Assembly (NCBI GenBank): GCA_937872175.1
Contig: CALMPI010000010.1
Location: 124,001 to 188,000, forward strand
Direction of reading: 5' to 3'
Length of the DNA stretch: 64,000 bases
DNA from: an uncultured Flavobacteriales bacterium
Lineage (GTDB): Bacteria > Bacteroidota > Bacteroidia > Flavobacteriales_F > PHOS-HE28
Shown: one piece after another, positions 1-64,000 of the stretch
Numbering within the stretch: the first letter of the stretch is position 1
Layout: every line of letters starts with the position of its first letter
Program-made: the position numbers and the translations under genes
Notes under the pieces: model-generated
The model's database searches: none
What the model was told of the DNA's origin: nothing
The model's input: the letters and a program-made list of their open reading frames with translations, nothing else

Positions 1-1
1 C

Positions 2-2140
2 GCCAGCCAACAGGCAGCAGCCGGCATTCCGAACCGCGAAGAGATCCCCCTCAAATCCTTCTACACACCCGTCGATACCGAGCAGCTCGAGCACGTGCAC
101 TACGCCGCGGGCATCCCGCCCTACCTGCGTGGCCCCTACGGCAGCATGTACGCCATCCGTCCGTGGACCATAAGGCAGTACGCGGGCTTCAGCACGGCCG
201 AGGAGAGCAACGCCTTCTACCGCCGCAACCTCGCCGCCGGTCAGATGGGTTTGAGCGTCGCCTTCGACCTCGCCACGCACCGTGGTTACGACAGCGACCA
301 CCCGCGTGTGAAGGGCGATGTGGGCAAGGCGGGCGTGGCCATCAGCAGCGTGGAGGATATGAAGATCCTCTTCGACAGCATCCCGCTGGACAAGATGAGC
401 GTGAGCATGACCATGAACGGCGCCGTGCTGCCCATCATGGCCTTCTTCATCGTGGCGGCGGAGGAACAGGGCGTTCCCCCAGAGCAGCTGCAAGGCACCA
501 TCCAGAACGACATCCTGAAGGAGTTCATGGTGCGCAACACATACATCTATCCTCCGGGCCCCAGCATGCGCATCGTGGGCGACATCTTCAGCTACTGCGC
601 GAAGAAGTTGCCCAAGTTCAATAGCATCTCCATCAGCGGCTACCACATGCACGAGGCCGGTGCGCCCGCCGATCTGGAGCTCGCCTACACGCTCGCCGAC
701 GGCATCGAGTACGTACGCACAGGCATTGCATCAGGCATGCAGGTGGATGAGTTCGCCGGCCGCCTCAGCTTTTTTTGGGGGATCGGTATGGACCTTTTCA
801 TGGAAGTAGCCAAGATGCGCGCCGCCCGTCTGCTCTGGGCAAAAATGCTGAAGGAGGTCGGCGCCACCAGTCCGAAGAGCCTTGCGCTGCGCACGCACTG
901 CCAGACCAGCGGCTGGAGCCTCACCGCGCAGGACCCGTTCAACAACGTGGCGCGCACCACGGTGGAAGCGCTCGCGGCCGTGCTCGGCGGCACGCAATCG
1001 CTCCACACCAACTCGCTCGACGAGGCCATTGCGCTACCCACCGACTTCAGCGCCAAGATCGCCCGCGACACGCAGCTGTATCTGCAGAAGAACGCTGGCA
1101 TAACCAAGTGGATCGACCCGCTCGGCGGCAGCTACTACGTGGAAAGCCTCACGCACGAACTGGTGCACAAGGCCTGGGCGCGCATCAAGGAAGTGGAGGA
1201 GCTCGGCGGCATGAGCAAGGCCATCGAGACCGGATTGCCCAAGATGCGGATCGAGGAAGCCGCCGCGAAACGCCAGGCCCGCATCGACACCGGCAAGGAC
1301 CGCATCATCGGTGTGAACGCCTTCGTGACGGAGGAGGAGACGAAGATGGAATTGCTGGAAGTGGACAACAGCGCGGTGCGGGAATCGCAGATCGCTCGGT
1401 TGAATGCGATGAAGGCGGCAAGGAACGAGGTCTCGGTAGCCGAGGCACTTAGCGCACTGACGCAGGCCGCTAAGGCGAATGGCGAATGGTCGATGGCGAA
1501 TGGTGAGCGCCCCATTCACCATTCACCAACTCCCATTCACCAAGACAACCTCCTCGAACTCGCCGTCATCGCCGCAAGGCACCGCGCCACCCTCGGCGAG
1601 ATCAGCGACGCCCTCGAAAAAGCCTACGGCCGCTACAGCGCGGTGATCCGCAGCATCAGCGGTGTTTACTCAGCCGAAAGCATGCAGGACCCCGAGATGA
1701 AGGAGGCCATGCGCCTCGCCGATGAATTCGCCAAGCACGAAGGCCGCCGCCCGCGCATCCTCGTGGCCAAGATGGGCCAGGACGGGCACGACCGAGGCGC
1801 CAAGGTGATCGCCACCAGCTTCGCCGACATCGGCTTCGACGTGGACATCGGTCCGCTGTTCCAGACCCCGCAGGAAGTGGCCAAGCAGGCCATTGAGAAC
1901 GACGTGCACGTGCTGGGCATCAGCAGCCTCGCCGGTGGCCACAAGACCCTGGTGCCCGAGGTGATCAAGGAATTGCGCGAGACCTACAAGCGCCCCGACA
2001 TCCTGGTGGTGGCCGGTGGGGTGATCCCGCCGGATCATTTCCAGTTCCTGAAGGATGCCGGGTGTTTTGATGTGTATGGGCCGGGGACGAAGATCCCGGT
2101 GGCGGCCAAAGCCATCTTGAAGAAATTGTCCGCAGAATGA
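2..2140 (+). CDS. scpA: Methylmalonyl-CoA mutase, catalytic (large) subunit, 5'-truncated by the window
   Basis: Adenosylcobalamin-dependent mutase that interconverts methylmalonyl-CoA and succinyl-CoA in propionate metabolism; cytosolic. The frame is open from base 2. The first start-like codon (GTG at 95) lies inside conserved sequence, so the real start is upstream of the window. The TIM-barrel substrate domain shows [32 protein letters not shown] and MTMNGAVLP. The C-terminal B12 domain shows DGHDRG (His codon at 1787, the lower axial cobalt ligand), then GISSLAGGH and [11 protein letters not shown]. The linker between the domains carries about 20 extra residues encoded by a palindromic element at 1474-1545. 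The stop overlaps the next start (ATGA). A degenerate second copy of the tail lies at 2667-2755. A small-subunit partner gene would be expected upstream, outside the window. Confidence 0.97.
1474..1545. repeat. Palindromic repeat inserted in frame within the mutase linker
   Basis: The stretch is built from repeated GCGAATGG / CCATTCACC units in opposite orientations. GAATGGTGA (1498-1506) is followed after nine bases by its exact reverse complement TCACCATTC (1516-1524), and a further CCATTCACC lies at 1533-1541. It is translated as low-complexity Ser/His/Asn/Gly-rich residues ([13 protein letters not shown]) that family members normally lack between the barrel and B12 domains. The reading frame is preserved. 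Confidence 0.7.
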
Positions 2141-2658
2141 AAAGCCTCGCCACGTTGATACTATTGGCAGCTAGCATGCTGTGCTCGGCTCAGACCATCG
2201 ATTTGGGCAATGGCATCAAGATCATCGGCAACGTCATTCCATTCGATTCCACGCATCACCAGATCACACGGTGCGCAGTGTCGGATTGGACGTACAAGCC
2301 AGTTTGCCTTATCGATGGTTCACCATTCTTTGGGCATGACCTGGATATCGCTTTGCCTCGAATGCAGCTTGCATCCCTGAGCGTATCGATCGAAGGGCAA
2401 ATCGTCAACTTGGATGTTTCTGGAATGTTCAATCCCAATGGCTACGAGCCGTTGAGGCCGGATCAATTCAAGATCGAACAGTCAGATGGACACAATGCCA
2501 TGGACATCATTGGCCTCTTCTCGGATGGTGCTGGCACCTATGTGGCTGTTTGGAAAGTCATGGCAGGCGGTTCGATCCGTACGTTGATCTCCGGAAGTGA
2601 AACTGAAGTCGTGCATTGGTGGCATGAGGTACCATACACTGAACCTTCGAAGCGATGA
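2137..2658 (+). CDS. Unknown small secreted protein, lower GC than its neighbours
   Basis: A 173-residue protein of unrecognised family. An N-terminal signal peptide ([19 protein letters not shown], likely cut after SAQ) predicts export to the periplasm or surface. The rest is a mixed alpha/beta sequence with no motif I can name; GWxx-type or catalytic signatures are absent, and there is one WWHE near the end. The ATG overlaps the mutase stop (ATGA), so translation is probably coupled. Base composition and codon use (many A/T third positions) differ from the mutase and from the genes after 3.9 kb, suggesting acquisition. Nine bases after its stop lies a degenerate copy of the mutase 3' end, so this gene sits between two mutase tails. 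Confidence 0.75.
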
Positions 2659-2666
2659 GCAATAGA

Positions 2667-2755
2667 TTGAAGCAGGCCGGGTGCTTCGATGCGTACGGGC
2701 CGGGGACGAAGATCCGGTGGCGGCGAAGGGGATCGTTGAGGCGCTGATAAGTTGA
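2667..2755 (+). pseudogene. Degenerate duplicate of the methylmalonyl-CoA mutase 3' end
   Basis: This stretch aligns with the mutase tail at about 2047-2140, sharing GGGCCGGGGACGAAGATCC exactly. Read with one base restored after 2714, it encodes LKQAGCFDAYGPGTKI, then PVAAKGIVEALIS and a stop at 2753-2755, parallel to [25 protein letters not shown] in the intact gene. The missing base is a frameshift, and no start is present. It looks like a displaced or duplicated gene end rather than a functional gene. The next gene starts two bases later. Confidence 0.8.
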
Positions 2756-2757
2756 TC

Positions 2758-3309
2758 ATGGGCTTCGGTTTCAATTTGCTCTTCCTCCCTTTACTGCTCC
2801 TTAGCGGAGCTGTATGTCTCGTCTGGATCATTGTAACACCAGCCGAACATAGGGCGAAGGTCGTGCGATGGATACTGAAGCTATATGGGCTAGCCGCCCT
2901 GGCCTTGATGGCTGTGTTCCTTCTGGGTCGCTGGAAAGAGTCTCGAAATGCGCTCATTCAACCAAGTCGCCTTGACATCATAGGTGCCTATGTAGTGGAT
3001 ACGAACATGTTCGGAGGCCCCCAAGCCCGTTGGCAGTTCGATCATCATCGTATCCTGATCACTGACAGGGACTCCCTGATCTTGGAAATCCTGAATGACG
3101 GACTGATAAGCCATCGGTATGCGCGTGCATTTGAACCTGTCCCCGTATCCGGTCTACTGCATTTCAGGTGGCAGTTCAAGGAAAGTGACGATAGCGCCTA
3201 CCATCACATCATCGCAACTGAACCCATCATGGTCCGATCTCATTCGAGCTACTACTACGTCTTCCCGTCGTACCGCTACGGAAACATGTTCTTCCGAAAG
3301 GAGGAATAA
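2758..3309 (+). CDS. Unknown membrane protein with two N-terminal transmembrane helices
   Basis: A 183-residue protein of unrecognised family. I chose the ATG at 2758; a TTG at 2752 is an alternative. Two hydrophobic helices (about residues 5-25 and 40-58) are followed by a soluble domain of about 120 residues rich in aromatics and His (QFDHHRILITDRDS, SSYYYVFPSYRYG). Composition is lower in GC than most of the window, matching the gene at 2137. It begins two bases after the stop of the degenerate mutase tail, so its position mirrors that of the preceding unknown gene behind the intact tail. No function can be assigned. Confidence 0.65.
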   Translation: MGFGFNLLFLPLLLLSGAVCLVWIIVTPAEHRAKVVRWILKLYGLAALALMAVFLLGRWKESRNALIQPSRLDIIGAYVVDTNMFGGPQARWQFDHHRILITDRDSLILEILNDGLISHRYARAFEPVPVSGLLHFRWQFKESDDSAYHHIIATEPIMVRSHSSYYYVFPSYRYGNMFFRKEE

Positions 3310-3313
3310 CCGC

Positions 3314-3481
3314 TGCGACCCCTTCTGGGTCGAATGCCTGTTGGGTTGGGCCAAATGCTAATGTCTGTGACCCCTTCGGGGTCATGGTCACCCCGATGTC
3401 GGGTGACCCGCACACGACCCCGGAGGGGTCGCAGCCATTAGATCAGGATCGTCCGAGTCCACCACGACCCTGAAGGGGTCG
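3314..3481. repeat. Four intergenic GACCCC...GGGGTC palindromes
   Basis: Four short hairpins with the same core occur within about 170 bases: GCGACCCCTTCTGGGTCG (3315-3332), TGACCCCTTCGGGGTCA (3368-3384), CGACCCCGGAGGGGTCG (3415-3431) and CGACCCTGAAGGGGTCG (3465-3481). Flanks often read GCAGnCATTA/GCAGGCATCA. They lie downstream of the membrane-protein gene and look like REP-type intergenic palindromes. The first may also help terminate transcription, although no T-run follows it. Confidence 0.65.
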
Positions 3482-3551
3482 CAGGCATCAGGCCGGATGT
3501 CCGCAGTTCCATGGTCCCGGCCCTGATCATCCCGTTGTGCAGGCTCTCGCA

Positions 3552-3677
3552 TTTCGCGTTAGGGACAGCAGCGGAAAGCCCACAGCGAGGAACGAGCGAG
3601 GACTTGCAGCGAATGGCCCGACGGCGACATCCCGAGCGAAGGCTCTGCGAAGCGAAGGGACGAGCCGGAACGCCCCC
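3552..3677. repeat. Structured intergenic element with internal direct repeat
   Basis: This non-coding stretch begins TTTCGCGTTAGGGACAGCAG and contains two copies of a GCAGCGnAnnGCCC motif (3568-3581 and 3606-3619) separated by purine-rich GCGAGGAACGAGCGAGGAC. It resembles, from memory, an intergenic repeat I associate with several Bacteroidota genomes; this is unverified. No credible reading frame runs through it. A repeated element or a structured RNA are both possible. Confidence 0.45.
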
Positions 3678-3681
3678 AACC

Positions 3682-3768
3682 GATCAGACAATGAGCGGAT
3701 CAGATGATCAGACAATGCACCTGCCCCGGCATTCCATCTTCTGATCATCTGATCGTCTGATCATCTGG
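3682..3768. repeat. Imperfect long inverted repeat built of GATCAGA units
   Basis: GATCAGACAATG occurs twice (3682-3693 and 3706-3717). The downstream arm (3740-3768) is a run of CTGATC/TCATCTG units that can pair with it, giving an imperfect stem of roughly 30 bases. It lies upstream of the hipBA-like operon and could be a recombination scar, a terminator-like structure or a short mobile repeat. Confidence 0.5.
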
Positions 3769-3864
3769 TCCCATGTGTTGTTTTTAGACATCACTATTTC
3801 CATCCTGTTGACATTATGATGCTCTTGCGCATCGTTTGGATGCAACAGAACCGAAGGGAATGCG

Positions 3865-3872
3865 TATACTTG
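3865..3872 (+). promoter_or_regulatory. Candidate -7 promoter element of the hipBA-like operon
   Basis: TATACTTG, 41 bases upstream of the antitoxin start, resembles the Bacteroidota -7 element (TAnnTTTG and variants). The same TAnACTTG form recurs at 12980 and 35017. No convincing TTG -33 box is seen at the usual spacing. Confidence 0.35.
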
Positions 3873-3913
3873 TGGCGGGAAAGCTGCGTTAGTGAACTGA
3901 ACCCACCTTTACG

Positions 3914-4279
3914 ATGGCTACGAGCAACATCAACTGGCAGGCCCTGAGCGACACCCAGGTGGTGGAACGGCTGGGCGCGGAGCTGCGGCGCATGCGGCTG
4001 GAGCGCAACCTGAGCCAGGCCGAGGTGGCCACCCGCGCGGGTCTGGACCGCACCACCGTGGTGAAGCTGGAGGCCGGTCGGGCCGCCACGCTGCTCACCT
4101 TGGTACAGGTGCTGCGCGCCATCGGGCGGCTGGAGCTGCTCGATGCCTTCCACCAGGAGCCGCAGCCCACGCCCTACATGCTGGTGGAGGCCCAGGAGAA
4201 GTACCTGAAGAAGCAGCGCAAGCGCGCAAGCCGCAAGAAGCCCGATGTGGGGCCGCCCAAACCCAAGAGCACATGGTAA
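3914..4279 (+). CDS. HipB-like helix-turn-helix antitoxin / repressor
   Basis: A 121-residue DNA-binding protein with an XRE/Cro-type helix-turn-helix at about residues 18-75 (LGAELRRMRLERNLSQAEVATRAG, then LDRTTVVKLEAGRAATL). This is the pattern of HipB-type antitoxins. The C-terminal third is a basic, Lys/Pro-rich tail (KKQRKRASRKKP) longer than in classical HipB. Its last seven bases overlap the HipA-like gene, the usual order for this toxin-antitoxin family. By analogy it should neutralise the kinase and autorepress the operon. Inverted repeats lie upstream, but I cannot assign an operator. Confidence 0.85.
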   Translation: MATSNINWQALSDTQVVERLGAELRRMRLERNLSQAEVATRAGLDRTTVVKLEAGRAATLLTLVQVLRAIGRLELLDAFHQEPQPTPYMLVEAQEKYLKKQRKRASRKKPDVGPPKPKSTW

Positions 4280-5586
4280 CCCACGCACGCGTGCTCCTCT
4301 GGGGCCAGGTGGTGGGCCTGGTGGTGTGGGACGACCAACAGCAACGGGCCACCTTCCAGTACGACCGCGCCTTTACGCGCAGCGGGCTGGACGTGGCGCC
4401 GATCATGATGCCGCTGGCGAAGGCGCGCGGCGGCGACGAGGTCTTCAGCTTCGGCGATGTGCGCGACGAGACCTTCCGCGGGTTGCCGGGGCTGCTGGCC
4501 GACAGCCTGCCCGACCGTTTCGGCGAGCAGATCCTGAACGCGTGGCTGGCCACCCAGCAGCGCACGCCCGGCAGCGCCAACCCCGTGGAGCGCCTGTGCT
4601 ACACGGGTCGCCGCGGCATGGGCGCACTGGAGTTCGAGCCAAGCCACAACGAATGGGAAGCCAGCAGCGAGGCCCTGCAGGTGGAGGACCTGGTGCGCGT
4701 GGCGAACAGCGTGCTGTACGAGCGCGCGGCCTTCCGCACGAACCACAAGAAGAAGGGTCGCGAAGAGGCCTTGATGGACATCCTGCAAGTGGGCACCTCG
4801 GCCGGCGGCGCGCGCGCCAAGGCGATCGTGGCCTTCAACGCCGATACCGGCGAGGTGCGCAGCGGACAGATCGACGGTCTGCCGGGCTTCACCTACTGCC
4901 TGATCAAGTTCGACGGGGTGACGAACGAAAAGCTCGGCGATCCCAAGGGCTACGGGCGCATCGAGTACGCCTACCACCTGATGGCGCGGGCCTGCGGCGT
5001 GGAGATGATGCCCTGTCGGCTGTTGGAGGAGCACGGCCGCGCGCACTTCCTCACCCAGCGCTTCGACCGCGTGCGCGACGCGGAAGGCGCGGTGCACAAG
5101 CTGCACATGGCCACGCTCTGCGGCATCGCGCACATGGACTACAACCAGCCACTGGTGCACAGCTACGAGCAGGCCTTCCAGGTGATGCGCGTGCTGGGCC
5201 TGCCCTACCCCGCCGCCGTGGAGCTCTTCCGCCGCATGTGCTTCAACGTGGTGGCCATGAACTGCGACGACCACACGAAGAACATCAGCTTCCTGATGGA
5301 CCCGCAGGGCGAGTGGCACCTGGCCCCGGCCTACGACGTGACCTACGCCTACCACCCGGACAGCCTGTGGCTGCGGCAGCACCAAATGAGCGTGAACGGC
5401 AAGCGCACGGGCATCACCCACGAGGACCTGATGGCGGTGGCCAAGGCGATGAACATTAAGAAGGCCCCAGCGATCATCGACGAGGTGAAGGCCGGGGTGA
5501 AGCGGTGGAAGACCTTCGCGAAGAAGGCGGAGATGCCCGCGAAGCAGGTGGAAGCGATCGCGGGGCAGCACTTGACCCGGATCTAA
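4273..5586 (+). CDS. HipA-family serine/threonine kinase toxin
   Basis: A 437-residue protein of the HipA kinase family, whose characterised members phosphorylate aminoacyl-tRNA synthetases or translation factors and cause growth arrest. The N-terminal subdomain has GLPGLLADSLPDRFG and YTGRRGMGALEF. The glycine-rich nucleotide loop GTSAGGARAKA begins near residue 174, with Ser176 a candidate autophosphorylation site. The catalytic loop is NCDDHTKN, with Asp332 in the position of E. coli HipA Asp309, and the metal ligand is Asp355 in APAYD. All key kinase residues are present, so it looks active. The start overlaps the antitoxin stop. Directly after its stop is a decayed Smr-gene fragment. Confidence 0.9.
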   Translation: MVTHARVLLWGQVVGLVVWDDQQQRATFQYDRAFTRSGLDVAPIMMPLAKARGGDEVFSFGDVRDETFRGLPGLLADSLPDRFGEQILNAWLATQQRTPGSANPVERLCYTGRRGMGALEFEPSHNEWEASSEALQVEDLVRVANSVLYERAAFRTNHKKKGREEALMDILQVGTSAGGARAKAIVAFNADTGEVRSGQIDGLPGFTYCLIKFDGVTNEKLGDPKGYGRIEYAYHLMARACGVEMMPCRLLEEHGRAHFLTQRFDRVRDAEGAVHKLHMATLCGIAHMDYNQPLVHSYEQAFQVMRVLGLPYPAAVELFRRMCFNVVAMNCDDHTKNISFLMDPQGEWHLAPAYDVTYAYHPDSLWLRQHQMSVNGKRTGITHEDLMAVAKAMNIKKAPAIIDEVKAGVKRWKTFAKKAEMPAKQVEAIAGQHLTRI

Positions 5587-5589
5587 GCC

Positions 5590-5680
5590 TTGAGCAGGCA
5601 CAAGCTCGACCGGCACGACCTCTTGAACAAAGGCGGGGAGATCGATCGCGCTTGGCATGGGGCGATGACCTTCTGCGTCG
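5590..5680 (+). pseudogene. Decayed N-terminal fragment of an Smr-domain gene
   Basis: Three bases after the kinase stop, the sequence from TTG at 5590 aligns over about 90 bases with the start of the intact Smr gene at 8068. It reads SRHKLDRHDLLNKGGEIDRA where the intact protein reads SKHKLDLHDIFNKGDQIDRA, and continues in register to MTFC versus MDFC. After about 5680 the similarity ends, so the C-terminal GKGSG motif is absent. A truncated duplicate that no longer encodes a full domain. Confidence 0.7.
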
Positions 5681-5760
5681 GGCAGTGGCACCCCACCCAT
5701 CTCCCCCATCCTCCGCTCATTCATTGTAACCGAACGATGTAGGCAAGGCGTCCTAGTTTC

Positions 5761-7413
5761 ATGCCCATGAACACCTCACTCCGCCCCTACCTGACCGCGC
5801 TGCTGCTGGCACCGCTCTGCGCCGGTGCCCAGATCGATCCGGACATGAAAGCCCAGCTGGATGCCGCTGTGGAGGAACACTTCACGGCCGATGCGCCCGG
5901 TGGGGTGGTGCTGGTGGCCAGGGGCGAGATGATCCTGTACGAGCGCGCGTTGGGCCTGGCGGACATGGCGGCGAAGAAGCCCCTGAGCACCACGAGCATG
6001 TTGCGCATCGGTAGCGTGACGAAGCAGTTCACCGGTGTGGCGATCCTGCAACTGGCGGAACAGGGCAAGCTGAAGGTGACCGACGAGATCCAGCAATACG
6101 TGGACTTCCCGAAGAAGGAGCACCCGATCACCATCGAGCACTTGGTGTCACACACCTCGGGCATTCCCAACTTCACGGACCTGCCACTGTACAACGCTGC
6201 GGCGTATGCGAAGGACGCGACGATCCCGGAACTGATCGCACACTTCAAGGACCTGCCCTTGGAATTCGAGCCGGGTACCAAATGGAGCTACAGCAACAGC
6301 GGTTACATCCTGCTTACGGCCATTGTGGAGCGCGTGAGCGGCTTGTCGTGGACGGACTATGCGGAGAAACACCTGCTCGGACCAGCGGGCATGACGCAAA
6401 GCAGCGCTTCCATCAACAGCGCCTTCCTGCCCAACGAGCCCGGACCGGGCTACCAGCCCGAAGGCGATGGCTGGGCGCCGGCCCTTCCGGTAAGCCTGGC
6501 GTGGCCGCGTGGCGCAGGTGCGATCCGCAGCACGGTGGGCGACCTGTGGAAGTGGAACACGGCGGTACACAAGGGAACCTTGCTATCGGCAGCGATGCGC
6601 GAGAAAGCCTTCTCTGCTTATCAACTGGCTGATGGTTCATCCACGGACTACGGCTACGGCTGGATGTCCATGAACGTGCAAGGCAGCCCCACGCACGAGC
6701 ACAGTGGCGGCATCAACGGATCCACCACCAACTCGGTCTACCTGCCCAAGGAGGAGATCTACGTGGCGGTGTTGGTGAACCGGGAATCCGGTGATGCTTC
6801 GACATTGGCACCGAAACTGGCGGCCATCGCATTGGGGAAACCGTACGGTGGTACCGAACATCCATTGTCGGCAGAGCACGCGCAGGAGTACACCGGTGTG
6901 TACGTGAACGAGAACGGTGTGGAACGCTACATAACGGCCGATGAGAAGGGTCTCCACGCGCAACGCCAGGGTGGCGGCCGATCCGATCTGCGGTACCTGG
7001 GCAACGACCGTTTCCTGTACACGCAGGACGTGATCAACTTGAGCTTTACGCGCATCGATGGCAAAGTGATCGGCGCCCTGTTCCAGTCGCGCAGTGGCGA
7101 AGAGGAACTGGTGCGAAGCGACAAGCCGCTGCCCGCACGCACAGCAATACCATTGAACAACGCCGAGTTGCAGCCATACGTGGGTGAATACGAACTGGCG
7201 CCGGGCTTCACGCTCACCTTTCGAGCGGATGGTGACCGCTTTTTCACGCGTGCGACCGGACAGCAAGAGTTCGAGGTGTTCGGCTCGGCGCCGCACGAGT
7301 TCTTCCTGACGGTAGTGGATGCGAGCATGACCTTCCACCCCGAAGCGGATGGCACGATACAACGGCTGACCTTCAGGCAAGGCGGTGAGATGGAGGGAAA
7401 ACGCGTGAAGTGA
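5761..7413 (+). CDS. Secreted serine hydrolase, class C beta-lactamase / penicillin-binding fold
   Basis: A 550-residue exported enzyme with the active-site set of the beta-lactamase (AmpC/DD-peptidase/esterase) family: SxxK as Ser85-Val-Thr-Lys88, YxN as Tyr177-Ser-Asn179, and HSGG at His314. The signal peptide ends near AQ at residue 23; ATG at 5767 is a possible alternative start. After the catalytic domain, about 200 residues form two beta-rich repeats resembling the DUF3471-type C-terminal domains common in Bacteroidota members (VGEYELAPGFTLTF). Substrate cannot be told from sequence; D-amino-acid peptides or esters are likelier than antibiotics. It stands alone, with an Smr fragment upstream and a DUF523 gene 22 bases downstream. 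Confidence 0.88.
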   Translation: MPMNTSLRPYLTALLLAPLCAGAQIDPDMKAQLDAAVEEHFTADAPGGVVLVARGEMILYERALGLADMAAKKPLSTTSMLRIGSVTKQFTGVAILQLAEQGKLKVTDEIQQYVDFPKKEHPITIEHLVSHTSGIPNFTDLPLYNAAAYAKDATIPELIAHFKDLPLEFEPGTKWSYSNSGYILLTAIVERVSGLSWTDYAEKHLLGPAGMTQSSASINSAFLPNEPGPGYQPEGDGWAPALPVSLAWPRGAGAIRSTVGDLWKWNTAVHKGTLLSAAMREKAFSAYQLADGSSTDYGYGWMSMNVQGSPTHEHSGGINGSTTNSVYLPKEEIYVAVLVNRESGDASTLAPKLAAIALGKPYGGTEHPLSAEHAQEYTGVYVNENGVERYITADEKGLHAQRQGGGRSDLRYLGNDRFLYTQDVINLSFTRIDGKVIGALFQSRSGEEELVRSDKPLPARTAIPLNNAELQPYVGEYELAPGFTLTFRADGDRFFTRATGQQEFEVFGSAPHEFFLTVVDASMTFHPEADGTIQRLTFRQGGEMEGKRVK

Positions 7414-7435
7414 GTTGCGGAATACCTTCACGGCG

Positions 7436-8071
7436 ATGGAGCGTCCGGCACACCTCCCTGCTCAGGCTTTCTTCGAACGAACCCGACCAACGACGGACAA
7501 GCCGCTTGTAGTGATGATGAGCGCCTGCCTCGGCGGCGTTGGCTGCGGTGTGGACGGTAGCACCAACGGCGACCACACACCGCTTCGATCCTGGCTGGTG
7601 CGCCCCGAGGTGCGGCTGGTGAAGTTCTGCCCCGAGGACTTTTCCTTCGGCACGCCGCGCATGACACCCGACAGCCATGGCGGCAACGGCTTCGATGTGC
7701 TGGACGGCAAGGCCCGCTCGCTGGCGGAGGACGGCACCGACTGGACCAAGGGCATGGTGAAGGCCGCGTACGAGATGCGGGACCGGGCCCTGCGTGAGCG
7801 CGTGGACGTGGCGATCCTGATGGACATGAGCGGTGCCTGCGGCAGCACGGTGACCTACCTGGGCTCACGCTTCGCGGCGGACAAGGTGTACCAACAGGGT
7901 CCGGGTGTGGCGGCGGCGGCCTTGATCCGAGCGGGTATCCCGGTGATCTCGCAGCGCGACGACCGTTCGCTGCGGATGCTGCGCGACCTGCTCGACGGCA
8001 CGCACACGGTCAACGACGAGCGCGACCACTGGGAGAAGGAGTGGTACCAGCGCTACTTCGCGCGGCCATGA
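7436..8071 (+). CDS. DUF523 family cytosolic protein
   Basis: A 211-residue protein of the DUF523 (YbbK-like) family. Recognised by the conserved Cys-containing N-terminus MSACLGGVGCGVDG, the CPEDFSFGTPR segment, SGACGST in mid protein, and GPGVAAAALIRAGIPVISQ near the end. The conserved cysteines suggest metal or cofactor binding, but no reaction is established to my knowledge. I prefer ATG 7436; a TTG at 7415 would add seven residues. Its stop overlaps the ATG of the Smr protein (ATGA), so the two are co-translated and possibly functionally linked. Confidence 0.8.
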   Translation: MERPAHLPAQAFFERTRPTTDKPLVVMMSACLGGVGCGVDGSTNGDHTPLRSWLVRPEVRLVKFCPEDFSFGTPRMTPDSHGGNGFDVLDGKARSLAEDGTDWTKGMVKAAYEMRDRALRERVDVAILMDMSGACGSTVTYLGSRFAADKVYQQGPGVAAAALIRAGIPVISQRDDRSLRMLRDLLDGTHTVNDERDHWEKEWYQRYFARP

Positions 8072-8322
8072 GCAAACACAAGCTTGACCTCCACGATATC
8101 TTCAACAAGGGCGACCAGATCGACCGGGCCATGCGCGAGGCGATGGACTTCTGCATCGACCGCCGCATCGACATGCTGGAGATCGTCCCCGGCAAGGGCA
8201 GCGGGCAGCTGAAGAAGAAGGTCCTCCGCTTCCTGCAGCTACCGGAGGTGAAGAAGACCTACCACCGCATCGACAAGGACCGGGACAACTTCGGGCGGTT
8301 GTTCGTGCGGTTCAAGCACTGA
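8068..8322 (+). CDS. Small Smr-domain protein
   Basis: An 84-residue protein that is almost entirely an Smr domain, the nuclease/RNA-binding domain first known from the MutS2 C-terminus. It shows KLDLHDIF near the N-terminus (the LDxH motif) and the signature IVPGKGSGQLKKKVLRFL near residue 40. The ATG at 8068 overlaps the DUF523 stop by four bases. Standalone Smr proteins can nick DNA or RNA; that is a family property, not shown here. A truncated copy of its N-terminus lies at 5590. Its stop is three bases from the stop of the convergent methyltransferase gene. Confidence 0.85.
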   Translation: MSKHKLDLHDIFNKGDQIDRAMREAMDFCIDRRIDMLEIVPGKGSGQLKKKVLRFLQLPEVKKTYHRIDKDRDNFGRLFVRFKH

Positions 8323-8325
8323 GCA

Positions 8326-9009
8326 TCACGGCCGCGTGGCGAACCAGAGGTGGTGCTTCGTGCCCTTGTTCCGGTGCGCGAACACCTTCTCCTCCTTCAC
8401 CCGGAAACCGGCCAGCTCCAAGCGCCGTGTAAAGGGATCGTGCTGATCGGTGGACCACACGGCCAGCACACCGCCAGGGCGCAGGGCCTTGTAGGCCGCC
8501 TGCAACCCGCGATGCGAGTAGAGCCGGTTGTTCTTCGCCCGGGTGAGCCCTTCCGGACCGTTGTCGGTATCGAGCAGGATCGCATCGTAGCTCCCGTTCC
8601 CGGCGCGGATCAGTTCGAGGACATCCCCCTGGTGCACGATGGTGCGCGGGTCCTTCAGCGGGTTCCCCGAACGCTCGCCCATGGGTCCCTGGTTCCACGT
8701 GATCACCTCGGGCACCAGCTCGGCCACGATCACCTTGCCCTTGTCGCCCACGAGGCGCAGCACGGCCGCCAGCGTGAAGCCCATGCCGAGCCCACCGATC
8801 ACCACGTGTGCTTCCTGCGGGGACCTCAGGCGCTTCAGCGCGAGCTCCGCCAGAGCATCCTCCGAGCCGTGCATGGCCGTGGACATCAGCTCGCCCCGGA
8901 TGCCGACCACCTCGATGGCGTACTCGTCGCCGCGCTGGTAGAACAGCAGTTCGCCACCGTTGTCGGGGATCAGGGCCCGGTCGAGCAGCTTGTTGATGCG
9001 CATCTTCAT
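8326..9009 (-). CDS. Spermidine-synthase-like class I methyltransferase-fold protein
   Basis: A 227-residue Rossmann-fold protein of the spermidine synthase/SAM-binding superfamily. Motif I is VVIGGLGMGFTLAAVL (about residues 68-83), followed by an acidic residue in VIVAELVPEV and motif IV ILLDTDNGPEG. It lacks the clear polyamine-binding signature of true SpeE, so it may be one of the SpeE-like proteins of unknown substrate common beside transporters. I start at the ATG at 9009 (MKMRINKLL). The long upstream extension of this frame is antisense to the ABC exporter and not credible. Divergent from the exporter, convergent with the Smr gene. Confidence 0.82.
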   Translation of the reverse strand: MKMRINKLLDRALIPDNGGELLFYQRGDEYAIEVVGIRGELMSTAMHGSEDALAELALKRLRSPQEAHVVIGGLGMGFTLAAVLRLVGDKGKVIVAELVPEVITWNQGPMGERSGNPLKDPRTIVHQGDVLELIRAGNGSYDAILLDTDNGPEGLTRAKNNRLYSHRGLQAAYKALRPGGVLAVWSTDQHDPFTRRLELAGFRVKEEKVFAHRNKGTKHHLWFATRP

Positions 9010-9129
9010 GGCGTGGGCCGGTTGCACTGGAGTGGACAGGCAGGCGCGAAGGTCGCCAACCTGGCGATGTCCTGACGATCCGTCGCGCGGCCTGGAACGG
9101 CCCGGTATTGGGCAGCAGCGGACCCACCC

Positions 9130-10962
9130 ATGCTCCCGACCACTTCGAAACTGCCCACATCGCGCGCCGAGCGCACACCCAACGGCCCCAAGGCCACGAT
9201 CCGTGCGAAGGCCGGCGAACTGCCCAAGGCGGAGCGCAAGGTGACCTGGCGCACGGCATTCTGGCAGTACATCTGGCCCCGGCGCAAGCACATGCTCCTG
9301 GGCCTGCTGCTGATCGTGGTGAGCCGCGTGACAGGCATGGTGCTGCCGGGTAGCACCAAGTACCTGCTGGACGATGTGGTGGGACAGGGCGACCTGCAGA
9401 TGCTGTGGGTGCTGCTGGGCGCTGTAGTGGGCGCACTGGTGGTGCAGAGCGTGACGAGCTATGCCCTCACCCAGCTTCTCAGCGTGGAAGCCCAATTGCT
9501 CATCAGTCAGCTCCGCACGCAGGTGCAGCGCAAGATCCTCTCGCTGCCCACGAGCTTCTTCGACAACACCAAGAGCGGCGCGCTCGTGAGCCGCATCATG
9601 AGCGATGTGGAGGGTGTACGCAACCTGGTGGGCACCGGCCTGGTGCAGTTGATCGGCGGCACGCTCACCGCGCTGATCTCGCTGGTATGGCTCATCTACA
9701 TCAGTCCGTGGATGACCTTCTTCACACTGGTGCCGGTGGGCATCTTCGCCTTCGTGGCCATGAAGGCCTTCGGCAGGATCAGGCCCATCTTCCGCACCCG
9801 CGGCGTCATCAACGCGGAGGTGACCGGCCGCCTGACGGAATCGCTGAACGGCGTGCGGGTGATCAAGGGCTTCGGCGCGGAGGAGCAGGAGAACCGCACC
9901 TTCGAACAGGGCGTGCAGCGGCTGTTCGACAACGTGAAGACCAGCCTCACCGCCACCTCCTTCATCAGCAGCATGAGCACCCTGCTGCTCGGGCTGGCCA
10001 GCGCAGGCATCATGGGCATCGGCGCGTACCAGATGGTGGATGGTGAGCTTACCAGCGGCGAGTTCGTGCAGTTCACGGTGCTGCTGGGCTTCATGATCGC
10101 GCCGATCGTGCAGATGAGCAACATCGGCAGCCAGCTTACCGAAGCCTTCGCCGGACTGGACCGCACCGAGGAGATCATGAACATGCAGCCCGAGGACATC
10201 GCGGAGGAACGGCCCATCGTCTTGGATGACGTGAAGGGTGACATCGCCTTCCGAGACGTGCGCTTCGCCTACGAGGAGGGCAAGGAAGTGCTGCACGGCA
10301 TCGACTTCACCGCCACGAAGGGCTCCGTGATCGCGCTGGTGGGCACGAGCGGCAGCGGCAAGAGCACCATCGCCGGGCTGGTGGCCACCTACCTCAACCC
10401 CACATCCGGCACCGTCACCATCGATGGCCATGATCTGAGCAAGGTGCGCCTGAGCAGCTATCGCAGGCACCTCGGCGTGGTGCTGCAGGACGACTTCCTG
10501 TTCGAGGGCACGATCCGGGAGAACATCCTCTTCCCCCGCCCGGACGCCACCGAGGAGCAGCTGATGAAGGCCGTGAAGGGCGCGTACGTCAACGAGTTCA
10601 CCGACCGCATGGAACTCGGGCTGGACACGGTGATCGGTGAGCGCGGCGTGAAGCTGAGCGGTGGTCAGCGGCAGCGCGTGGCCATCGCCCGGGCCATGCT
10701 GGCCGACCCCAAGATCCTGATCCTGGACGAGGCCACCAGCAACCTCGACACCGAGAGCGAAGCGCTGATCCAGAAGAGCCTGAACGCGTTGGTGAAGGAC
10801 CGCACCACCTTCGTGATCGCGCACCGACTCAGCACGATCCGGCAGGCGACGGAGATCCTGGTGATCGAGCAGGGGCGCATCGCCGAGCGCGGCACGCACG
10901 CGGAGCTCATCGCGAAAGAGGGCCGCTACTACGAGCTGTACACCTATCAGGCGCGCATCTGA
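9130..10962 (+). CDS. Homodimeric ABC exporter (MsbA/multidrug type)
   Basis: A 610-residue half-transporter: about 40 basic N-terminal residues, six transmembrane helices (about 55-330), then an ATPase domain. The ATPase has Walker A GTSGSGKST near residue 405, signature LSGGQRQRVAIARAML, Walker B ILILDEATS and the H-loop VIAHRLST. The fusion of membrane and nucleotide-binding domains, and EVTGRLTESLNGVRVIKGFG in the coupling region, are typical of MsbA-like lipid or drug exporters. Substrate is not determinable, though one such gene usually flips lipid A-core in Gram-negatives. Its 3' end overlaps the convergent Nudix gene by 16 bases. Confidence 0.93.
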   Translation: MLPTTSKLPTSRAERTPNGPKATIRAKAGELPKAERKVTWRTAFWQYIWPRRKHMLLGLLLIVVSRVTGMVLPGSTKYLLDDVVGQGDLQMLWVLLGAVVGALVVQSVTSYALTQLLSVEAQLLISQLRTQVQRKILSLPTSFFDNTKSGALVSRIMSDVEGVRNLVGTGLVQLIGGTLTALISLVWLIYISPWMTFFTLVPVGIFAFVAMKAFGRIRPIFRTRGVINAEVTGRLTESLNGVRVIKGFGAEEQENRTFEQGVQRLFDNVKTSLTATSFISSMSTLLLGLASAGIMGIGAYQMVDGELTSGEFVQFTVLLGFMIAPIVQMSNIGSQLTEAFAGLDRTEEIMNMQPEDIAEERPIVLDDVKGDIAFRDVRFAYEEGKEVLHGIDFTATKGSVIALVGTSGSGKSTIAGLVATYLNPTSGTVTIDGHDLSKVRLSSYRRHLGVVLQDDFLFEGTIRENILFPRPDATEEQLMKAVKGAYVNEFTDRMELGLDTVIGERGVKLSGGQRQRVAIARAMLADPKILILDEATSNLDTESEALIQKSLNALVKDRTTFVIAHRLSTIRQATEILVIEQGRIAERGTHAELIAKEGRYYELYTYQARI

Positions 10963-11360
10963 GCGCGGTGGTCGGCGAGGATGCGGGCGTGATCGAAGCC
11001 CATGGGAACCTCCTCCTCCGGCTCCAGCCAGCGGTGCGCGCGGGCCTCGGGGGTCACGGTGGGGGTGCCGCTCACGATCTCGGCACGGTAGGCAATGCTG
11101 ACGAAGGACCCGCGCGGATCGCGTCCGGGTTCCGAGTAGATGCCGATGAGGCCGGTGAGCTTCACCTCGAGGCCCAGTTCTTCGCGCACTTCGCGGATGC
11201 AGGCCTGTTCCACGGTCTCACCGGGATCGACCAAGCCGCCGGGGAGGACCCAGGCGTCGCGGAAGGGATCGGTCCCGCGTTCCATCAGCAGCACACGGCC
11301 GTTCCCATCGGAAATGACCGCATCCACGGTGAGGACCACGCGGTCCGGATGGTGGACCAT
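10947..11360 (-). CDS. Nudix hydrolase
   Basis: A 137-residue hydrolase of nucleoside-diphosphate-linked substrates. The complete Nudix box reads GGLVDPGETVEQACIREV followed by REELGLEV, with the metal-binding REEL core intact. The protein resembles 8-oxo-dGTP/ADP-ribose pyrophosphatase-type Nudix enzymes (VLTVDAVISDGNGRVLLMERG). I chose ATG 11360 (MVHHPDRV), because upstream in-frame residues lie inside the preceding gene. It starts two bases after the stop of the SRPBCC gene, so the two form a coupled pair. Its stop lies within the end of the convergent ABC gene. Confidence 0.9.
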   Translation of the reverse strand: MVHHPDRVVLTVDAVISDGNGRVLLMERGTDPFRDAWVLPGGLVDPGETVEQACIREVREELGLEVKLTGLIGIYSEPGRDPRGSFVSIAYRAEIVSGTPTVTPEARAHRWLEPEEEVPMGFDHARILADHRAQMRA

Positions 11361-11362
11361 GC

Positions 11363-11830
11363 TCAGGCTGCCATCTGGCCCTGCTGTTCCTCGGCCACCC
11401 GCTTGATGCCGACCAGCACCTCCACCCATTCACGACCGGCCTCACGGGCTCTGCGCACATCCTGGGGCAAGCCGGCAAAATCACCATGCCACAGCTCGAG
11501 CCGGGTCCGACCATCACGCTCCGGCTCGAGCAGGATGTCCACCGTGGTGTAGCTGGCCGGCTCGTCCGGAAGGTCACCGTCCATGAGGAAACAAGTGTAC
11601 CGGAGGCGGCGATCGGCCTGAGCGGCCATCACCGTGCCTTTCGCCCGGACCCGTTCCTGACCATCCACCTTGTCCACCCAGACCACCGGCGAGCCGGGCT
11701 TCCATGAACTGCGGGCCTGGGAACCCTCCAAATAGAGTTTGGTCAACTGCGGCTCGGTCAACACATGCCAGATGGCGCGCGGCGAAGCGTCCACCAACAA
11801 GGTCCTTTGGATGATGGTCTCTCGTTCCAT
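11363..11830 (-). CDS. SRPBCC (AHSA1-like) domain protein
   Basis: A 155-residue protein of the START/Bet v1-like fold, AHSA1-type: TIIQRTLLVDASPRAIWHVL at the start, then WKPGSPVVWV, TTVDILLEPERDGRTRLELW, and a C-terminal helix. Such proteins bind hydrophobic ligands or act as Hsp90 co-chaperone-like factors; the role here is unknown. Start chosen at ATG 11830 (MERETI); an ATG at 11848 is possible. It is the first gene of a two-gene unit with the Nudix hydrolase, separated by two bases. Confidence 0.82.
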   Translation of the reverse strand: MERETIIQRTLLVDASPRAIWHVLTEPQLTKLYLEGSQARSSWKPGSPVVWVDKVDGQERVRAKGTVMAAQADRRLRYTCFLMDGDLPDEPASYTTVDILLEPERDGRTRLELWHGDFAGLPQDVRRAREAGREWVEVLVGIKRVAEEQQGQMAA

Positions 11831-12202
11831 GGTGCTCGAAGAACGCATGATCCGTGCCGATTGTGCGACGGGTACACCCTGTCGCCCGACCATGATCGGA
11901 AAGCCGATCGGGAGAAGTGTTACACACAGCTGACGATCGGCGCTCGGGGGGCCGAACCACGGATGATCGCGGTCCTTCCTTCCCTTGGTGGCCGAGGTGG
12001 AAAGGCCGGACGGCCCCGACCGGGGCATGACGGGCACCACGCGGGAGAATTGCCAGATCGTCAGACAACGACCCCACATCCTGCCAGATCAACACTCATC
12101 AGCGACCACCTACCGAACAGCCGGCCTTTCAACCGTTCGTAAGGGCGGGGTCAGATCCCGGCACGATTCTTCGTACCCTCGCAGCAACAGAACTCCGAGG
12201 CC
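11831..12202. other. Divergent intergenic region
   Basis: About 370 bases separate the minus-strand SRPBCC-Nudix pair from the plus-strand small gene and msrB. No convincing coding sequence is present. A possible -7 element TACCCTCG (12174-12181) lies 21 bases before the small gene. Otherwise only short GC-rich inverted repeats (for example around GGCCGGACGGCCCC, 12002-12015) are visible. Confidence 0.5.
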
Positions 12203-12358
12203 ATGCCCCGCAAGAAGACCCTGATCCTGACCCAGCCCGTCCCCGACGGGAAGACCATCAAAGTGCGCCTCGACGGAAGGACCATTGTGCACCTGAAGAG
12301 CATGAAGACCTTTGAGTTCTGGCGCAAGAAGTATCCCAAGGCCGAGGTGATCGGCTAA
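12203..12358 (+). CDS. Small basic protein of 51 residues, unknown
   Basis: A short frame starting MPRKKTLILTQPVPDG and ending KKYPKAEVIG, with an internal hydrophobic/basic pattern (TIKVRLDGRTIVHLKSMKTF). It has no signal peptide or transmembrane helix, and the coding pattern (G/C third positions) matches genuine genes here. The stop lies four bases before the msrB start, so it is probably the first gene of that operon. I do not recognise the family. The beta-strand-like middle could be a small nucleic-acid-binding fold, but this is a guess. Confidence 0.6.
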   Translation: MPRKKTLILTQPVPDGKTIKVRLDGRTIVHLKSMKTFEFWRKKYPKAEVIG

Positions 12359-12362
12359 GGCC

Positions 12363-12914
12363 ATGCGACCCGCGTTGCGCTGGTCTGGCCCGGTGGCCGC
12401 CCTGTCGATCACCTGGATGGCCTGCGGGCAGGCCCCCACCCGGCCAACGGAAGCCGCCACGGTGATGAGGTCCAACCCCTATTACAGCGAGACGGATACG
12501 GCACGCTTGGAGCTCCCGGACAGTGTGTGGCGTGAGGTCCTGGAGCCCGACGTGTATCACATCGCCCGGGAGAAGGGAACGGAACGCGCGTTCACAGGAG
12601 CGTATTGGGACCACGAAGGCCATGGGCGCTACCGGTGCGCCGCGTGCGGGAACGCGTTGTTCCTGGCGGACAGCAAGTTCGCGAGCGGGTGCGGCTGGCC
12701 CAGCTTCTTCCGACCGGAGCGGGAGGGCAGCGTGCTGTATGCCGATGACAGGAGCCACGGCATGGTCCGCACGGAGGTGCTCTGTGGCCGGTGCGGAGGG
12801 CATTTGGGCCATGTGTTCGACGACGGACCACCACCGACCGGGAAGCGGTTCTGTATGAATTCGGCCGTCCTGCGGTTCGAACCTGGACCCGCTGCGCCAG
12901 AGCCCGAACATTGA
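12363..12914 (+). CDS. msrB: Lipoprotein peptide-methionine (R)-S-oxide reductase
   Basis: MsrB reduces methionine-R-sulfoxide in proteins. This 183-residue form carries a lipoprotein signal (ITWMAC then GQ, Cys near residue 20), so it repairs oxidised proteins in the cell envelope. The catalytic domain spans about residues 45-175: zinc-binding CAACG and CGRCGGHLGHVF pairs, GCGWPSF, and the catalytic Cys164 in RFCMNS. The usual resolving-cysteine region CGN is present at the first CxxC. It lies directly after the 51-residue gene. Its export fits a window rich in secreted proteins. Confidence 0.93.
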   Translation: MRPALRWSGPVAALSITWMACGQAPTRPTEAATVMRSNPYYSETDTARLELPDSVWREVLEPDVYHIAREKGTERAFTGAYWDHEGHGRYRCAACGNALFLADSKFASGCGWPSFFRPEREGSVLYADDRSHGMVRTEVLCGRCGGHLGHVFDDGPPPTGKRFCMNSAVLRFEPGPAAPEPEH

Positions 12915-12979
12915 GTTCCCTCCCCCGGGACGGTGATGTTCGGGGCGGACCGTGATGGTCGGTTGACCGTCCGATCGCT

Positions 12980-12987
12980 TAAACTTG
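12980..12987 (+). promoter_or_regulatory. Candidate -7 promoter element
   Basis: TAAACTTG lies 70 bases upstream of the PA-domain T9SS gene. It matches the TAnACTTG variant also seen at 3865 and before priA. Confidence 0.35.
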
Positions 12988-13057
12988 TCCTTCCGCCACC
13001 CTGAAGCTGCGTTCGCGCAGAGGCGGCACAACCACCAACCATCCATCCCGAACGACC

Positions 13058-14785
13058 ATGAAGAAAACCCTACTCGCATTGCTGCTCGGATCGGCCGGCC
13101 TTGGCGCACAAGGCCAGGTGATCCTGAACGTGTTGGAACCCGCCAACATCGCCGGAAGCTACTCGTTCACCTGGGCCGACCCCGGTGGAGGCTGGGGCAG
13201 CCCGGACCTGAACGACCCGCTGAACGCGGTGACCGATACCCTGGCGCTGGCCACGGACGGCACGGTGGCCGACAGCCTGTGCTGCAACCCGCTTACGAAC
13301 GGACAGGACGTGGCCGGCAAGATCGCCGTGATCTACCGCGGAGATTGCGAGTTCGGCGAAAAGGCCCTGAACGCACAGAACGCAGGGGCCATCGCTGTGT
13401 TCATCATCAACCGCGTGGCCGGAGCGCCAGTGGCGATGGGTGCCGGTGCGCAGGGCGCGAACGTCACCATCCCCGTGGCCATGATCACCCTGGAGGACGG
13501 GATCGAGGTCGAAGATGAGCTCGAGGCCGGCACTCCGGTGGTCGCTTTCCTGGGCTCCATCAACAACTTCTTCCAGTACAACCTGAGCGCCTACCGCCCC
13601 GATGTGTTGGTGGCGCCGGCCAGCGGGCAACCCGCGTTGGTGTCCCAGAACGCCAGTGAGTTCAGCGTCGAGCTGGGCCTGTGGATCCACAACTACGGCA
13701 CGGCCGATCAACCCGATGCGAGCCTGAACGCCAAGGTGGAGCAGAACGGCACCGTGCTCTACGACCAGACCTCGACCGGTACCGCGATCAACGCCGGTGA
13801 CAGCCTCTTCGTGACCCTGCCTCCCTTCTCCCAGGCGACGTATACCGATGACCTGTACACGGTGAGCTACAGCATCTCTTCCGGCTCTTTCCCGGATGAG
13901 TTCCTGGCCGACAACGCGTTCAGCTTCACGTTCCGTGTGGACTCGGTGCTGAGCTACGCCCCCATCGACCCCATGACCGGAAAGCCCACGCCCAATGCCC
14001 ATTACCGTCCCGGGGATGACCTGGACGGTTTCCAATCGTGCATCCATTTCCAGAACCCCAACGCGAGCCGCATGGCCGCCACGGGCATCTACACCAGCGC
14101 CACGACCGCGGCCGGAACCACCTTGGACGGCGAGTTCATCGGGGTGCGTGCCTACGAATGGGCCGACACCTTCACCGGCCTCAGCGATCCGAACTTCCCC
14201 GCGCAGACCGCATACACCCTGGTGGAGGAAGCCACGGGCGAATACTACTACCAGTCCGACCTCCAGAGCGAGGTGATCTTCGTGCCCTTCCAGGACCCGC
14301 TGGTGCTGTTGGACAACACCCGCTACCTGTTCTGTGTGTACACCCTTACGGACGGCATCTTCGTGGGCTACGACGCGACGCTGGACTATGACGAGCACAC
14401 CACGCTGTATGATCAGCCGGTCTCCCTGGTCGAGGACGGCGGTACCTGGTTCAACGTCGGCTTCGGTACGGATGTCACCAGCGCCCTCGGCGTGGAGATG
14501 ATCCCGGCCGGTAACATCGGCATCAACGAACTGAACACGGTGGACGTGACGCCGTACCCCAACCCGACCACGGACATGATCCGTGTGCCGCTCGCCGGCC
14601 TTAGCGGTGCCGCCGATCTGCGCATCCTGGATCGGACGGGCAAGCTGGTGGCCGAGCGCCGCGTGAGCATCGCCAACGAAGTGCTGGTGCTCGATGTGGC
14701 CGATCTCGCGAACGGCACCTATCAATTCGCCCTCAACTTCCAGGACGGCGGTCGCACCACCTTCCGTGTGGCGGTGACCAAGTGA
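13058..14785 (+). CDS. T9SS-exported protein with a protease-associated (PA) domain
   Basis: A 575-residue secreted protein. The signal peptide (MKKTLLALLLGSAGLGAQGQ) is followed by a PA domain at about residues 45-170 (GKIAVIYRGDCEFGEKALNAQNAGAIAVFIIN), a protein-protein or substrate-access module often attached to proteases. No protease catalytic motif is visible, so this may be a non-enzymatic surface protein. The middle is beta-rich. The C-terminus is a type A T9SS sorting domain: YPNPTTDMIRVPL, RILDRTGKLV, NGTYQFAL, ending in VAVTK. It is transcribed alone and followed by a strong terminator. Confidence 0.88.
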   Translation: MKKTLLALLLGSAGLGAQGQVILNVLEPANIAGSYSFTWADPGGGWGSPDLNDPLNAVTDTLALATDGTVADSLCCNPLTNGQDVAGKIAVIYRGDCEFGEKALNAQNAGAIAVFIINRVAGAPVAMGAGAQGANVTIPVAMITLEDGIEVEDELEAGTPVVAFLGSINNFFQYNLSAYRPDVLVAPASGQPALVSQNASEFSVELGLWIHNYGTADQPDASLNAKVEQNGTVLYDQTSTGTAINAGDSLFVTLPPFSQATYTDDLYTVSYSISSGSFPDEFLADNAFSFTFRVDSVLSYAPIDPMTGKPTPNAHYRPGDDLDGFQSCIHFQNPNASRMAATGIYTSATTAAGTTLDGEFIGVRAYEWADTFTGLSDPNFPAQTAYTLVEEATGEYYYQSDLQSEVIFVPFQDPLVLLDNTRYLFCVYTLTDGIFVGYDATLDYDEHTTLYDQPVSLVEDGGTWFNVGFGTDVTSALGVEMIPAGNIGINELNTVDVTPYPNPTTDMIRVPLAGLSGAADLRILDRTGKLVAERRVSIANEVLVLDVADLANGTYQFALNFQDGGRTTFRVAVTK

Positions 14786-14804
14786 TCATCCGCAGTGCCA
14801 GAAA

Positions 14805-14837
14805 GAAGCGCGGGCCGAGGCCCGCGCTTCTTTTTTT
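14805..14837 (+). terminator. Rho-independent terminator
   Basis: A perfect GAAGCGCGGGCC / GGCCCGCGCTTC stem with a tiny loop, followed by a seven-T run, 19 bases after the PA-domain gene. Confidence 0.9.
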
Positions 14838-14903
14838 GCCATCATGGCCGGCCCAAGGGAACCTTTCGCACGGACCCTCGTCTATCGCCCAGCCGACCCG
14901 CCC

Positions 14904-15728
14904 ATGACCCACCGCCTCCTGGCCCTGCTCATTGCCCTGGGGGCTGCGTTCATCCTGGCGCCGGACCTGAACGCGATCGACACGCAGGTCCCGGCCCCGC
15001 CCAAGGCGCGCACGCTCCGCGACGCTGACCTCGAGCTGCACGGGCTCAGGCGTGGCCGAAGGCTCAGGTCAGGCGGGACCAGCCCCCTGGCGCACGACAG
15101 CCACTACTTCTTCGGCCCCTCCGCGATCCCCCTGGAGGGTGGACAGGGCTATTACCAGAACGTGAGCATCCTGATGCATTCGGCCTATTTCGCTCCGGTG
15201 ACGGGGCTTCAGATCGGCGCCGGGCTTCAAGTAGGTTCATTGATCACAAGCCTCGCCACACGATCCGGTGGCCCCATCGTGCACCTGCGTGTGGGGGGAA
15301 GCGGTCGCATCGGGCAGGGGGCCATGCATCTGGGCGGGTTCGCCATGGGGGCCCGTGTGACGGCCTCGCCCCCGTTCAACGACCGGGAGCCGCTGTCAAT
15401 GACGGTGGGCATCGCGGCCATGCAGGCCACGTTCGGTGGTGAACTGCTCAACGTGACCTTGACCGGAGGATGGGGGTACGAGAACGGTGAGCTCACCGAT
15501 TCCCCGGTCATCGGGCTCAGCGGGCTTTGGCATATCACCGACCTCATCTGCTTCGTCACGGAGAACTGGCAATTCCCCTTCGGCCGCTCGGACTACCGTG
15601 TCTTCAGCTACGGTGCTCGCTTCACCCACCGTAAAATGGCCTTCGATGCCGGCTTCGCCGTGAACAAGGACTTCGCCGAGTTCTTCGTCCTGGGCGTTCC
15701 CCTCATCGGGTTCGCCCTGCGCTTCTAA
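14904..15728 (+). CDS. Putative outer-membrane or secreted protein, unknown
   Basis: A 274-residue protein. ATG 14904 places a signal peptide (MTHRLLALLIALGAAFILAP) at the start; an in-frame ATG at 14844 would put 20 odd residues before it. The body alternates short amphipathic beta strands and Gly-rich turns (GLQIGAGLQVGSLI, GAMHLGGFAMGARV) and ends in Phe (GFALRF), which fits an outer-membrane beta barrel. Family not recognised. It lies between a terminator and yajQ, with no obvious partner. Confidence 0.75.
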   Translation: MTHRLLALLIALGAAFILAPDLNAIDTQVPAPPKARTLRDADLELHGLRRGRRLRSGGTSPLAHDSHYFFGPSAIPLEGGQGYYQNVSILMHSAYFAPVTGLQIGAGLQVGSLITSLATRSGGPIVHLRVGGSGRIGQGAMHLGGFAMGARVTASPPFNDREPLSMTVGIAAMQATFGGELLNVTLTGGWGYENGELTDSPVIGLSGLWHITDLICFVTENWQFPFGRSDYRVFSYGARFTHRKMAFDAGFAVNKDFAEFFVLGVPLIGFALRF

Positions 15729-15744
15729 GCTGAGATCGAGCGCT

Positions 15745-15752
15745 TAGCTTTC
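15745..15752 (+). promoter_or_regulatory. Candidate -7 promoter element for yajQ
   Basis: TAGCTTTC ends 19 bases before the yajQ start, matching TAnnTTTG except for the last base. Confidence 0.35.
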
Positions 15753-15771
15753 GGCTCCGAACCGAACGCCC

Positions 15772-16263
15772 ATGCCCAGCTTCGACATCGTCAGCAAGAT
15801 CGACGTCCAGACCCTGGACAATGCCGTGAACACCGCGAAACGCGAGGTGGAGACGCGCTACGATCTGCGCGGAAGCAACAGCAGCATCGAACTGGACAAG
15901 AAGGCGCTCACGATCAAACTGAGCACGGAGGATACCATGAAGCTCGACGCGATCGAGAAGATCGTCCTGGAGCGCAGCACCAAGCAACGCATCGATGTGA
16001 AGGCCTTCGACCTGAGCGGCGCGCCCCAACCCAGCGGCAAGCTCGTGTTGAAGACGATCAAGGTGCAACAGGGCATCGAGCGCGAAAAGGCCAAGCGGAT
16101 CCTGAAGGCCATCAAGGACAGCGGACTGAAGGTGCAACCCCAGATCATGGACGACATGATCCGGGTGACGGGCAAGAAGATCGACGACCTGCAGGCCGTG
16201 ATCTCCCTGTGCAAAGGGGAGGATTTCGAGGTGCCTCTGCAGTTCGAGAACATGAAGTCCTGA
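15772..16263 (+). CDS. yajQ: YajQ family nucleotide-binding protein
   Basis: A 163-residue cytosolic protein of the YajQ family, reported in some bacteria to bind cyclic di-GMP and modulate transcription. Full length, with the hallmark start MPSFDIVSKIDVQTLDNAVN, the YDLRGSNSSIEL segment, and a second ferredoxin-like repeat ending near FEVPLQFENMKS. It is followed after four bases by a thioesterase gene, so the two are likely co-transcribed. No cyclic-di-GMP enzymes are recognisable nearby. Confidence 0.95.
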   Translation: MPSFDIVSKIDVQTLDNAVNTAKREVETRYDLRGSNSSIELDKKALTIKLSTEDTMKLDAIEKIVLERSTKQRIDVKAFDLSGAPQPSGKLVLKTIKVQQGIEREKAKRILKAIKDSGLKVQPQIMDDMIRVTGKKIDDLQAVISLCKGEDFEVPLQFENMKS

Positions 16264-16267
16264 TCCC

Positions 16268-16765
16268 ATGCACGCCATCACCCTTCGGTTCCTCGCCGAA
16301 CCTGCGGACGTGAACTACGGCGGCATGGTGCATGGCGGTGCGGTGATGCGGTGGATCGATCAGGCCGGGTACACCTGCGCCGTGAACTGGAGCGGACGGT
16401 ATTGTGTCACGGTCTACGTGGGCGGCATCAGGTTCCATCACCCGATCCGCATCGGCCATCTCGTGGAGGCCGAGGCCCGCCTCATCCACACCGGGACCAC
16501 GAGCATGCACATCGCGGTGGACATCCACGCCCGGGACCCACGGAACAACAAGCGCGAAAAGACCACGCATTGCATCATCGTGTTCGTGGCCATGGATGAT
16601 GAGCGGAAGCCCGTGGCCGTTCCCCGATGGTCGCCCGGCACGGACGAGGAGAAGGCCCTGAGCACCTACGCGGTCCGGTTGATGGGGATGAGGGAGGAGA
16701 TCGAGGACGCGATGCGGCCTCACCTTACGGGCGGAGGCCTGCAGGACAGCAGCGCCACCGGCTAG
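16268..16765 (+). CDS. Hotdog-fold acyl-CoA thioesterase
   Basis: A 165-residue acyl-CoA hydrolase of the YciA/BFIT-like hotdog family. The conserved core includes NYGGMVHGGAVMRWIDQAGY (acyl-CoA binding and catalytic loop), VGGIRFHHPIRIGHLVEAEA and a late hydrophobic strand (HCIIVFVAMDD). Such enzymes hydrolyse acyl-CoAs in the cytosol. It lies four bases behind yajQ and in front of a hairpin array whose first member may end the transcript. Confidence 0.9.
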   Translation: MHAITLRFLAEPADVNYGGMVHGGAVMRWIDQAGYTCAVNWSGRYCVTVYVGGIRFHHPIRIGHLVEAEARLIHTGTTSMHIAVDIHARDPRNNKREKTTHCIIVFVAMDDERKPVAVPRWSPGTDEEKALSTYAVRLMGMREEIEDAMRPHLTGGGLQDSSATG

Positions 16766-16805
16766 GGCGGCTCCCTGGTCCGGCAGGGGCGAGGATGGAA
16801 CGAGG

Positions 16806-16961
16806 AAGCGCGCCTTACGGGGCGCGCTTCGTTCGTTCTCCCGATGCCGGCTTACGGGCCGGGCCGGGGTCTTCAGGCGCCCAAGCGGGCAAGGACCCCG
16901 ATCATCGGGTATGCGTGTTCGGCCTTACGGGGCCGGTTGTTCCAAAGGCCTTACGGGGCCT
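16806..16961. repeat. Array of four hairpins with a TTACGG loop
   Basis: Within 156 bases four hairpins share the loop core CTTACGGG: AAGCGCGCC-TTAC-GGGGCGCGCTT (16806-16829), CCGGCTTACGGGCCGG (about 16847-16862), CGGCCTTACGGGGCCG (16920-16935) and AGGCCTTACGGGGCCT (16946-16961). A GGGGTC...GACCCC inverted repeat lies between the second and third. The first could serve as a terminator for the thioesterase gene. The rest look like REP-type repeats. The surrounding 300 bases contain no other feature except the terminator at 17008. Confidence 0.65.
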
Positions 16962-17007
16962 CGGTCGTGTAACGCAATGGGCGTGCCAGATGTTTCGGTG
17001 GACCGGG

Positions 17008-17047
17008 TAAAAATCAGAAAGCCCCCGTCCTCACCAGGACCTGGGGC
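17008..17047 (-). terminator. Rho-independent terminator, minus strand
   Basis: Arms GCCCCcGTCCT (17021-17031) and AGGACctGGGGC (17035-17047) pair. On the minus strand the stem is followed by TTTCTGATTTTT. It lies 23 bases after the stop of the 107-residue membrane protein. Confidence 0.75.
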
Positions 17048-17069
17048 CTTCATCAATTGATCGGCAAGC

Positions 17070-17393
17070 CTAGAAGACGGACCGTCCCTGAAGGAAGAGC
17101 ACGAAGATGAAGGTCATCAGGAAGTGATGGACCAGAAGAAGCACGGAGGCGAACGCGAGCACGGTCTTTCCACTGCGTTTCAGCTCTGGAAAGAGCTTTT
17201 TGTTGTTCAGGGCGATGATCGGCAGCGGAACGGTCGCGAGCAGGAAGGTCACCGCCAGGGCCTTGAAGACGAACACGTTGTCCAGTACGCCGAAGAACAG
17301 GTGGGCGTAGTAGAACACGAAGCCCAGGGAGGACAACAACGCTAGCCGGACGAACATTTTGGCCTCGTAGACCATCTTGGCTTTTGTTTCCAT
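17070..17393 (-). CDS. Small membrane protein, three transmembrane helices, unknown
   Basis: A 107-residue protein with three hydrophobic helices (about residues 14-33, 42-60 and 78-100), separated by a short basic loop (NNKKLFPELKRSGK). No family recognised. It has its own downstream terminator and a gap of about 80 bases to the larger membrane-protein operon upstream on the same strand, so it could be a separate unit or the operon's last gene. Confidence 0.7.
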   Translation of the reverse strand: METKAKMVYEAKMFVRLALLSSLGFVFYYAHLFFGVLDNVFVFKALAVTFLLATVPLPIIALNNKKLFPELKRSGKTVLAFASVLLLVHHFLMTFIFVLFLQGRSVF

Positions 17394-17475
17394 GGGATAG
17401 ACGCACGGCTCATACGAGGTTGCGTCCCGCAGGGTTCCGAATTATCAACAACGGCGCGGCTCTCCCGCAGGCAAC

Positions 17476-18183
17476 CTACCGACCGATCGCGCGTACCGAG
17501 AGCCGCAACAGGCCGGCCGCTCCGGATACCACGCCCGCCAATGCGAGCGGCCATGGATACCATGCCGGAACGAACCCGTTCAGGAACGCGTTCACCGCCG
17601 CCGTTCCGAACAGAGGCTCACCGGCCGCGGACAACCAGCGGATCGGCTCAACCGTGAAGGAGGCCAGGAACAGGAAGGCCGAGGAGAGCAGCAGTACCCA
17701 CGCGATGAGGTCAGGGGCGAGCCGTCCCGCAGCGTTCGCCCCATGAAGGATGATCAGCGCGAGGAGCACCAGCCCCACCGAGATCAGGAGCGGCACCCAC
17801 ACGGGTCCGACCCACGGCGTTGGAACGAGGAACAGAAGGTCCCACTCCAGGAGGGAGGCGGGCCAGTCGAGGAGGAGCTTCAGGAACACGTAGTAGAAGA
17901 TGTCCCAGATGCCGAAGCAGTAGGCGAACCAGGCGAACCGTTGCAAGCCCGACCTGGAGACCATGGCACCGGGGGCGAACAACATCACCAGGGTCGCGAC
18001 CTCCCGGCAGCTCTCGGTGGTGGCGATCCCGGGATCGATCGATCCAAGGGGAAAGGAGAAGCCGCCCGGGTAGTACAGGGCACGCAGGTACACCACCACC
18101 GCGCTCTCAAGGAGGGCCATGGCGATCGCGTACACGGTCATCCAAGACAGCAATGCGTACCAGTTTCGCTCCGGGCCGTTCAT
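17476..18183 (-). CDS. Multi-pass membrane protein, unknown
   Basis: A 235-residue integral membrane protein with about six or seven helices. It starts MNGPERNWYALLSWMTVYAI and has helix-rich segments such as VWVPLLISVGLVLLALIIL. The start codon overlaps the stop of the upstream phosphatase-fold gene (ATGA), which decides the start. Family not recognised. It is the final gene of a coupled six-gene minus-strand run, so its function is probably tied to those membrane proteins. Confidence 0.75.
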   Translation of the reverse strand: MNGPERNWYALLSWMTVYAIAMALLESAVVVYLRALYYPGGFSFPLGSIDPGIATTESCREVATLVMLFAPGAMVSRSGLQRFAWFAYCFGIWDIFYYVFLKLLLDWPASLLEWDLLFLVPTPWVGPVWVPLLISVGLVLLALIILHGANAAGRLAPDLIAWVLLLSSAFLFLASFTVEPIRWLSAAGEPLFGTAAVNAFLNGFVPAWYPWPLALAGVVSGAAGLLRLSVRAIGR

Positions 18184-19103
18184 GTCGCGATGTCGGCGAT
18201 GAGGCCGCGATGATCGGAACCAGGGATCACGAAGGTGCCGCAGCGCAGCACCGACGTACCCGGGGACACGAGCACGTGGTCGATCGGGATGAGGGCGAGG
18301 CCGAGCACCGAGGGGAAGGTGGGCGCCACGGGCTGCGTACCTAAGCGCAGTCCACTTGCCGCGCATAAGCCCCACATGGCCCGGTCCCAGCTCACCGTAT
18401 TGAGGTCGCCCACCACGATCGTGCGCTCCCCGCGCGCCCGCACCAGCCCCGCGAGCTGTCGCAGCTGCCGGTTGCGCACGCGATGTTCCGACAGGCTTCC
18501 AGGTGAAGTGGCATGCACGCTGATGATGCGCAGCGGCCCTTCCGCCCTTCGGAGCACGGCCTCGATCACGGGCACGCCACAGAGCTCATGCACGGTCATC
18601 CGTTCCGCGGGGAGCCGACTGAACAGCGCGATGCCGTAGCAATGCTCACCGGGCACCACCTCGAAATGCGGATAGGTGTCCACGAGCGCCTTCACGAGCA
18701 CGGCGCCCCAGGTGGGGCTGACCTCCTGGAACGAGAGCACATCGGCGTTGCTGGCCAGGGCCATGCGCACCACCTCGTCGTGCCGGCGGTTCGGCTGCAG
18801 CAGGTTGAACTGGGCGATCCGCAGGTCGGCCGAGGCGGCGCTCACCTGCAGTTCGGCCACGGGCGCATCCACCTGCAACAGCACCATGCAGGCCGAGAAA
18901 GCGGCCGCGCCGAACGTCCATGGCCTTCGCCGCCACAGGGACCACCCGGCGAGGGCTGCGAACAGCAGGGCCCATTGCATCAGGAAGGCGCGGGCCAGCA
19001 TGGGCAGGAAGGCATCGGGGGCGAAGGCGAGGGCGCAGGCCACCGCGAGCATGGCGGCGGCGAGCCGCACCTCGCGGTCCCGTGCAAGCATGGGGAGGCT
19101 CAT
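18180..19103 (-). CDS. Membrane-anchored endonuclease/exonuclease/phosphatase family protein
   Basis: A 307-residue protein: two or three N-terminal transmembrane helices (to about residue 85), then an EEP domain like YafD. EEP motifs seen: RIAQFNLLQPN, VLSFQEVSPTW (metal-binding Glu), IISVHATSP, TIVVGDLNTVSWD, and the C-terminal IPGSDHRGLIADI catalytic His. The placement of signals suggests the domain faces the periplasm or sits at the membrane, acting on phosphodiesters or phospholipid-like substrates. Both ends overlap neighbouring genes by four bases, so it is translationally coupled on both sides. Confidence 0.85.
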   Translation of the reverse strand: MSLPMLARDREVRLAAAMLAVACALAFAPDAFLPMLARAFLMQWALLFAALAGWSLWRRRPWTFGAAAFSACMVLLQVDAPVAELQVSAASADLRIAQFNLLQPNRRHDEVVRMALASNADVLSFQEVSPTWGAVLVKALVDTYPHFEVVPGEHCYGIALFSRLPAERMTVHELCGVPVIEAVLRRAEGPLRIISVHATSPGSLSEHRVRNRQLRQLAGLVRARGERTIVVGDLNTVSWDRAMWGLCAASGLRLGTQPVAPTFPSVLGLALIPIDHVLVSPGTSVLRCGTFVIPGSDHRGLIADIAT

Positions 19104-19588
19104 GGGTGGACGGTATTGGGGGCCTCGAGACGCTTGATCAAAGTGAGCACACGCCAGAGCGGCAGAGCACCCAGCACGCCGAAGGAGGCGTCCACGCAAC
19201 GCCAGAAGAAGGGGATCCCGCGCACCGGTGCCCATAGGAAGGCCAGTGGCAGCACGAGCAGGCAGCACCACAGGCCCCACTCGATGACCCAGCTGTTGCG
19301 TACGGGATCGCGCAGCGGTCCGATGAACGCGATGCCGATCACCACATGCGCGAAGGCCAGCCAGTCCGTTCCGTAGAACAGGAAGGCGTGCTTCGCGCCC
19401 ACCGCGGCCACGGCATCCGCGCTGCGGTGCGCCCAGGCGTGCCAGGGGCCCGGCCAGTTTCGGGTAAGCTCCGCGAGCCAGGCGGTGCCCCACTCCAGCG
19501 GCACGGCGCTGAGGCCGCTCACCCAAAGTGCGCCGATGAAGAACAGGATCCAGAGGCGGATCTCGCGGCGGGTGCGGTGGGGATCCAT
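19100..19588 (-). CDS. Membrane protein of 162 residues, unknown
   Basis: Four hydrophobic segments (around residues 12-32, 70-95, 100-118 and 128-148) with a conserved-looking start MDPHRTRREIRLWILFFIG. No catalytic motif. The stop overlaps the start of the EEP-domain gene. The gap to the upstream DUF4173-like gene is three bases. Function unknown. Confidence 0.72.
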   Translation of the reverse strand: MDPHRTRREIRLWILFFIGALWVSGLSAVPLEWGTAWLAELTRNWPGPWHAWAHRSADAVAAVGAKHAFLFYGTDWLAFAHVVIGIAFIGPLRDPVRNSWVIEWGLWCCLLVLPLAFLWAPVRGIPFFWRCVDASFGVLGALPLWRVLTLIKRLEAPNTVHP

Positions 19589-19591
19589 GCC

Positions 19592-21157
19592 TCAAGGGTT
19601 CACACCGATACCATCCACCGATCCCTGTGAGATCAACTCCTCATAGGTCCATTGATCGGCCAACGTCCAGCTGCGCCAGTCCTGTGCGTTGTACCGCTTC
19701 ATGAATCGGTCGCGCTTGCGGTCCAACGCCGCCCTGAACTGCTCCGCATCCAGATGTTCCACCCAGCGCACACGGTTCTCCCGGTGCTTGGCCATCTGGG
19801 CCTCCACCTTCGGCAGGTCGTCATAGAGCAGGGGCAGCACCTTGTCGCTCATGGCGAGGTAGTTGTCCACGTCGATCTCGCCCTGGTTCCAGTGGGCCAG
19901 GTTGAAGCGCACGATCACGCCGTCCCAGTTCACCGTGGTGAGGCCCACCAACGCCACGAAGGCCGCCCAGCCGTTCACGCGCAGCAGGTGGATCAGCGTG
20001 CGGCGCTCGCGCACCTTCAGGTGAAGTGTGACAAGGCCCACCAGCACGAGCGCCAGGAACACGATGACCCCGATGCGCTTGTAGGCCAGCCCGTGGAAGT
20101 GGATGTAATGGAAGTTCCGCAGGAAGACCGAGATGCCCAGGATGAAGTTCTGCGCGATCCAGGTGGTGGCCAGCAGGCGCAGCGGCCGTGCCTCCGGATG
20201 GAAATTCAGGTTGCCGCGGAAGAGGTACAGCAGGATGGCGATGCTGAGCAGGATGCTGAGGATGAGCAGCCAGGTGCCCTCGTGCACGAACTGCTTCAGG
20301 CTGAAGCCCTCCTCCACGGTGAACCCGATCCACACCCAGGAGATGTCGATGAGGTTCACCACCAGCAGCAACGCGTTCACGAGCACGAGCAACAGGACGC
20401 CCATGCGTCGCTCACGGTCCAGCGCACCCATGGACAGCGGCGGCAGCCAGTGCGGACGCTTGCGGCGTTCGCGCACCAGCGACCCGTTCAGCGGCCACTC
20501 CGGACCGGCGAACAGATGCGGGGCGAACCGATGCAGGAGGGCGGCGCTTATCAGCGAACCGAGGCCCAGGAAGAACACGTGCGCTGTGAAGAGCTCCGCA
20601 AGGAAGTCGCCGAGGAGGTCGAACAGGCCGTCCAGGAAACCGGCGGTCATCGCCTCGAAGCGCGGGTTGGCGGCACGGTAGATGAGGAAGTAGACCGCAC
20701 CCACGAGCACCGGTATGAAGGCGAGCCGTGTCCAGCGCCAGCCGGAGCGTGTCGCGGGCACCTGCTTGAGCCCGTCGTTCACCAGGCCGGCCACGCCCAG
20801 CGGCGCGAAGACCCCGTTGAGGAAGGCCCCGACCAGCGCCACCGGCAGGTTCCGCTGTCGCGGCTCGAGCAGGAGCACCGCGCTCACCGCCAGGCAGGCC
20901 AGCGTGCCCACCGCGGCCACGACGCTCCCGTGCACCACCAGCATGGCGGCGCTCATCAGCAGACCACCAAGGGCCCAGCGCGCTGCCACGGACGCGGCGC
21001 GCCGAAGCGCCAGCGAAACACCCATGGCCGTCAGGGCGAAGAGCGACAGGTTCAGCCCGATCTCCTGTTCCCAGAACAGGCGGTCGAACAGGACGGCGAG
21101 GAGCAGCACCGCCAGCGCGGTGCGGATGTCGGCGGAGCGGTGGGTGCGTTCGGTCAT
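19592..21157 (-). CDS. DUF4153/DUF4173-like multi-pass membrane protein
   Basis: A 521-residue protein with about twelve transmembrane helices and a soluble C-terminal segment of about 110 residues. The stretch FVHEGTWLLILSILLSIAIL followed by YLFRGNLNF is the pattern I associate with DUF4173 proteins of Bacteroidota. The role of this family is not established. The C-terminal YLAMSDKVLPLLYDDLPKV region may be helical repeats. Its start overlaps the stop of the winged-helix regulator gene by four bases, a common neighbour arrangement for this family. Confidence 0.8.
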   Translation of the reverse strand: MTERTHRSADIRTALAVLLLAVLFDRLFWEQEIGLNLSLFALTAMGVSLALRRAASVAARWALGGLLMSAAMLVVHGSVVAAVGTLACLAVSAVLLLEPRQRNLPVALVGAFLNGVFAPLGVAGLVNDGLKQVPATRSGWRWTRLAFIPVLVGAVYFLIYRAANPRFEAMTAGFLDGLFDLLGDFLAELFTAHVFFLGLGSLISAALLHRFAPHLFAGPEWPLNGSLVRERRKRPHWLPPLSMGALDRERRMGVLLLVLVNALLLVVNLIDISWVWIGFTVEEGFSLKQFVHEGTWLLILSILLSIAILLYLFRGNLNFHPEARPLRLLATTWIAQNFILGISVFLRNFHYIHFHGLAYKRIGVIVFLALVLVGLVTLHLKVRERRTLIHLLRVNGWAAFVALVGLTTVNWDGVIVRFNLAHWNQGEIDVDNYLAMSDKVLPLLYDDLPKVEAQMAKHRENRVRWVEHLDAEQFRAALDRKRDRFMKRYNAQDWRSWTLADQWTYEELISQGSVDGIGVNP

Positions 21158-21450
21158 TGGCGGAGGTCCTTGTTCAGCAGTTGGTCGATGGCGTCCAGGT
21201 GTGCGCGGAACGCCTTCGCGCCGGCGGGGCTGGCCCTGTAGCTGGTGTTCGGCCGCTTGCCCACGAAGCGCTTCCGCACCTGCACGTACTTCACGCCCTC
21301 CAGCGCGGCCAGATGGCTCGCGAGGTTGCCGTCGGTCACGTTCAGCAGGTCCTTCAGCACGGCATGGTCCACCCAGTCGTTCACCACGAGCACCGCCATG
21401 ATGCCGAGACGAACGCGGCTCTCGAACGCTTTATTGAGCCCGTCGATCAT
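21154..21450 (-). CDS. Winged-helix transcriptional regulator
   Basis: A 98-residue DNA-binding protein with a single winged-helix domain (MIDGLNKAFESRVRLGIMAV, then LLNVTDGNLASHLAALEGVK for the recognition helix, and VRKRFVGKRPNTSYRASPAG for the wing). It resembles the MarR/ArsR-like regulators of the HTH_34 type often encoded with membrane proteins. It overlaps both neighbours by four bases. By family habit it should regulate this operon; the palindromic site at 22121-22145 is the obvious candidate target. Confidence 0.87.
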   Translation of the reverse strand: MIDGLNKAFESRVRLGIMAVLVVNDWVDHAVLKDLLNVTDGNLASHLAALEGVKYVQVRKRFVGKRPNTSYRASPAGAKAFRAHLDAIDQLLNKDLRQ

Positions 21451-22118
21451 GGGGCGTCGTTGCCAGCGGATTCGTGCCGGTACCACATGAGCCCGCCATA
21501 CAGGATGTGGAGCACCCCGAAGCCGAGCGCCCAGAACAGCAGGCCGGCGCCCACCCACGCGGTGCCGAGCAGCCCCAGCACCACCTCGCTGAGGCCAAGC
21601 CAGCGGATCTCGTCGAGCGTGTACTTCGAGGCGTTCAGCAGGGCCAGGCCGTAGAATACGAGCGTGGCCGGGGCCACCAGCGCCACGTTGCCGTGCCACA
21701 GCATGGCCAGGCAGAAGAGCCCGCCGGTGATCAAGGGGATGGCGAGGTTCCACACGAGGCGCCGGGCCGAGGCGTCCCACAGCCCCTGCCCCACCCGCTT
21801 GGCGCGGCGCCAGGTGAACCATGCGGCTCCCGAGAGAGCGAGAACCAGCACCAGGGCCGCCAGCAGCACCAGGTCCCATACGGCGCCCATGGAGGATCCG
21901 TGCAAGTAGTGATCAAGCCCCGCCTCCTCCGACCGGAGACCTGCACCGCCAGTGGAGAGCATCAGGTCCTCGTAGCGCTCGCGCGCCACCAGCGCACCGG
22001 CGAGCGCCACCGCCCCGGCGAATACGCCGCTGAGGCCGCTCAACGAAAGGAACCGCGTGCTCCGCTCCATCAACCCGCGGATGTGGGCCAGGTCATGGTG
22101 GTGTTCGTTCCGGGTCAT
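21447..22118 (-). CDS. Membrane protein, probable first gene of the winged-helix operon
   Basis: A 223-residue protein beginning MTRNEHHHDLAHIRGLMERS, a His-rich cytosolic segment, followed by six hydrophobic helices. The pattern of an N-terminal amphipathic helix plus transmembrane segments (TRFLSLSGLSGVFAGAVALA) recurs beside winged-helix regulators in Bacteroidota, but no function is known to me. The start at 22118 places two TACTTTGA boxes directly upstream. The stop overlaps the regulator's start. Confidence 0.75.
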   Translation of the reverse strand: MTRNEHHHDLAHIRGLMERSTRFLSLSGLSGVFAGAVALAGALVARERYEDLMLSTGGAGLRSEEAGLDHYLHGSSMGAVWDLVLLAALVLVLALSGAAWFTWRRAKRVGQGLWDASARRLVWNLAIPLITGGLFCLAMLWHGNVALVAPATLVFYGLALLNASKYTLDEIRWLGLSEVVLGLLGTAWVGAGLLFWALGFGVLHILYGGLMWYRHESAGNDAP

Positions 22119-22120
22119 TT

Positions 22121-22145
22121 TCAAAGTACTTTGCGGTTCAAAGTA
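22121..22145 (-). promoter_or_regulatory. Promoter with repeated TACTTTGA box and CAAAGTACTTTG palindrome
   Basis: On the minus strand TACTTTGA occurs at 22145-22138 and again at 22128-22121. The proximal copy forms a perfect 12-base palindrome CAAAGTACTTTG (22122-22133). The distal box, 19 bases from the ATG, suits a -7 element. The proximal palindrome, two bases from the ATG, suits an operator for the winged-helix protein encoded in the operon. Confidence 0.55.
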
Positions 22146-22189
22146 AAGAACGCCGGAACGATCGTGCAAGTATGCGGGGCGGAAAAAGA

Positions 22190-22891
22190 TCAGTGCACCA
22201 TCCAGAGCGCCAGGATGGCGCCGACGACCACCGCAGCGAAGCGCTGCAGGTTGAACCGGTGTTCGGGCGTGGTCTCGAAGATGATGGTCGTGCCGATATG
22301 AAGGAGCATGCCGATGGCCACGGCCAGTGCGCGATGAAGGAACGCCTCACCCAGGCTGCCGCCGCCGAGGGCGCCCACGAGGATCCCCGCCGGTGCGGCC
22401 AGGGCGAACACCGCGATCATGGTCCAGCTGCGCAGCACAGGCACCTGGGAACGTTGAAGCACGGTGGCCAGGGCGATGGCCATGGGCAGCTTATGGAGCA
22501 GGACCCCGAGCAGGAAGGGCAGGTCGGAGTGCACGCGCGCGTCCGCGAACGGCATGCCCTCGGTGAAGGAATGAAGACAGAGGCTGAGCAGGGTGAGCAC
22601 CGGCAGCGCCCTTCCGGGAGAGGTGTGCATGTGGCCGTGCTCGATCCCATGACTGAAGAACTCGAGCACCACCTGCAACATGAATCCGCCAAGGAGCCAG
22701 GGTCCGATGCCTTCACCGGCCGCTTCATAGAGCTCGGGCATCATGTGGGTGAGCGCGACGCTCAGCAGGAACGAGCCGCTGAAGGCGAGGAGCAGGCGAA
22801 GCGCGTTCGCACCCGGCCTGCTGAACTGCACCAGCGCACCAGCGGCCAGCGGCAGCAGCAGGAAGAGGGCGATGGTGGCGTTGAGCGTCAT
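22190..22891 (-). CDS. ZIP family divalent metal transporter
   Basis: A 233-residue inner-membrane transporter of the ZIP family (zinc/iron uptake). The metal-binding helices carry LCLHSFTEGM and GVLLHKLPMAIAL, the conserved HSxxEG and HKxP motifs, with His-rich HGIEHGHMH in the loop before helix IV. Eight helices are expected and visible. Its start overlaps the stop of the methyltransferase gene by four bases. Confidence 0.9.
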   Translation of the reverse strand: MTLNATIALFLLLPLAAGALVQFSRPGANALRLLLAFSGSFLLSVALTHMMPELYEAAGEGIGPWLLGGFMLQVVLEFFSHGIEHGHMHTSPGRALPVLTLLSLCLHSFTEGMPFADARVHSDLPFLLGVLLHKLPMAIALATVLQRSQVPVLRSWTMIAVFALAAPAGILVGALGGGSLGEAFLHRALAVAIGMLLHIGTTIIFETTPEHRFNLQRFAAVVVGAILALWMVH

Positions 22892-23616
22892 GCCATCGGT
22901 CGTTGCGCCCAGATCACCAGGCGTTCGGAGCGCTGCGGATCGAACGGTGCAGGCTCGGGGCCATCCGTAAGGTCGAGCACCACGAAGCCGGCCTCATGGA
23001 CCAGCTGCACGAGACGGTCGGGGTCCAGGGCCGACACGCGTTCCTCGAAGTGATGGCGGCCACTTTCATCCTCGGCCATGATGCGCTTGACGACCATGCC
23101 CCCTTCGGTGGACCGGGCGATGGTGAAGCGGACCCCACCGGCCAGGACACACTCCATGGGCACCAGTTCCTTGAGCACGCGGACGCTGTTCATGAAGTCA
23201 AGCACGAAACGGCCACCCGGCCGGGTGGCCGAGAACGCTGCGGCAAGCGCCTTCCGATCGTCGTCCTCGTCCTCGAAATAGCCCAGGCTGGTGAACAGGC
23301 ACACGACCAGGTCGAACGCGGCCGTGGCAAAGGGCACCCGGATGTCGTGCACCGCGAACTGGGCGGAAGGCACCTCGCTCCGGGCCTCGGCGATGCTCTC
23401 CTTCGAGAGGTCGATTCCGGTCACACGGCATCCCGCCTCGGCGAACCATCGGGCGTGCCGGCCACGCCCGCACGCCATGTCCAACACGGTCGCTCCCGGC
23501 CCGACCTCACTGCGCCGCAGGATGGCGCGCACCCAGGCCTCCGCATCGTCCTCATCGCGATGGCCATAGAGGAGCTTGTAGTAGGGTGTGCCGAACCAGG
23601 TGCGGTACCAGGCCAT
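22888..23616 (-). CDS. Class I SAM-dependent methyltransferase
   Basis: A 242-residue cytosolic methyltransferase. SAM-binding motif I is VLDMACGRGRHARWFAEAG (about residues 44-62), with GIDLSKESI as motif II and FDLVVCLFTSLGYFEDED as motif IV. The start MAWYRTWFGTPYYKLLYGHR is typical of a Bacteroidota family of unknown substrate. Start chosen at ATG 23616; a TACTTTCG box lies 15 bases upstream. Coupled to the ZIP transporter gene downstream. Confidence 0.87.
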   Translation of the reverse strand: MAWYRTWFGTPYYKLLYGHRDEDDAEAWVRAILRRSEVGPGATVLDMACGRGRHARWFAEAGCRVTGIDLSKESIAEARSEVPSAQFAVHDIRVPFATAAFDLVVCLFTSLGYFEDEDDDRKALAAAFSATRPGGRFVLDFMNSVRVLKELVPMECVLAGGVRFTIARSTEGGMVVKRIMAEDESGRHHFEERVSALDPDRLVQLVHEAGFVVLDLTDGPEPAPFDPQRSERLVIWAQRPMA

Positions 23617-23631
23617 TCGATGATCGGGGCC

Positions 23632-23639
23632 CGAAAGTA
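23632..23639 (-). promoter_or_regulatory. Candidate -7 promoter element of the methyltransferase-ZIP pair
   Basis: Minus-strand TACTTTCG, 15 bases upstream of the start. A divergent TACCTTCG (23667-23674, plus strand) lies five bases before the lipoprotein gene, so the 62-base intergenic region may hold two back-to-back promoters. Confidence 0.5.
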
Positions 23640-23678
23640 CACCACGACCGCCCACCCGCCCGACCGTACCTTCGCCGC

Positions 23679-24485
23679 ATGAAGTTCCGGACCGGCGCCC
23701 TGCTCGCCACCTTGGTGCTGGTGACCGGTTGCAGGAAGGAGGACGACCTGGGCAGCGAGGAGGTCAGCACGATGGTGGACCATGCCTATACCGAGAACCT
23801 CATCACCCCGCTCTTCCCCCTCGCCCAAGCCATGGGCATCGGTCCGGGGCGCTGGTCACCGGACAGTGCCTTGTTCTGCCTGGGGTTGGACAGCCTGGAG
23901 GGGGACACCACCGCGTTCCCGGCGAACGGCCCGGTGACGCTCCACCTGCGCTTCAGCGACGGAGGATGCACGGACGCCGCAGGGCGCGGTCGGTCGGGCC
24001 CGTTCGTCCTGCGGTACGACAGCCTGGAAAGCGATGGCCGGGCCCGCCTCATCGCCTTCAGCACACCCGGGCTGCAGTGCGCCGGGTTTGAACTTCAATG
24101 CGGCGCCTCGGTGAACTCCTTGGGCGACGGCCGGGTGCGTGTGCAGGTGGACAGCAGCGCCATCTGGCGTCAGGGGGCCTGGAGCCGGCGCTACCGGGGA
24201 CATCTGGACCACGAGCTGATCTCGGGCAGCATCGATGCCGTGGCGAACGATGATGTCTATGCGGTGGCCGTGGACGTGATCGGCCAGGACCGCTACGGCA
24301 CCGCCTACACGGCCACGACGAACACCGCCCTGGAGGTCACCACCGGCTGCCGTTGGGTCAGAGGCGGCGTGCTGGCCTTCGTCCAGAGCGATGAGCGGGA
24401 CCGGACACTGGACCACGGCAGCGGCTGCGATGCCCGCGCCGACCTGATCGTGTCGGACACGCGGTTCGGGTTGATAATCCCGTGA
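23679..24485 (+). CDS. Lipoprotein, unknown
   Basis: A 268-residue protein with a lipoprotein signal (LLATLVLVTGC, Cys near residue 18). The mature part contains several cysteines in pairs (GGCTDAAGRG, LQCAGFELQCGAS, TGCRW, GSGCDARAD), suggesting disulfides in the periplasm or at the surface. No family recognised. ATG 23679 is chosen because it places the lipobox correctly. It is divergent from the methyltransferase. Confidence 0.75.
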   Translation: MKFRTGALLATLVLVTGCRKEDDLGSEEVSTMVDHAYTENLITPLFPLAQAMGIGPGRWSPDSALFCLGLDSLEGDTTAFPANGPVTLHLRFSDGGCTDAAGRGRSGPFVLRYDSLESDGRARLIAFSTPGLQCAGFELQCGASVNSLGDGRVRVQVDSSAIWRQGAWSRRYRGHLDHELISGSIDAVANDDVYAVAVDVIGQDRYGTAYTATTNTALEVTTGCRWVRGGVLAFVQSDERDRTLDHGSGCDARADLIVSDTRFGLIIP

Positions 24486-24615
24486 ATAACTCATCGGGTC
24501 CGCGGAGACGCTCCGGGGTCGATGGGCCTTGCTTTGGGGGCGCGCTGCGCGTGATGCACGGCGCCTCATGGCTCGGGGGACGCCCCTCCGGGATCGAACC
24601 AGCACGCGAAGCACC

Positions 24616-25008
24616 ATGGAACCGCTGATCTACGAAGGCACGGCCAAGACCCCCTCGATCCTTTTCGATGCCGAGCAGGGCCGATTGGAGCTGAAGGGGC
24701 GGTCGATCCCCGAGAACTCGATCGACTTCTACAAGCCCCTGATCGCCTGGGTGGACAAGTACGCCCGTGCGCCGCGCCCCTCCACGGTGGTGCATGTGCA
24801 GTTGGAGTACTTCAACACCAGCAGCAGCAAGTGCATCCTGGACCTGTTCAAGAAGCTGGAGGCGGTGCGCACCCAGGGGAACGAGCTCGCGGTGCATTGG
24901 CACTATGAGGAGGATGATGAGGACATGCTGGAGGCCGGCGAGGATTACCAGGCCATCATCAACATCCCCTTCCGCATGATCCTCGTGAAGGATCAGGAAG
25001 GCTCCTAG
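24616..25008 (+). CDS. SiaC-family (DUF1987) regulatory phosphoprotein
   Basis: A 130-residue protein of the SiaC/DUF1987 family. In Pseudomonas the homologue SiaC is phosphorylated on Thr68 by the kinase SiaB, dephosphorylated by SiaA, and controls a diguanylate cyclase. The conserved segment YFNTSSSKCILDLFKKLE is present and puts Thr at residue 68. The N-terminus (PLIYEGTAKTPSILFDAEQG) also fits. No SiaA, SiaB or GGDEF gene is visible in the window, so it is an orphan here. Its 3' end overlaps the convergent ABC transporter gene by four bases. Confidence 0.87.
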   Translation: MEPLIYEGTAKTPSILFDAEQGRLELKGRSIPENSIDFYKPLIAWVDKYARAPRPSTVVHVQLEYFNTSSSKCILDLFKKLEAVRTQGNELAVHWHYEEDDEDMLEAGEDYQAIINIPFRMILVKDQEGS

Positions 25009-28000
25009 ACGCCAGCGGAGCGGCTTGACAACCGCTGAACGAGCCAGGGGAACACCTCCGTCCGGAGCGCGATCGCGAACGCGAGGGACATGAGCCACAG
25101 CACGGCCATGTTGGCCCAGAAGGTCGGGATCCGGACGGTGCCCAGCCATTTTGCGGGTGCGTAGAAGTGGGCTCCGAAGAAGCCCATGCCCCGGGCCTCC
25201 AGGTAAATGGGGTCGCTCTTGCGGACCAGGGTCCCCCGGTCCACGGCGATGACGTTCACATCGTTCTTGTTGGTGACGAACTCGGCCAGGCTCTCATTGC
25301 GGTGGGCGTCCAGCAGGGCGAAGTAGCGCTCCCGGGCCTCGGGGTCCGCAGTGAGCTCGGCGATGAGCTGCTCCTTGGACCGCTCGGCCTCCTTGTACAT
25401 GCGACGGTAGTGGATGGTGAGGTCGTTCAGCAGCCCGTCCACGGCGTTGAGGGCCGCTTCATCCACTCGCCCGTCCGCCCCCATCGCAAGCTCAGGCACC
25501 ACCAGTCCGCCGACCCGTGCGGCCTCTGCCCGCAGTTCGTTGAGGAGAAGGTCCAGATCGCGCTGGCGCTGTCCGACCTTCGCCGCATCGGTCCCCGTGC
25601 CGCGCAGGTTGGACACACGGTGCTGCAGCTCCCGCACCCACAGGTCCTTCTTCCAATTGGCGGTCTTCATGCGCTGGTCCAGCGCATAGAACTGACGTTC
25701 GTAGGCATTGTCGACGTACTGCGTGACCGCGAGCCCCTCGTACGCCCAGCGGCTGGCCATCACGTTGCCGATCCACGGAACGCCCTGTTGCGAAGAGAAC
25801 CAGGGGTGGAGCTTGTCGAAGCGCACGATGATGCCCGAGAAGAGCAGCTGCGGAATGATCAGCACGGGGATCACGATGTAGATGACCTTCGCGCTGTTGA
25901 AGCTCGCGCTCACATTGAGGCCGAGCACGTTCGCGAAGCAGCTGGTGCTGAACAGGAGCGCCCAGTGGACGAAGGCCATGTCCTGGATCCCCAGCACGCG
26001 ATCGCCGACCACCACGAAGAGCAGCGATTGGATCGCGGAGATGAGGAACAGGATGGCGATCTTGCTCAGCAGGTAGCTGTTGCGGTTCAAGGCCAGGAAC
26101 TTCTCGCGCTGCAGGATCTTCCGGTCGCGGATGATCTCCTCGGCGGCCACGGTGAGGCCCAGGAAGAGCGATACGATGACGGCGATGAAGAGGTATTGCG
26201 GGATGTTGTCGTTGGCGCGGTAGATGTAAGCGGTGCCCTCCTCCCCCGCCCCGTGATAGCGCAGGAAGAAGGCCATGACGAAGGCGAGCACCGGGGCCTC
26301 CAGCAGATTGATGAGGACGTACTGGCGGTTGGCCAGCTTCGCAAGGATGTCCCGGGTGAAGAACACCTTGAGCTGCACAAGCCAGCCGGGTGCCTTGAAG
26401 GTGCTCCTGGGTACACTACGCACGTCGGGTACCTGCGCCATACGCCCCTCCATCTGCGCCCTGAAGACCTCGTTCCAGGCCTCGGGGCTGATCCGGCGTT
26501 GGTCGGTCTCCATGCCGTACTCGTCCACCAGCTTCGCCTCCAGGATGTTGAAGATCTGCTCGGGGTTCACATTGCCACAGGCCCTGCACTGGCCCACATC
26601 GCTGTTCACCTGCCCGGTGACGCGCTTGAAGTACACCACCGACTCCACCGGGTCACCATAGTAAACGGGATACCCCTCCTGATCGATGAGCAGGAGCCGG
26701 TCGAAGAGCTTGAAGATGTCCGAGCTGGGCTGGTGGATCACCACGAACACGATACGCCCGCGGAGCGCCAGTTCCTTGAGCAGGTCCATGATGTTCTCCG
26801 AATCGCGGGAGCTGAGGCCGCTCGTGGGCTCATCCACGAAAAGGACACTGGGTTCGCGGATCAGCTCAAGGGCGATGTTCAGGCGTTTGCGCTGGCCGCC
26901 GCTGATCGTTTTCTCCAACGGCGAGCCGACCTTGAGGTCCTTGGTATCGTAAAGCCCCAGCTGCTGAAGGAGCTTGAGCACACGGTCACCGATCTGCGCG
27001 TCGGAGAGGTCGCCGAAACAGAGCTTCGCGTTGTAGAAGAGGTTCTGGTACACCGAGAGCTCCTCGATGAGCAGGTCGTCCTGGCTGACATGCCCGATGA
27101 CCCCGCGGATGCGGCCGGCCTCGCTGTGGACATCCACCCCATTGATGGTGACATGTCCGGTGGTGGGCCTCAGGTTCCCGTTGAGCACGTTGAGCAGCGT
27201 GCTCTTTCCGCTGCCACTGCCGCCCATGATGCCGACGAGCTTCCCGCTGGTCTCGGCCAGGTCCAGTTCGTGCAGCCCCACGCGTCCGTTGGGAAAGGCG
27301 TAGGTGATCCGTTCGGCCTTGAACACGAGCGCGTCGCGCTGGCGCCCCTTCATGAAGCTGCCAAGGATGTCGCTGTAGTAGATCGGGCGGCCGTGCGGGG
27401 GCCTGATCGACGCACCGTTGCTGAGCACGTAGTGATGGCGACCGCTCATGGGCTGCCCGTTCAGCAGCACCCGGTCCTGCCCGAGGTAGCGCGCCATGTA
27501 CAGGTTCACGTTGGGCACATGCAGGACACGGAGCTCCCCTTCCAGATGGGCATGCAGGTGGCGGGCCTTCGAAAGCCCGTTCTCCACGGCCGCATCGGCG
27601 TAGAGCAGATGCGGGGAGTCGACACGCTCCCCAGCGGCCTGCGCCACGAAGGCCTGGCACCGCTCGAAATCCTCGCGGCCGATGTTGAAGGTCTCGGCCA
27701 CCGTATTGACGAACTCCTGCTCCTGCTCGGCCACGCCACCGGCATGGATGAACTCCAGCAGGTGCATGAGCACGATGAACTTCTGTCGCTGGGTGAGCTC
27801 CTCGTTCACCTGTACGCAGATGCGCAGCACGCGGACGGAGTTCACCGAGAGGCGCTTGCGGCCGGAGCGGCCCTCGCCTCCCTGGTTGTGGAAGGCGTCC
27901 ACATGGGCATCGAACCGGGCGAGGTGTTCCTCCACCTGTTCTCCGGTGAACTGCTGGCGCAGGAAGCGTTCCAGCATGAGGCGCCCGGCAGGTCGGCCCG

Positions 28001-28073
28001 AACCGGCGCCGGCATCTGCCCGCGCGATGATGGCGAACAGTTGCAGCAGTGCGTTGAGGATCTTCTCGCTCAT
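25005..28073 (-). CDS. Large ABC-2 type (ABCG-like) transporter with N-terminal TerB-like region
   Basis: A 1022-residue protein. About residues 1-140 form an all-helical region with TerB-like acidic spacing (QKFIVLMHLLEFIHAGG). The ATPase domain has Walker A GGSGSGKST near residue 281, signature ISGGQRKRLNIALEL and Walker B VLFVDEPTSGL, the ABCG/White type. A linker holds CRACG. Then come about six transmembrane helices of ABC-2 type, interrupted before the last by some 200 residues of charged, helical sequence likely outside the membrane. Substrate unknown. Start at ATG 28073 (MSEKILNALL). Downstream of two secreted-protein genes on the same strand. Confidence 0.87.
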   Translation of the reverse strand: MSEKILNALLQLFAIIARADAGAGSGRPAGRLMLERFLRQQFTGEQVEEHLARFDAHVDAFHNQGGEGRSGRKRLSVNSVRVLRICVQVNEELTQRQKFIVLMHLLEFIHAGGVAEQEQEFVNTVAETFNIGREDFERCQAFVAQAAGERVDSPHLLYADAAVENGLSKARHLHAHLEGELRVLHVPNVNLYMARYLGQDRVLLNGQPMSGRHHYVLSNGASIRPPHGRPIYYSDILGSFMKGRQRDALVFKAERITYAFPNGRVGLHELDLAETSGKLVGIMGGSGSGKSTLLNVLNGNLRPTTGHVTINGVDVHSEAGRIRGVIGHVSQDDLLIEELSVYQNLFYNAKLCFGDLSDAQIGDRVLKLLQQLGLYDTKDLKVGSPLEKTISGGQRKRLNIALELIREPSVLFVDEPTSGLSSRDSENIMDLLKELALRGRIVFVVIHQPSSDIFKLFDRLLLIDQEGYPVYYGDPVESVVYFKRVTGQVNSDVGQCRACGNVNPEQIFNILEAKLVDEYGMETDQRRISPEAWNEVFRAQMEGRMAQVPDVRSVPRSTFKAPGWLVQLKVFFTRDILAKLANRQYVLINLLEAPVLAFVMAFFLRYHGAGEEGTAYIYRANDNIPQYLFIAVIVSLFLGLTVAAEEIIRDRKILQREKFLALNRNSYLLSKIAILFLISAIQSLLFVVVGDRVLGIQDMAFVHWALLFSTSCFANVLGLNVSASFNSAKVIYIVIPVLIIPQLLFSGIIVRFDKLHPWFSSQQGVPWIGNVMASRWAYEGLAVTQYVDNAYERQFYALDQRMKTANWKKDLWVRELQHRVSNLRGTGTDAAKVGQRQRDLDLLLNELRAEAARVGGLVVPELAMGADGRVDEAALNAVDGLLNDLTIHYRRMYKEAERSKEQLIAELTADPEARERYFALLDAHRNESLAEFVTNKNDVNVIAVDRGTLVRKSDPIYLEARGMGFFGAHFYAPAKWLGTVRIPTFWANMAVLWLMSLAFAIALRTEVFPWLVQRLSSRSAGV

Positions 28074-28102
28074 GAGGGGGACCGCCGGGCAGGCCCGGAA
28101 AA

Positions 28103-28132
28103 GGAACATCCCTCTTTACGGGAGGGATGTCC
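28103..28132. repeat. Hairpin between the small secreted-protein gene and the ABC transporter gene
   Basis: GGAACATCCCTC and GGAGGGATGTCC pair around a TTTAC loop. No T-run follows on the minus strand. It could attenuate transcription into the ABC gene. The loop resembles that of the array at 16806-16961. Confidence 0.45.
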
Positions 28133-28156
28133 AAAGGGTTCCGGGCCCCGGAACGC

Positions 28157-28576
28157 CTACTGCTTGAAGCCGATCAGCATCACCGCACAGCCTGAACCGA
28201 GCTTGGACGGGTCGAGCTGCGACTCGATGGTGACGTCCAGTGTGTTGGCCACCACCAGGTCCCAATACGGACTGTTCGCATGCTCCTTGTTGGTGAAGAG
28301 GAGGTTCCGCTCCTTGTCGAACACACTGAAGATCAGATTGCCATCCGCCAGCCCGCTGCAGGCCGCCACCCGGTAGGTGGTGCCACCAAAAAGCGTGAGG
28401 GAGAACTCCGCGAGCTCATCCCCCTGCAGCAGGGCGCGGTAGAACTGGCCATCGGGGATGTACGACGCGGTGATGTGCTTGGCGCACAGATCGGCGATGG
28501 TGTCGCACTGCGCGGAGGCCTGGCCGGCTGCGAAAAGGCCGAGCACGGTGGCGGCCGTGGCGATGGTCGTCCTCAT
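28157..28576 (-). CDS. Small secreted protein, unknown
   Basis: A 139-residue protein with a signal peptide (MRTTIATAATVLGLFAAGQA then SAQ). The mature part has Cys pairs (QCDTIADLCAKH, AACSGLAD, GSGCAVML) and a beta-sandwich-like pattern (LTLFGGTTYRVAACSGLADG). Family not recognised. It starts two bases after the stop of the lipoprotein gene and lies upstream of the ABC transporter, so the three probably work together at the envelope. Confidence 0.8.
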   Translation of the reverse strand: MRTTIATAATVLGLFAAGQASAQCDTIADLCAKHITASYIPDGQFYRALLQGDELAEFSLTLFGGTTYRVAACSGLADGNLIFSVFDKERNLLFTNKEHANSPYWDLVVANTLDVTIESQLDPSKLGSGCAVMLIGFKQ

Positions 28577-28578
28577 GG

Positions 28579-29481
28579 TCAGATCAGGTACTTGGTGCGC
28601 AGCACGGCCACCTGTTCGGCGATGGCCGACAGGTCCTGCGGGGTGATGACCACCGTGGAAGTGCTGTTGATGAAGGTGGTGCGCGAAGCGGCGTCGGTGA
28701 CGGGCTTTTCGTAGGTGTAGGTGCTCTTCAGACCCGCGAAGGCCTGCTTCAGGCTCTTCAGGTCGGCGCACAGGGCGGTGCATTGCTGCTCCCTGTCGTT
28801 GGCCTCGATCAGCGCGATCAGGTCGTCGAGGGCCTTGCGTTGCTCGGCGATGCGCGGTGTGAGCTTTGCCTGCGCATCACCCGTGGCATGCGCGAGGGCA
28901 AGGTGCAAGGAGCCGATCCAGCCGCCGGCGAGCACCAGGGACGCCACATCGCCCCGTTCATTGGTCTTCAGGTAACGATCGGCGGCACGGAAGGCCTCCC
29001 CGCTGAGCCTCAACAGGCTGTCCTGGGTGTTCACGTTCCGCCTGAACCGGTCCACCAGACCCTTGTCGAACGCATTGCCCATCTCCAGGTCGGCGCTCAG
29101 TTCTTCGATGGTCTGCAGGGTGGCCAGCGCGGTCTGGCCGTCCTTGTGGATCGTGGCATAGGCCAGATCGGACCCGAACAAGCCCACGGCCAGGGCGCGA
29201 CCCATCCTGCCGGTCAGCACCTCGGCCTTGCCCTTGTCCATGAGCAGGTCGCGCTGATAAGCGGCACCGGTGCTGCGGATCAAGAGAGCGGTCTGCACCG
29301 GTGACGGGATGCTGAAGAGCTTGCCACCGACGTTCACCACACCTCCGCCGTCGGAGGGGGTCGTGGCCAGGCTGTCCTTGGCGGTGGCGTCGGAGCCCTG
29401 ACCTTCGCCACCACCGCCGCAAGCGGCCAGCAGCATGGACCCGGCGATGGTCAGGACGAGATGGGGTCGATGGGAACGCAT
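28579..29481 (-). CDS. Lipoprotein with helical mature domain, unknown
   Basis: A 300-residue lipoprotein (IAGSMLLAAC lipobox, then GGGG and an acidic Ser/Asp linker). The mature domain is mostly helical (GKAEVLTGRMGRALAVGLFG, then NAFDKGLVDRFRRNVNTQDS). No enzymatic motif. First gene of a three-gene minus-strand cluster with a small secreted protein and a TerB-like/ABC transporter. A TACTTTCG -7 box lies 33 bases upstream of the start. Confidence 0.8.
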   Translation of the reverse strand: MRSHRPHLVLTIAGSMLLAACGGGGEGQGSDATAKDSLATTPSDGGGVVNVGGKLFSIPSPVQTALLIRSTGAAYQRDLLMDKGKAEVLTGRMGRALAVGLFGSDLAYATIHKDGQTALATLQTIEELSADLEMGNAFDKGLVDRFRRNVNTQDSLLRLSGEAFRAADRYLKTNERGDVASLVLAGGWIGSLHLALAHATGDAQAKLTPRIAEQRKALDDLIALIEANDREQQCTALCADLKSLKQAFAGLKSTYTYEKPVTDAASRTTFINSTSTVVITPQDLSAIAEQVAVLRTKYLI

Positions 29482-29514
29482 GGTCAATGACTGTCCGCGG
29501 GTACGGACCGGGGA

Positions 29515-29522
29515 CGAAAGTA
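29515..29522 (-). promoter_or_regulatory. Candidate -7 promoter element of the lipoprotein-ABC cluster
   Basis: Minus-strand TACTTTCG, 33 bases upstream of the lipoprotein start; same octamer as upstream of the methyltransferase gene at 23632. Confidence 0.5.
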
Positions 29523-29584
29523 GATGCGTCCTCCTCCCCTGGCCGCCATGGGGCGGTGCACTTATCAACAGGGCGGGGTTCGGC

Positions 29585-32293
29585 TCAGCGTTTCACCACG
29601 CGACCGGTCGCGGTCAAAGCTCCTTCCACCCGGTACAGGTAGCTGCCTGAGGCCAGGTCACGCGCATCGACGCGCAGCTGGCCCGATGCGGGTGCCTCGA
29701 GCCGCCGCACCACACGTCCCTGCAGGTCCATCAGGTGAAGGACGACCCGCTCTCCGGCCTTCGCCGCGTAGGTCATCACGAAATGGTCGTCGAACGGATC
29801 GGGCATCACCGAAAGACCGGCAGCTCCTTCCAGGCCGGCCACGGCGGTGCTGAACACGCAAGCGTCCGTCAGGAAGGTCAGCGGTGACGCGTAGTCCTCA
29901 TTCACCACGTCAATCACCTGGTCGATGCAGATGATGTTGTCCGGGTTCACGAAATGGACACGGAACAAGGGAGTGAACCCGTTGTGCCGCTCGAACAAGC
30001 TGTCCACGTAAGAGAGGCCGATGACATGGGCGGTGCTGCCGTTGAACGCGGGTACGATGGGGAAGTCCATCGGGTCCGCCAGGTTGTCCACGCCGGTGAT
30101 GGTGATCCCGCTGAAGCGGAGCTCGTAGCCCACCAGCTTCCGGTTCGGGTTGCGCACATGAACGTCCAGGTGGCCCGCACCGAGGTCGAACGCGCCGATG
30201 GTGAAGGTCACCGAATCATAGATGTTCACCATGTCAAGGAGCGGGAAGCTGCAGCGGGTGTCCATCAGGCTGCTGTCGCCGAGCAGGTTGGCCTGATGGC
30301 AATGGGCGATCAGTGCGGCATCGGCCACGGTAAGGGTGCCATCGTCGTTCACATCCGTGCAGGGAGCGGCGGCCAGCGAGGCGTTCAGGATGCCGGCCAC
30401 ATAGCCGGCCGCATCGATGCTGTCGTTGTCCGCATCCACGTCCAGGTCGCCGATGAGCCGGGTCCCGGCGCACACGCCTTCACAATCGATCTGGGCGTTC
30501 CCGTAGATCTGCCCGAGACAGTCGACGTAGGACGGGCAGTTCTGCTGCACCGATACGACGAGGTTGGGGGTGCGCGTGATCTCGATGCAGGCCTGCCCCC
30601 AGTTGTTGTTGATGTCCATTTCGAACCGGCCCAGGGCGTCGGGGCTGTTGTCCCAGTTGGTCCGAACCACGAGCGTGTATCGTCCGTCCGGTACGTCGGT
30701 GATGTCGATCCATTGGCAGGAAAGGCCGCTGCTGTAAATGTCACCACAGCCCATGCTGATGCCCATGTTGCTGCAGCCGTACTGGGCCGATCCGCCGCCG
30801 CTGCATTCAAGGTCCATCACGCAGAAGCCGTTCTTGAATCCCTGGGCCATCTGCTGGCCGATGCTGTCATACAGGAGGTATTCGGCGTACCCCTCGTAGT
30901 GCCAGTGGTTGTGGCAGGCGCCGTAGACGAACTGGTCGGGGTTGGCGCCGGGGTTGCCGATGTAGTAGTCCGTGAAGCCGATGTTCTGGATATGGGTGGT
31001 GAAGCGCACCAGTTCGCGCGTGCCGAACCCGGCCAGACAGCCTTCCTGGATGTAGCAGTCGTTCGCGTTCACCACCATCGTCTGGGCATAGATGGAGTTC
31101 TGTAACACGTCGCTGCGCACGATCAGGTCCGGACCCAGCGGGCAGTTCGGGTCGCCCCATGGGATGCAGCTCCCGTCGTCCACTGCGGCGAGCGGGTTGA
31201 AATTGCAAGAAGCGGGATCCGTACAGCCGGCGATGGGGCCCGCGTACTCCAAGGTCCATTCGATGCCGGTGCCCGCACAGCTCGTGTCCGTATCACCGAT
31301 CCTGACGTAGTAGGTCATCCCCGCCTGCAACAAGGCGTTCACCTGGGCCTGGAGGCCGCAACCGCCCTGGTCGTTGTCATAGTAGATGGTGCCGATGTTG
31401 GTGTCGTCCCAGATCAGTCCGATGCAGTGGTCGTAGACCCAGACGCGGGTGTCGCACGTGTTCGTCCCGCAGGTGGTGATGCTGTACACCCCGTTGCTGT
31501 CCGGGACGAAGATGTACCAAGTGTCATTCCCGGGGGTGTTGTGCTGACCCTGGACCACCGTGTCGGGCGACAGGCAGCCGAAGCCCGGCGGGCAGTTCCA
31601 TTCCACACGGTCGGTGAAGTCGAAGTTCCCGCCCTGGGCGATCAATGCGCCATCCACATAGAGCCAGTAACCGCCCGGCGCGAAGATCCCGTCGCCATAG
31701 GTGTCATGCATCGTGAACACCAGGCAGTCCGAGGTGTCCACGCACAAGGCCGCGCCGGTGGAGGTGCCTGAGGCCAGCACCACGCCGTTGCCGTTGCGCA
31801 GGTCCCAGCTCATCTCGTTGGGATAGGCGTCGGGCACGATGTTCACCTGGACGGCCACTTCACCGGCCGCACAGCTCGGCGGCGGTGGCGGGATGTTCGC
31901 GTTCAGGCTCCACACCACCGTGTCCGTCGCACAGGCGTTCTGATAGTCGCCCACCCGGATGAAGATCTCCTGGCCTCCGGTGAGGTTGAGCACCAGGCTG
32001 CTCTGCAGGCTGCATGCATCATCATTATAACCAAGGGCGTTCAAGCCCTGCTCGTTGGTCACCAGGCCGGTGCAGTAGGTGTACGCCCAAAGCTTGGTAT
32101 CACAGCTGCTCAGCCCGCAGGTGCTCAGCGTGAACTGCCCGGTGGCCGGCGCCGTGTACACGTACCAGGCATTGTCGAATGGAGCGGTATGCGTGCCGGG
32201 GGCCACAGGGATCGCCGTGGAGCACGTGGCGCCGGGCTGGGCCTGAGCGGTAAGGGTGACGAGGGCGAACAGAAGGGGTAGAGGCGTGCGCAT
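29585..32293 (-). CDS. T9SS-exported lysyl-oxidase-like copper enzyme with dockerin-like and cohesin-like segments
   Basis: A 902-residue exported protein. After the signal peptide (LLFALVTLTAQAQ) come two beta-sandwich repeats with Cys pairs (about 25-135 and 235-350). The lysyl-oxidase core spans about 390-590: copper ligands His461, His463 and His465 in CHNHWHYEGYAEY; Lys487 in GFKNGFC; Tyr520 in GDIYSSGL, followed by CQWIDITDV. Lys487 and Tyr520 match human LOX Lys320 and Tyr355, which form the quinone cofactor. Next is a dockerin-like pair (GDLDVDADNDSIDAAGY and DVNDDGTLTVADAALIAHC), then a cohesin-like beta domain (KLVGYELRFSGITITGV). A type A T9SS domain ends the protein (MPDPFDDHFVMTY to GRVVKR). 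Oxidation of peptidyl lysine for surface cross-linking is inferred. Confidence 0.85.
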   Translation of the reverse strand: MRTPLPLLFALVTLTAQAQPGATCSTAIPVAPGTHTAPFDNAWYVYTAPATGQFTLSTCGLSSCDTKLWAYTYCTGLVTNEQGLNALGYNDDACSLQSSLVLNLTGGQEIFIRVGDYQNACATDTVVWSLNANIPPPPPSCAAGEVAVQVNIVPDAYPNEMSWDLRNGNGVVLASGTSTGAALCVDTSDCLVFTMHDTYGDGIFAPGGYWLYVDGALIAQGGNFDFTDRVEWNCPPGFGCLSPDTVVQGQHNTPGNDTWYIFVPDSNGVYSITTCGTNTCDTRVWVYDHCIGLIWDDTNIGTIYYDNDQGGCGLQAQVNALLQAGMTYYVRIGDTDTSCAGTGIEWTLEYAGPIAGCTDPASCNFNPLAAVDDGSCIPWGDPNCPLGPDLIVRSDVLQNSIYAQTMVVNANDCYIQEGCLAGFGTRELVRFTTHIQNIGFTDYYIGNPGANPDQFVYGACHNHWHYEGYAEYLLYDSIGQQMAQGFKNGFCVMDLECSGGGSAQYGCSNMGISMGCGDIYSSGLSCQWIDITDVPDGRYTLVVRTNWDNSPDALGRFEMDINNNWGQACIEITRTPNLVVSVQQNCPSYVDCLGQIYGNAQIDCEGVCAGTRLIGDLDVDADNDSIDAAGYVAGILNASLAAAPCTDVNDDGTLTVADAALIAHCHQANLLGDSSLMDTRCSFPLLDMVNIYDSVTFTIGAFDLGAGHLDVHVRNPNRKLVGYELRFSGITITGVDNLADPMDFPIVPAFNGSTAHVIGLSYVDSLFERHNGFTPLFRVHFVNPDNIICIDQVIDVVNEDYASPLTFLTDACVFSTAVAGLEGAAGLSVMPDPFDDHFVMTYAAKAGERVVLHLMDLQGRVVRRLEAPASGQLRVDARDLASGSYLYRVEGALTATGRVVKR

Positions 32294-32312
32294 CGAAGCC
32301 GGTTGGAAGGCT

Positions 32313-32320
32313 CGAAGGTA
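32313..32320 (-). promoter_or_regulatory. Candidate -7 promoter element of the lysyl-oxidase-like gene
   Basis: Minus-strand TACCTTCG, 19 bases upstream of the start codon. Confidence 0.5.
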
Positions 32321-32330
32321 CGAGGATCCC

Positions 32331-32474
32331 TTAGGCGTTCATCGTGCGCTTGTAATGACGCGGGAACCGCACGCGTCGCCGCACCAGATCATAGTATTTC
32401 CGCCACAGCGGAGTGTTCAAGAGCTCAAGAAGGCTTCGGTCCGCCGGCGTTGTCAGAACGGCTCGCGTCCTCAT
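32331..32474 (-). CDS. Possible small basic protein of 47 residues
   Basis: A short minus-strand frame beginning MRTRAVLTTPADRSLLELLN and ending RRRVRFPRHYKRTMNA. The amphipathic helix LWRKYYDLVRRRVRF and the strong Arg/Lys content would fit a nucleic-acid or membrane-binding peptide. It fills most of an otherwise empty 277-base gap between two large T9SS genes. There is no recognisable promoter, family or partner, and it could be a remnant of a longer gene. Confidence 0.35.
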   Translation of the reverse strand: MRTRAVLTTPADRSLLELLNTPLWRKYYDLVRRRVRFPRHYKRTMNA

Positions 32475-32570
32475 GTCACAGGGGTTTCCTGTGCAGGACA
32501 GGACAGCGCCCGGCGTTCGTTGCCTGCCAGGCCTCCGGTCTTGGCGATTGATATACCGGTCCGGCCGGTG

Positions 32571-34952
32571 CTAGCGCATCAAGGTGATGTGGCCAAAGCC
32601 CTCCTTGACATCGCCCGCGATGGCCTTCACCCTGTAGCGGTACACGTAAACGCCGGTAGGTAGCACCGATCCGTTGACGGTGCCATCCCAGGCCAGGCCC
32701 ACCTCGTTCGCCTCGAACAGGGTGGCCCCCCAGCGGTCGTGCACGCGGATCCAGAATTCCTTGACCCCCGTGCCCATTGCCTGAAAGGTCTCGTTGTACC
32801 CATCACCGTTCGGGGTGAAGCTGTTGGGGATGTACAGGTGGAACTCCGGGTCCACCAGCAGCGTTCGCGACGTGCTGTCCCTGCAGCCCAGGGTATCGGC
32901 GATCATCAGCTGCACCTCATAAAGCCCCGGCTCCGGGTAGATGACCTCGGGGTTCTTGTCCTGGCTTTCCAGTCCGGCGACGCCGAAGTCCCACCACCAC
33001 TGCGTGGCTCCCAGCGAAAGGTCCATGAAGAAAATGGGTGCATTGTTCACCCAGTAGGTGCCGTCCACGGCGAACGAGGCCATGGGCGCATTGACCCCCA
33101 ACCCGCTCTGGTCGGTGGCCGTGATGCCGCACGCATCGGTGACCGTGAGGGTGTAGATGGTGTTGCTGTTGGGGTGGGCCGCCAGCGTGTCGGCCGTGCC
33201 CCCTGGCGCCCACAGGTAGCTGTACGGTTCAAGGCCCAGGACCGGCAACGCGCGAAGGATCGCCGTGTCGCCGATGCAGATCACCGTATCGGGCGCGATG
33301 CTGACCCGCACCGTGTCATAGGCCACGGTGACGGTCACAATGTCGGCGGTGACCTCCCCGCACAGGTCGGTGACGGTCACCGACCAACTGGCCGTGATGG
33401 CCGGTGCCACCTGAGCCGTTGGAAGCGTGCCCAGACCGCCGCTCCAGGTGTAGGTGTATCCCGGGGTACCACCCTGCACCACCGCGGTCAACTGCACCGG
33501 CGTCTCCGGACAGAGCACCACGACATCGTTCTGGATGGTCACCACGAGCGGTTGCGGAACGGGCACGGTGACGGTCACCTGATCGCTCTGCGTCACCACG
33601 CCGCAATCGTCGGTCACCGTCAGGGTGTACGTGGTGGTCTGGGTCGGAGCGACCCACCCTCCCAGCTGCCCGTCAGGCACGCCCTGGTCCCAATCCAGGG
33701 TGTAGTTCCCGAACCCTCCGGTGACAGTGGCCGAAATGAGGGTGCTGTCCACGCATTGGATGGTGACATCATTGCCGAGCACCACGTCGATGTCCGGCGC
33801 CTCTTCGATGAGGATGACCATGGACACGGTGTCACCACCGCAGGCGGTCTCGTTGATCACCATGAGGATGATCGATTCCTGCCCCTCGGTGACGGCATCG
33901 AGGATGGCGCTGAACTGCACGTTGATGGAATCCTGTCCGGGTTGAAAGATCACCTGGTCGGGCACGGCGGTGAAGTCCGCGCCTTCGGTGGCCGTTCCGC
34001 TGATCAGGATGTCCACCGTATCGGGGTCCACGAGCGGACCGCCGCGTACAAGGAAGAGCGATGCTGTTCCGCAGCCCTCGTAGAACAGGCTGTCGATGCC
34101 ACCGGAGACCACCTCGCCCACGATGGCCACCTGGTTGCTTTGAAAGCTGCCGGCCTCCAGGAAGACCGCGCTGTCCCACACCTGGTCGTTCGCATCGCCC
34201 ACCACGATCTTGATGTGGTAGGTCTCCCCGCAGATCACCTGCGCCAAGGCCTGCATCACCACGGTGAGCCCGTCGTACTGCACGTAGAACGGGTTGGCGT
34301 TGTAAGGCGGAGTGCCTCCGTCGCCGTTGTCCACGTAGTACTGCGGGTTCACCACATCGTTCACGGTGTTGATCGTCACCGCATCGGCGGTACCCGGGAT
34401 GAGGGCGATGTTGACGGCGTTGTTGCTGAACGGTCCGTTGAAGCCTGGTCCGCTCAGGAAGAAGCCGAACGCATCGTTGATGCTGTTGACGAACTCGAGG
34501 TACTCCTCCGAGGCGAAGACGAAATTGAACTTCAGCGAATCCCCGGTGGGCACGAAGTCGAACTCAAGCACCGCACAATCGTTCACGTCCTGGATGGAGG
34601 GCTGGCTCTGTTGTGCGAGCAGGAACAGGTCGGGGTCCTGAACGCTGAAGCCGGTGACGGGCACCGAAGAGCTCCCCGAGTCGTTCGGGCCGAGGGCATT
34701 GGTGATGCCGCCCGTGGCCAGGATCACACCGGCCGGTATACCGACGTTGGCGTTCGCGCTGTTGAACTCACCAGCTTGAGCGGATACCATGTTGCCGGGA
34801 AGCCCGTTGAACGTGATGTTGCTGACCGTGACCCCGCCGCCCAAGAGGACGTTCTGCACCAGCTGTGCCGGGGTCTGTGTGTTGGTGAGCACCAACTGCG
34901 CACGCATCGGATGCAGCGCCAGCAGCGACACGACCAGGAGAGCGGTCCGCAT
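32571..34952 (-). CDS. Choice-of-anchor L surface protein with CHU_C (T9SS type B) C-terminus
   Basis: A 793-residue exported protein. I start at ATG 34952 (MRTALLVVSLLALHPMRAQ signal peptide); ATG 34973 is possible. The N-terminal domain is the choice-of-anchor L type: GIPAGVILATGGITNALGPN, FVFASEEYLEFVNSINDAFG, FFLSGPGFNGPF. Then come a Calx-beta-like segment, three or four PKD/Ig-like repeats, a final PKD domain (YWVNNAPIFFMDLSLGATQW) and the CHU_C domain (YIPNSFTPNGDGYNETF to GHITLMR). CHU_C domains direct T9SS export and are linked to SprA/PorP-dependent adhesins such as SprB. A role in adhesion or gliding is inferred. Confidence 0.9.
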   Translation of the reverse strand: MRTALLVVSLLALHPMRAQLVLTNTQTPAQLVQNVLLGGGVTVSNITFNGLPGNMVSAQAGEFNSANANVGIPAGVILATGGITNALGPNDSGSSSVPVTGFSVQDPDLFLLAQQSQPSIQDVNDCAVLEFDFVPTGDSLKFNFVFASEEYLEFVNSINDAFGFFLSGPGFNGPFSNNAVNIALIPGTADAVTINTVNDVVNPQYYVDNGDGGTPPYNANPFYVQYDGLTVVMQALAQVICGETYHIKIVVGDANDQVWDSAVFLEAGSFQSNQVAIVGEVVSGGIDSLFYEGCGTASLFLVRGGPLVDPDTVDILISGTATEGADFTAVPDQVIFQPGQDSINVQFSAILDAVTEGQESIILMVINETACGGDTVSMVILIEEAPDIDVVLGNDVTIQCVDSTLISATVTGGFGNYTLDWDQGVPDGQLGGWVAPTQTTTYTLTVTDDCGVVTQSDQVTVTVPVPQPLVVTIQNDVVVLCPETPVQLTAVVQGGTPGYTYTWSGGLGTLPTAQVAPAITASWSVTVTDLCGEVTADIVTVTVAYDTVRVSIAPDTVICIGDTAILRALPVLGLEPYSYLWAPGGTADTLAAHPNSNTIYTLTVTDACGITATDQSGLGVNAPMASFAVDGTYWVNNAPIFFMDLSLGATQWWWDFGVAGLESQDKNPEVIYPEPGLYEVQLMIADTLGCRDSTSRTLLVDPEFHLYIPNSFTPNGDGYNETFQAMGTGVKEFWIRVHDRWGATLFEANEVGLAWDGTVNGSVLPTGVYVYRYRVKAIAGDVKEGFGHITLMR

Positions 34953-35016
34953 GAAGCCGCAAGGTACGTCCATCCGGTGCTCCACGGGACGCTCGGCGGT
35001 GGCAGGCCTTCGTGGG

Positions 35017-35024
35017 TAAACTTG
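35017..35024 (+). promoter_or_regulatory. Candidate -7 promoter element for priA
   Basis: TAAACTTG, seven bases upstream of the ATG at 35032. Use of this promoter would give a nearly leaderless priA mRNA. Confidence 0.35.
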
Positions 35025-35031
35025 TGCGCCC

Positions 35032-37482
35032 ATGCCGCGCTTTGCCGATGTCATCCTTCCTGCGGCCGTCCCGGGTGTGTTCACGTACGCCTTGACGGAG
35101 GAGCTTGGCCCGGTGTTGCCCGGCATGCGCATCGTGGTACCCTTCGGCGCAGGGCGGAAGCTCTATGGCGGCCTGGTGATGCGCGTGCATGACGCCCGGC
35201 CCGAGGGACGGAACGTTCGGCCTGCGCTGAGTGTGCTGGATACCGCGCCGGTGCTGGCCCCGGTGCACCTGCAGCTCTGGCAGCGCGTGGCCGACCACTA
35301 CCTGTGCTCGATGGGCGAGGTGATGCTCGCCGCCCTGCCCGGCCCGTTGGTGCTGACGAGCGAAACGCGGGTGACGGCCACGGCCCTCACGGCCGAGCAT
35401 TCGGCCCGGACACCGCGGTCGGCCCTGTTGCTGGATGCGCTCGAGCAGCGGCCCGCGATCACCTTGGGCGAAGCAGGCGAACTGCTTCAGGTGAAGGATC
35501 CGATCCGCGCCATGAAGCAGTTGCTCGACGAAGGGGCCGTGGCGCTGGAGGAGGAGCTGCGGTCGCGACCTGTGGAACGTCTGGTCCGTCATGTGGAACT
35601 GGCGCCGGATGCCGGTGACGAGGCCGCGCTGCACGGCTGGTTCGACCGGCTTGCACGCGCCCCCAGGCAGTTGGCGTTGCTGATGAAGGGCATCGAGCTG
35701 GGTCGCTGGCTGGACCACGGGGGCGGGCCGGTGGCGGAGGCGCGCCTGCTGAAGGCCGCCGGCGCCGAACGCAAACACGTGGAGGAATTGGTGCGCAAGG
35801 GTCTGTTCACCGTGACCGAACGACCGGCGGACCGCCCACCGGCACGACCGGGCAGTGGCTCCCCCACCCTGTCGCCTGCCCAGGCCACCTGCCTGGCGGA
35901 GATCGACGCCGCCTTGCGCGACCATCGCTGCTGCCTGCTCCAGGGGGTCACCGGCTCGGGCAAGACCGAGGTGTACGCGCATCTCATCGAGCGTGCCGTC
36001 GACCAGGGCGGCCAGGTGCTGTACCTGTTGCCGGAGATCGCGCTCACCACCCAGCTCATCGCCCGGCTCCGCGCGCGCTTCGGCGATCGCGTCAGCGTGT
36101 TCCACAGCCGCCTCAGCGCCCGCCAGCGCGCCGATCTGTGGAGCGGCATCCACCGCGATCCGTCAGCGCATCCCATCGTGGTGGGCGCGCGTTCGGCGCT
36201 CTTCCTTCCCTTCCATCACCTGCGGCTGATCATCGTGGACGAGGAGCACGACCCGTCCTACAAGCAACAGGATCCCTCGCCGCGCTACAATGCCCGGGAC
36301 ATGGCCCTGGTGCTCGGCGAGCTCATGGACGCCCCCGTGGTGCTGGGCTCCGCCACCCCGTCCATGGAGACGATGTACAACGCGCGCCAGGGGAAGTACG
36401 GCCACACCCGATTGCTTGAACGCTTCGGCGACAGCGTGCTGCCCAGTGTGGAGCTGATCGACCTGCGTGAGGCCCACAAGCGCAAACGCATGCAGGGGCA
36501 CTTCACGCCCGAACTGCTGGAGGCCGTTCAACGCACCGTGGAGCGGCGCGATCAGGTGATCCTGTTCCAGAACAGACGCGGCTACGCCCCGGTGTGGCAA
36601 TGCGAACAATGTGCGCACGTGCCGAACTGCGCGCATTGCGACGTGAGCCTCACCTACCACAAGCGGAGCCATGAGCTCCGCTGCCACTATTGTGGCCGGG
36701 GCTACCCGCCCCCCACGGCCTGCCCTTCATGTGGCAGCCGCAGGCTGAAGATGATCGGCCTCGGCACCGAGCGCATCGAGGAGGAGCTGGCCGTGGCCCT
36801 GCCCGAGGTGCGTGTGGCCCGGCTCGACCAGGACACCGCTCGCGGCAAGAACGCCGTCGAGCGGCTCATGCACGACTTCGCCGAAGGGCGGATCGATGTG
36901 CTCGTCGGCACCCAGATGGTGACCAAGGGGCTCGACATGGAGCGGGTGAACACCGTGGGCATCCTCAGCGCCGACCGACTGTTGCGCTTCCCTGATTTCC
37001 GCGCGCACGAACGAGCCTTCCAGCTCATGGGCCAGGTGGCGGGCCGCAGCGGCCGGCGCGGTGTGCAGGGGCGTGTGCTCATCCAGGCGTTCGATGTGGC
37101 CCACCCCGTGCTCGGGCACGTGCTCACCCACGATGTCGACGGCTTCTACGCCCGCGAACTGGGCCATCGTCAGGCCCATGGCTACCCGCCCTTCTCACGC
37201 TTGGTGCGCTTCACCTTGAAGCACCGTTCCGAGGAGCGGGTGGAACAGGCCGCGCGTACGCTGGTGGACCTGCTTCGCCCCGACCTGGGTGATCGGGTCC
37301 TCGGGCCGGAGACGCCGGCGGTGGCCTGGGTGCGGGACCAGCACATCCGCAACGTGTTGGTGAAACTGGCCCGCGGGGCCTATGCCCGCGAGAAGGAACG
37401 CGTACGGACCGCCTTGGAGCACCTGTCGGACGCACTGCCGCAAGGAAGGGTGCGGCTGATCGTGGACGTGGACCCGGCCTGA
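35032..37482 (+). CDS. priA: Primosomal protein N' (replication restart helicase PriA)
   Basis: An 816-residue DEXH helicase that reloads the replisome at stalled forks. Present are the N-terminal 3'-OH-binding domain (FADVILPAAVPGVFTYAL), Walker A LLQGVTGSGKTEVYAHLI near residue 305, DEEH box IIVDEEHDPSYKQQ, and GSATPS. The zinc-binding insertion has four Cys pairs (CEQCAHVPNCAHC, CHYCGRGYPPPTACPSCG). The helicase motifs GTQMVTKGLDMERVNTVGIL and QVAGRSGRRG are also present. Complete length. It is flanked by two minus-strand secreted-protein genes and ends five bases from the convergent esterase gene. Confidence 0.97.
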   Translation: MPRFADVILPAAVPGVFTYALTEELGPVLPGMRIVVPFGAGRKLYGGLVMRVHDARPEGRNVRPALSVLDTAPVLAPVHLQLWQRVADHYLCSMGEVMLAALPGPLVLTSETRVTATALTAEHSARTPRSALLLDALEQRPAITLGEAGELLQVKDPIRAMKQLLDEGAVALEEELRSRPVERLVRHVELAPDAGDEAALHGWFDRLARAPRQLALLMKGIELGRWLDHGGGPVAEARLLKAAGAERKHVEELVRKGLFTVTERPADRPPARPGSGSPTLSPAQATCLAEIDAALRDHRCCLLQGVTGSGKTEVYAHLIERAVDQGGQVLYLLPEIALTTQLIARLRARFGDRVSVFHSRLSARQRADLWSGIHRDPSAHPIVVGARSALFLPFHHLRLIIVDEEHDPSYKQQDPSPRYNARDMALVLGELMDAPVVLGSATPSMETMYNARQGKYGHTRLLERFGDSVLPSVELIDLREAHKRKRMQGHFTPELLEAVQRTVERRDQVILFQNRRGYAPVWQCEQCAHVPNCAHCDVSLTYHKRSHELRCHYCGRGYPPPTACPSCGSRRLKMIGLGTERIEEELAVALPEVRVARLDQDTARGKNAVERLMHDFAEGRIDVLVGTQMVTKGLDMERVNTVGILSADRLLRFPDFRAHERAFQLMGQVAGRSGRRGVQGRVLIQAFDVAHPVLGHVLTHDVDGFYARELGHRQAHGYPPFSRLVRFTLKHRSEERVEQAARTLVDLLRPDLGDRVLGPETPAVAWVRDQHIRNVLVKLARGAYAREKERVRTALEHLSDALPQGRVRLIVDVDPA

Positions 37483-37487
37483 TCCGA

Positions 37488-38897
37488 TCAGGGCATCCGC
37501 AGGAACCGGTGCACCGAACGGCGGCGCCCATCGGCGATGGTGAGCACATAGAGCCCCGCCGGCAGGGAGGAGACATCCACCATACCGGGGCCGTCCAACC
37601 GCCCCATGGAGACCACCGCGCCCCGCTGATCGTGGGCCGACCAGCTCAAGGGCCCACCGAACGGGTGCACCAGATGGAGCGTCCCCGAGGTCGCCGTGGG
37701 CATCACTTCCCAGCCGCGTTCGGCCAGCTCCGGTACGTCGGTCCAAGCGCACTCGGCCTGCAGGTCCATCAACCAGGCGCGCACGGCGAGGAGTGCGGGG
37801 AAGGCGCACGCACCATGGTCCAACGCACCCATGTCCACCGCGCTCACCTCTTGCGCACCGGCGAGCTGGAAGGCCTGAAGGGCCACCTGGGTGTTGCCGG
37901 CGAACACGTGATCGTCCGCATTGCAGTAGTGCATGCGCACCGGCGCCTGGGGCACCCATCCGTAGAGGTCGTTGTCCGCCAAGGCCAGCCGGAACGGATG
38001 CAGGGGATCGATGGCGAACGCCTGAAGCACGCTGTCCTGCAGGACCGTGCTGGGCACCGACGGCATCACCGCGTCCACATCACCGCTGCCGTGCGTGCCG
38101 TCGAACAGGGGCGGGAGCAGCGTGTCCCACGGTGCCTTGAACACCTCCGAAGGGCTGTTGAAGAGCCCGGGGTACACCGATCCGTAGGCAAGCACCACGT
38201 ACGGCAGATAGTAGGGTGCCGGATAGGGCACGGTGTCCACCATCACCTGGGCCTGCACCCCGCTCACGTCGTAGGGCCCGGAGCAGGGCGCGCTGGCCGT
38301 GACGGTGAACTCCGTGGCGAACTGCTGTTCGATGGCGCGGTGGGTGGCCATGCACGCATGCCCGCCCTGGCTGTAGCCGGCCAGGAAGAGCTGGCCGTTG
38401 AGCGGAACGCCCTGCGCATCGCACCACTCACGCACCGCGCGCAACAGGTCGATGGAGGCGCTGGCCTCGGTGGCGGCGTGCACATACGGGTGCAGCCCCG
38501 GCGAATCGCCCAGCCCCAGATAGTCGGGCAGCGCGCTCACGAAGCCGATGCCGCTCAGGTAGTACCCCACCAGGGCCTCCTGGCTGAGGCGCGAGGGCAC
38601 CGCCTCCTTCTCCAGGATGGTGCCGTGCATGTAGCACGCGATCGAGTGGTAACAGGTGTCGCCGGTGGGCACCATCATGGCCCCCGAGGCCACGATGGGC
38701 TGGCCATCCGCATCGGTGGACCAGTACTTCAAGCGGTACACCTCGATCCCGTTGATGGCGTTGCCCACGCCGGTGTCGATCAGCTCCTGTTGGGTGAAGG
38801 TGAGCAGCAGTGAATCGCTGATCAGCACCTGGGCGTGATGCGCCAGGGGCATGCCGCACAGGGCGATGCCGGCGGCAAGGTGGATGTGGAAGCGCAT
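37488..38897 (-). CDS. T9SS-exported alpha/beta hydrolase (secretory lipase/esterase type)
   Basis: A 469-residue exported hydrolase. The signal peptide ends near HAQ. The alpha/beta-hydrolase domain has the nucleophile Ser176 in GYSQGGHA, an acid in CNADDHVFAG and the catalytic His in GALDHGACA. The domain order and the LPDYLGLGDSPG loop match the secretory lipase (LIP) family seen in Bacteroidota. The C-terminal 80 residues are a type A T9SS domain (WSAHDQRGAVVSMGRL, GLYVLTIADG). Substrates are probably short- or medium-chain esters or lipids outside the cell. A TACCTTCA box precedes the gene. Confidence 0.87.
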   Translation of the reverse strand: MRFHIHLAAGIALCGMPLAHHAQVLISDSLLLTFTQQELIDTGVGNAINGIEVYRLKYWSTDADGQPIVASGAMMVPTGDTCYHSIACYMHGTILEKEAVPSRLSQEALVGYYLSGIGFVSALPDYLGLGDSPGLHPYVHAATEASASIDLLRAVREWCDAQGVPLNGQLFLAGYSQGGHACMATHRAIEQQFATEFTVTASAPCSGPYDVSGVQAQVMVDTVPYPAPYYLPYVVLAYGSVYPGLFNSPSEVFKAPWDTLLPPLFDGTHGSGDVDAVMPSVPSTVLQDSVLQAFAIDPLHPFRLALADNDLYGWVPQAPVRMHYCNADDHVFAGNTQVALQAFQLAGAQEVSAVDMGALDHGACAFPALLAVRAWLMDLQAECAWTDVPELAERGWEVMPTATSGTLHLVHPFGGPLSWSAHDQRGAVVSMGRLDGPGMVDVSSLPAGLYVLTIADGRRRSVHRFLRMP

Positions 38898-38901
38898 GGG
38901 C

Positions 38902-38909
38902 TGAAGGTA
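38902..38909 (-). promoter_or_regulatory. Candidate -7 promoter element of the esterase gene
   Basis: Minus-strand TACCTTCA, four bases upstream of the start, a variant of TAnnTTYG; would give a very short leader. Confidence 0.35.
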
Positions 38910-38925
38910 GCCCGATGCGCCGAAC

Positions 38926-39525
38926 TCAGTGCTGCACCGTGAACCGCCCGGCGTGCACGCGTCCGCCGTAGGTGGCCCGGTAGTGATGAACGCCGGCGGA
39001 CCACGCACGCACGTCCAGCTCCGCACGATCGCCGCGCACGCCCAGGGAGACCACCACGGGCCGGCCCGCTTGATCGTACACGTCGAGCACACCTTCGGCG
39101 GTGCCGGCCTCGCGGAACAACAGCACCACGCGTTCATGCGCCGGTGACGGGAACGCGAGATGCTCGCGCGCTGTCAGCCGCTCGAAGCGGACCTGCAGCG
39201 TGGACGAGTACCCCTGTGCGCCCAACTTCAGGCGATAGGCGAGCGTGGACAGTTCCGGTGGCGCGGCATCGGTCCAGTCGTAGGCCACCGGCGCGTTCAC
39301 GTCGCCGCACAAGCCGGAGATCCCACCGACCTGCTGCCAGGCTCCGCCGTCCACCGCGCGTTCCACCAGGGTGCCATCGCAGGTGCTCCCGGCCACCATG
39401 GTCCACTCCAGCAGCACTTGCTCCTCACGCACGGTGGCGGTGAACACCGAGAGGAAGGGATGCTCCTGGGCTTGGACGAAGGCGCAGGGCAGCAGGACGG
39501 GGAGCAACGCGAACACGAGGCGCAT
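38926..39525 (-). CDS. Small T9SS-exported protein, unknown
   Basis: A 199-residue protein: signal peptide (MRLVFALLPVLLPCAFVQAQ), one fibronectin-like beta domain (LSVFTATVREEQVLLEWTM, VERAVDGGAWQQVGG) and a type A sorting domain (FPSPAHERVVLLFR, LDVYDQAGRPV, GVHHYRATYGG). The N-terminal domain is the Fn3-like module commonly placed just before T9SS tails, so the protein is little more than that module plus the tail. Function unknown. The start lies inside the 3' vicinity of the pseudouridine synthase gene, with 14 bases between them. Confidence 0.78.
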   Translation of the reverse strand: MRLVFALLPVLLPCAFVQAQEHPFLSVFTATVREEQVLLEWTMVAGSTCDGTLVERAVDGGAWQQVGGISGLCGDVNAPVAYDWTDAAPPELSTLAYRLKLGAQGYSSTLQVRFERLTAREHLAFPSPAHERVVLLFREAGTAEGVLDVYDQAGRPVVVSLGVRGDRAELDVRAWSAGVHHYRATYGGRVHAGRFTVQH

Positions 39526-39539
39526 CGCGGACTGAACGT

Positions 39540-40178
39540 TCAGGCCGTTGGAATAGTGCGCCACGGGGCCCAGGTGGGCGTTTCGGGCAAGGGGTCCTCC
39601 ACGTGCAGCGCCTCCCCGGTGAAGGGGTGCGGCAGGGCGATGGACCGCGCGTGCAGGGCGATGGAACGGTCGCGCTCCCCGCGCCGCGCACCATACTTCA
39701 CATCGCCCTTGATGGGATGCCCGGCGGCGGCGAGCTGTGCGCGGATCTGATGGAAGGCTCCCCCCAGCGGCCGCACCTCGACCAGGGTGTAGCGATCGCC
39801 ATGCATCACGGGCCGCAACGTGAGCGATACCGGCACGCCGCGGTCCGAGACCCGGGCCCGGCGCGCCTTCGCATCGTGGAGCAGGGTGTGCTCAAGCGTC
39901 AGTTCGCCGTCCACGGCACCCGTCACCACGGCCAGGTAGGTCTTCTGAACGGCCCGATCGTGGAAGAGCCGGTTCAGCGCTTGAAGCGCCTCGGTCGTCC
40001 GGCTGAAGAGCACCACCCCGCTCACGGGGCGGTCAAGCCGGTGCGCCAGGCCGATGGCCTCGCCGGGATGCATCGCCCGCAACGCGCTCAGCAGGTCGGA
40101 AGTGCCGGTGGGGTCGGGTTGAACGGGCACGCCTGCGGGTTTGTGCACGGCCAGGAGCCGGGCATCGGACCAGAGCAC
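39540..40178 (-). CDS. RluA-family RNA pseudouridine synthase
   Basis: A 212-residue pseudouridine synthase without an S4 domain, resembling the shorter RluA/RsuA-type tRNA or rRNA enzymes. The catalytic motif is AHRLDRPVSGVVLFSR, with the conserved Asp in RLDR. Other motifs are LLAVHKPAGVPVQ at the start and GGAFHQIRAQLAAAGHPIKG near the end. GTG at 40178 is chosen because it gives the usual distance to the LLAVHKPAG motif without deep overlap with panB. An ATG at 40238 inside panB is the alternative. The RNA target cannot be named. Confidence 0.88.
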   Translation of the reverse strand: MLWSDARLLAVHKPAGVPVQPDPTGTSDLLSALRAMHPGEAIGLAHRLDRPVSGVVLFSRTTEALQALNRLFHDRAVQKTYLAVVTGAVDGELTLEHTLLHDAKARRARVSDRGVPVSLTLRPVMHGDRYTLVEVRPLGGAFHQIRAQLAAAGHPIKGDVKYGARRGERDRSIALHARSIALPHPFTGEALHVEDPLPETPTWAPWRTIPTA

Positions 40179-40194
40179 GCGAGGCCGCCCGGGC

Positions 40195-41010
40195 TCAGTA
40201 CTGCTCGTCGGCACTGGGGAAGTCACGCGAGCGCACATCGATAAGGTAGCGCCCCACCGCATCGGTGATGACGCTGTGCAGGTCGGCGTAACGCCGGAGG
40301 AACCGGGGGTTGAAGGCCTTGTTGATCCCCAGCATGTCGTGGAGCACCAGCACCTGTCCATCCACGCCGCCGCCGGCACCGATGCCGATCACCGGAATGG
40401 ACACGCTTCGGGCCACGTCGGCCGCCAGGGCCGCGGGGATCTTCTCCAGCACGATGGCGAAGCAGCCCGCCTGCTCCAGCATGCGGGCATCCTCGCGCAG
40501 GCGCTGGGCCTCGGCCTCCTCCTTGGCGCGCACCACATAGGTGCCGAACTTGTAGATGCTCTGCGGCGTGAGCCCCAGATGACCCATCACCGGGATGCCG
40601 GCGGTGAGGATGCGCTCGATGCTGGCGATGACCTCGCGGCCACCCTCCAGCTTCACGGCGTGCGCACCGCTCTCCTTCATGATGCGGATGGCGCTGTTGA
40701 GCGCACCCTTGCTGTTGCCCTGATAGGTGCCGAAGGGCAGGTCCACCACGATGAGGGCGCGCTGACACCCCCGCACCACGCTGCTGGCGTGATAGATCAT
40801 CTGGTCCAGCGTGATGGGCAGGGTGGTCTCATGACCCGCCATCACGTTGCTGGCGCTGTCACCCACCAGGATCACGTCGATGCCGGCGCCATCCACCAGG
40901 CTGGCCAGGCTGAAGTCGTAGGCCGTCAGCATGGCGATGGGCTGGCCCTTGGCCTTCATCTCCTGCAGCACATGGGTGGTCACGCGCCGGGCATCCTTCG
41001 GTTCGCTCAT
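40195..41010 (-). CDS. panB: 3-methyl-2-oxobutanoate hydroxymethyltransferase
   Basis: Transfers a hydroxymethyl group from methylenetetrahydrofolate to ketoisovalerate to make ketopantoate, the first step of pantothenate and CoA synthesis; cytosolic. Full-length (271 residues) TIM barrel with [40 protein letters not shown] (metal-binding Asp), [24 protein letters not shown] and [20 protein letters not shown]. It probably shares a transcript with the pseudouridine synthase gene 16 bases downstream. No other pan genes nearby. Confidence 0.96.
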
Positions 41011-41121
41011 GGCCTGGACCCCGCCTGTTGGCGGAGGGCGCCAAAGCTAGGGCCGCCCTGCCGAAGCACGGGCCGCAGCGTCCGCTCCCCGTTCATCACG
41101 CCATCGCTGCGGACGGCCAGC

Positions 41122-41129
41122 TATCTTTG
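41122..41129 (+). promoter_or_regulatory. Exact TAnnTTTG -7 promoter element
   Basis: TATCTTTG, an exact match to the Bacteroidota -7 consensus, ends 16 bases before the ATG of the lipoprotein gene. It lies in the divergent region with panB. The upstream TTG box is not clear. Confidence 0.6.
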
Positions 41130-41145
41130 GCGCCCTTCCACGCCC

Positions 41146-42189
41146 ATGGCCCGCCGTACCATCGCCCTTCTGCTCCTCCCCGCCGTGTTCGCCGCCTGCA
41201 GCACCGACCTGGAGGTGAGCGCTCCGTACAAGGACATCACCGTGGTGTACGGTGTGCTGTCGACCCGGGCCGCCGACGGCACCAGCGACGAGACACGCCA
41301 CTACGTGAAGATCAACAAGGCCTTCCTGGGCGAGGGCGATGCCCTGATATACGCGCAGATCCCCGACAGCACCGAGTACGACGACCCCGACTTCCAGGTG
41401 GCCCCGCGCGTGGTGGACCTCGACAACAACGCGGAGTTCCTCCTGAACGACACGATGATGCCGCGGGAACCGGGCGTGTTCAACTCGCCCCTGCATAAGC
41501 TGTACTACTTCGACGCTCCGCTCGATCCCGAGCACACCTACGCCGTGCGCATGAAGGTCCGCGGCAACGAGGTCAGCGCCGAGACGCCGATCGTGAACCC
41601 GCCGGCCTACCAGTCCGGTTTTCTGCAGACGAACAGCAACAGCAAGCTGAACCTGATGCTGGGCAACCAGTACAACACGGTGGACATGGATTTCCGCAGC
41701 GGGCGGGACGCGCGGCGCTATGACGTGAGCTACCGTGTGCGGTACGCCGAGGACCGGTCGGGTGTGCTCACCGAGGAATCGTACACGGTGTTCCTGGGCT
41801 CGGTGCGCACCAACGGGCTCAATGGTGGGGAGGAGCTTCAGGTGGCCATCAGCGGCGAGGCGTTCTACCAGAACATGGCCAACGTGATGGAGAACGACCC
41901 CTCCATCACCCGGCGGATCTACCGGGGCCTGGACATCCTGTTCGCCGCCGCCAGCGACGAGTTCGCCACCTACCTCACCCTGGCCCGGCCCGTGAGCGGC
42001 ATCGTGGAGGAGCGCCCCGAATACACCAACATCACCAACGGCTACGGGCTGTTCGCCGGTCGTCACTTCCAGACGGCCGTGGGCGTGAAGCTCGGTGATG
42101 CCTCCCTGGTGCAACTGGTGGACGGCCCCTACACGGCCCCGTTCAACTTCTGCATCGAGGGCAACGGTCCACCCTTGGGCTGCGACTGA
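41146..42189 (+). CDS. Lipoprotein of possible DUF4249 type
   Basis: A 347-residue lipoprotein (LLLLPAVFAAC lipobox). The mature part has Ig-like beta features typical of outer-membrane-associated lipoproteins of the DUF4249 kind: DITVVYGVLSTRAADG, HYVKINKAFLG, LYYFDAPLDPEHTYAVRMKV, ending with a Cys-bearing CIEGNGPPLGCD. Such lipoproteins often accompany TonB-dependent receptors, but none is adjacent here. Preceded by a consensus -7 element. Confidence 0.72.
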   Translation: MARRTIALLLLPAVFAACSTDLEVSAPYKDITVVYGVLSTRAADGTSDETRHYVKINKAFLGEGDALIYAQIPDSTEYDDPDFQVAPRVVDLDNNAEFLLNDTMMPREPGVFNSPLHKLYYFDAPLDPEHTYAVRMKVRGNEVSAETPIVNPPAYQSGFLQTNSNSKLNLMLGNQYNTVDMDFRSGRDARRYDVSYRVRYAEDRSGVLTEESYTVFLGSVRTNGLNGGEELQVAISGEAFYQNMANVMENDPSITRRIYRGLDILFAAASDEFATYLTLARPVSGIVEERPEYTNITNGYGLFAGRHFQTAVGVKLGDASLVQLVDGPYTAPFNFCIEGNGPPLGCD

Positions 42190-42315
42190 CGATCTGTCCT
42201 TCTGTCAGGTCTTTTTCGGTCGGCACTTCGGCCGAGCGCACCACCTTGTCAGCTTTCGGGGGCCGTGGGGGCATGGCATGCGCATTGACGAGCGGGGCCG
42301 AACGAACCAACGACC

Positions 42316-44220
42316 ATGAGCAAGATCATCGGCATTGACCTGGGCACCACCAACAGCTGTGTGGCGGTGATGGAAGGCAACGAACCCGTGGTGATCGCCA
42401 ACAGCGAAGGCAAACGCACCACCCCCAGTGTGGTGGCCTTCGTGGAAGGCGGTGAGCGGAAAGTGGGCGACCCGGCCAAGCGTCAGGCGATCACCAACCC
42501 CACCAACACCATCTCCTCCATCAAGCGCTTCATGGGCAACTCCCATGACGAGTGCAGCAAGGAAGTGGGTCGGGTGCCTTACACCGTGGAGCGCGGTCCC
42601 AACAACACGCCTCGCGTGCAGATCGGCGACCGCCAATACACCCCGCAGGAGATCAGCGCCATGATCCTGCAGAAGATGAAGAAGACCGCTGAGGACTACC
42701 TCGGCACCACAGTGACCGAAGCGGTGATCACCGTACCGGCCTACTTCAACGATGCGCAGCGCCAGGCCACCAAGGAGGCCGGTGAGATCGCGGGCCTGAA
42801 GGTGCGCCGCATCATCAACGAACCCACGGCCGCAGCCCTCGCTTATGGCCTGGACAAGAAAGGCATCGACCAGAAGATCGTGGTGTTCGACTGCGGTGGT
42901 GGCACCCACGACGTGAGCGTGCTGGAACTGGGCGACGGCGTCTTCGAGGTGAAGAGCACCGATGGTGACACCCACCTCGGTGGCGACGACTTCGACCAGG
43001 TCATCATCGACTGGCTGGCCGAAGAGTTCAAGGGCCAGTTCAACATCGACCTGCGCAAGGACCCCATGGCCCTGCAGCGCCTGAAGGAGGCCGCCGAAAA
43101 GGCCAAGATCGAGCTGAGCTCCACCACGAGCAGCGAGATCAACCTGCCCTACATCATGCCGGTGGACGGCATCCCGCAACACTTGGTGCGCAGCCTCACC
43201 CGCGCCAAGTTCGAGCAGCTCGCCGACAGCCTCATCAAGCGCACCATCGCCCCGTGCGAAAGCGCGTTGAAGAACGCCGGCCTCAAGACCAGCGACATCG
43301 ACGAAGTGATCCTGGTGGGCGGCAGCACGCGCATCCCGGCCATCCAGGACGCGGTGAAGAAGTTCTTCGGCAAGGAGCCCAGCAAGGGGGTGAACCCCGA
43401 TGAAGTCGTGGCCGTGGGCGCCGCGATCCAGGGCGGTGTGCTCGCCGGTGATGTGAAGGACGTGCTGCTGCTCGACGTGACGCCGCTGAGCCTCGGCATC
43501 GAGACCATGGGCGGTGTGATGACGCGCCTCATCGAGTCCAACACCACCATCCCCACCAAGAAGAGCGAGACCTTCAGCACCGCGAGCGACAGCCAGCCGA
43601 GCGTGGAGATCCATGTGCTGCAGGGCGAACGCCCGATGGCCGCCGGCAACCGCACCATCGGTCGCTTCCACCTCGATGGCATCCCGCCGGCACCGCGCGG
43701 CGTGCCGCAGATCGAAGTGACCTTCGACATCGACGCCAACGGCATCCTGCATGTGAGCGCCAAGGACAAGGCCACGGGCAAGGAGCAGAGCATCCGCATC
43801 GAGGCCAGCAGCGGTCTGGGCAAGGACGAGATCGAGAAGATGAAGAAGGAGGCCGAGGCCAACGCCGATGCCGACAAGGCCGCCCGCGAGCGCGTGGACA
43901 AGCTCAACGCCGCCGACAGCCTCATCTTCCAGACCGAGAAGAGCCTGAAGGAGTACGGCGACAAGATCCCGGCCGAGAAGAAGCAGCCCATCGAGGATGC
44001 CCTCACGCGCCTGAAGGACGCCCACAAGGCCCAGGACGTGGACGCCTGCGACAAGCTGGTGGCCGAGCTGAACACCGCGTTCCAAGCGGCCAGCCAGGAG
44101 ATGTACAACGCCGCCCAACAAGGCCAGGCCAACGGCAATGCCCAGGGGGGCTCCGCGGCCGCTGACGGCAACGCCGAGGTCACCGATGTGGACTTCGAGG
44201 AAGTGAAGGACGGCAAATAG
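42316..44220 (+). CDS. dnaK: Chaperone protein DnaK (Hsp70)
   Basis: A 634-residue ATP-dependent chaperone. The ATPase domain has [37 protein letters not shown] (the GGGTHDVS form I associate with flavobacterial DnaK) and [13 protein letters not shown]. The substrate domain begins near [18 protein letters not shown]. The C-terminal lid is helical, ending in a Gln/Asn-rich stretch and an [14 protein letters not shown]-like tail. No dnaJ or grpE is adjacent and no CIRCE element is visible upstream. It stands alone, followed by a long perfect palindrome acting as terminator. Confidence 0.98.
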
Positions 44221-44279
44221 GGGCGACGTTCACGTCGCACCGCGTTGGCCGACGGGTCGAACGCTCCATCGCCAACAAC

Positions 44280-44321
44280 AACGGACGAGCCCCGCGATGA
44301 TCATCGCGGGGCTCGTCCGTT
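44280..44321. terminator. 42-base perfect palindrome, terminator after dnaK
   Basis: Each 21-base half is the exact reverse complement of the other; the centre is GATGATCATC and the outer arms read ACGGACGAGCCCC and GGGGCTCGTCCGT. The 60-base gap after dnaK places it as an intrinsic terminator of high stability. There is no long T-run, only TTCC. Confidence 0.65.
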
Positions 44322-44392
44322 CCACCCCGCCGCTTCGGGCCCGAGCCGGGCCTTTTCGTTAATTCGCTCCTGTCCTTCAACCCGGACCGACC

Positions 44393-47008
44393 ATGCGTCC
44401 AGCATCACGCCAACACCATCAACCCCCTGCGGGTTCCCGCACGCCGGAAACGACGGGCATCGCGAACGGGCTCCCCGCGCTGCTCCTGACCGGCCTGTTC
44501 ACGCTCCTTTCCGTGGGTGTGAGCCATGCCCAGGTCATCACCACCGGCAGCCTGGCACCTTACAACGGCGGGAACGGAGTGAGCGGCAACGGCGTGATCA
44601 CCTTCGGGGTGACCAACAACTCCGGCGGCGACATCCTGCTCACGGACCTGGACTCATATTGGCAGACCGCGTCCAACGGTGCCAACACCACGCTGTGGGC
44701 CACGACCGTCACCCTGGGTGGCCCCTACTTCCCCTTCGTGGCCACGGATTGGACCGTGGTCGGAACCGGCACCAACCTGTCGGTCCCCGCCAACGGCATC
44801 CACCCCACGATCACGGGCATGACCTACCTGATCCCCGACGGGGGCACGGTGCGCTTCCTGTTGGAGTCCGACCAGAACATCCGGTACAGCGGCACCGGCG
44901 TCATCAGCCCCAACACCTTCACGGTGGGCGGCATCTCCCTGCATTGCGGGGACTTCACCCTGCCGGGCGCCACGGGCATCGTGGGCTATGGTGGCCTCTT
45001 CACCAACGGGGGCAACAACCCGCGCTACTTCACCGGCACGCTCACCTTCCTGCCGGCCACACCCTGCTCGGGCACGCCCACCGCGGGCACCATCACCGGG
45101 CCTTCGTTCGTGTGCGCGAACGGCACGGCCGACCTCGTGGTGAACGGCTCCACCGTCGGTGCCGGGATCACGCGTGACTGGTACAGCAGCACCACGTCCG
45201 GAGGGCCCTACACCACCTTCGTAGGCTCGGGTACGACCGTGAACACCGGTCCCGTCACCACGGACACGTACCATGTCTGCACGGTGACCTGCACCACGTC
45301 CGGACTGGCCGCCACCACCGCCGAGTTCCACCTGCCGGTGACTCCGGGCATCTCCGGCACCTACACCATCAACGACGACGGCACCGGCGACCTGCTGAAC
45401 TTCTCGGAGGCCGCGGCGCTGTTGAGCTGCGGGGTCAGCGGACCGGTGGTCTTCAACGTGGCGGCGGGCAGCGGGCCCTACGTGGACCGCCTGGTGCTGG
45501 GCGAGATCCTCGGTGCCAGCGCCACCAACACGATCACCTTCAACGCCAATGACGTCATCCTGGTGCATGCGCCGACGGTGAGCGCCGATCGCGCGGCGAT
45601 CCTGTTGGACGGTGCCGACCATGTGACCATCGAGGACCTGATCATCGAGGTGTCCGGCGGCACCTATGGATACGGTGTGCACCTCACCGGCCAGGCCGAC
45701 CACAACACCATCCGGGGCTGCCGGATCTTCAATCCCGACAACACCACCTCTTCCAACTTCGGGGGCATCGTGGCCTCGGCCTCGCTCACCAATGCGACCA
45801 CCGCCGGCAACAACGCGAACCACACCACCATCGAGGACAACGTGATCCTGGGCTGCAGCGGCGCCTACAAGCTGCGCCTCAATGGCGCCTCGGCCACCGC
45901 ACGCGCGGTGGGCAACGTGGTGCGCAACAACCAGTTCCGCAACGGATACAACTACCAGGTGTACCTGAACTTCCAGGACAGCGCCCTCGTGCAGGGCAAC
46001 GAGATCAGCCGGCCGGGGCTCACCAGCACCACCACCTTCTATGGCATCTACGTGAACAACAGTGTGGGCACCACCGTGGACGGCAACGTGGTGAACAACG
46101 TGGGCGGAACCGGCACGGCATACCTCTATTACATCGCGGCATCGGACGCCACGCCGGGCCACGAGAACACCTTCCAGAACAACATCGCCTTCAGGCTGAA
46201 CAACACGGGCACGAACTACGGCATGTACAACAGCAGCAGCAACAACACCCGCTATTACCACAACAGCCTGCTGCTCGATGACCAGAGCACCACCACGGGC
46301 GTCACCTACGGCTTCTATCAGACCACGCTGGCCACCGGACTGGAGTACCGCAACAACATCGTGAAGATCAGCCGCACAGGCACGGGCACCAAGCGCTGCA
46401 TGCACTTCGCCACGGCCACTTCCGCGTTCACCAGCGACAACAACGTGCTGGTGATGGCCTCCACCGGCGGCACCACGAACCAGGTGGGCTACCTGTCCAC
46501 GGGCTACCCCACCCTGGCCGACTGGCAGGCCGCGGGGTACGACCCCAACTCCTCCAGCGCCGACCCGCTCTTCGTGAGCAACACCGACCTCACCCCGACG
46601 AACGTGGCGATCAACGACATCGGCGATCCCGGCATCGGCGCGCTGGTGCCGCTGGACCACAACGGAACGCCCCGGCCGCTGGGTGCCGCTCCCGATCCGG
46701 GGGCCATCGAGTTCGGCATGGGCACCGGCCTGCCCGCTATCGCATCCACACCATCGGAATGGTCCGTCAACCCCAACCCCGCATCCGATCAGGCCACCCT
46801 GCGTTCGCGGGAAGGGCGAACGGGCGAGTGGACCTTGATGGACCTGGGCGGAAGGGTCGTGCTGCGCGGTGCGGTCATCGGAGAGGTGGACATCCCGGTC
46901 GGGGCCCTGTCCACCGGCACCTATGTGCTCGATGTGCGTGATGGGGCCACGTTCACGCGGATGCCGCTGGTGGTGGCCAACGCGATGGGTCGGTCGGGTG
47001 CCCGCTGA
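44393..47008 (+). CDS. T9SS-exported protein with right-handed beta-helix
   Basis: An 871-residue exported protein. After an unusually long signal region (MRPASRQHHQPPAG to VSHAQ, about 46 residues) comes a beta-sandwich domain (about 47-230: GNGVSGNGVITFGVTNNSGG). An Ig-like segment follows, then a right-handed beta-helix (about 380-760) with repeated NTIRGCRIFN / NHTTIEDNVILG / NVVRNNQFRNG turns, and a type A T9SS tail (NPNPASDQATLRS, STGTYVLDVRDG). Beta-helices of this sort occur in pectate-lyase-like carbohydrate enzymes and in adhesins; no catalytic residues are evident. The N-terminal domain is shared with the partial giant protein starting at 57994. Confidence 0.87.
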   Translation: MRPASRQHHQPPAGSRTPETTGIANGLPALLLTGLFTLLSVGVSHAQVITTGSLAPYNGGNGVSGNGVITFGVTNNSGGDILLTDLDSYWQTASNGANTTLWATTVTLGGPYFPFVATDWTVVGTGTNLSVPANGIHPTITGMTYLIPDGGTVRFLLESDQNIRYSGTGVISPNTFTVGGISLHCGDFTLPGATGIVGYGGLFTNGGNNPRYFTGTLTFLPATPCSGTPTAGTITGPSFVCANGTADLVVNGSTVGAGITRDWYSSTTSGGPYTTFVGSGTTVNTGPVTTDTYHVCTVTCTTSGLAATTAEFHLPVTPGISGTYTINDDGTGDLLNFSEAAALLSCGVSGPVVFNVAAGSGPYVDRLVLGEILGASATNTITFNANDVILVHAPTVSADRAAILLDGADHVTIEDLIIEVSGGTYGYGVHLTGQADHNTIRGCRIFNPDNTTSSNFGGIVASASLTNATTAGNNANHTTIEDNVILGCSGAYKLRLNGASATARAVGNVVRNNQFRNGYNYQVYLNFQDSALVQGNEISRPGLTSTTTFYGIYVNNSVGTTVDGNVVNNVGGTGTAYLYYIAASDATPGHENTFQNNIAFRLNNTGTNYGMYNSSSNNTRYYHNSLLLDDQSTTTGVTYGFYQTTLATGLEYRNNIVKISRTGTGTKRCMHFATATSAFTSDNNVLVMASTGGTTNQVGYLSTGYPTLADWQAAGYDPNSSSADPLFVSNTDLTPTNVAINDIGDPGIGALVPLDHNGTPRPLGAAPDPGAIEFGMGTGLPAIASTPSEWSVNPNPASDQATLRSREGRTGEWTLMDLGGRVVLRGAVIGEVDIPVGALSTGTYVLDVRDGATFTRMPLVVANAMGRSGAR

Positions 47009-47067
47009 GCGGGGCCACCACATCGACGCGGGATGACCGTCGGGTCGATCCGTGACGCGTCAGCTCG

Positions 47068-48750
47068 TTACGGCTCCACCAGCGCGAAGCGCACGGGGCG
47101 GGCACCGGTGCTCAGGGGGACCAGGGTGTAGGTCCCCGGACGCAGATGGGCCGTGCGGAGTTCGTTGCGGCCCGCGACGAGCAGTTCACGGGCGACCGTG
47201 CGGCCGGTGGCGTCCACAATGAGCGCGTGCATGGCGACGGCGACCTCGACCGCCAGGCGGGTTCCATCGGCCACGACCACCACCGGCCGCCCATCCGTCG
47301 CCGGATGCGTCGTGCTCACGTTCAGCACACAGAACTGCACATTGGGCTGCGTCTCGATATGGCCGATCGGGTCAAGGACCAGCCCTTGCAGCCGGGGATC
47401 GTTCGGTCCGATCCACTCGGCCTGGAAGATGATCGTGTTGGCCTGCAGCACGGTGCCCTGATCCACCGGGATGCCGTCCTGCATGGGTACCACATAGGAC
47501 CAGGCCTGCGTGCTGTCCGGCCGCAGTTGCACCATCCACCCTTGGCGGCCCGACGCGGCGAGGACATTGCCGTTGGGCAGCTTCTGCCCGCTTCCCTGCC
47601 CCGGGGAGTACAGGTCGGGTGGATCGGCGGTCATGTACCGCGCGTCACGGTCCAGCGGACCGAAGGCCGTGCCTGGCACATAGGTGTAGTGGCCGTTGGC
47701 GTCCACCGGCGGGGTGAAGATGTCCACCGCGCTGAAATCGGGGCCCACACGATTGTTGAACACCATGATCTTACCGACGTCCGGGTCGTTGGGGTCCAGT
47801 CCGGGCCCCACCCAGCTGGCCGCATGGTTGAAGTAGAGGTCGCGGTCGGCCGGCCCCCCCTGGTCGTAGATGCCCGGGTTCCCCCAGCGATACAGCAGAT
47901 CCCCACCACGGCCCGAAACGCCCCCCGTATGGCCGGCGGCCTCCAGGGTGGTGGTGCTGTGATCGATCACCCAGACCTCATGCAGGAACGGCACACTGAG
48001 GAGGATCTGGTCCAGCGCAGGGTTGTAGTCCACGGAATTGATGTGCAGCCAGTCCGGGTTGATGTTCTGTGTGTACACCGCATTGATGTCGACGAGCTCG
48101 GGATGCTCGGCCACCACCCCATGGTTGGCCGCGTTCGGGTTGAAGTCCTGGACCAGATGATCCCACACGTGCCACTCCCACACCACGTGGGCGGAATCGG
48201 GGCCGATCGGCTCCAGCTCCACGATCTTCTCCGGCCAAAGGGTGGAGAACCCGTAACCCACCGTATCGCGCCCCGCATCCCACGCCTCCTGCGCGGTCTT
48301 CAGTTCCCACACGATGGCGAGCATGTTCCCGTTGGGCATCAGCTCCACATCGTGGTGCATGCACTCGGTGGCCGAGCTGATGGTGTGGTCCCACAGCACG
48401 GTGTTGTCCCAGGCCTTCAATTGCAGGTGCTCTCCATTGCCCCCCGCCGTGAAGAACGGATTGCCACCCGCCTCATCCACATAGGTCCGCAGCAAGGTGC
48501 CGTTGGCGCCCAGGCGGACGGAGTTGCCGGGCACCGACACGGTATCCGGCCAACTGTGCACCAGCTGGCCACAGGCGTTCACCAGGAACACCGTCCCCTG
48601 CTGGTCGGGGAAGAACAGGAAATAGCCGTCGACCATGTCGGGATCGTAGTGGATGAGGCCGACCGTGTTCTGACCGGCGAGACGATCCGTCACGAGAAGA
48701 CAGGACAACGCGATGAGGCAGTGGTGCGGAAAGGATCCGATGGTGCACAT
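47068..48750 (-). CDS. T9SS-exported arylsulfotransferase-like protein
   Basis: A 560-residue exported protein with the beta-propeller pattern of the ASST (arylsulfate sulfotransferase, PF05935-like) family: GYFLFFPDQQGTVFLVNACG, HDVELMPNGNMLAIVWELK, WLHINSVDYNPALDQILLSV, LYRWGNPGIYDQGG, and GQKLPNGNVLAASGRQG. Several conserved His (MHHDVEL, HINSV, FNHAASW) could be the catalytic set. The C-terminal 80 residues are a short T9SS-type tail (GRTVARELLVAGRN, PGTYTLVPLSTG). Whether it transfers sulfate is unproven; many Bacteroidota members are uncharacterised. Start ATG 48750; ATG 48774 is an alternative. Confidence 0.8.
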   Translation of the reverse strand: MCTIGSFPHHCLIALSCLLVTDRLAGQNTVGLIHYDPDMVDGYFLFFPDQQGTVFLVNACGQLVHSWPDTVSVPGNSVRLGANGTLLRTYVDEAGGNPFFTAGGNGEHLQLKAWDNTVLWDHTISSATECMHHDVELMPNGNMLAIVWELKTAQEAWDAGRDTVGYGFSTLWPEKIVELEPIGPDSAHVVWEWHVWDHLVQDFNPNAANHGVVAEHPELVDINAVYTQNINPDWLHINSVDYNPALDQILLSVPFLHEVWVIDHSTTTLEAAGHTGGVSGRGGDLLYRWGNPGIYDQGGPADRDLYFNHAASWVGPGLDPNDPDVGKIMVFNNRVGPDFSAVDIFTPPVDANGHYTYVPGTAFGPLDRDARYMTADPPDLYSPGQGSGQKLPNGNVLAASGRQGWMVQLRPDSTQAWSYVVPMQDGIPVDQGTVLQANTIIFQAEWIGPNDPRLQGLVLDPIGHIETQPNVQFCVLNVSTTHPATDGRPVVVVADGTRLAVEVAVAMHALIVDATGRTVARELLVAGRNELRTAHLRPGTYTLVPLSTGARPVRFALVEP

Positions 48751-48770
48751 GATGCTGGAGCTTCGGCGGT

Positions 48771-48778
48771 CCAAAGTA
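48771..48778 (-). promoter_or_regulatory. Candidate -7 promoter element of the arylsulfotransferase-like gene
   Basis: Minus-strand TACTTTGG, 20 bases upstream of the start. Confidence 0.45.
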
Positions 48779-48954
48779 CCGCAGGTGCTCCGAACACCCG
48801 AAGCCCGAACGCGTGCAGGATCGGGAGCTCGGACCGGCTTTCGGCCTCGATCCCCATGGCGTTCACGCCGCTTCGTGCAGCGTCACACCGTGCGCTGGAA
48901 CGGTCGGGTCCGCCTGCTGATCCCGTCGCTCAAGGGGCCCCACGGGCGTACCGT

Positions 48955-49701
48955 TCAGCGCACGGCGTGCACCTTGCCGTCCACATACTCCTCGGTGCGC
49001 ACCACGCCCCCCTGGTCGTCGCGGTAGGTCCAGGTGCCGATGCGCTGCGTGTCCATGCGCTGGGGGTTGTAGCGGGCGCGGCCCTCGCACCGCACGAGGC
49101 CTCCGGGGTGATACTCGCGCTGCAGGAACTCCACCTTGCGCTTGTCCACCAGTTCGAGCGTGCTGATGGGTGAACCATCGGAGGCGAACAGGTCCATGCG
49201 CTCGTAGTACGCCCCGCTCCTGTGCTTCTCTTCGGCGTAGCGCAGCTGACCGTTGCGGTAGTGTTCCCGATACTCGAGCGCCATGCCGTCCACGAAGCGG
49301 GTCTCGGTGGCGGGCCGCCCGTTGGCATGGAAGGTGCGCAACACGGACCGCAGGGCGTCCGCGCTGCGGAACTCGCGCTCCAGCGTGCCGTCCGGATGGT
49401 GGTTCTTGTAGAGCGTGAGGCGGCCGTCCGCATAGTAGCCCTTGTGCTTGAGGGCCCCGTTGGGGTGGTGGTCCTCCACCCAGCCGATGCAGGGATGGCC
49501 GTTGCACAGGCGCACCGAATCGCCGCCGGTGACCGGGTTGAAGGCCTCGTAGGTGGCGATGACCGCCGAGGGGTCCTCCAGCAGAGCGGGGTCCATGGGG
49601 AAGGCATCGGCGCTCATGAGGGCCAGGTCGTCCTGGGCCGCCACGACGCAGCAGAAGAACAGGCCGGCGGTGGCGGCGAGCGAGGAACGGTGGGTCAGCA
49701 T
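48955..49701 (-). CDS. Secreted MORN/YwqK-like repeat protein
   Basis: A 248-residue exported protein. The signal peptide (MLTHRSSLAATAGLFFCCVV) is followed by about six repeats with the YwqK/MORN-like pattern: HHPNGALKHKGYYADGRLTL, HHPDGTLEREF, FHANGRPATETRFVDG, HYRNGQLRYAEEKHRSG, EYHPGGLVRCEGRARYN. Such beta-hairpin repeats are common in Bacteroidota; some members sit beside toxin genes, but the role here is unknown. No toxin gene adjoins it. Confidence 0.8.
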   Translation of the reverse strand: MLTHRSSLAATAGLFFCCVVAAQDDLALMSADAFPMDPALLEDPSAVIATYEAFNPVTGGDSVRLCNGHPCIGWVEDHHPNGALKHKGYYADGRLTLYKNHHPDGTLEREFRSADALRSVLRTFHANGRPATETRFVDGMALEYREHYRNGQLRYAEEKHRSGAYYERMDLFASDGSPISTLELVDKRKVEFLQREYHPGGLVRCEGRARYNPQRMDTQRIGTWTYRDDQGGVVRTEEYVDGKVHAVR

Positions 49702-49752
49702 GGCCCCTGCTACGATGTGGAGGTGATGCTGGTTGCGGATCGCCGATCCTCC

Positions 49753-49760
49753 TAACTTGG
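49753..49760 (+). promoter_or_regulatory. Candidate -7 promoter element
   Basis: TAACTTGG, 25 bases before the ATG at 49786, in the 84-base divergent region with the repeat protein. Confidence 0.35.
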
Positions 49761-49785
49761 GCTCCCTACCCAACCCCTACCGACC

Positions 49786-50244
49786 ATGATGATCCGTACC
49801 CTGTCCTTCGTCTGCCTGTTCATCGGCCTGCAGGGCCCGCTGTTCGCCCAGGACCCCGTGCTTCCATCACGCACGCCGGCGGATTACGCTGAGGCGGACC
49901 TCGCCCGCCTGGCCACCAGGTTCCAGATGCGACCCGAACAGATCGAGGACTGCCGGCGCATTCTTGTGGCGCACGAGACGGCCCTGTTCGAGCAACGCGA
50001 AGCCCTGCGCCGGGAGATCGGCCTGCTGGATCAGCAGTATGCCCGAGGATTGCAGGACATCGCCAAGACCTTGGACGAGGAGCAGGCGAGCCTGTTCACG
50101 AGGGCGCTGAAGGCGGGTGAGCTCCCCATCACCTGGGAGGTGGCCACGCCCGGCAGCGTCCGGATGGGCGCCACGCAGCCCGCCAAGCCCGCAGGCAAGG
50201 AGAAGCCCACCAAACCGGCCTCGTCCACCACCTTGTCCCGCTGA
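49786..50244 (+). CDS. Small secreted helical protein, unknown
   Basis: A 152-residue exported protein (signal peptide ending GPLFAQ, then PVLPSRTP). Residues 32-110 are strongly helical and charged with heptad-like spacing (ADLARLATRFQMRPEQIEDC, then FEQREALRREIGLLDQQYAR). The tail is a Lys/Pro-rich, low-complexity stretch. The overall layout resembles Spy/CpxP-like periplasmic helical proteins, but the LTxxQ motif is absent. Function unknown. Confidence 0.72.
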   Translation: MMIRTLSFVCLFIGLQGPLFAQDPVLPSRTPADYAEADLARLATRFQMRPEQIEDCRRILVAHETALFEQREALRREIGLLDQQYARGLQDIAKTLDEEQASLFTRALKAGELPITWEVATPGSVRMGATQPAKPAGKEKPTKPASSTTLSR

Positions 50245-50600
50245 CCCGGTGCCGCTGAAGGCAGGGTGACGGCCTGTGCTCCCGGCCTGTGGTCGAGGCC
50301 ATGGACGGAACGGGCCGCCCGCTGGGTGCGGCGCTACGCACACAGCGCAATGGGTTGCCTCCTGTTGAAAACTTTTTTTCCCTTGCGTTGCACTTACGAT
50401 CGGAATAGTATTGACCACCCACAACCCCAACCGTTCAACCCTCAACCACCCAAACCGCGCTTGACGAAGGGTTCGCCGGGCGGAACGATCAGCCCTCGCG
50501 GACCTCACTGAAAGACATCACCACCCACCCGACCGGCATCGGGGCCCACCGGCCCCGCCGCCTGACGACCGAAGGATCTTCATTAACCAAAACCCCCGAC
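50245..50600 (+). other. Long untranslated region before the 2360-residue protein gene
   Basis: About 356 bases without a gene. The first 130 bases are GC-rich. Then comes an A/T-rich stretch (GTTGAAAACTTTTTTTCCC, 50374-50392), the promoter candidate at 50383-50413 and a leader of about 180 bases rich in short ACCC/CAACC repeats (ACCACCCACAACCCCAACC). I see no riboswitch signature. Confidence 0.5.
50383..50413 (+). promoter_or_regulatory. Candidate -33/-7 promoter of the giant T9SS gene
   Basis: TTG (50383-50385) followed after 20 bases by TAGTATTG (50406-50413), a seven-of-eight match to TAnnTTTG at near-usual spacing. It would give a leader of roughly 180 bases. Confidence 0.45.
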
Positions 50601-53600
50601 ATGAATTGTAGCACTTCTCCTCGACCACCGCGGCGAACGCCGTGGTGGCACCCGGCCTCACTGGCCGTGGGCCTCATCGCGCTGCTTGGCGCGCAAGAGG
50701 CCCGCGCCACCACCTGCGCAGGCGCCACTGTGCTGGCCTACCAGGACTACCCCGCCTTCTCCATCGCGTGCGGTGCCACGAACGACATCACCGGCGCCAA
50801 CACGGTGGCCTGCGGCAGTGCGAACTACCGCGGTGGCACCGAAGCCGTGTACACCTTCACGTCGCTGGGCTCCGGCTCGGCTTCCTTCGCCTACAACGGC
50901 GTGACGTGGGTGGGCATGTTCCTGTACGACGGCTGCCCCACCACCGGTGGCGCCTGCGTGGCGAGCATCACCAGTTCGGCGGCCTCCAAGACGCTGAACG
51001 CGACCATCGCCAACGGGGTCACCTACTTCCTGGTGATCGACACGTGGCCTACGCCCAACAGCCCCTGCCCGGGCACGGTGGCCATCACCCTGCCGCCGGC
51101 GGCCGCCCCTTGTGCGGGTCAGCCCACGCCGGGCAACACCACCGGCCCGCTCGCGGCCTGCAGCGGAGCGAACTTCACGCTCGGCCTGCAGAACGCCACC
51201 ATCGGCAGCGGCGTGTCCTATCAGTGGCAGTTCGACAACGGCGGCGGCTGGACCAACTTCGGCACGGACGCGGCCACCCAGAACACGACCCTGACGGTGC
51301 CCACGAGCTACCGCTGCGAAGTGACCTGCGCCGGCAACGGCACGGGCACCAGCACCCCGATCACGGTGAACCTGAACACCGACGCCTGCCAGTGCATCGT
51401 CTACGCGGCCTCCAACGCCACCAATGCTGCGGATACGAAGATCGACAGCATCAAGGTGAACGGTGTGGGGTACGGCACGTTGGCCACGACCTGCGAGACC
51501 TACACCTTCAACACCAGCCCGGGCTTCAGCCTGGAGCAGGGAAGCCCCGCCACCGTGCGGGTGCGCAACGGTTCGTGCAGTGGATTCCACTACACGGCCT
51601 ACGCCGCGCTCTATGCTGATTTCAACGGGGACGGCGACTTCGCCGATGTCGGGGAGACGCTCGGCACCTTCGGCCCCACCACGGCGCTGAACACCGTACC
51701 GGACTTCAACATCCTGATCCCGCCTGCGGCGAACCCGGGCCCCACCCGGTTCCGGGCCGTGCTGGCGGAGGCTGGCGCGCCCCCTCCCGCAACGGGAACC
51801 TTTACCTATGGAGAGACCGAGGATTTCTGCGTGGACATCACCTTCGCTCCTCCCTGCACCGGCACACCTACGCCGGGCAACACCCTCACCACGCTGTCGA
51901 GCGTCTGCCCGTCGCAGAACTTCACCCTCAGCCTGCAGAACGTCACGCTGGGCACCGGGGTCACGTACACCTGGGAAAGCTCGCCCGACAACGTGAACTG
52001 GGGACCTGCCGGCGGCCCCAACAGCCCGAACTGGACCCTGACGCAAGCCAGCGACACCTACTACCGCTGCCTGGTGGATTGTGCCGGCAACGGCAGTGCG
52101 ACGAGCACGGAAGTGCTGGTCACCATGGGCAGCGCCTGCCAGTGCGCGGCGTACTGCGCCACCAACAACTTCGGTGACGGTGCCTGCATCACCTCCGTGG
52201 ACCTGAACACCTTGTCCAGCACCACGGCGGCCTGCGTGCCTTCGCCGGGCTACACGTACAAGACGGAGACCACCACATTGACCAAGGGGATCACCTACCC
52301 CCTGACGGTGAATGCGGATGCCAACGTGTATGGCGGCGCCATCATGTCGGTGTGGTTCGACTGGAACAACGATGCCACCTTCGCCACGGATGAATGGGCG
52401 CAGGTCTTCACCACCGGCACCACCGGCACGGTGAACATCGACGTGCCGTTGACGGCCTTCGAGGGCACCATCCGCATGCGGGTGCGCAGCCGCGGCCAGG
52501 GCAACCCCAACGGTGCGGGCGACGCCTGCACCTCCATGGGCAGTGGCACCACGGAGGACTTCTGCATCACCGTGGTCCCCGCACCGCTCTGCTCGGGCAC
52601 TCCCGCCCCGGGCAACACCACCGGTCCGGCCTCTGTGTGCCCCAACGCGAACTTCGTGGTGGGTGTGCAGAACCCGCCGGCCTTCGCCGGCATCACCTAC
52701 CAGTGGTACGCCAGCACCGACGGCGTGAACTATTCGCCGGTGGGTGGCAACGCGCCCACGTACAACACCTCGCAGGCCACGGATACGTGGTACTACTGCG
52801 ATGTGACCTGCACGGAGCCCGGTGGTGGCACGGCCGCCACGCTTCCCCTCCAGGTGGGCATGTCCTCCTTCCTGAGCTGCTACTGCACGGCGGGCGTAGG
52901 CCCCACGAGCACGGCGGACAGCCAGGTGCAGAGCGTGAACCTCACGGGAGCCCCCGGCAGCATCAGCTATACCACCACCTGCCCCGGCACGCTCGGGGTG
53001 CAGGACCTCACGGGCCTCACGGCCGACCTGCTGCTGGGTGATTCCTACACGGTGACGGTGGACTTCGGCACCTGCGGCGGCTCCTATTTGGGCGCCGGCG
53101 AGGTGTGGATCGACTATGACCACAGCGGCACCTTCGACCCCACCGAATCCCTCGGCACGCAGAGCGGTACGCCGCCCGGTGTGGCCGCGATCAACTTCAC
53201 GGTACCGGGCACCGCGCTGCTGGGCGTGACGCGCATGCGCGTGATGCAGCAGGAGGGTGGCGCCAACCCGCTCAGCCCGTGCGCCGGTTACCTCTGGGGA
53301 TCGGTGATGGACTTCAGCGTGAACGTCAACACGCCGGTGCCGTGCAACGGACAACCGAGCCCGGGCAACACCCTGGCGAGCGAGTCCTTGGTCTGCGCGC
53401 CCGACGTCATCACGCTGAGCCTGCAGAACGCCACGATCGGCACGGGTGTCAGCTACCAGTGGGAGACCTCGCCGGACAACCTGAACTGGACGCCGGCCGT
53501 CGGCGCCCCGAACAGCTCGGTGTGGAACACCACCCAGAGCACGGACACCTGGTACCGCTGCGTGGTGACCTGCTCGGGCTTCGGCAACGATGCCAGCGTA

Positions 53601-56600
53601 CCGGTGCAAGTGCTGATGGATACGCCCAGCGCGTGCATCTGCACCCCGACCTACGACTTCGGCATCCAGTCCGGCGACCTGATCAGCGAGGTGGAGATCA
53701 TCGGCACCACGCTGCTGAACAACACCGGTACGGCCACGACCCCGAACATTGCCTACACCTACTACACGGGCCAGCCGAACTACACGGCTGACCTGGTGGC
53801 GGGCACGACCTACCAGATCGAGGTCACGATCGGCAGCTTCACGAACCAGAACATCGCGGTCTGGATCGACTTCAACGAGAACGGGACCTACGAGACCCCG
53901 GGCGAGCGTGTGGGCTTCTTCGGCCCGATCAACACGGCGTTCGGCTCGGCGACCTTCCCGCTGACCCTGCCCTGCAACCCGGTCCCCGGCGTGAAGCGCA
54001 TGCGGGTGCGTGGCGTCTATGCCACCACGCCGAACACGATCGACCCCTGCCTCAACTACGGCTGGGGTGAGACGGAGGATTACGACGTGACCATCCAGCC
54101 CCCGCCGCCCTGCCCTGCTCCGGGCAACCTGCAGGCGGGCAACGCCACCGGCAGCACGGTGGACCTGAGCTGGAACGTGGCCTGCGTGGAGACCGATTGG
54201 ACCATCGAATGGGGTGCGGCCGGCTTCTCGCTCGGCACGGGCACTCAGGTCGCGGTGAACACCACGCCCTTCCTGCAGCTCGTCGGTCTGTCGGCCGGTG
54301 TGGCCTATGAGGCTTACGTGCGTGCGGAGTGCGGTGGCAACGGATCCAGCACCTGGGTGGGCCCGGTGGGCTTCAGCACCTGCAACGGGGTGTGCGCCGA
54401 CGCGATCACGGCCGTGCTGGGTGTGAACACCACGGGCACGATGGACTGCGGCAACGGTGCGAGCAACGCACAGGCCGGCGGTGCGGTGAACGCGCGTTGG
54501 TTCACCTACACGGCGACGGGCACCGGCGTGCTCACGGCCTCCGCCTGCGGAGCGGTGAACACCGGGAACAACGACACGCGTCTCACGATCCACGGTGGCG
54601 CCTGCGGTGGCCTTACGGTGCTGGCCTCCAGCGACGACGCCTGCACCTGGAGCGGTGGCGGTTCGGCCTTTGCCAGCACGGCCTCGGTGTTCGTGAACAA
54701 CGGCCAGCAGGTCTTCATCGAATGGGATGACCGCTGGAACCCGGCGGGCTTCAACTGGGAGCTGACCTTCGCGCCCTGCACGCCCGACCCGGCGGACCTG
54801 TGCGTGAACAAGGACCCGACGCTGAACCCGATCTCCATCGGCAACCCGGCGGTGGTGTTCACCGGCAACCTGGACTGCCAGACGCAGGACGGCATCTCGC
54901 CGAACCCCTTCCCCGAAGCGACCGGTTGGGAGTGGGTGACCTTCGAGCTGACCCAGTGCGCCAACGTGCAGATCAGCTACTGCGGCACGGCGAACTTCCA
55001 GTATGGAGCGCTGAACATGTACGGGGACTGCGGCACGCTGTTCATCAACTCGCAGAACTTCGACTTCGTCACCTGCGTGGACGGCAACCCGACCATCTTC
55101 TTCGAGGACCTGGCCCCGGGCTTCTACTACTACCCGGTGCTGTGGTCGCTGCCGCTGAACATGGTGGGACCGTACCAGATCAACGTGACGGCGACCGCGC
55201 CCACGAACCCGTGCGCGCCGAACATCAACTGCGGTGGTGCGCTGCCGTTGACCTGCCCGGGCTCCGTGGTGGGCAACACGAACAACCAGTTCCCGACCCT
55301 GCCGGCCAACGCCTGCCCCTTCACGGGCGGCGCCACCAGCGGTGGTTCGCTCTGGTACAGCTACACGGCCGCTGCGGATGAGAACATCATCCTCAGCACC
55401 TGCGGCATCACCACGGTGTTCAACACGCGCATCAGCGTGTTCACCGGTCCGGACTGCAACACGCTGACCTGCCTCACCATGAGCGATGACTTCGGCGGTG
55501 CCTGCACCGACCGCAGCCAGCTGGAGTTCTTCGCCCAGACCGGCCAGACCTACTACATCGCCGTTCACAGCCCGTCACCGTTCTTCGATGGCGCGTTCGA
55601 ACTGCAGGTGGGTTGCGGCCCGGTGTGTCCGCGTCCGACCAACGACGACTGCTCGGGTGCCGAAGCGCTCACCAGCTTCCTGGCCGACGGTTCGGGAACC
55701 CCGACCTCGGGCGACAACAGCTGCGCGCAGAACGACGCGTACACCACCTGCAGCCCGGTGCTGAACAACCAGGGCATGTGGTACAGCTTCAACAGCGGCG
55801 TGAACACCATCCACGTGCTTGACCTTCTGGGCAGCGCGCAGAACGGTTCGCTCACCGCCAGCCAGTTGAACTACGCGCTCTTCAGCGGTGGCTGCAACGG
55901 CAACCTGGGCGCCGCCGGCCAAGTGGCCTGCGACGACGACGGCGACGGCGCGGACATCGTGCTCACCGGCCTGACGACCAACACGGACTACCTGCTGTAC
56001 GTGTACAACCCGGGCAGCACGGGCTTCGAGGGCACCTTCGAGGTGATGATCGAACACCCCGGTCTGTACGACGCGGGCATCAGCGACGTGCTGTATCCCG
56101 CGGGCCTGGTGTGCACCTCCTTCCTGGAGCCCCAGGTGGAGCTGACCAACTTCGGTGAGGCGACGCTGACCAGCGTGGACATCGTGTACGACCTGAACGG
56201 TGGCGGACCCAACCAGGGCCCCTTCGTGTACACCTGGACGGGCAGCCTGCCCTACCAGGGAACGGAGATCGTGAACCTGCCCGGCTGGACGGCCCCCTAT
56301 GGCATCCACACGTTCAACGTGACGGTGCAGAACCCGAACGGCCAGCCCGATGAGATCGCCGGCAACAGCGCCATCGCCGAAGGCGGCGTGGACGTGTCCG
56401 GCGAGACCGTGATCGTGCGCATCACCACGGACAACGACCCGACCGGTATCTTCTGGGAGATCCAGGACCAGGCCTTCCAGAGCGTGGCCGTCTCCCCGGC
56501 TTACGGCGCGGGCAACACCACGGTGGATGTGACGTCCTGCCTGAGCACGCTGAACGGCAACTGCTTCAGCTTCTACCTGTTCGACTTCCTGGGCGACGGC

Positions 56601-57683
56601 CTCAGCGGAACGGGCAACGGCAACGGCAGCTGGAGCCTGCATACGGGCAATGGCGGAACGCTGTTGGGTGACTCCTTCGACGGCACCATCAACGGTGTCC
56701 TGACCCCCAACAGCCCGCCGGCGACCCCCGGTTACGTGAACGGTCACGAGTTCTGCCTGCCGGCCGGCCCCAGCACCCTGCAAGCGGGTGAGTGCGGCAT
56801 CTTCACCAACCTGCTGCAGAACAAGGTGTACGCGACCTCCGTCCCCGGTGTCACCACCTACCAGTTCGAGTTCAGCGACCCCGACGCGGGCTTCCGCCGT
56901 CGCATCGCCGTGCCGCGCAACTGGGTGAAGTTCTCCGAGATGGTGACCAGCCCGCTGTTGCCCGGTGTGCGCTACTTCACCCGCGTCCGTGTGGACCAGG
57001 GTGCGTCCGGCCTCACCGACGACCGCTTCGGCACGGGTTGCGAGATGGGTCTTGACCCGACCGCCGTGCCGGGCTGCACCGGCCTGGTGGACGACATCGG
57101 CTTCCCGGCCCACAGCTGCGGCGTGATCAAGACCTTCGGAGGTTCCGACAAGGTCTTCGCGCAGCCTGTGGTGGGGGCCACGCAGTACCGCTTCCGCTTC
57201 GAGAACATCAACGAAGGCTACCTGCGTACGATCATCCGTCCCAACTACATCTGCCCGCTGAGCTGGGTGACCCTGCCCCTGCAGAACGGTGTCACCTACG
57301 ACGTGAGCGTGGAGGTGCTGTACAACGGCCAGTGGAGCGGCTACTGCGGCCCGGTGTGCCAGGTGACCATCCTGAACCCGCCGGCCATGGCCCAGCAGCG
57401 TAATGCCGAGGTGGTGACCAACAGCGGTCTGCAGGCCTGGCCCAACCCGGTGCGCGACGGCGTGGTGAACCTCCGCCTGGACGGCCTCACCGCCGGCACC
57501 CAGCGCGTGACCCTCGAGGTGTTCGACCTCACCGGCAAGCGCGTGGTGAACCAGGAGATGGAGAACAGCGGCCCCGTGTTCAACACGGTGCTTGAGCTCG
57601 ACGGCTTCGCCGGTGGCGTGTACATGGTCCACCTCAACGTGGACGGTGCCATCCATCAGCAGCGCATCAGCGTGGTGAAGTAG
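50601..57683 (+). CDS. Giant modular T9SS surface protein with Ig/GEVED repeats
   Basis: A 2360-residue exported protein. A long signal region (to about residue 37, ALLGAQEARA) precedes a PPC-like domain. Then come four Ig-plus-GEVED modules (50-kDa total scale, residues about 170-1169), each with YQWxxxxDNxxW Ig core and YGETEDFCV-type end, and DFNGDGDFADVGE calcium-type acidic loops. A fibronectin III domain follows (VDLSWNVACVETDWTIEWG), then three or four PPC/beta-sandwich domains (WFTYTATGTGVLTASACG, LWYSYTAAADENIILSTCG), a CARDB-like region and a type A sorting domain (AWPNPVRDGVVNLRL to HQQRISVVK). It is probably a surface adhesin. Preceded by a long leader and closed by a strong terminator. 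Confidence 0.92.
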   Translation: MNCSTSPRPPRRTPWWHPASLAVGLIALLGAQEARATTCAGATVLAYQDYPAFSIACGATNDITGANTVACGSANYRGGTEAVYTFTSLGSGSASFAYNGVTWVGMFLYDGCPTTGGACVASITSSAASKTLNATIANGVTYFLVIDTWPTPNSPCPGTVAITLPPAAAPCAGQPTPGNTTGPLAACSGANFTLGLQNATIGSGVSYQWQFDNGGGWTNFGTDAATQNTTLTVPTSYRCEVTCAGNGTGTSTPITVNLNTDACQCIVYAASNATNAADTKIDSIKVNGVGYGTLATTCETYTFNTSPGFSLEQGSPATVRVRNGSCSGFHYTAYAALYADFNGDGDFADVGETLGTFGPTTALNTVPDFNILIPPAANPGPTRFRAVLAEAGAPPPATGTFTYGETEDFCVDITFAPPCTGTPTPGNTLTTLSSVCPSQNFTLSLQNVTLGTGVTYTWESSPDNVNWGPAGGPNSPNWTLTQASDTYYRCLVDCAGNGSATSTEVLVTMGSACQCAAYCATNNFGDGACITSVDLNTLSSTTAACVPSPGYTYKTETTTLTKGITYPLTVNADANVYGGAIMSVWFDWNNDATFATDEWAQVFTTGTTGTVNIDVPLTAFEGTIRMRVRSRGQGNPNGAGDACTSMGSGTTEDFCITVVPAPLCSGTPAPGNTTGPASVCPNANFVVGVQNPPAFAGITYQWYASTDGVNYSPVGGNAPTYNTSQATDTWYYCDVTCTEPGGGTAATLPLQVGMSSFLSCYCTAGVGPTSTADSQVQSVNLTGAPGSISYTTTCPGTLGVQDLTGLTADLLLGDSYTVTVDFGTCGGSYLGAGEVWIDYDHSGTFDPTESLGTQSGTPPGVAAINFTVPGTALLGVTRMRVMQQEGGANPLSPCAGYLWGSVMDFSVNVNTPVPCNGQPSPGNTLASESLVCAPDVITLSLQNATIGTGVSYQWETSPDNLNWTPAVGAPNSSVWNTTQSTDTWYRCVVTCSGFGNDASVPVQVLMDTPSACICTPTYDFGIQSGDLISEVEIIGTTLLNNTGTATTPNIAYTYYTGQPNYTADLVAGTTYQIEVTIGSFTNQNIAVWIDFNENGTYETPGERVGFFGPINTAFGSATFPLTLPCNPVPGVKRMRVRGVYATTPNTIDPCLNYGWGETEDYDVTIQPPPPCPAPGNLQAGNATGSTVDLSWNVACVETDWTIEWGAAGFSLGTGTQVAVNTTPFLQLVGLSAGVAYEAYVRAECGGNGSSTWVGPVGFSTCNGVCADAITAVLGVNTTGTMDCGNGASNAQAGGAVNARWFTYTATGTGVLTASACGAVNTGNNDTRLTIHGGACGGLTVLASSDDACTWSGGGSAFASTASVFVNNGQQVFIEWDDRWNPAGFNWELTFAPCTPDPADLCVNKDPTLNPISIGNPAVVFTGNLDCQTQDGISPNPFPEATGWEWVTFELTQCANVQISYCGTANFQYGALNMYGDCGTLFINSQNFDFVTCVDGNPTIFFEDLAPGFYYYPVLWSLPLNMVGPYQINVTATAPTNPCAPNINCGGALPLTCPGSVVGNTNNQFPTLPANACPFTGGATSGGSLWYSYTAAADENIILSTCGITTVFNTRISVFTGPDCNTLTCLTMSDDFGGACTDRSQLEFFAQTGQTYYIAVHSPSPFFDGAFELQVGCGPVCPRPTNDDCSGAEALTSFLADGSGTPTSGDNSCAQNDAYTTCSPVLNNQGMWYSFNSGVNTIHVLDLLGSAQNGSLTASQLNYALFSGGCNGNLGAAGQVACDDDGDGADIVLTGLTTNTDYLLYVYNPGSTGFEGTFEVMIEHPGLYDAGISDVLYPAGLVCTSFLEPQVELTNFGEATLTSVDIVYDLNGGGPNQGPFVYTWTGSLPYQGTEIVNLPGWTAPYGIHTFNVTVQNPNGQPDEIAGNSAIAEGGVDVSGETVIVRITTDNDPTGIFWEIQDQAFQSVAVSPAYGAGNTTVDVTSCLSTLNGNCFSFYLFDFLGDGLSGTGNGNGSWSLHTGNGGTLLGDSFDGTINGVLTPNSPPATPGYVNGHEFCLPAGPSTLQAGECGIFTNLLQNKVYATSVPGVTTYQFEFSDPDAGFRRRIAVPRNWVKFSEMVTSPLLPGVRYFTRVRVDQGASGLTDDRFGTGCEMGLDPTAVPGCTGLVDDIGFPAHSCGVIKTFGGSDKVFAQPVVGATQYRFRFENINEGYLRTIIRPNYICPLSWVTLPLQNGVTYDVSVEVLYNGQWSGYCGPVCQVTILNPPAMAQQRNAEVVTNSGLQAWPNPVRDGVVNLRLDGLTAGTQRVTLEVFDLTGKRVVNQEMENSGPVFNTVLELDGFAGGVYMVHLNVDGAIHQQRISVVK
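51108..54107 (+). repeat. Four tandem Ig-GEVED modules inside the giant T9SS gene
   Basis: Modules run 51108-51851, 51852-52586, 52587-53339 and 53340-54107, each 735-768 bases. Each begins with a PCxGxPxPGN-like linker (CAGQPTPGN, CTGTPTPGN, CSGTPAPGN, CNGQPSPGN), continues with an Ig-like domain, and ends with a GEVED-type domain (GETEDFCVD, GTTEDFCIT, GSVMDFSVN, GETEDYDVT). Protein similarity is moderate, so this is an old duplication. Confidence 0.75.
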
Positions 57684-57993
57684 GCCCGCTGAACCAACGA
57701 AATGCGAAAGCCCCCCGCTTCGGCGGGGGGCTTTTTGCGTTCGGGCCGGTCGGTGACCCCCACCGGCCCTCCGGGAGTTCGGGGTCGCGGTCGCGGCCGC
57801 GGCACCGCAAGCCCGGAACGACCGCCCGTTCACCGGACCGCGCCGTCCGCCCCACTTCAACCACGTTGCCCCATAGGTGCACGAGTTTTCAACAATTCGA
57901 CCAACAATCACGAATGGCCATCTAAATTGTCGTCCGATCAGCGACCCTGGAACGGAAGGTGTCGCGTGTCCGCATCCCCCGAAACCCACGTCC
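57684..57993 (+). other. Intergenic region between the two giant surface-protein genes
   Basis: About 310 bases. It opens with the terminator at 57707-57736, continues as GC-rich sequence without a frame worth calling, and ends with an A/T-richer stretch (GTTTTCAACAATTCG near 57885) and CTAAATTG (57922-57929), a weak -7-like box about 65 bases before the next gene. Confidence 0.5.
57707..57736 (+). terminator. Rho-independent terminator of the giant T9SS gene
   Basis: AAAGCCCCCCG, loop CTTCGG, CGGGGGGCTTTTT: a perfect stem with T-run, 24 bases after the stop. Confidence 0.93.
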
Positions 57994-60900
57994 ATGAAGC
58001 CCAACATTCCTCGTTCCCTCCGGACTTTCCGGAACACCCTGCGCACGATGGCGCTGGGTGCGCTCACGGCCATCGGCCTCCTGCCGATGCACGCACAGAC
58101 CATCACCACCGGACTTGCGGCCCCTTATAGCGCCAGCAATGGTGTCTCCGGGAACGGGGTGATCACCTTCGGGGTCACGAACAACTCAGGCGGCGATGTC
58201 CTTCTAACGGATCTCGCCTCCGCGTGGCAGGTCGCCTCCAATGGAGCGAACACGACCCTGTACGCCACGACCGTTCCCGCTTCCATGGGCGGGACCTACT
58301 TCCCGTTCATAGCCGGGAACTGGACGGTGATCGGCACCGGCACGAGCCTCTCCGTGCCCGCCGACGGCATCCATCCCACGATCTCGGGCATGACGTACCT
58401 GATCCCCAACGGGAGTTCGGTCCGTTTCCTGTTGGAGTCGAACCAGAACATCCGTTACAGCGGCACCGGGGTCATCACTCCCAACACCTTCACGGTGGGC
58501 GGGATCTCCCTGCAGTGCGGCGACGTCACCCTGCCCGGCGCCACCGGGTTCGTAGGCTTCGGAGGCTTGTTCACCAACGCGGGCAACAACCCGCGGTATT
58601 TCACCGGCACCTTGACCTTCGTTCCGGCGACGGCCTGCAACGGCCTCCCCACGGCAGGCACCATCAGCGGCCCGTCGTTCGTGTGCAACGGCGGATCGAC
58701 CACGCTGAACGTGAACGGCAGCACGCAAGGGACCGGGATCACCCGCGAGTGGTACAGCAGCAGCGTCTCCGGTGGCCCGTACACCACCTTCGTGGGCAGC
58801 GGCACTTCCGTCAATACCGGTGCGGTGACCGCGAACACGTACTACGTCTGCGTGGTGACCTGCACCAACATCCCGGTGCCCAATTCGGATCAGACAGCGG
58901 AGTTCTTCCTCCCGGTGACGAACCCCGGTCCCGGCGGCAGCTTCACCATCGACAACACCCTGCCCACGGCGGGGGCCAACTTCGCCAGCTTCACAGAGGC
59001 GATCAACTACCTGAACGCATTGGCCATCTGCGGGCCGTTCACGGGGGCTTACACTTTTGATGTCACCGCGGGACAGACCTTCACCGAGGATCCTCCCATC
59101 CTGACGGCCTCGGGCAGCCCGGGCAACCCCATCACCTTCCAGCGCGCGGGCGTCGGGGCCAACCCGGTGATCGCCGCCACGGGCGGTGCCGGCACCACGG
59201 ACCATGCCTTCGGCATCCGGGGCGCCAACCACATCACGGTGGACGGGATCGACATCAGCGGGGGTGCCGATGTGGAGTACGGCTACTACATCGCGAACGC
59301 CAGTGCCACGGTGTCGTCCAACTTCAACACCATCAAGAACTGCACGATCAACCTGGACCGCACGAACACGAACAGCCGGGGGATCATGTGCACCAGCAGC
59401 ACCACCGGCGGCGGCTTCACGCCCACGGCGGCCAGCGGCAGCAACAGCAACAACAGCTTCCTGAACTTCACGATCGAGGATGTGTACTCGGGCATCTTCG
59501 TCTCCTCCGGCTCCACCACCTGGCCGGGTACGGGCAACATCGTGGGCACCGAGGCGGGCGGCACATCCACCATCGGTGCTGACTTCGTGGGCCTGCCCAC
59601 ACCGGACATCGGCGGCGGCACCACGCTGGCCTTCGGGGTGCAGTTCAACAGCCAGGTCGACGGCCAGATCTTCGACGTCACCGTGCGGAACATCGCCAGC
59701 TCGGCCGGCATCAACCGGGGCATCTACTGGGTGGGCTGCGGCGGCAACTCGGTCGTGCACAACAACCGCGTGTACGGGGTGCGCAACCTGAGCACCACCA
59801 GCACCAGCGGCCAGCGCGGCATCGACGTGGCCACGCTGACCACCGGCACGCACAACCTGCGGGTGTACAACAACTTCGTGAGCAACATCACGGCCGCGTA
59901 CACGGGTGCGGCGACGACCACGCGGGTGGTCACCGGCATCTATGTCGCCAATGGTGCGGCGGGGATGACCTACGAGATCGACCACAACAACGTGTCGCTC
60001 GACAACATCGGATCGGCGTCGCATTCCAGTGTGTGCCTGGACTTCATCAGCGCCACCAGCGTGAACCGCGCACGGGGCAACAGCCTGGCGAACTTCACGG
60101 GCGACCAGACCGGCACGGCGGTGCACTTCGCCATCCGCACGGCGGGCACCACCACTTTCGGCGCCGCCGGTTCGGAGAGCAACTACAACAACCTGTACAT
60201 CGCGAACGCCGGCAACGGCCACATCGGCCAGACCAGCACCACGAACCGCACGCTGCTCGCCGATTGGACCGGAGCATTGACCGGAACGCCGGGCACGGAC
60301 GCCAACTCGATCTCGGCGAACCCGCTGTACGTGGACAACAACAGCGACCTGCACGTGACCGGCCCCGATAACGACGGTGCCGGTCCGGCCGTTCCGCTGG
60401 CCTGGGTCACCACGGACATCGACGGCGATGCGCGCGGCACACCGGCGGACATCGGCGCGGACGAATACGTGCCGGCCACCTGTTTCCCGCCCACGGACGT
60501 GGCGGTGAACGTGCTGGGCCCCACGAGCGCGGATGTGACCTGGACCTCCACGGGTGCGTTGAACTACGATTACGAGGTGCGTACGTCGGGTGTTCCCGGC
60601 TCCGGTCCGGCCGGGCTTGAGTTCAGCGGCACCATCGGTGGCAGCCCGATCAACCTCGTCGGCCTGGCCGACCAGACGACCTATGCCGTCTACGTGCTGT
60701 CCAATTGCCCGGGCCCCATCGCCAGCAATTGGTCGACCGCGGTGACCTTCACCACGCCCTGCCTGCCGGTGAGCGTCCTGCCGTGGACGGACAGCTTCGA
60801 GGACGCCACCATCGACAACGGCGATCCGTTGATCTGCTACACCCGCGAGATCATCACGGGCACTGGGGCGAACACCTGGCGCACGCGGGTGACCCCGATC

Positions 60901-63900
60901 CGGAACGGCATCGGCCCCCGCACCGGCACGGACTACATGACCCACACCTGGAACGCCAACAGTTGGCTCTTCAGCCCGGGCATGCAGCTCACCGGCGGCC
61001 AGACCTATGAGTTCTCCTTCTGGTACGTGCACACCGATGCCATCGCCGGCCACACGCTCAATGTGGGCGTGGGCAATGCGGCGAGCGCGGCGGCGATGAG
61101 CCCGCTGGGCAGCATCGTGGACGTGGTGAACACCTCCTACGAGAAGGCCGCTTACCTCTTCACCCCGGTGAGCTCCGGGGTGTACTACTTCGGGGTGCAG
61201 GACGTGTCGACCACGACCGCCCCGTGGTATATCTGCACGGACGACTGGCGCGTGGGTGATCCGCCGGCCTGTCCGGAGCCGACGGCCTTCGCCAACACGG
61301 GCGTGACGGCCACCGAGGCGAACTTCTCCTGGGATTGCCTTGGATGCACCGGACCCTACTACATCGAGTACGGCGCTCCGGGATGGACGCCGGGCACGAA
61401 CGGCACCCCGGGAGTGGGCGGCACCATGGCCGGCCCCTTCGCCGGCACCACCGGCACGGTGATGGGCCTCTCGTCGGGCACCGCGTACCAGGCCGTGGTT
61501 CGCCAGGACTGCGCCGGCACCTGGAGCCTCAACAGCGGCGTGGTGGACTTCACCACCACGGCGTTGGTGAACACCTTCCCGAGCTGCGAGGACTTCGAGC
61601 TGGCGGTGAACTGCCTGCCCTCGACGTGCGTCGCCGTGCTGCCGTGCACGAGCACCTCATTGACCCCGGTGGGTTGGGAGAACTCGACCACGGATGGCTC
61701 CGGTAACTGGAGCGTGGATGAAGGTGGAACGAGCTCCACGAGCACCGGCCCGGGCACGGGCGCCGGAACCGGGCAACCGGACTATGTCCCCGGCACCACC
61801 ACGGGCAACTACGTGTACATGGAGTCGGGCTCCTGCGCGGGCAACACCATCATTGCCAACTCTCCGGTGTATGACATCAGCAGCTTCGTGAACCCGAACG
61901 TGCGGGTGCAAATGGCCTACAACATGTTCGGCGCCACCATGGGCACCATGGCCATCGACATCGAGGACCCGGCGGGATCGAACACCTGGACCGAGCTCTG
62001 GAGCCTGAGCGGTGACCAGGGCCAGGGCTGGTTCCTGACCCCGAACCTCGACCATGCCTACACCGGCACCCAGGTGCGGTACCGCGTGCGCGGGATCTCG
62101 GGCAGCAGCTTCACCAGCGACATGGCCTTCGACTACTTCTGCGTAAGCGAGGGCCCGGCCTGCATCGCGCCGACGGCTACCGCGGCCGTGGTGGAGAACT
62201 GCCTGGCGGGCACCTTCACCGTGGAGGTGACGGTGACCAGCACCGGCAGCGGCCTCGATGTGAACTTGTTGAGCGACCTGAACGGTGTGGAATACGTCAA
62301 CGTGCCTGCGTGGGCCACCCCGTACGTGATGGGCCCCTACACGGTGGGCCAGACGGTGGTGATCACCATGGAGCATGGCAGCAACGTGGATTGCAACGTG
62401 GTCCTGGGCAGCTTTGCGAGCCTCTGCCCGCCGGTGGTGAACACCTACCCCTATTGCGAGGACTTCGAGGGCGCGACCCTGTGCCAGCCGTCGTCCTGCA
62501 CCACCGTGCTGGCCTGCACGGGCACCGCTCTTGAGGCCTTGGGCTGGGACAACAGCGAGGCGGACGGCACCGGCAACTGGAGCGTGGACGAGGGCGGCAC
62601 CAGTTCCACGGCCACCGGTCCGGGCAACGGCTCGGGCACTGGTCAAGCGGACTATGTCCCCGGCACCACCACCGGCAACTACGTGTATATGGAATCCGGC
62701 TCCTGCGCGGGCAACACCATCGACGCCCTTTCGCCGGTGTTCGACGTGACGGGCATGGTGAACGGCAGCATCCGCGCCCGCATGGCCTACAGCATGTACG
62801 GCGCCACCATGGGCACCATGAGCGTGGAGATCGAGGACCCCGCCCTGAGCAACAACTGGACGACGCTGTGGACCTTGAGCGGCGACCAGGGCCAGGGCTG
62901 GTTCCTGACGCCGAACATGGACCACATCTTCACGGGTCCTGCGGTGCGCTACCGCGTCCGTGGCGTGTCCGGTTCGAGCTTCACCAGCGACATGGCCTTC
63001 GACTACTTCTGCGTGCGTCCCACGCCGTTGTGCACCGACCCGGTGGCCACGGTGACGAGCGCCACACCGAGCTGCGCGACCGGCAACCTGGTCGTGGAGG
63101 TGGATGTGACCAACATCGGCACGGCCGCCAGCGTGGCGGTGGAAGCCTCGGTGAACAACGGACCGTATGCCCCGGTGTGCTCCTTGAACGCACCAGGCCA
63201 ATGCACCATCACCGTGAGCGTGGCCGACGTAGTGGCCGTGCGGGTGAGGAACGAACAGGACGGCGATTGCGTGATCAACCTGGGCGAGTACGATGCCGGT
63301 GCCTTGAACTGCATCACCTGCGGTGCCCTGCCGACCGTGAGCAATTACTGCTACGTGGCGAACGACAACCAGAGCTGGTTGTACTCCGCCAGCGGTTCCG
63401 GCACGCTGCGTCTGTTCTTCACGCGTGGCACGGTGGAGACCAACTCCTTCGATGACCTGATCATCTACGACGGTCCGGACGCCACCTTCCCGGTGCTCTT
63501 CGCCAACCCGGCCAACACCGGCAACCTGGGCCTGCCGGGCAGCGGCATCCTGACGACCGATCCGGACTACTTCAGCGTGGACGTGACGGCCTCGGGCAAC
63601 TTCATCTACATGACCTTCACCAGCGACGGCAGCGTGCAGTGCGCCACCAGCACCACCTACGACCCCTGGGAGTGGTCGGTGGTGTGCTTCGACTGCACCT
63701 TCCCGGTGGCCAGCGCCACGGTGAACGACAACTGCGGCGCGGGCACCTTCACCATCACGGTGGACGTGACCGACGCGACCAATGCCGGAGCGGTGGACAT
63801 CACCACGGACTTCGTGGGTGATGCCGAGCCGAACAACGTGGGTGTGGGCCAGTACGTGCTGGGTCCCTACCCGAGCGGCACCCTGGTGGATGTGACGGTA

Positions 63901-64000
63901 TCGCACCCGAGCGAAGCGTTCTGTGCGCTGACCTTCCCGGACCAGAACAGCTGCTGCAACGGGGATTGCTCCGGCGCGGTGGCGGCGGTGGTGGGCATCA
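57994..64000 (+). CDS. Second giant exported surface protein, 3' end outside the window
   Basis: The frame is open from ATG 57994 to the window end: 2002 codons and no stop. The signal peptide ends near MHAQ (residue 36). Domains: a beta-sandwich (about 38-215) homologous to that of the gene at 44393 (NGVSGNGVITFGVTNNSGGD), an Ig-like segment, a right-handed beta-helix (about 350-790), and a fibronectin III domain (VTWTSTGALNYDYEV). Then come a MAM-like domain, a fibronectin domain, two near-identical MAM-like repeats (61567 and 62437) and a CUB-like domain (FDDLIIYDGPDATFPVLFAN). A T9SS sorting domain is expected at the unseen C-terminus. Role as adhesin or matrix protein inferred. Confidence 0.9.
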   Translation, partial: MKPNIPRSLRTFRNTLRTMALGALTAIGLLPMHAQTITTGLAAPYSASNGVSGNGVITFGVTNNSGGDVLLTDLASAWQVASNGANTTLYATTVPASMGGTYFPFIAGNWTVIGTGTSLSVPADGIHPTISGMTYLIPNGSSVRFLLESNQNIRYSGTGVITPNTFTVGGISLQCGDVTLPGATGFVGFGGLFTNAGNNPRYFTGTLTFVPATACNGLPTAGTISGPSFVCNGGSTTLNVNGSTQGTGITREWYSSSVSGGPYTTFVGSGTSVNTGAVTANTYYVCVVTCTNIPVPNSDQTAEFFLPVTNPGPGGSFTIDNTLPTAGANFASFTEAINYLNALAICGPFTGAYTFDVTAGQTFTEDPPILTASGSPGNPITFQRAGVGANPVIAATGGAGTTDHAFGIRGANHITVDGIDISGGADVEYGYYIANASATVSSNFNTIKNCTINLDRTNTNSRGIMCTSSTTGGGFTPTAASGSNSNNSFLNFTIEDVYSGIFVSSGSTTWPGTGNIVGTEAGGTSTIGADFVGLPTPDIGGGTTLAFGVQFNSQVDGQIFDVTVRNIASSAGINRGIYWVGCGGNSVVHNNRVYGVRNLSTTSTSGQRGIDVATLTTGTHNLRVYNNFVSNITAAYTGAATTTRVVTGIYVANGAAGMTYEIDHNNVSLDNIGSASHSSVCLDFISATSVNRARGNSLANFTGDQTGTAVHFAIRTAGTTTFGAAGSESNYNNLYIANAGNGHIGQTSTTNRTLLADWTGALTGTPGTDANSISANPLYVDNNSDLHVTGPDNDGAGPAVPLAWVTTDIDGDARGTPADIGADEYVPATCFPPTDVAVNVLGPTSADVTWTSTGALNYDYEVRTSGVPGSGPAGLEFSGTIGGSPINLVGLADQTTYAVYVLSNCPGPIASNWSTAVTFTTPCLPVSVLPWTDSFEDATIDNGDPLICYTREIITGTGANTWRTRVTPIRNGIGPRTGTDYMTHTWNANSWLFSPGMQLTGGQTYEFSFWYVHTDAIAGHTLNVGVGNAASAAAMSPLGSIVDVVNTSYEKAAYLFTPVSSGVYYFGVQDVSTTTAPWYICTDDWRVGDPPACPEPTAFANTGVTATEANFSWDCLGCTGPYYIEYGAPGWTPGTNGTPGVGGTMAGPFAGTTGTVMGLSSGTAYQAVVRQDCAGTWSLNSGVVDFTTTALVNTFPSCEDFELAVNCLPSTCVAVLPCTSTSLTPVGWENSTTDGSGNWSVDEGGTSSTSTGPGTGAGTGQPDYVPGTTTGNYVYMESGSCAGNTIIANSPVYDISSFVNPNVRVQMAYNMFGATMGTMAIDIEDPAGSNTWTELWSLSGDQGQGWFLTPNLDHAYTGTQVRYRVRGISGSSFTSDMAFDYFCVSEGPACIAPTATAAVVENCLAGTFTVEVTVTSTGSGLDVNLLSDLNGVEYVNVPAWATPYVMGPYTVGQTVVITMEHGSNVDCNVVLGSFASLCPPVVNTYPYCEDFEGATLCQPSSCTTVLACTGTALEALGWDNSEADGTGNWSVDEGGTSSTATGPGNGSGTGQADYVPGTTTGNYVYMESGSCAGNTIDALSPVFDVTGMVNGSIRARMAYSMYGATMGTMSVEIEDPALSNNWTTLWTLSGDQGQGWFLTPNMDHIFTGPAVRYRVRGVSGSSFTSDMAFDYFCVRPTPLCTDPVATVTSATPSCATGNLVVEVDVTNIGTAASVAVEASVNNGPYAPVCSLNAPGQCTITVSVADVVAVRVRNEQDGDCVINLGEYDAGALNCITCGALPTVSNYCYVANDNQSWLYSASGSGTLRLFFTRGTVETNSFDDLIIYDGPDATFPVLFANPANTGNLGLPGSGILTTDPDYFSVDVTASGNFIYMTFTSDGSVQCATSTTYDPWEWSVVCFDCTFPVASATVNDNCGAGTFTITVDVTDATNAGAVDITTDFVGDAEPNNVGVGQYVLGPYPSGTLVDVTVSHPSEAFCALTFPDQNSCCNGDCSGAVAAVVGI
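61567..63027 (+). repeat. Two MAM-like repeats of high DNA identity, 870 bases apart
   Basis: Copies at 61567-62157 and 62437-63027 lie in the same frame. Both read GNWSVDEGGTSST, DYVPGTTTGNYVYMESGSCA, GNTI, GDQGQGWFLTPN and SGSSFTSDMAFDYFC. Long stretches match almost base for base (for example 61780-61852 with 62650-62722), including most third codon positions. Confidence 0.8.

Follow-up and report, generated by a model that had tools for sequence, protein, structure and literature searches.

The protein of 902 amino acids encoded at 29585–32293 on the minus strand is probably a copper amine oxidase that is secreted and belongs to the lysyl oxidase (LOX) family. Its dockerin and cohesin probably dock within one chain or between LOX molecules, and the enzyme may modify or cross-link surface or extracellular proteins. 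The gene lies in a window of 64,000 nucleotides, meaning the whole stretch of DNA that was analysed (positions 124,001 to 188,000 of contig CALMPI010000010.1, assembly GCA_937872175.1), from an uncultured Flavobacteriales bacterium (PHOS-HE28). An earlier note on this DNA had proposed an enzyme of the lysine tyrosylquinone (LTQ) type that is exported to the cell surface, and this proposal agrees with the LOX residues, the predicted LOXL2 fold, the C-terminal sorting tail of the type IX system (T9SS) and the SprA protein of the same genome. We know of no established role for lysyl oxidases in bacteria. The features of the gene and its neighbours are as follows.

32571–35132, minus strand: upstream T9SS type B surface protein (choice-of-anchor L, Calx-beta, PKD, CHU_C); synteny in five close relatives
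32228–32293, minus strand: putative signal peptide, about residues 1–22 (MRTPLPLLFALVTLTAQAQPGA); read straight from the sequence
31139–32227, minus strand: N-terminal cysteine-rich modules, residues 23–385; from the alignment
30587–31132, minus strand: lysyl oxidase catalytic domain, residues 388–569; PF01186 (E 1.1e-33) and LOXL2 (5ze3)
30899–30913, minus strand: predicted copper-binding HNHWH, H461/H463/H465; aligns with LOXL2 HxHxH, 81/81 sequences
30833–30835, minus strand: Lys487, predicted LTQ precursor; aligns with LOXL2 Lys, 81/81
30734–30736, minus strand: Tyr520, predicted LTQ precursor; aligns with LOXL2 Tyr, 81/81
30296–30466, minus strand: dockerin, residues 610–666; profile matches to solved dockerins, PF00404 in relatives, position in its own genome, conservation
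29837–30250, minus strand: cohesin-fold domain, residues about 682–819; Foldseek and VIA-align matches to cohesins, position
29588–29806, minus strand: T9SS type A sorting tail, residues 830–902; TIGR04183 (24.4 bits, cut-off 23), SprA in the genome
28579–29568, minus strand: downstream lipoprotein-like gene, family not recognised; synteny in five close relatives

Catalytic domain, export and predicted chemistry

Animal lysyl oxidase is a copper enzyme that cross-links collagen. The Pfam model of this family matches the window protein with 117.1 bits (curated threshold 20.4), and the only real match in a phmmer search of PDB sequences is human LOXL2 (5ze3; E 7e-26), on which HNHWH falls on HRHYH, K487 on the Lys and Y520 on the Tyr, together with eight cysteines. 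An AlphaFold model of residues 372–832 (pLDDT 82) matches LOXL2 in Foldseek (E 3e-15), the next match being a cohesin, and in VIA-align the nearest known structure is again human LOXL2 (5ze3_A; Z 21.3, 2.7 Å over 204 residues), which gives the protein a predicted LOX fold. The earlier note had taken a wide separation of Lys487 and Tyr520 in a model as grounds for refutation; this is an unfair test because the two LTQ-forming residues are already 16.6 Å apart in the solved LOXL2 precursor (PMC9694262).

A scan of a genome collection gave 431 encoding stretches. Of these, 80 were retained; most belong to bins of Flavobacteriales or other Bacteroidota, and a few carry Crocinitomicaceae, Saprospiraceae and Chitinophagaceae labels. 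The histidines H461, H463 and H465, predicted to bind copper, and the putative LTQ pair K487 and Y520, at a spacing of 33, are invariant in all 81 sequences (80 homologues and the window protein), a set that is biased at K487 by one search pattern that included the lysine; the same catalytic residues occur in a separate set gathered with the Pfam model. Loss of the LTQ pair in close orthologues, sought as a refutation, was thus not found in any of the 81. Residues 372–832 contain 20 cysteines, every one of which is conserved in at least 90% of these sequences; given this and the five invariant residues, the features seen in the protein are not due to chance. It is highly improbable that the domain is a catalytically dead LOX retained for adhesion: the protein lacks the fourth histidine of animal LOX, like other bacterial LOX (PMC4448552), but the five catalytic residues never vary in the 81 sequences and were also found by motif scan in six members of a divergent third class of LOX (see below).

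The window protein shares with animal LOX and human LOXL2 the catalytic fold, HxHxH, the Lys and Tyr of LTQ, most disulfide cysteines and CQW(I/V)DITDV, whereas it has neither SRCR domains nor the fourth His, and carries a bacterial export tail as well as a dockerin and a cohesin after the catalytic domain. HTU-LOX of the archaeon Haloterrigena, in which the same residues are present, is active; it refolds best when Cu2+ is supplied, and 3-aminopropionitrile (BAPN) inhibits it (PMC6452851). Since the catalytic residues are kept and this archaeal enzyme is active, amine oxidase chemistry is likely for the window LOX. Copper on H461, H463 and H465 would lead to oxidation of Y520, which would join K487 to form the LTQ cofactor, and the enzyme would convert primary amines, either lysines in proteins or smaller amine compounds, to aldehydes, with release of H2O2 and ammonia.

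The T9SS tail claimed in the earlier note is recognised by the NCBIfam model TIGR04183 just above its cut-off and is weak in Pfam. SprA is encoded in the genome (2566 bits), which indicates that a type IX system is present there. By its C-terminal sorting domain and the SprA of its genome, the window LOX is classed as a T9SS type A cargo, and the type IX system would export it to the cell surface. In one marine clade (L051, L059, L063, L066, L067 and others), a short dockerin-like end (DVNGDGxVNVADVLLVLSAFGTxC) stands in place of the T9SS tail. The N-terminal region (residues 23–385) consists of a DxYPNE...DTYGDG module flanked by two similar repeats (CDTKLWAY / CDTRVWVY type) and followed by GCTDPASCNFNPLA; a search of PDB sequences with these modules gave no match.

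Dockerin and cohesin modules

A cohesin is the usual binding partner of a dockerin, and in other systems the two modules pair in trans. Both modules that the earlier note had suspected after the catalytic domain hold up. Segment 610–666 is a type I dockerin (PF00404) by sequence, with two 12-residue calcium loops, D/N ligands and a match to the family profile. Profiles of the segment match solved dockerins (CelS 2mte at E 6.8e-5, 1daq, 2vn6 and more), PF00404 in relatives recognises 19 of 26 members and 33 of 53, and D616, D627, D647, D651 and D658 in the two loops are invariant in the 81 sequences; the window copy alone scores 12.9 bits, which is under the Pfam threshold. The domain that follows is a cohesin by predicted fold and is unrecognisable by sequence: PF00963 was found neither in the genome nor in the region of residues about 682–819, which also has no PDB sequence match, whereas the fold of this region matches cohesins (Z about 11 in VIA-align; Foldseek E 1e-5). 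In a model of residues 606–822 (pLDDT 90, pTM 0.86), the first eleven structure matches are all cohesin-bearing, and cohesins fill the top ranks (best match Z 11.3, 2.9 Å over 115 residues).

The earlier note had envisaged docking to separate partners and had advised a search for them. Within the genome, no gene other than the window gene and a second LOX gene on contig C36 carries the LOX-type cohesin, and the LOX-type dockerin profile has only one weak match outside LOX (22.9 bits, contig C2). Among 147 relatives, all 59 LOX genes of the window class have a LOX-type cohesin, and a single further cohesin of this type is found in a gene without LOX; in 58 genomes, the 32 matches to the LOX-type dockerin are all inside LOX genes, and no LOX of the window class is without a dockerin. 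The modules therefore travel with LOX almost without exception, and the search gave no support for separate partners. A cellulosome, in the sense of a scaffoldin with several cohesins together with dockerin-bearing enzymes, was sought in the genome and rejected. The exception among the 147 genomes is a LOX-less protein (L138 1571–4195) with an N-terminal dockerin and what appear to be several tandem cohesin-like repeats.

It is accordingly quite unlikely that the two modules recruit LOX to separate partners, or gather such partners, in the manner of a cellulosome. Both modules are real, pairs of this kind act in trans in other systems, and the LOX-less relative would suit such a role, but the genome has no Pfam cohesin, the LOX-type cohesin is confined to its two LOX genes, co-occurrence with LOX is near-complete in relatives, and the dockerin–cohesin fragment is predicted to fold as one unit. 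The modules are thus probably not there for separate partners, although free partners that have diverged could go undetected by the profiles. The near-exclusive co-occurrence with LOX and the high pTM favour a pairing in which both modules belong to one chain or to different LOX molecules, and a calcium-dependent clip of this kind fits best; the pTM and pLDDT exceed what is expected of two freely moving domains, although the conserved linker and cysteines could account for a high pTM. Most likely, the dockerin would bind calcium and dock on a cohesin, either in its own chain or in an adjacent LOX molecule, resulting in a calcium-set rigid stalk or a LOX assembly instead of recruitment to a scaffold.

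With the type I dockerins (PF00404) and cohesins (PF00963) of cellulosomes and of non-cellulosomal proteins (Archaeoglobus 2xdh, Clostridium perfringens 2jh2), the modules share the duplicated calcium loops and the jelly-roll fold of the cohesin. In contrast to these systems, the window protein has the two modules together on a single chain, immediately behind an oxidase; no scaffoldin was detected in the genome, and the cohesin cannot be recognised by sequence. If the pair does work within one chain, this familiar interaction would have a use outside scaffold building.

Possible substrates, neighbouring genes and proposed surface role

The most likely role of the window LOX would be, tentatively, covalent modification or cross-linking of a surface or extracellular protein, and surface cross-linking is plausible. 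A possible but doubtful alternative is a broad-specificity surface amine oxidase that scavenges nitrogen, or produces H2O2 and aldehydes to act against competitors, and that does not take part in cross-linking. The substrate range of the archaeal LOX covers many primary amines, among them taurine, glycine, aminoglycosides and polymyxin (PMC6452851), and type IX surface proteins in the genus are lysine-poor with or without LOX, both of which suit this alternative; against it, the elaborate, fixed multi-domain layout suggests a structured protein substrate, as does the CotH-kinase neighbour in one clade.

The type IX proteins of the window (29585–32293, 32571–35132 and 50601–57683) contain less than 1% lysine, compared with about 2–8% in cytoplasmic and membrane neighbours. 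The idea that LOX leaves its mark as a loss of lysine from surface proteins was considered and rejected: the median is 1.24% for 29 type IX proteins from three genomes that have LOX and 1.59% for 27 from three that lack it, which is not a significant difference (p 0.18). Throughout the genus, type IX cargo is poor in lysine, with no link to LOX. Because of this, and because the giant surface protein at 50601–57683, a suggested substrate, has only 13 lysines in 2360 residues, bulk self-cross-linking of such proteins is not favoured, though a few lysines are enough for cross-links.

Directly downstream of LOX and on the same strand, 33 of the 80 loci encode a type IX protein that combines lamin-tail (LTD), chitobiase-C and CotH-kinase domains (L048, L053, L071 and 30 others), and the LOX and CotH frames nearly touch or overlap. 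An S46 peptidase lies upstream of LOX at 37 of the 80. On the LOX tree, the CotH linkage needs two changes; as it is stable in one clade plus one extra branch, it is counted as a lineage trait. No CotH-kinase gene stands beside the window LOX gene. Where present, this neighbour suggests a setting of surface-protein modification.

A more elaborate version, in which the dockerin of each LOX binds the cohesin of the next in a calcium-switched manner, so that LOX polymerises on the surface and modifies and cross-links a bacterial extracellular matrix, with the CotH kinase in some lineages, is unlikely. If true, it would parallel animal LOX with secreted kinases.

Bacterial LOX, including those of Bacteroidetes, were reported as mostly single-domain proteins (Grau-Bove et al., 2015, PMC4448552), and the sole archaeal LOX studied was termed cryptic. 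The window LOX has the same residues as these prokaryotic enzymes (PMC4448552; HTU-LOX, PMC6452851), of which Bacteroidetes are among the listed sources; it differs in its fixed LOX–dockerin–cohesin triad, N-terminal modules and T9SS tail. In the open literature searched, no paper was found on LOX with a dockerin, with a bacterial type IX system or with CotH. The conserved triad and the CotH-kinase gene downstream thus appear undescribed in that literature, and the triad architecture may be listed in subscription papers or in databases such as InterPro. The conserved architecture and the operon-like kinase neighbour provide concrete handles on the substrate and setting of LOX.

Other LOX genes of the genome

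The genome has three LOX genes. The second (L004 11164–14646, contig C36) encodes a MAM domain, LOX, dockerin and cohesin; sponge LOXP1 is likewise reported with MAM (PMC4448552). The third (L004 873–3422) is divergent, keeps the catalytic residues and has no dockerin. Less than 14 kb of C36 holds both of these genes, which are separated by an M36 peptidase. The third class (L004 873–3422; L129 7055–9166; L130 5410–8142), which is common in Bacteroidia, retains HxHxH, Lys and Tyr, with a much longer Lys–Tyr spacing and no recognised dockerin. Four adjacent secreted proteins at L004 873–16676 on C36, two of which are LOX, have a common C-terminal domain (...VKYxGxxNDRDPILVNIGGxVPTxxRxEQLP), which is perhaps an undescribed sorting tail.
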